Source of the DNA: Dehalococcoidia bacterium
GTDB taxonomy: Bacteria; Chloroflexota; Dehalococcoidia; Dehalococcoidales; BS750m-G39
Assembly: GCA_030615425.1 (NCBI GenBank)
Contig: JAUWZG010000019.1
Location: forward strand, 1-16,284
Direction of reading: 5' to 3'
Length of the DNA stretch: 16,284 nt
The position numbers and the translations under genes were made by a program. A model generated the notes under the pieces. That model worked only from the letters and a program-made list of their open reading frames with translations, searched no databases and was not told where the DNA came from. Within the stretch, counting starts at the first letter, position 1. Every line of letters begins with the position of its first letter. Shown here piece after piece: positions 1 to 16,284 of the stretch.

Positions 1-96
1 AGCCGCCAGCTCCACAGCATCACAGCCGCCAATAGTCAGGTGACCCTTATTAGTAACCTCAGCGGTTAATGGAAATAAAGTAAGCCTGGACATCAT
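1..96 (-). CDS. lysA: Diaminopimelate decarboxylase, N-terminal 32 residues (gene runs off the window)
   Basis: Only the first 32 codons are present, reading leftward from ATG at 96 (a second in-frame ATG is at 93). The peptide begins MMSRLTLFPLTAEV and continues to IGGCDAVELAA. This matches the usual opening of PLP-dependent diaminopimelate decarboxylases, where a short strand and an 'L.IGG.d...LA' segment precede the barrel domain. The enzyme would convert meso-diaminopimelate to lysine, the last step of lysine synthesis. The PLP lysine and other catalytic residues lie outside the window, so the call rests on the N-terminus alone. AAGAG abuts the first ATG with no normal Shine-Dalgarno spacing, and a promoter lies just upstream (104-132), so the message may be leaderless. 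An arginine or other PLP decarboxylase of the same fold is the alternative. Confidence 0.6.
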   Translation of the reverse strand, partial: MMSRLTLFPLTAEVTNKGHLTIGGCDAVELAA

Positions 97-103
97 CTCT
101 TAA

Positions 104-132
104 ATGTTAGCAGTGCTAGCTAGTTAAGTCAA
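104..132 (-). promoter_or_regulatory. Sigma-70-type promoter for lysA
   Basis: Read on the minus strand, TTGACT (127-132) and TAACAT (104-109) are separated by exactly 17 nt. The expected transcription start is around 97-98, against the lysA ATG at 96, so the transcript would have essentially no leader. Confidence 0.55.
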
Positions 133-141
133 TTTATATTA

Positions 142-474
142 ATCACCCTCACCCCCTTAATCCCCCTCTCCCTCAAGGGAGAGGGGGATGGTTTTTTAGG
201 AAGAGGGACTTCGTCCCTCTTAGACTCCCCAATTAAAACAAGGGGGCGGCAGAAACAGTCCCTCTTAAACTCCCGAGTTAAAGTGAGGGGCGAGAGATAT
301 AACCCCTCTCCAATAAAGCAGGTGATTAGGGGCAAAGCCCCAGTGGGCGGGAGGGTGGGAAGAAAGAGATTTTAAAAACAGCGGGGGAGTGGGGGGTATA
401 GCCCCCAAAAAAGGGTGATTATAGGGCGGGCGGGTGGGGAAAAAGCTAAGTTAAAAGGGGGGCGCATGCCCCCC
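142..474. repeat. Intergenic repeat block A (paired hairpins plus two G4 motifs)
   Basis: This fills the gap between lysA and the CoA ligase; I see no gene in it. At 142-230 is a two-hairpin module. Hairpin 1 has arms TCCCCCTCTCCCT (161-173) and AGGGAGAGGGGGA (176-188), followed by GGTTTTTTA. Hairpin 2 has AAGAGGGAC (201-209) pairing with GTCCCTCTT (213-221). The module recurs with about 11 differences in 90 bases at 9176-9265. Further on come GGGGCAAAGCCCC (329-341, also at 6650-6662) and two perfect G-quadruplex motifs on the plus strand, GGGCGGGAGGGTGGG (345-359) and GGGCGGGCGGGTGGGG (424-439). A 68-residue minus-strand reading frame across 129-335 is made entirely of repeat and is not a credible gene. 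Confidence 0.85.
446..474 (-). terminator. Rho-independent-type terminator of the CoA ligase gene
   Basis: On the minus strand, downstream of the ligase stop, GGGGGGC and GCCCCCC (457-463 and 468-474) form a 7-bp all-GC stem with a 4-nt loop. TTTTAACTT follows. The T-run is short, so termination may be partial. The structure also belongs to the G-rich repeat block. Confidence 0.55.
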
Positions 475-485
475 AACACGACTTC

Positions 486-510
486 AGGAGCAGTATAATT
501 TACTGCTCCT
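486..510. repeat. Perfect 10-bp inverted repeat over the ligase stop codon
   Basis: AGGAGCAGTA (486-495) and TACTGCTCCT (501-510) are exact reverse complements around a 5-nt loop. The TAA stop of the ligase (500-502) lies in it. No T-run follows on either strand, so it is not itself a classic terminator. It may protect the 3' end or act with the G/C stem 12 nt further downstream on the minus strand. Confidence 0.6.
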
Positions 511-2089
511 CCCTGAGCTTATAACGCTGTATCTTGCCGGTGGTAGTCTTGGGAAGCTTCTTAACGAACTCTATCCACCTGGGGTATTTATATGGCGCTA
601 TGCTCTTCTTGACAAAGGCTTGAATATCCTTGGACAGTTTCTCGGACTGATGGTAACCCTTTCTCAGCACCACGTATGCCTTAGGCTTAACCAGATGATG
701 CTCGTCTTTTTTAGCCACTACCGCAGCTTCGAGCACCGCAGGATGGGAAACCAGGGCATCTTCAACCTCAATGGGGGAGACCCATATGCCACCCACCTTG
801 AGCATGTCATCGCCTCGACCACGGTAATAGTAGTAACCTTCGGCATCCCGATAATACTTATCCCCGGTATTAAACCATTCTCCCAGCATAGAAGTTTTAG
901 TCTTGTCGTGATGGCGATAGTAATAAGCAGCTGTTGATTCTCCATGTACCTGCAGAGTGCCGACCTTGCCATCAGGCACGTCGTTACCCTTATCATCGAC
1001 AATCCTGGCGCGATATCCGGGGACTATTTTACCGGAGCTTCCCGGTTTGACATCACCCGGGCGATTGGAGATAAAAATGGCTAATAACTCTGTGGAACCA
1101 ATACCATCCAGGATTTCCAGCCCAAACCTCCTCTTCCATTCAGAGAAGATTTCCGTTGGCAGAGCTTCACCCGCTGAGGTACAGATACGCAAGGAGGAGA
1201 AATCATATTGCTTCTCGGCGTCTTTTACTTCCAGCATATTAGCGTACAGCGTTGGTACGCCACAAAATATCGTGGGATGATAGCGGTTGATGGTGGCGAA
1301 TATGGTCTCTGGTCGAGGTCGGTCGGGGAGTAGAACTGTCGATGCGCCGACAGCTAAGGGATAGAAGAAACTGTTACCCAATCCGTAAGCAAAGAAGAAC
1401 TTTGATGCCGAGAAGAGTAAATCGTCCTGGGTAGTGCCCAGAATACCTTTGCCATAGCTGTCAATGCAACTGAAGACATCGTGTTGAAGGTGAACAGCGG
1501 CCTTGGGAACGCCGGTACTGCCGGAGGTGTAATTCCAGAAAGCGGCGTCTTCAAAGGTGGTATAAGCCACGTCAAGTTTGTCTGAACAACGGTCGACGAT
1601 GTCATGGAATGAGATGTGATAAGCCCTTGTTTTCTTGCCCACGATGATAGTGTTTTCAAGATAGAGAAATTTCTCCTTGAAGCCTTCAATCTGCTCAATA
1701 AAATCCTCATCGGCGATAAGGGTGCGGGCGCGACTGTTATTCAGCAGATAGCGATAGTCGTGCATGGTATACATGTAGTTGACCGGTGTCGGAATAGCGC
1801 CGATTTTTATGGCACCATAGAAGCTGGCCATAGCTTCAGGGGAATCGTACATGGCCAGCATTACCCGCTCTTCCATATGCACCCCGAGAATTTTAAGCGC
1901 ATTCCCCACCTTGTTTATCAGGCGCTGCATCTCAGCGTAGGTATAGGTCTCATCCCGGTAATACACCGCCACTTTATCACCCAACCCCTTTTCCACCATT
2001 TCATCTATCAATTTCGTGGTTACGTTGTAATACTGGGGAATATAACTCTGGTATTTGTAGTGTTTTTCCATCTTGACCACCCGGCCCAA
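500..2089 (-). CDS. Benzoate-CoA ligase-like AMP-forming acyl-CoA synthetase
   Basis: A 529-residue member of the ANL adenylating family, predicted to activate an aromatic or other carboxylic acid with ATP and CoA via an acyl-AMP. Visible motifs in order: phosphate loop YTSGSTGVPK (187-196), FFFAYGLGNSFFYPL (231-245), DGIGSTE (328-334), TGD (408-410), the hinge region YYRGRGDDMLKVGG (421-434) and the catalytic-lysine segment TTTGKIQR with Lys519. The FFFAYGLGN stretch and overall length resemble the benzoate/4-hydroxybenzoate-CoA ligase branch more than acetyl-CoA synthetases; this is recall, so the substrate is uncertain. The start is unclear: TTG at 2089 gives MGRVVKMEKHYKYQ, while ATG at 2071 (MEKHYKYQ) is equally plausible, and neither has a strong ribosome site. 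It stands alone between repeat blocks, with no ring-reduction or beta-oxidation genes in the window. A 2-aminobenzoate or fatty acid substrate remains possible. Confidence 0.85.
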   Translation of the reverse strand: MGRVVKMEKHYKYQSYIPQYYNVTTKLIDEMVEKGLGDKVAVYYRDETYTYAEMQRLINKVGNALKILGVHMEERVMLAMYDSPEAMASFYGAIKIGAIPTPVNYMYTMHDYRYLLNNSRARTLIADEDFIEQIEGFKEKFLYLENTIIVGKKTRAYHISFHDIVDRCSDKLDVAYTTFEDAAFWNYTSGSTGVPKAAVHLQHDVFSCIDSYGKGILGTTQDDLLFSASKFFFAYGLGNSFFYPLAVGASTVLLPDRPRPETIFATINRYHPTIFCGVPTLYANMLEVKDAEKQYDFSSLRICTSAGEALPTEIFSEWKRRFGLEILDGIGSTELLAIFISNRPGDVKPGSSGKIVPGYRARIVDDKGNDVPDGKVGTLQVHGESTAAYYYRHHDKTKTSMLGEWFNTGDKYYRDAEGYYYYRGRGDDMLKVGGIWVSPIEVEDALVSHPAVLEAAVVAKKDEHHLVKPKAYVVLRKGYHQSEKLSKDIQAFVKKSIAPYKYPRWIEFVKKLPKTTTGKIQRYKLREEQ

Positions 2090-2145
2090 TATCTCGGTTA
2101 AATACCTCTTTCTAGTTTATAATAAACGCTCCTTTTTTACAAAAA

Positions 2146-2436
2146 GGGGAGTGGGTGGGAAGAAAGACAAAACTAAAAGGGGGGCGGGGATATAGCCCCT
2201 CTTAGACACCCTAACAAAAGCGGGGGATACTGTTTACCAGCTGGGTTCTTCCTCCCACCCTCCCACCCCTTGAGGCTGTTGGATAAAGCCTTTGTGGGCG
2301 GGTGGACGGGAAGAAAGACTAAAGTGGCTGGGGGCTGGGAGTATACCTCCCAAAAGACGCCCATAGGGCAGGACGGGTGGGGAAAAGAGAAAAGTAACTG
2401 GCGGGGTGGGGGGAAGAAAAAAGGTGACTTACCCCC
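2146..2436. repeat. Intergenic repeat block B (one perfect G4 on the minus strand, degenerate copies)
   Basis: This occupies most of the divergent gap between the CoA ligase and the M16 peptidase; no gene is seen. CCCACCCTCCCACCCC (2254-2269) is a perfect G-quadruplex motif on the minus strand. It is preceded by GTTTACCAGCTGGGTT, which block C shares with two changes. The opposite arm, GGGCGGGTGGACGGG (2296-2310), has a broken third tract. A third piece, around 2345-2385 (CCTCCCAAAAGACGCCC, then AGGGCAGGACGGGTGGGG), matches parts of blocks A and C. The minus-strand frame across 2173-2364 is repeat-derived. An AT-rich TTTATTATAAAC stretch just upstream of the ligase (about 2117-2128, minus strand) could hold its -10 box, but I find no convincing -35. 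Confidence 0.8.
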
Positions 2437-2441
2437 CTAAA

Positions 2442-2471
2442 TTGACACCCAACTAAGCATACCGTTAGAAT
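2442..2471 (+). promoter_or_regulatory. Sigma-70-type promoter for the M16 peptidase gene
   Basis: TTGACA (2442-2447) and TAGAAT (2466-2471) are separated by 18 nt. The predicted start near 2478 gives a leader of about 25 nt before GTG at 2504. Confidence 0.65.
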
Positions 2472-2503
2472 ATCATTTAACCCTAATCAAAAAGGCAAGG
2501 ATA

Positions 2504-3766
2504 GTGTATCAAAAGACCACCCTAGATAATGGGCTGCGCCTTATCACCGCCGCCATGCCCCACACCCACTCGGTATCTATCTGCATTTTTATCGGGGTCG
2601 GCTCCCGGTATGAGACCGAGCTACAGGTTGGTATCTCGCACTTCATTGAGCACCTGTGTTTTAAGGGCACGCCAAAGCGCACCACCGCCAAGGAAATCTC
2701 TGAGGCAATAGAGGGGGTGGGTGGAATTCTCAACGGGGGCACCGACAAGGAATTAACCGTTTACTGGTGCAAGGTGGCTCAACCCCACTTCCCCCTAGCC
2801 CTGGATGTACTGGCCGATATGCTGCTCCATTCCAAGTTTGACCCAGCGGACATCGAGAGTGAGCGCCAGGTTATCATTGAAGAGATTAATATGGGAAAAG
2901 ATTCCCCATCACAACGAGTTAACATGCTCATTGATAAGCTTTTGTGGCCCGAACACCCGCTGGGAAGGGATATAGCTGGCAGCAAGGAATCAGTGGCTGC
3001 CATTACCCGAGACATGATGCTCGACTACCTGGCACATCAGCATCTACCCAGCAATACGGTGGTCAGTATTGCCGGTGCTCTTCGGCACCGGGAGATGGCG
3101 ACCGCTGTGGGTCAAGCCCTTGGCCACTGGGCTGACCTGAAGCCTCATTCCGGATATGCAGCATATAAAGAGCAAAAATTCCCACGGGTGCATATTGAGA
3201 GGAAAGATACCGAGCAAGCCCACCTCTGTCTGGCACTAACCGGATTGCCCTTGCTTCACCCCAAGCGATTTGTCCTCGACCTGCTTAATGTCATCCTGGG
3301 TGAGGGTATGAGCAGTCGCCTCTTTACCGAGATTCGCGACCGGCTGGGACTTGCCTACAGCATCCACAGCTATGTAGAGCACTTCCTTGACACCGGCTCG
3401 GCTACCATTTATGCCGGAGTAGAACCCAAAAACCTCCAAGTAGCCATCAAGGCTATCCTGGAGCAGCTTTCCCAGCTCAAGGAGATAGTCCCTGAAGCTG
3501 AATTAACCAAAGCCAAGGAACTAGCCAAGGGGCGCTTGCTACTGCGCATGGAGGATAGCCGCAGTGTTGCCGGCTGGATGGGAGGACAGGAAGTCCTCAC
3601 CGAACGCATTCTCAGTGTTGACCAGATAGTGTCCATTATTGATGCCATCACCGCTGAAGAGCTCAGGCAATTAGCCCAGGAGCTGTTGGTCTCAAGTCAG
3701 CTCCGCCTGGCGGTGGTTGGTCCTGTGGCTGATGATGAGCCCTTAGAGGAGCTGCTCAAGCTATGA
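2504..3766 (+). CDS. M16 family (pitrilysin / processing-peptidase-like) zinc metallopeptidase
   Basis: A 420-residue protein with the inverted zinc-binding motif HFIEH (His46, Glu49, His50). The third ligand is Glu126 in the segment SERQVIIEEINM, exactly 76 residues after His50, the spacing typical of mitochondrial-processing-peptidase-like members. The opening 'LDNGLRLI' and the later 'RLGLAYSIHS' segment (about 285-294) are family hallmarks, the latter from the second, non-catalytic half. The protein should cleave peptides inside its two-domain chamber. No signal peptide or membrane segment is visible, so it is probably cytoplasmic. Length fits a single-chain bacterial M16B enzyme. GTG at 2504 is the start chosen, with AAGG a few bases upstream and the family's N-terminal strand beginning at once. 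It has its own promoter and stands alone. Its natural substrate cannot be told from sequence. Confidence 0.9.
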   Translation: MYQKTTLDNGLRLITAAMPHTHSVSICIFIGVGSRYETELQVGISHFIEHLCFKGTPKRTTAKEISEAIEGVGGILNGGTDKELTVYWCKVAQPHFPLALDVLADMLLHSKFDPADIESERQVIIEEINMGKDSPSQRVNMLIDKLLWPEHPLGRDIAGSKESVAAITRDMMLDYLAHQHLPSNTVVSIAGALRHREMATAVGQALGHWADLKPHSGYAAYKEQKFPRVHIERKDTEQAHLCLALTGLPLLHPKRFVLDLLNVILGEGMSSRLFTEIRDRLGLAYSIHSYVEHFLDTGSATIYAGVEPKNLQVAIKAILEQLSQLKEIVPEAELTKAKELAKGRLLLRMEDSRSVAGWMGGQEVLTERILSVDQIVSIIDAITAEELRQLAQELLVSSQLRLAVVGPVADDEPLEELLKL

Positions 3767-3780
3767 GCTAGTTTATCTAC

Positions 3781-3990
3781 CTCACCCCCTATTAGAGTTT
3801 ACCAACTGGATTTTCCCACCCTCCCACCCCCCGCAAAACTTCTTTTTACCCACCCACCCGCCCTCGGAGGTTCGCCCCCAATCTCCCGCCTTTGTGGGTG
3901 GGAGGGTGGGAAAAGAAGCCCAGTGGGGGAAGGGGTGGAGAACAAAGCCCATCAAAAAAGACGCCCCCAGGCAGGGTGGGTGGGAATAAA
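3781..3990. repeat. Intergenic repeat block C (three perfect G4 motifs in an inverted repeat)
   Basis: This sits between the convergent M16 and groEL genes. The left arm CCCACCCTCCCACCC (3815-3829) and CCCACCCACCCGCCC (3849-3863) are G-quadruplex motifs on the minus strand. The right arm GGGTGGGAGGGTGGG (3896-3910) is a perfect motif on the plus strand and the exact reverse complement of the left arm. A degenerate fourth site, AGGGTGGGTGGGAA, is at 3973-3986. CCTCGGAGGTT (3862-3873) recurs in block E. A 90-residue minus-strand frame across 3782-4054 is repeat-derived and not believed. Confidence 0.85.
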
Positions 3991-4011
3991 AGCATCGGGT
4001 GAGGATAAGCA

Positions 4012-4051
4012 CAGATAATAAAAATAGCCGCAGCCTCAAGACCACGGCTAT
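4012..4051 (-). terminator. Rho-independent terminator of the groES-groEL operon
   Basis: On the minus strand, 36 nt after the groEL stop, ATAGCCG (4045-4051) and CGGCTAT (4024-4030) pair in a 7-bp stem around a 14-nt loop. TTTTTATTAT follows. Confidence 0.7.
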
Positions 4052-4087
4052 CATATTTTCCGTCGCTGGAACTGCCAGTTATCAGCC

Positions 4088-5719
<1,632 letters not shown>

Positions 5720-5724
5720 TTATA

Positions 5725-6045
5725 TTAACGACTTGTTACTTTCTTAGCTTTCTTAGCTTTCTTAGCCAAGATATCGCTCTCACGCAAGATTATGACTTCC
5801 TCGTCATCAATCCTATACTCCATGCCGCCATACTTAGCATAAACCACCACATCACCCACGGCAACATCCATGGCTATCCGTTTCCCATCCTCAGATAACC
5901 TGCCCGGACCAACAGCCAACACCTGCCCCTCCTGGGGCTTCTCCTTGGCAGTATCAGGCAGGACAATGCCCCCCCTGGTCACCTCTTCCTTCTCAATAGG
6001 CCTGACTATGACCCGGTCAGCCAACGGTTGAAGCTTAACCGCCAT
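5725..6045 (-). CDS. groS: Co-chaperonin GroES (Hsp10) with a lysine-rich C-terminal extension
   Basis: A 106-residue GroES that caps GroEL and encloses substrate proteins. The N-terminus ([16 protein letters not shown]) and the mobile-loop region with the GroEL-binding GGIVLP (25-30) are canonical, as is the Tyr-Gly-Gly-Met-Glu-Tyr segment (72-77). Usual GroES proteins are about 95-97 residues and stop near the 'ESDILA' that ends here at residue 94. This one continues with [13 protein letters not shown], encoded by a 9-bp tandem repeat. The ribosome site AGAAGGAGG lies 6 nt upstream of ATG at 6045. It is first in the operon; its promoter and CIRCE lie at 6089-6151. The function of the basic tail is unknown. 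Confidence 0.97.
5740..5766. repeat. Three perfect tandem copies of a 9-bp unit inside groES
   Basis: TTTCTTAGC occurs three times in direct tandem (5740-5748, 5749-5757, 5758-5766). On the coding strand each unit reads GCTAAGAAA and encodes Ala-Lys-Lys, producing GroES residues 94-102. The repeat is in frame, so copy-number slippage would change only tail length. Confidence 0.95.
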
Positions 6046-6088
6046 TTCATTCCTCCTTCTTCAATCAACCAATCACAGACTCAATTTG

Positions 6089-6115
6089 TTAGCACTCTCA
6101 CTCCGAGAGTGCTAA
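6089..6115. promoter_or_regulatory. CIRCE operator (HrcA binding site) of groES-groEL
   Basis: TTAGCACTC (6089-6097), a 9-nt spacer, and GAGTGCTAA (6107-6115) match the CIRCE consensus with no mismatch. It lies between the promoter and groES, at the expected transcription start, where bound HrcA would block initiation and where the transcript would begin with the hairpin. hrcA itself is not in the window. Confidence 0.97.
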
Positions 6116-6122
6116 CAGCCTT

Positions 6123-6151
6123 ATCATAGCGCACATAAGCATAAGTCGCAA
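6123..6151 (-). promoter_or_regulatory. Sigma-70-type promoter of groES-groEL
   Basis: On the minus strand TTGCGA (6146-6151) and TATGAT (6123-6128) are 17 nt apart. The predicted start near 6116 places CIRCE at the very beginning of the transcript. Confidence 0.75.
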
Positions 6152-6177
6152 CTCAACAAATGAATACTAACAGCTAA

Positions 6178-6242
6178 TGTCAGCAACTGACAGGCATTTA
6201 CAGCAGTAAATTAGCCCTTTCTCTCTGCAAAATGCCTTTTTA
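6178..6242. other. Pair of inverted repeats in the groES / XRE divergent spacer
   Basis: TGTCAG and CTGACA (6178-6183, 6187-6192) form a perfect 6-bp hairpin with loop CAA. Next to it AGGCATTT (6192-6199) pairs with AAATGCCT (6230-6237). An inner GCAG (6203-6206) pairs with CTGC (6225-6228), and TTTTTAT follows on the plus strand. It looks like a terminator, but no gene ends here on the plus strand. It could end a small RNA started from within the spacer, or be chance. Confidence 0.3.
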
Positions 6243-6280
6243 TCGCCAATATCCCCCTTGATGAATATGCCGCTTTCATT

Positions 6281-6309
6281 TTGACAGCCTACACTGAATC
6301 GTGTAGAAT
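6281..6309 (+). promoter_or_regulatory. Promoter P1 with embedded palindromic operator, for the XRE regulator gene
   Basis: TTGACA (6281-6286), a 17-nt spacer and TAGAAT (6304-6309). The palindrome CTACAC-N6-GTGTAG (6289-6306) occupies the spacer and overlaps the -10 box, so a bound dimer would block polymerase. The same architecture is repeated at 6561-6589, 280 bp downstream. The start codon of the regulator follows the -10 box by 6 nt. Confidence 0.8.
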
Positions 6310-6315
6310 CCAGAC

Positions 6316-6564
6316 ATGAGCCAGCGACAGCAAATGAACCGAACACCGTGGGATGGAGAGCTCATACGGGCTTTGAGGCGCCGTTTAGGTCTAACCCAGC
6401 GTAAGCTGGCGGAGAGAATGGGCACACGCCAGCAAACAATAAGCGAATGGGAAACCGGGATGTATAAACCCCGCGGTGCCTCAATTACCCTTCTTTCCAT
6501 TATTGCCGAACAAGCCAAATTTGAATATCAAGCTTCCACCCCAAAACCGCCTGAAGAACCTTGA
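6316..6564 (+). CDS. Small XRE/HTH_3-type transcriptional regulator
   Basis: An 82-residue DNA-binding protein consisting almost wholly of one Cro/CI-type helix-turn-helix domain. LTQRKLAERMGTRQQTISEWETG (26-48) holds helices 2 and 3, with RQQTISEWE as recognition helix. The tail is proline- and glutamate-rich (QASTPKPPEEP) and there is no ligand or dimerisation domain. ATG at 6316 lies 6 nt after the -10 box with no Shine-Dalgarno, so translation is probably leaderless; the second Met (6334) lacks one too. The palindrome in its own promoter, and a near-identical one over its stop codon leading into the next gene, make it a likely autoregulator that also controls the DUF2851 gene. Its size and circuit resemble restriction-modification controller proteins and phage Cro-like repressors; that is analogy, not homology shown here. 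Confidence 0.88.
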   Translation: MSQRQQMNRTPWDGELIRALRRRLGLTQRKLAERMGTRQQTISEWETGMYKPRGASITLLSIIAEQAKFEYQASTPKPPEEP

Positions 6565-6589
6565 CATTATACACGGAAACGTGTATAAC
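6561..6589 (+). promoter_or_regulatory. Promoter P2 with embedded operator, facing the DUF2851 gene
   Basis: TTGACA (6561-6566), 17 nt and TATAAC (6584-6589). The spacer and -10 contain a perfect palindrome with 9-bp arms TTATACACG (6567-6575) and CGTGTATAA (6580-6588) around GAAA. Aligned with P1 from -35 to -10, about 22 of 29 positions agree, including TACAC, GAA and CGTGTA of the operator. The TGA stop of the regulator (6562-6564) lies within the -35 box. The transcript would have a leader of about 200 nt before the DUF2851 start. Confidence 0.8.
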
Positions 6590-6617
6590 CTTGGTGGAGA
6601 GCCTCTCTTGCATTACT

Positions 6618-6798
6618 GGTTCCCCCTCCCCTTATAAGGGTAGATTGGAGGGGCAAAGCCCCTTCAAAACCTGATAGTTCGCCCTCCCTGATAAAAGGGA
6701 AGTCCGAAGGGGACAAAGGGGGTTCCCTGAAAAATCAAAGATTTTTTAGGGTGCATAAAGGGGATAGGGTCTCCAAATAAAAAGCTAAAGGGGGAGGG
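6618..6798. repeat. Leader region with repeat block D (palindromes and a 12-bp hairpin, no G4)
   Basis: This lies between P2 and the DUF2851 start. It holds the palindrome CCCTTATAAGGG (6629-6640), GGGTAGATTGGAGGGG (6638-6653, matched with two changes at 13663-13678 in block F) and GGGGCAAAGCCCC (6650-6662, also in block A). A strong hairpin follows: CCCTGAAAAATC (6725-6736) pairs with GATTTTTTAGGG (6740-6751), 12 bp with one G-T pair and loop AAA. Unlike the other blocks it has no four-tract G motif. No short gene is seen. The hairpin would lie in the mRNA leader of the DUF2851 gene. Confidence 0.65.
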
Positions 6799-8175
6799 TT
6801 GCCAAATAATCTCCCGGAGAGGGTGGTGGTTGAAATATGGCAGAGGTTAATGGATAGAGCTGGGCTGACCACAGCCGACGGTGAGCCGATAAGGATAATC
6901 TACCCGGGAAGGAAGAATGATGGCCGAGGAGCTGATTTCCGGGACGCAGTTATTGCCACCAGCCAGGGGATAACAAAGGGGGATATAGAGGTTCATGTCA
7001 AATCCAGCGATTGGCAAGCTCACCGGCATCACCAAGACCCAGCCTACAACCGGGTAATCCTGCATGTGGTTATGTGGCACAACAGACGGGCCGCTACCGT
7101 GCTCCATAACGGAAAAACAGCGCCCATCCTCACCCTAGATAAATACCTAGAGGGTCCGAGCAGTCGTGGGGCGGGGTCGGCCCATCCCCCAGCCAGTTCC
7201 GGTATGCCTTGCCTTGAAACAGCGAAAGGCTTAGCCACCAATACGCTGGCCGAATCTCTAGATAGCGCTGGGGGGAGGCGGTTTTCAGCCAAGGCTGCCC
7301 AGTTTCAAACCGAATTGAGCCAAATGGAGGCAAGCCAGTGTCTTTACCAGGGGATAATGGGGGCTCTAGGTTATGCCAAGAATAAGCCGCCCATGCTCAA
7401 GCTAGCCAGGAGTTTGCCACTCCAGATTCTACAGTCTATGACTCAGGGCGAAGTATCAGGCCAAGAGTGCCTTGCCCAGCTACAGGCGCTACTGCTGGGC
7501 ACAGCTGGGCTGCTACCCTCGCAGCGCCAGAACCGGCACCGGGAATATCAGGACGACGAGTGGGCGGACAAACTGGAGGGGCTATGGGCTTCCTCACCTG
7601 GCACCAAGGCGCTGTCCGAGGATGACTGGCACCTGTTTAAGGTCAGACCAAACAACTTTCCCCTACGCCGTATAGCGGCTATGAGCTACCTCATCCTCCG
7701 CTACCGGGAAAGGGGGATGGTTGAACAGGTAGTCGGTATGATAAAGGAGGCACCGGTGAGTGGGGGCCACCTCAGATTAGAAAGGGGACTTGGGGTCACT
7801 GCCCATGGCTATTGGGCAAGCCACTTTGATTTTGGCTTGGATAGCAGAACCAACAATCCAACCCTCCTCGGCAGATGGCGAGCGGCTGATATTGTGGTGA
7901 ATGTGCTCCTGCCCTTCGTCCTTGCCTGGAGCAAGCTCAACTCCCAACCAGGGGTTGAGGAAAAAACCTTTAAGCTCTATGGCGGTTATCCCAGGCTGGC
8001 GGTGAACACGGTGGAAAGACATATGATAAAGCAGCTGGGGCTAAACATCAGCGTGGTCAATTCAGCCCAGTGCCAGCAGGGGCTAATCCATATCTATAAT
8101 ACCCTATGTATCCAGGGCAAGTGTAACTCCTGCCGCTTAAGCCAGCCTGAGGCTGGGCACCACGTCCAGGTCTAA
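6799..8175 (+). CDS. DUF2851 family protein
   Basis: A 458-residue protein I recognise as the DUF2851 family (Bacteroidota, Chloroflexota and others), whose function is unknown. The N-terminal region carries the family's conserved block: [16 protein letters not shown] (35-50), then [12 protein letters not shown] (61-72), then HRHHQD (75-80) and [10 protein letters not shown] (86-95). The Asp46 ... Glu64-x-His66-x-Lys68 layout resembles a PD-(D/E)XK nuclease core, an inference from pattern only. The C-terminus has three closely spaced cysteines (CIQGKCNSC, about 440-448), possibly metal-binding. The start is TTG at 6799: AAAGGGGGAGGG lies immediately upstream and homologs begin near '.PERvv..IWqr'. 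GTG at 6823 is an alternative. It is probably controlled by the XRE regulator through P2. Its last 39 nt overlap the 3' end of tsaD on the other strand. Confidence 0.85.
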
Positions 8176-9114
8176 GCCGTTTATCTTGCCCACCTGTAAA
8201 TGATAGTAGCCGCAGGCGGCAATCATGGCAGCGTTATCGGTGCACAATATAGGCTGGGGAACCAGGACGGGGAGGGGTGATTTTTTTGCCAGCCAGTTCC
8301 GCAGCAGCTCATTTGATGCCACCCCCCCAGCCAACAAAACCTGCTTCATTCGTCGTTCCCTGGCTACTGCCACCGTTTTAGCCACCAGGACGTCAATAAC
8401 TGCAGCTTGAAAACTGGCGGCGGCGTCAGCCACCGATGACACTTTACCCGCTTCTACTAGGCGCAGCAGCGCTGTCTTAACCCCACTAAAGCTGAAGTCG
8501 CTGCTCCCCCTTAGCCAGGCACGGGGTAACTGGATAGAGGCAGTGCCTGCTCTGGCTGCTTGCTCAATAGCCGGACCGCCGGGGTAGCCCAAGCCCAATA
8601 TTCTGGCGGCTTTATCAAAGGCTTCGCCGGCAGCATCATCTCGGGTTCGCCCCAACACCACATAATCCCCGTGCCCCCTCATCAACACCAAATCACTATG
8701 TCCCCCGGAAACAATAAGGCAGACCACGGGGAAATCAATGCTGTGGTTTGCCAGCCAGTTGGCGTAGATGTGACCCTCCAGGTGGTTAACCCCGATAAGG
8801 GGCAAGCCATGAGCCAAAGCAATAGTCTTAGCCACATTCACCCCCACCAGTAATGAGCCAGCCAGACCCGGCCCGATAGTAACGGCGATGCCGGATAGGT
8901 CTTTCCAGGTAACTCCAGCCTCAGCCATTGCCTGCTTTAGTATGGGAATAATAGACAGGAGGTGCTGGCGGGAGGCCACCTCAGGGACAACTCCCCCATA
9001 GCGGGCATGGATTTCCACCTGAGAGGCAATCTGATTGGACAGAACCTTAGTCCCATCCTCGACCACCGCCGCCGCCGTCTCATCGCAGGAGGTCTCAATA
9101 CCTAAGATTTTCAT
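8137..9114 (-). CDS. tsaD: tRNA N6-adenosine threonylcarbamoyltransferase TsaD (Kae1/YgjD/Gcp)
   Basis: A 325-residue protein that transfers the threonylcarbamoyl group from TC-AMP to A37 of ANN-decoding tRNAs, acting with TsaB and TsaE in bacteria. The ASKHA-fold signature is intact: [18 protein letters not shown] at the N-terminus, metal ligands His111 and His115 in [17 protein letters not shown] (135-145), [19 protein letters not shown] (163-181), AGGVASN (262-268) and the third metal ligand Asp293 in CTDNAAMIA. Length is near the family norm (about 335). ATG at 9114 has AGAGG very close upstream. A TATAAT box 8 nt from the start suggests a very short leader. It stands alone, convergent with the DUF2851 gene; tsaB, tsaE and tsaC are not in the window. 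Confidence 0.97.
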
Positions 9115-9122
9115 ACCTCTGA

Positions 9123-9131
9123 ATTATAGCA
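9123..9131 (-). promoter_or_regulatory. Extended -10 promoter of tsaD
   Basis: On the minus strand TGCTATAAT is an extended -10 element (TATAAT at 9123-9128). No good -35 is seen at 17 nt. The expected start near 9116-9117 is only 2-3 nt from the ATG at 9114. Confidence 0.55.
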
Positions 9132-9138
9132 TAGCTAC

Positions 9139-9154
9139 CGTTATTGGAATAACG
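9139..9154. promoter_or_regulatory. Perfect palindrome upstream of the tsaD -10 box
   Basis: CGTTATT and AATAACG (9139-9145, 9148-9154) are exact inverted arms around GG. It lies where a -35 element or activator/repressor site for tsaD would be. No second copy was noticed in the window, so the operator role is tentative. Confidence 0.35.
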
Positions 9155-9175
9155 TATTCTCCTTTAAGATTATTT

Positions 9176-9395
9176 ATCACCCTCACCCCCTTTATCCCCC
9201 TCTCCCTCCAGGGAGAGGGGGAAAGTTTTTTAAGAAGAGGGGCTAGCGCCCCTCTTAAACACCCCTCCCTCTTTTCAGTTTACCTTTTTCTTCCCACCCT
9301 CCCACCCTCGGAGGTTTTGCCCACCAGCCTCGGTGGGCGGGTGGGTGGGAAAAATAACAAACTCAAAACAGGGGGTTGGGGGAGAGCAGGCTTAC
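9176..9395. repeat. Intergenic repeat block E (paired hairpins plus a G4 inverted repeat)
   Basis: Between divergent tsaD and the CNNM gene. 9176-9265 is a second copy of the two-hairpin module of block A. Hairpin 1 has arms TCCCCCTCTCCCT (9195-9207) and AGGGAGAGGGGGA (9210-9222), then AAGTTTTTTA. Hairpin 2 is AAGAGGGGC (9235-9243) with GCCCCTCTT (9248-9256). An inverted repeat of about 60 bp follows (9291-9351): CCCACCCTCCCACCC (9293-9307) on the left and GGGCGGGTGGGTGGG (9335-9349) on the right, G-quadruplex motifs on the minus and plus strands. Frames crossing it are not believed. Confidence 0.87.
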
Positions 9396-9417
9396 TAAAT
9401 AGCGCCTCGAAATGCTT

Positions 9418-9446
9418 TTGACACACCTACTAGCCAATGATATGAT
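9418..9446 (+). promoter_or_regulatory. Strong sigma-70-type promoter of the CNNM-DUF2344-tilS operon
   Basis: A perfect -35 TTGACA (9418-9423), a 17-nt spacer and -10 TATGAT (9441-9446). The predicted start near 9453 gives a leader of about 20 nt before ATG at 9473, long enough for the weak GGTGATG ribosome site. Confidence 0.8.
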
Positions 9447-9472
9447 GACAAAAAAGGGACTGGTGATGATAT

Positions 9473-10750
9473 ATGTCTGGTATTGAAACACTGTACCTGG
9501 TGCTTCTCATCCTCTGCCTCCTTCTATCAGCCTTCTTCTCCAGCTCGGAAACAGCCTTTATCTCCCTACAGAAGATAAGGGTTTCGCATCTGGTTGATAC
9601 CAATGTAAAGGGGGCAAAACGGGTAGCCAAGATGGTGGAGCGACCGGAGAAGTTTCTATCTACCGTCCTGCTGGGTAACAACTTGGTAAACACCGCCGCT
9701 GCTGCCTTAGCTACCTTCCTAGCCATCCGCATCTGGGGGGAGCAGTGGGGTATCCTCATTGCCACTATCGGAATAACCATCCTTCTACTGATATTCTGTG
9801 AGACCACCCCCAAGACCATAGCCACCCGGCATGCCGAAAGGTTATCCCTAGCCTTTGCTCGACCGATAGAGGCGCTCTCCTGGCTGCTCACCCCCTTTGT
9901 GGTAGCGCTGAGCTGGATCGCCTCAGGATTCAGCAAACTGTTTGGCGGGACGCCAGTGCCCAGGTCTTTGGCTAGCGAGGAGGAAATCCGAACCATGATA
10001 TCGGTGGGGCATAAAGAGGGGACGGTGGAGGAGGAAGAAGCCGAGATGTTACACAAGGTATTTGAGTTTGGCAACCGCCCAGTCAGTGAGGTTATAGTAC
10101 CACGCACCGAGGTGGTATGGGTAGAAAAGGGCACCAAGCTAGCCGATTTCCTCAAGCTTTACGCTCAATACCCGCTATCCCGGTTTCCGGTATATGAGGA
10201 CAACATGGACAATGTGGTCGGCATCCTCTCGGTAAAGGATATAGTTATGGCTCAGGCCAAGGGAACTATCAGTGATGATGGTGTCATTGATGCCCTGATT
10301 CGCCCGGCTTACTTTGCCCCCGAGACCAAACGCATCAGTGAGCTCTTTGCCGAGATGAGGGATAAAAACTACCGCATGACGGTGGTGGTCGACGAGTTCG
10401 GCGGTACTGCCGGCATCGTCAGCCTCAGCCGGCTGGTGGAGGAAATTGTCGGTCCGGTAGGCGATGAGCTGGCAGCGATAGAGAAGGATTATGAGCCCAT
10501 TAACGAGTATACCTTTTCTATTGATGGTGGGATGCGGATTGAGGAAGCCAATGAAGAGATGGGCTTGGGCCTCCCCGAAGGCGACTATGAGACGGTAGCC
10601 GGCTTTGTCCTTGACCTCCTGGGGCACATACCCAAAGAGGGGGAGCAGCTAAAGTACAAGAAAGTGAAGATAGTTATCACCGAGATGCGGGGGATGAAAA
10701 TAGAGAAGATTGTACTGACCAAGGAAAGGCATGCAAAGACTGCGGATTAG
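9473..10750 (+). CDS. CNNM/CorC-HlyC family membrane protein with CBS pair
   Basis: A 425-residue inner-membrane protein of the hemolysin C / CorC / CNNM family, linked to Mg2+ (or Na+/divalent cation) efflux and magnesium homeostasis. The N-terminal DUF21 domain (1 to about 190) has a first membrane helix (about 5-23) running into FFSSSETAFISL (21-32), a helix near 92-109 and the in-membrane ETTPKTIA (110-117). Two CBS repeats follow (about 205-265 and 270-328; first VSEVIVPRTEV, last VVVDEFGGTAGIVSL), which usually sense adenine nucleotides. A CorC_HlyC C-terminal domain spans about 340-418. The complete three-domain order makes the family secure; the transported ion is not shown by sequence. 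It heads a three-gene operon: the next gene overlaps its 3' end by 20 nt. 'Hemolysin' names for this family are historical. Confidence 0.93.
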   Translation: MSGIETLYLVLLILCLLLSAFFSSSETAFISLQKIRVSHLVDTNVKGAKRVAKMVERPEKFLSTVLLGNNLVNTAAAALATFLAIRIWGEQWGILIATIGITILLLIFCETTPKTIATRHAERLSLAFARPIEALSWLLTPFVVALSWIASGFSKLFGGTPVPRSLASEEEIRTMISVGHKEGTVEEEEAEMLHKVFEFGNRPVSEVIVPRTEVVWVEKGTKLADFLKLYAQYPLSRFPVYEDNMDNVVGILSVKDIVMAQAKGTISDDGVIDALIRPAYFAPETKRISELFAEMRDKNYRMTVVVDEFGGTAGIVSLSRLVEEIVGPVGDELAAIEKDYEPINEYTFSIDGGMRIEEANEEMGLGLPEGDYETVAGFVLDLLGHIPKEGEQLKYKKVKIVITEMRGMKIEKIVLTKERHAKTAD

Positions 10751-11375
10751 GTTCAGCCGAGGAGAAGAGCTAAAGTTCATTTCCCATCTGGATATTATGC
10801 GCCTGTGGCAAAGAGCCCTACACCGAGCCGGGATACCACTAGCCTACACCGAGGGATTTAGCCCCCACCCCCGGATATCACTGGCTGCACCCCTGGCGGT
10901 GGGGGTAACCAGCCAAGCCGAGCTGATGGATACCTTTTGCAGCAAATGGGTCTCCCCCCATTTCTTCACCAACGCAGTAAGCCAGCAACTGCCAGCGGGC
11001 ATTGAAATACTACAGGTCTATTCGGTAGCCCCGACTATGCCCTCGCTACAATCGCAGGTTGGCTACGCCGAATATGAGGTTGAAATAGAAACGGAAAAGG
11101 ACAAGCCGACCGTAGAGTCAGCGCTCGCCTCCCTGTTATCGGCGAAGCAACTGCCCTGGCACCACGAAAGGGATACCGGCACCCGCAACTACGACCTGAG
11201 GGCTTTGATTGATGACCTGTGGCTCATTGATTGGCATAGCGGCTACTCCACCACAGGCATGAGGCTACGCTGTGATAGCGGTGGTTCGGGAAGACCGGAG
11301 CAGGTAGCCGCCGCCCTGGGCTTCAGCCACCCCACTTCCATCCACCGCACCAAACTGGTGCTAAAAACCAGCTAG
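10731..11375 (+). CDS. Radical SAM-linked DUF2344 protein (TIGR03936 type)
   Basis: A 214-residue protein starting LRIRFSRGEELKFISHLDIMRLWQRALHRAGIPLAYTEGFSPHPRIS, the well-conserved opening of DUF2344 proteins. These are usually encoded beside, or fused to, a B12-binding-type radical SAM protein (TIGR03960). The family's biochemical role is not known to me. No radical SAM gene is in the window; here the neighbours are a CNNM protein and tilS. Its start overlaps the upstream gene by 20 nt, with AAGGAAAGG just before ATG at 10731, so it is translationally coupled. It contains no Cys cluster and no membrane segment. The tRNA-modification neighbour (tilS) hints at an RNA-related job, but that is only context. 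Confidence 0.85.
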   Translation: MQRLRIRFSRGEELKFISHLDIMRLWQRALHRAGIPLAYTEGFSPHPRISLAAPLAVGVTSQAELMDTFCSKWVSPHFFTNAVSQQLPAGIEILQVYSVAPTMPSLQSQVGYAEYEVEIETEKDKPTVESALASLLSAKQLPWHHERDTGTRNYDLRALIDDLWLIDWHSGYSTTGMRLRCDSGGSGRPEQVAAALGFSHPTSIHRTKLVLKTS

Positions 11376-11387
11376 CTGATAGGGCAG

Positions 11388-12815
11388 ATGAAGAGAGAAA
11401 GGCAACAATCACTGGAGCAGCGGGTTCTGGGTTTTATCCAGCAGCACCAGCTGGTATCAGGCGGGAAGAAGCTGGTGGTGGCGGTATCCGGCGGAGCGGA
11501 CTCAGTGTGCCTGCTCCACATTCTGGTCAAGCTGCAGGAAGAGCTAGAGGTAAAGCTACAGGTGGCTCACCTCAACCACCAACTGCGGGGCGCTGAGTCT
11601 GAGGCTGATGCCGACTATGTTGCTGACCTGTCCCGCCAACTCGGTATTCCAGCTACTATAGAGGGGCGGGATGTAAAGGGCTATCAAAAGCAAAAGCGCC
11701 TTTCACTGGAAGAAGCCGCCCGTGAGGTTCGGTACAGCTTCCTGGCTGAGGTGGCAGGGGCTATCGGCACTGACCGCGTGGCGGTGGGACACACCATGGA
11801 CGACCACATAGAGACGATACTGATGCACCTCATCCGGGGAACCGGAACCAGAGGGCTTCGGGGATTGCAACCTGCTACTGCCTGGCAATCAGCAGAAAAT
11901 AGCTTGACTATAGTAAGACCCCTTTTAGAGATAAGCCATCAGGAGACAGAAAGCTATTGCCGCCATCACCGGCTTATGCCCCGGCTGGATGCCTCTAACC
12001 TTTCCCTATCGCCGCTGAGAAACCGAATCCGCCAGCAGCTCCTGCCCCTGCTTAAGAGCTATAATCCGCGTGTAGCTGAAACCTTGCTCCGAACTGGTCG
12101 CATTGCCAGCGATGACATCGACTTTCTGGATGAGCAGATTGCCCGATTATGGGATGAGATGGCACGACAAGAGGAAAAGACCGTTATCTTAGACAAGGAA
12201 AGGTTTGACCAATTGCCCCCCACCCTGAAGCGATACCTGCTCAGGGCATCGGCGGAAAAACTGCTGGGCAGTGCCAAGGACATTGAAATGCGCCACATTG
12301 AAGAAATGATGTCCCTAGCGACCAAGCCGGCGGGTAAAAGGCTCAGCCTGCCCGGAGGTCTAATCTTCTCCATAGAATACAACCAATATCAATTAGCCAC
12401 GGATATGACCAGCTTATCCCCCTTTCCAAAGCTGAAAGGTGAGTCCCAATTAAAGATTCCCGGCCAGACCTTGCTACCCGGTTGGCGTGTAGAGGCAACC
12501 ATCATAGACCAAGAACGGATGCCGGAAAAGGGTGGGGGCTTTACCGCCTACCTTGACCTGGGCAAAACTGGCGATAAGCTGCTGGTGCGCCCTCGCCAGC
12601 GGGGGGACAGGTTTCAACCACTGGGCTTAAGCCAGCCCAAGAAGGTAGGGGAGTTTATGATAGATGCCAAAATCCCCCGTGCCTGGCGCCAGCAAATTCC
12701 TATTGTCTGCTCGCCGAGCCAAAGCCTGTGGGTAGTCGGCTGGCGCATAGACGAGCGGGCGAAGGTCACCGCCACCACCAAACAGGTTCTGCGCCTGGAA
12801 TTCAAGCGGGACTAA
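11388..12815 (+). CDS. tilS: tRNA(Ile)-lysidine synthase TilS
   Basis: A 475-residue ATP-dependent enzyme that joins lysine to C34 of the CAU-anticodon tRNA-Ile, switching decoding from AUG to AUA. The PP-loop pyrophosphatase motif SGGADS is at 34-39, HLNHQLRG at 61-68, and the substrate-binding stretch GHTMDDHIETILMHLIRG at 134-151. RNRIRQQLLPLL near 211-222 is typical too, and the C-terminal TilS domain (about 395-475, RPRQRGDRFQPLG through VGWRIDERAK) is complete. ATG at 11388 has AGGG three bases upstream and lies 12 nt after the DUF2344 stop, so it is the third gene of the operon. It ends in a 4-nt tail-to-tail overlap with the PrsW-like gene. Nothing is missing. Confidence 0.96.
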   Translation: MKRERQQSLEQRVLGFIQQHQLVSGGKKLVVAVSGGADSVCLLHILVKLQEELEVKLQVAHLNHQLRGAESEADADYVADLSRQLGIPATIEGRDVKGYQKQKRLSLEEAAREVRYSFLAEVAGAIGTDRVAVGHTMDDHIETILMHLIRGTGTRGLRGLQPATAWQSAENSLTIVRPLLEISHQETESYCRHHRLMPRLDASNLSLSPLRNRIRQQLLPLLKSYNPRVAETLLRTGRIASDDIDFLDEQIARLWDEMARQEEKTVILDKERFDQLPPTLKRYLLRASAEKLLGSAKDIEMRHIEEMMSLATKPAGKRLSLPGGLIFSIEYNQYQLATDMTSLSPFPKLKGESQLKIPGQTLLPGWRVEATIIDQERMPEKGGGFTAYLDLGKTGDKLLVRPRQRGDRFQPLGLSQPKKVGEFMIDAKIPRAWRQQIPIVCSPSQSLWVVGWRIDERAKVTATTKQVLRLEFKRD

Positions 12816-13609
12816 GCCTCAGATACGGCCGGTTCCGCCGACTTCTTCCAGCGAAGCCATAGAGCTCCGGCTGTTACCAGCGCTGCCACCACGGCGATAT
12901 AGATTTCCAGTGGAACAGTAGTAAAAAGCCCTGATGCAAGAATAATAGCGCTATAGTTCAATAAGGCGTGCAGGCCAGAGGCTATGAGATAAAACTGCCA
13001 GCCCCAGCCCTTAGCCAGTCCATAACCGGCTAAGGCACTGGCGGCGATGTGAAAGGCTACAGCAAAGAATCTCTCCCAGAATCCAGCCAGTGCCAACAGC
13101 CCACCGGTCTGTACCATCCCCCAGCTCCAGCCAGAGGAGAAGATGAGGTTATGCACCCACACCGCCTCAAAAACGCCAAGACCCAAGCCGGCGACAGCTC
13201 CGATTTTCAGCCCCATCTTGGGGTCAATGCTCCTGCCCTTACGCCACCAGTAGATAACGACCGGCACCAGCTTTGACCCCTCCTGAACCAGCCCACTGAG
13301 AAGTATGGTTGGTATCCCTGCCAGCAGTAGCCAGTCCATGAGGACCTCCTGGCTCCAAAAATGGTTTAGTGCCTCACCAGACCACCATTGGAGGGGGATT
13401 TGAATAAAGGCAACAGCCACCCAGGTCAGAAAGGCACTGCCGGCGAGAACCGCCCAAGCCCATGGTTTCTTAAGGATTGGCGTCCAGTAAGGAGTAAACC
13501 AGACAGCGCCAAAGGCAAATGCCAGAGCAATGGCCAAGAGCACCTGGTTCCACAAGATGCCAGGGTAGACAAACCCAGAGACAAAGAAATCAACCATCTG
13601 TTCCAGCAT
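12812..13609 (-). CDS. PrsW-like (CPBP/Abi superfamily) multi-pass membrane protein, putative intramembrane metalloprotease
   Basis: A 265-residue, very hydrophobic protein with about seven to eight membrane helices. Charged residues placed inside helices follow the PrsW/CPBP-type pattern: QEGSK (Glu110, Lys113), FEAVW (Glu148), ERFFAVAFH (Glu179, Arg180, His187) and HALLN (His214, Asn218). Such residues form the intramembrane zinc site in this superfamily, which includes PrsW (site-1 cleavage of anti-sigma factor RsiW) and CAAX proteases. The YhfC branch is an equally good fit. No anti-sigma gene or other substrate candidate is adjacent. AGGAGAG precedes ATG at 13609 with good spacing. The C-terminus (KKSAEPAVSEA) is cytoplasmic-looking. 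Activity is inferred from motif geometry only. Confidence 0.65.
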   Translation of the reverse strand: MLEQMVDFFVSGFVYPGILWNQVLLAIALAFAFGAVWFTPYWTPILKKPWAWAVLAGSAFLTWVAVAFIQIPLQWWSGEALNHFWSQEVLMDWLLLAGIPTILLSGLVQEGSKLVPVVIYWWRKGRSIDPKMGLKIGAVAGLGLGVFEAVWVHNLIFSSGWSWGMVQTGGLLALAGFWERFFAVAFHIAASALAGYGLAKGWGWQFYLIASGLHALLNYSAIILASGLFTTVPLEIYIAVVAALVTAGALWLRWKKSAEPAVSEA

Positions 13610-13643
13610 GAATCTCTCCTCTATCTGATAATAATCAGTTTAC

Positions 13644-13662
13644 ATTATAGTTCATTTGTCAA
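13644..13662 (-). promoter_or_regulatory. Promoter-like elements upstream of the PrsW-like gene
   Basis: On the minus strand TTGACA (13657-13662) and TATAAT (13644-13649) are both perfect boxes but only 7 nt apart, so they cannot serve the same promoter. TATAAT may be the -10 with an unseen weak -35, or TTGACA may pair with a poorer -10 downstream. The gene starts at 13609. Confidence 0.35.
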
Positions 13663-13755
13663 GGGTAGATTAAAGGGGATTCGCCAATCAGCCTCGGTGG
13701 GTGGGAGGGTGGGAAACAGGAGTTTAGCGGGAGGCTGGGGGTGGGGTTAAAATAA
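13663..13755. repeat. Intergenic repeat block F (one perfect G4)
   Basis: Between the PrsW-like gene and the fusion gene. GGGTAGATTAAAGGGG (13663-13678) matches block D with two changes. GCCTCGG (13691-13697) followed by GGGTGGGAGGGTGGG (13699-13713) is the same right arm as in block C, with the same flanking GGGAA. Only one arm is present, so this copy is truncated. No clear terminator for the upstream operon is seen apart from this repeat. Confidence 0.8.
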
Positions 13756-13760
13756 TCCCA

Positions 13761-15290
13761 TCACATTATGCGCTTGAGCCTGGGGTTGGGGGTAATACCG
13801 GGGATTCTGCCCCGCTTGGCAATTGGCTTACCTTCTATCTCGTGGAGGTCGGCGGTAAAATCAATGGGCTTAGCCCCACTGATATAGCTGCCGACGCCAA
13901 AGCCGTCTACCGGCGCCCCAGCCTGAACAAACTGCTCGATACGCTCCATGTTAATGCCACCACTGACAAAAATCTTGACTTTTTCAAAGCCAGCTAAGTC
14001 CAGCCTAGCCCTGACCTCCTTAACCAGGTCGGGAGTAACCCGCCCCCGCTCCGGGGGAGTATCAAGGCGCACGCTAGCCAGCTTCTTACCCAGAGCCCGA
14101 GCCACCAGCACCGCTTCCTCTGCTTCATCCTTAAAGGTATCAACCAGAGCCACACGGGGAACCCCCTTCGGCATATGCTTATCAAAGGCCTGGGTAGCCT
14201 TAACCGTATCCCCTATGACTAAAATCAGGGCGTGGGGTATAGTCCCTGACGGCTCAATACCAGCCAGCTTAGCCCCGGCTACACTGGAGCAGCCAGCGCA
14301 ACCACCAACAACAGCTGAGTAATCCATTACCCCCGCCACCGAAGGATAAACATGGCGAGCGCCAAAGCTGACGACGGGTATCCCCTGGGCTGCTTCTACA
14401 CACTCGCGGGCAGCAGTTGCCCATCCACTACAGTAGGCCAGGATGCCATCTATCGCCGTTTCATACAGCCCATAGCTCTGATAGGGGGCGGTGATGCGCA
14501 ATACCACTTCCCTCTCCTTCATGGTCTCACCCTCAGCCAGAGCCCACACCTCACGGTTGCCCTCAGGCAAGACCCGAGCCAGCAGAGCCTTGGACTCCTC
14601 CATGCCGCAGAATACCCCCGCCCTGCCAGCGAAGAACTCCATAGTCGCCACCGGGTTAAGCCCTTCTTTACGCAATATTTCTACAGTGCGAGCGAAGTAA
14701 ATATCAGCCGTCTCCCCGGAGAGGATAGACTCAAGAGGTTCAAACTTGGCTGGCTTAGCCCGACCAACCACCGGGCTGGTCAACTTAGCCCCCAGGGTGT
14801 TTTCCATATAATCCAGGGCAAAGTGGTGCGCCTTTTCATCAAAGGAGGCAACACAGTCAACCGGCACCTCCACCTCGTAACCACGGATTCTGGCATCAGC
14901 CACAGCGTACAATACGCAGATGTGAGTACATACCCCACAAACAATCATCTTATCCGGCTTGAGCCTTTTCAGCTTCTCCTCAAGCGGGGTACCAAAAAAC
15001 GAACTGTAAGTCTTTTTGGATATTATCTCGCCCTTATATTTGGCTAATTCGTGGATGACCTCCGCCTCGGCAGTGCCCTCAATGGCATGGGGCGGAAACA
15101 TCTTGAACTCGGGGTCATCGGGGGCATGACGGTCACAAAGGAAGAATACCTTGGAGCCTTGGGCAAGCTCCCGCTCCAGCAGACGCTGGACATTGGGGAT
15201 TATGCGCCGAGCCCTCTCCCCACAATACAGAGGATAACCCTCCTCCAGGAAACCTCTAAGCATATCAGAAACCAGAACTACATTAGCCAT
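13761..15290 (-). CDS. Nicotinamidase - nicotinate phosphoribosyltransferase fusion protein
   Basis: A 509-residue two-domain protein predicted to turn nicotinamide into nicotinate and then nicotinate mononucleotide, the Preiss-Handler salvage route to NAD. Residues 1 to about 175 are a cysteine hydrolase of the nicotinamidase/isochorismatase fold. It has catalytic Asp9, Lys92 or Lys93 and Cys125 (GVCTHICV), with likely metal ligands Asp53, His55 and His68 (PPHAIEGT) as in nicotinamidases. Residues about 185-509 resemble archaeal-type nicotinate phosphoribosyltransferase: ADIYFART (195-202), YGLYETAI (273-280), SFGARHVYPS (308-317), VDTFKDE (383-389), RLDTPPERG (408-416), VSGGI (442-446), GFGVGSYIS (463-471). 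The C-terminus ends right after KRGRIPG. I recall a cysteine-rich zinc segment beyond this point in the Thermoplasma enzyme; it is absent here. GGGAGGGAGG precedes ATG at 15290, 22 nt after purH. An isochorismatase role for the first half is unlikely, given the metal ligands and partner domain. Confidence 0.88.
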   Translation of the reverse strand: MANVVLVSDMLRGFLEEGYPLYCGERARRIIPNVQRLLERELAQGSKVFFLCDRHAPDDPEFKMFPPHAIEGTAEAEVIHELAKYKGEIISKKTYSSFFGTPLEEKLKRLKPDKMIVCGVCTHICVLYAVADARIRGYEVEVPVDCVASFDEKAHHFALDYMENTLGAKLTSPVVGRAKPAKFEPLESILSGETADIYFARTVEILRKEGLNPVATMEFFAGRAGVFCGMEESKALLARVLPEGNREVWALAEGETMKEREVVLRITAPYQSYGLYETAIDGILAYCSGWATAARECVEAAQGIPVVSFGARHVYPSVAGVMDYSAVVGGCAGCSSVAGAKLAGIEPSGTIPHALILVIGDTVKATQAFDKHMPKGVPRVALVDTFKDEAEEAVLVARALGKKLASVRLDTPPERGRVTPDLVKEVRARLDLAGFEKVKIFVSGGINMERIEQFVQAGAPVDGFGVGSYISGAKPIDFTADLHEIEGKPIAKRGRIPGITPNPRLKRIM

Positions 15291-15312
15291 AGCCTCCCTC
15301 CCAGATTAGAGC

Positions 15313-16284
15313 TTAATGCCTAAAATGCCTCGTACCGGTAAAAACCATAGCCATATTATGCCCATCAGCCGCCTTAATTGAGTCTTCGTCCCTTATTGAG
15401 CCGCCGGGTTGGATAATGGCAGTTACCCCAGCCTTAGCTGCCGCCTCCACCACATCGGGGAAGGGGAACATGGCGTCTGAAGCCAGAACACTTCCCGAAA
15501 CTTTGTCTCCAGCCTTCCCAATAGCTATCTGAGCACTGATGATGCGGCTGGGCTGTCCGGCACCCATTCCCGAGAGCGTCTTATCCTTAGCCAGCACAAT
15601 GGCATTTGACTTTATATGCTTAACCGCCCTCCAGGCAAAGAGCAAGTCCTTTATTTCGGTTGGCGTGGGCTGGCGCCTGGTCACCGTCTTCAGGTCAACC
15701 TTGCCCTCGGGGAGAGAGTCTGAGTTCTGGACAAGGAAGCCACCCTTTACCCTGCGGAAGTCAAGATAGCCTGGCAGCGCCTTACCGTAGCCCGGCGGCA
15801 GCTGGGCAACAAGAATACGCAAATCCTTCTTGGTCTTCAGTAACTCTAGTGCCTCGGCCTCATATTTCGGGGCGATAACTATCTCATAGAAGACCGGCTT
15901 CATTTCCTCAGCCATAGCCAGGGTAACCGCCCGATTTGAAGCCACAATGCCGCCGAAGGCAGCCACCGGGTCGCCGCTAAAGGCACGCCGGTAGGCTTCG
16001 GCAATATCATCATGGCTGGCCAGCCCACAGGGATTAGTGTGCTTGATAACGGCTACCGTAGGCGCGGCAAAGTCAGTTACCGCCCCCCAGGCAGCGTCGG
16101 CATCCAGAATATTGTTAAACGAAAGCTCTTTACCCCCCAGCTGCTCGGCCCAGGTGATGCCGCTCTCCACGGCACCTCCCACCGCCGGCTCAGCGTAGAA
16201 GGCAGCCGGCTGATGGGGATTCTCGCCATAGCGAAGCCCGTAGCGTTTCTTGAGGGCAACGGTCATATCTTCGGGGAAGCCCTC
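15313..16284 (-). CDS. purH: Bifunctional purine biosynthesis protein PurH, AICAR transformylase part (5' end outside the window)
   Basis: The last 323 residues of PurH, the enzyme that formylates AICAR with 10-formyl-THF and closes the ring to IMP, the final two steps of de novo purine synthesis. The frame runs open to the window edge: six residues (EGFPED) precede the first Met at 16266, which is internal, not a start. Visible landmarks are LRYGENPHQ (the usual opening of the transformylase domain), ELSFNNILDADAAW, and the catalytic Lys-His pair in VIKHTNPCG. Near the end come QPGGSIRDED and the standard C-terminus GHNMAMVFTGTRHFRH. The IMP cyclohydrolase domain should lie beyond 16284. Its 3' end is 22 nt before the NAD-salvage fusion, so the two are probably cotranscribed. 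Confidence 0.97.
   Translation of the reverse strand, partial: EGFPEDMTVALKKRYGLRYGENPHQPAAFYAEPAVGGAVESGITWAEQLGGKELSFNNILDADAAWGAVTDFAAPTVAVIKHTNPCGLASHDDIAEAYRRAFSGDPVAAFGGIVASNRAVTLAMAEEMKPVFYEIVIAPKYEAEALELLKTKKDLRILVAQLPPGYGKALPGYLDFRRVKGGFLVQNSDSLPEGKVDLKTVTRRQPTPTEIKDLLFAWRAVKHIKSNAIVLAKDKTLSGMGAGQPSRIISAQIAIGKAGDKVSGSVLASDAMFPFPDVVEAAAKAGVTAIIQPGGSIRDEDSIKAADGHNMAMVFTGTRHFRH

Follow-up and report, generated by a model that had tools for sequence, protein, structure and literature searches.

What does a small XRE-type regulator control when its gene is bracketed by two promoters that share one palindrome? The question is raised by a 16,284-nucleotide stretch of DNA from a Dehalococcoidia bacterium (contig JAUWZG010000019.1), which we refer to in full as the window. 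Here we follow the palindrome from the window to related loci, to the genomes of the class and to the genes that lie behind it.

Twin promoters and palindromes at the xre locus

The first-pass annotation had described two promoters of the same design, and the sequence confirms both. P1 (6281..6309, forward strand) consists of TTGACA at 6281-6286 and TAGAAT at 6304-6309, matches the consensus at 11 of 12 positions in a promoter scan, and precedes xre (6316..6564, forward strand), which encodes an 82-residue, single-domain HTH_3 regulator according to Pfam and an AlphaFold2 model. P2 (6561..6589, forward strand), recognized from its sequence and from the second copy present in relatives, consists of TTGACA at 6561-6566 and TATAAC at 6584-6589, faces the DUF2851 gene and, as had been claimed, begins over the end of xre, the stop codon TGA (6562-6564) lying within its -35 hexamer. 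Both spacers measure 17 nt. The TACAC-N6-GTGTA palindromes that had been noted in them likewise hold up: operator O1, TACACTGAATCGTGTA (6290..6305), and operator O2, TACACGGAAACGTGTA (6570..6585), to which no strand applies, each fill the spacer as far as the -10 box, are identical at 14 of 16 positions and are 280 bp apart. The half-sites of O2, TACACG and CGTGTA, are intact; O1 carries a T at position 6, so that its half-site on the -35 side is imperfect. The transcription start predicted from the -10 box of P1 coincides with the ATG at 6316 or lies next to it, which would probably leave the xre mRNA without a leader.

Two exact copies of TACAC-N6-GTGTA are present in the window and none in 200 dinucleotide shuffles. 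When TTGACA-N3 was required in front of the palindrome and up to three mismatches were allowed, the same two sites were found, both exact, against a shuffle mean of 0.05, and none of the 200 shuffles held two. The palindrome alone, at two mismatches and without the -35 hexamer, is not unusual (six in the window against 3.06 expected, with at least six in 18 of the 200 shuffles), and the evidence thus rests on the exact copies, on their placement within promoters and, above all, on conservation. No third operator was found in the window between O2 and the DUF2851 gene.

To assess conservation, genome contigs were scanned with the XRE protein, yielding 56 loci, mostly from Dehalococcoidia, in which a common gene order of groES (reverse), xre, DUF2851 and tsaD (reverse) was apparent. 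DUF2851 follows xre on the same strand at 38 of the 56 loci, groES lies upstream on the opposite strand at 29 and tsaD is convergent downstream at 26; contig ends truncate many of these loci. The 70 nt preceding the start codon were then inspected in 78 (52-100% protein identity) of 83 non-redundant xre rows; five rows with truncated upstream sequence or identity below 52% were dropped, one of which (L087) has the site. The palindrome was present with no mismatch (48) or one (13) at 61 of these 78 loci, compared to 0.15% of shuffles and 1.2% of random 70-mers drawn from the same loci. Of the 63 sites with two mismatches or fewer, 57 end 10-14 nt 5' of the start codon, from which a transcription start at the ATG or close to it is predicted in relatives as well. 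Across 60 aligned related loci, the TTGA of the -35 hexamer and the final T of the -10 box are conserved, and the stretch 5' of the -35 hexamer carries almost no information. A second operator copy lies 3' of xre at 20 of the 25 closest loci. Fifteen of the 78 loci are devoid of a site at two mismatches or fewer, seven of them (L045-L051) forming a distant group. Some close relatives, among them L004 (the same locus as L060) and L019 (the same as L111), have no site before xre and keep the second copy; in deeper relatives, the palindrome is retained before xre and the -35 sequences differ. The first-pass annotation had pointed to related genomes as the place to look for these sites, and it is there that they recur: before xre, behind it and often once more before DUF2851.

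That these are ordinary strong promoters with an incidental palindrome is thus hardly credible. Hexamers resembling TTGACA and TATAAT are common by themselves, a generic promoter scan of the window returning 17 promoter-like sites against 12.9 expected (P1 among them; P2, whose -10 box ends in C, is absent from the list). Against this reading stand the conservation of the spacer palindrome at loci whose flanks are not conserved, and the reversed-pattern control of the class-wide search reported below, which matched no genome.

Two other features of the window were recorded alongside. Upstream of the divergent groES-groEL genes lies a perfect CIRCE element, TTAGCACTC-N9-GAGTGCTAA (6089-6115), of the kind linked to HrcA, and near-identical G+C-rich, terminator-like hairpins at 160-189 and 9195-9222 are possibly copies of one small repeat.

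A candidate regulon of mutL and methyltransferase genes

Whole genomes of the class were next searched for the pattern, exactly or with one mismatch, against a reversed-pattern control, and the gene behind each site was identified. These searches returned only a few sites in each genome and almost none for the control (three stray matches in one set of 44 genomes). The exact form TTGACA-N3-TACACG-N4-CGTGTA was found in 46 of 393 genomes, its reversed counterpart in 0 of 393. Judged by its placement, the motif marks a small putative regulon in Dehalococcoidia that extends beyond the locus seen in the window.

One putative member outside the xre locus is mutL. The operator lies 5' of this gene in 42 genomes, the palindrome starting 12-38 nt before the called mutL start in 40 of them; in the two exceptions, the palindrome and the first ORF start found are separated by 121 nt (L100) and 346 nt (L182). 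At 35 of the 42 loci, the operator is preceded by the 3' end of pcrA. Neither mutS nor recA-like genes belong to the regulon at the stringency used. A loss of mismatch repair in which MutL alone survived was ruled out by the presence of MutS_I in 13 of 16 genomes, and the strict endonuclease motif is found in 14 of 22 full-length MutL proteins.

Twenty-one exact sites remain once those before xre, mutL, DUF2851, DUF72, macro-domain and CoA-ligase-like genes are set aside, together with a site at which the contig ends (G221) and inexact sites such as that of G029. Eighteen of the 21 precede DNA methyltransferase genes, 17 called by Pfam (N6_N4_Mtase, D12 and Eco57I types) and one (G042) by eye. 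At the three others, there is no correctly oriented gene nearby (G365), a 206-residue ORF followed by mutL (G318:C2) or a gene with a weak PDDEXK_1 match (G098). A recognizable Type II restriction enzyme adjoins eight of the 18 operator-bearing methyltransferases, seven being assigned by Pfam (EcoO109I twice, Tsp45I twice, BsoBI, SfiI and MvaI/BcnI) and one more by PADLOC. Restriction genes of the Tsp45I, BsoBI and MvaI/BcnI types run convergently to the methyltransferase gene, which alone would be under the site. Methyltransferases with a site are a minority, amounting to 11 of 74 PF01555 matches in 16 genomes, a count outside which the D12 and Eco57I types fall.

In G024, G037 and G042, a methyltransferase sits between pcrA and the position of mutL, behind what appears to be the mutL promoter; mutL is seen behind it in the first two genomes, and the contig of G042 stops earlier. 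Operator-bearing methyltransferase cassettes of different types recur at the 3' end of nrdJ (four sites: L068, L139, L175 and L184). Four methyltransferase promoters of G117 (L187:2767-5962 and L188:2407-2422) have some 25-100 bp of upstream sequence in common, two of them sharing about 100 bp that include a terminator-like hairpin, a pattern suggestive of duplication of the promoter cassette. In a single genome, G293, xre itself is followed by a methyltransferase gene. The exact motif also occurs on nine viral contigs (L232-L240), where the genes behind it were mostly unrecognized by eye; neither a methyltransferase nor mutL was recognized by eye behind the sites of these nine contigs, and spread of the operator by viruses was set aside on that ground.

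The XRE protein as the predicted repressor

Is the XRE protein the factor that recognizes the palindrome? A homolog (E <=1e-8) is encoded in 234 of the 393 genomes, nearly always in a single copy, and it is present in 43 of the 46 operator genomes compared to 191 of the 347 others (p=9e-8, a figure inflated by shared descent). The exact operator form occurs in only 43 of the 234 XRE-bearing genomes, and the regulon as defined here thus applies to part of the class. That a different, unlinked regulator binds the palindrome, xre being merely one of its targets, appears quite improbable. Three operator genomes of unestablished completeness (G082, G102 and G360) yielded no XRE match at E 1e-8, operator-bearing methyltransferase genes being present in G082 (L184/L231) and G102 (L185/L230), and these genomes, like the viral contigs, speak for such a regulator. 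The co-occurrence speaks against it, as do the association of the site with the xre locus in most close relatives and the recognition region of the XRE protein, GTRQQTISEWE, which is nearly invariant among relatives, as is the site.

The protein itself scores 44.5 bits against PF01381 (HTH_3; cut-off 23), placing it in the XRE/HTH_3 family. Its AlphaFold2 model has a pLDDT of at least 90 across most of residues 11-60, with helices at 14-24, 28-35, 39-47 and 55-66, and neither a sensor nor a self-cleavage domain was found in its 82 residues by Pfam or in the model. C.Kpn2I, phage P22 c2, C.BclI and C.Esp1396I were included among the best 50 Foldseek rows; C.Kpn2I came first at E 5.6e-3, and no row reached 1e-3.

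Own and target operators differ. In a search of 24 genomes with position 6 left free, the sites of which were sorted by hand, T occupied this position in 12 of 15 operators preceding xre and in none of the 32 other sites, all of which carry G (p=9e-9). The window obeys the same pattern, with TACACT in O1 and TACACG in O2. Among a broader set of 61 own operators, 45 had T at position 6, 15 had G and one had C.

We therefore read the locus much as the first-pass annotation had, which saw in it an autoregulated XRE repressor controlling a downstream gene through a second operator; this is the best reading of the conserved sites, with binding predicted from them. It is, we consider, highly probable from the sequence comparisons that xre encodes an autoregulated repressor of a small regulon of DNA repair and modification genes, whose strong promoters it would shut by binding the operator. 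An XRE dimer would bind TACACG-N4-CGTGTA and, at its own promoter, the variant TACACT-N4-CGTGTA. Filling the spacer of a near-consensus promoter and overlapping the -10 box, the occupied operator would keep RNA polymerase off. The putative regulon would comprise xre, the adjoining DUF2851 gene (preceded in relatives by DUF72, macro-domain or CoA-ligase-like genes), mutL and, in a subset of genomes, the methyltransferase genes that belong to acquired Type II restriction-modification systems. Because of the T at position 6, the repressor would bind its own operator more weakly, and would thus still be made while its targets are shut. Relief of repression might be triggered by DNA damage or by unmethylated DNA, both of which are guesses.

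Several known systems resemble this arrangement. LexA and the SOS response share with it promoter-embedded palindromes, autoregulation and repair-gene targets; unlike LexA, the 82-residue XRE protein has no S24 self-cleavage domain by Pfam, and its operator is different. DdrO of Deinococcus is an autoregulated XRE repressor of about 130 residues and two domains, with a palindromic operator in repair-gene promoters. The protein described here is half as long, with one HTH domain and no C-terminal domain, and differs from DdrO in its operator and in having no consistent M78 peptidase partner. A damage-responsive repressor of the DdrO or LexA kind, governing a second, LexA-independent repair response, is nonetheless suggested by operators set between the -35 and -10 boxes of near-consensus promoters, as in promoters held off until needed, and by targets that include mutL, DUF2851 with its repair-enzyme-like folds and, in some relatives, DUF72, for which a passage in PMC3828134 predicts an endonuclease IV-like repair role. 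We regard this reading as rather unlikely, since the protein is without a sensor or self-cleavage domain, a PprI/ImmA-type M78 peptidase is encoded in only eight of the 24 operator genomes, a separate S24 (LexA-type) protein occurs in 23 of them and the regulon includes neither mutS nor recA-like genes. The S24 protein, over the cut-off in 22 genomes, also led us to reject replacement of LexA as the main reading, and the scarcity of the peptidase to reject a DdrO/PprI system. A toxin-antitoxin pair was dismissed too: the HTH similarity to MqsA-family antitoxins reaches 30.3 bits against PF15731 (cut-off 30), whereas the NCBIfam MqsA model gives 41.7 bits, below its cut-off of 61.8, the zinc domain is missing and no toxin gene was recognized beside xre.

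By analogy, the nearest working parallel is found in the C proteins of restriction-modification systems (C.Kpn2I, C.Esp1396I, C.Csp231I), with which the 82-residue protein shares a small, autoregulated XRE fold and methyltransferase promoters as putative targets; C.Kpn2I, C.BclI and C.Esp1396I are among its best 50 Foldseek rows, although none at E <=1e-3. C proteins are encoded within the restriction system that they serve. In contrast, xre lies between groES and DUF2851 at a conserved place in the chromosome, outside any restriction system, and a single type of site would serve several unrelated restriction systems as well as mutL; moreover, one palindrome per promoter was seen both in the window and in the upstream regions examined, as opposed to the tandem two-dimer C-box. 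Because xre lies outside a restriction system and its promoters have one palindrome and no two-dimer C-box, we do not count it among the C proteins. The parallel nonetheless raises the possibility, to which we give somewhat less than even weight, of a homeostatic limiter that responds to no inducing signal and keeps the amounts of methyltransferase, MutL and nuclease low and constant, much as some C proteins restrict the methyltransferase of their own system. A strong methyltransferase promoter is inhibited by C.Kpn2I, the top Foldseek match (at the E-value given above), according to a passage in PMC6237814, and a section of a review (PMC12707154) describes cross-complementation between related C proteins and repression of the methyltransferase gene by some C proteins. 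A limiter would also fit a single-domain protein, negative autoregulation and a weaker own site. It leaves mutL unexplained, and the position of xre outside any restriction system argues against it.

DUF2851 and the meaning of the candidate regulon

The gene that P2 faces (6799..8175, forward strand, start codon uncertain) scores 228.5 bits against PF11013 (cut-off 25), establishing it as a member of DUF2851; a single search returned more than 2,700 matches to this family. This candidate two-domain DNA repair protein would, tentatively, combine a putative PD-(D/E)XK nuclease domain (residues 1-118) with an HhH-GPD glycosylase-like domain (143-458). A sequence search against solved structures gave two matches, the best at E 0.077, neither meaningful. 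The one paper found to name the family gives it no function in the portion available. DUF2851 and DUF72 had no PADLOC match at E 0.01, and a role in anti-phage defence was dismissed on this basis.

At related loci, xre and DUF2851 may be separated by a gene of the DUF72, macro-domain or CoA-ligase-like type, in which case DUF2851 commonly carries an operator copy of its own, sometimes only a few bases before the ATG. This third copy, TACACGATATCGTGTT or similar, was located at L001:2407, L002:4373, L003:4445, L005:4920, L007:4855, L008:4923 and L014:4329; a conserved CCGCTTTT-like stretch lies upstream of it, and TTGACA in register is missing. In the window, nothing was recognized as coding in the approximately 200 bp between P2 and DUF2851 (6590-6798), the matching region of relatives being occupied by DUF72, by a macro-domain gene or, in L003, by a DUF72 remnant. 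A repeat origin of 6590-6850 was considered and discarded, as only one short palindrome was seen there and a search with one guessed palindrome gave nothing.

The regulator would be a familiar one, an XRE repressor acting on its own gene, with a regulon that is unexpected. We tentatively suggest, as an idea that could well prove wrong, that a resident chromosomal XRE protein acts as the common controller of unrelated, acquired Type II systems and so ties DNA modification to mismatch repair, the methyltransferase genes coming under it either with a carried operator-promoter or by insertion behind that of mutL. MutL, the methyltransferases and DUF2851 would then be set by one switch, and DUF2851 would be a new repair nuclease in which a PD-(D/E)XK domain is joined to an HhH-glycosylase-like lesion reader without the catalytic Asp. 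We know of no precedent for mutL under a dedicated repressor or for a trans-acting controller shared by unrelated restriction systems, and none was found in open-licence papers searched with combinations of XRE, mutL, restriction and Dehalococcoides.

The regulon would bring guilt-by-association evidence for DUF2851 in DNA repair, and the simplicity of the operator sequence makes it usable for finding further members. If the proposal is true, the dosage of methyltransferase for several unrelated systems would be set in these bacteria by a regulator encoded by the host, and not by a controller borne by the restriction system, and the level of MutL would be set by that same switch.
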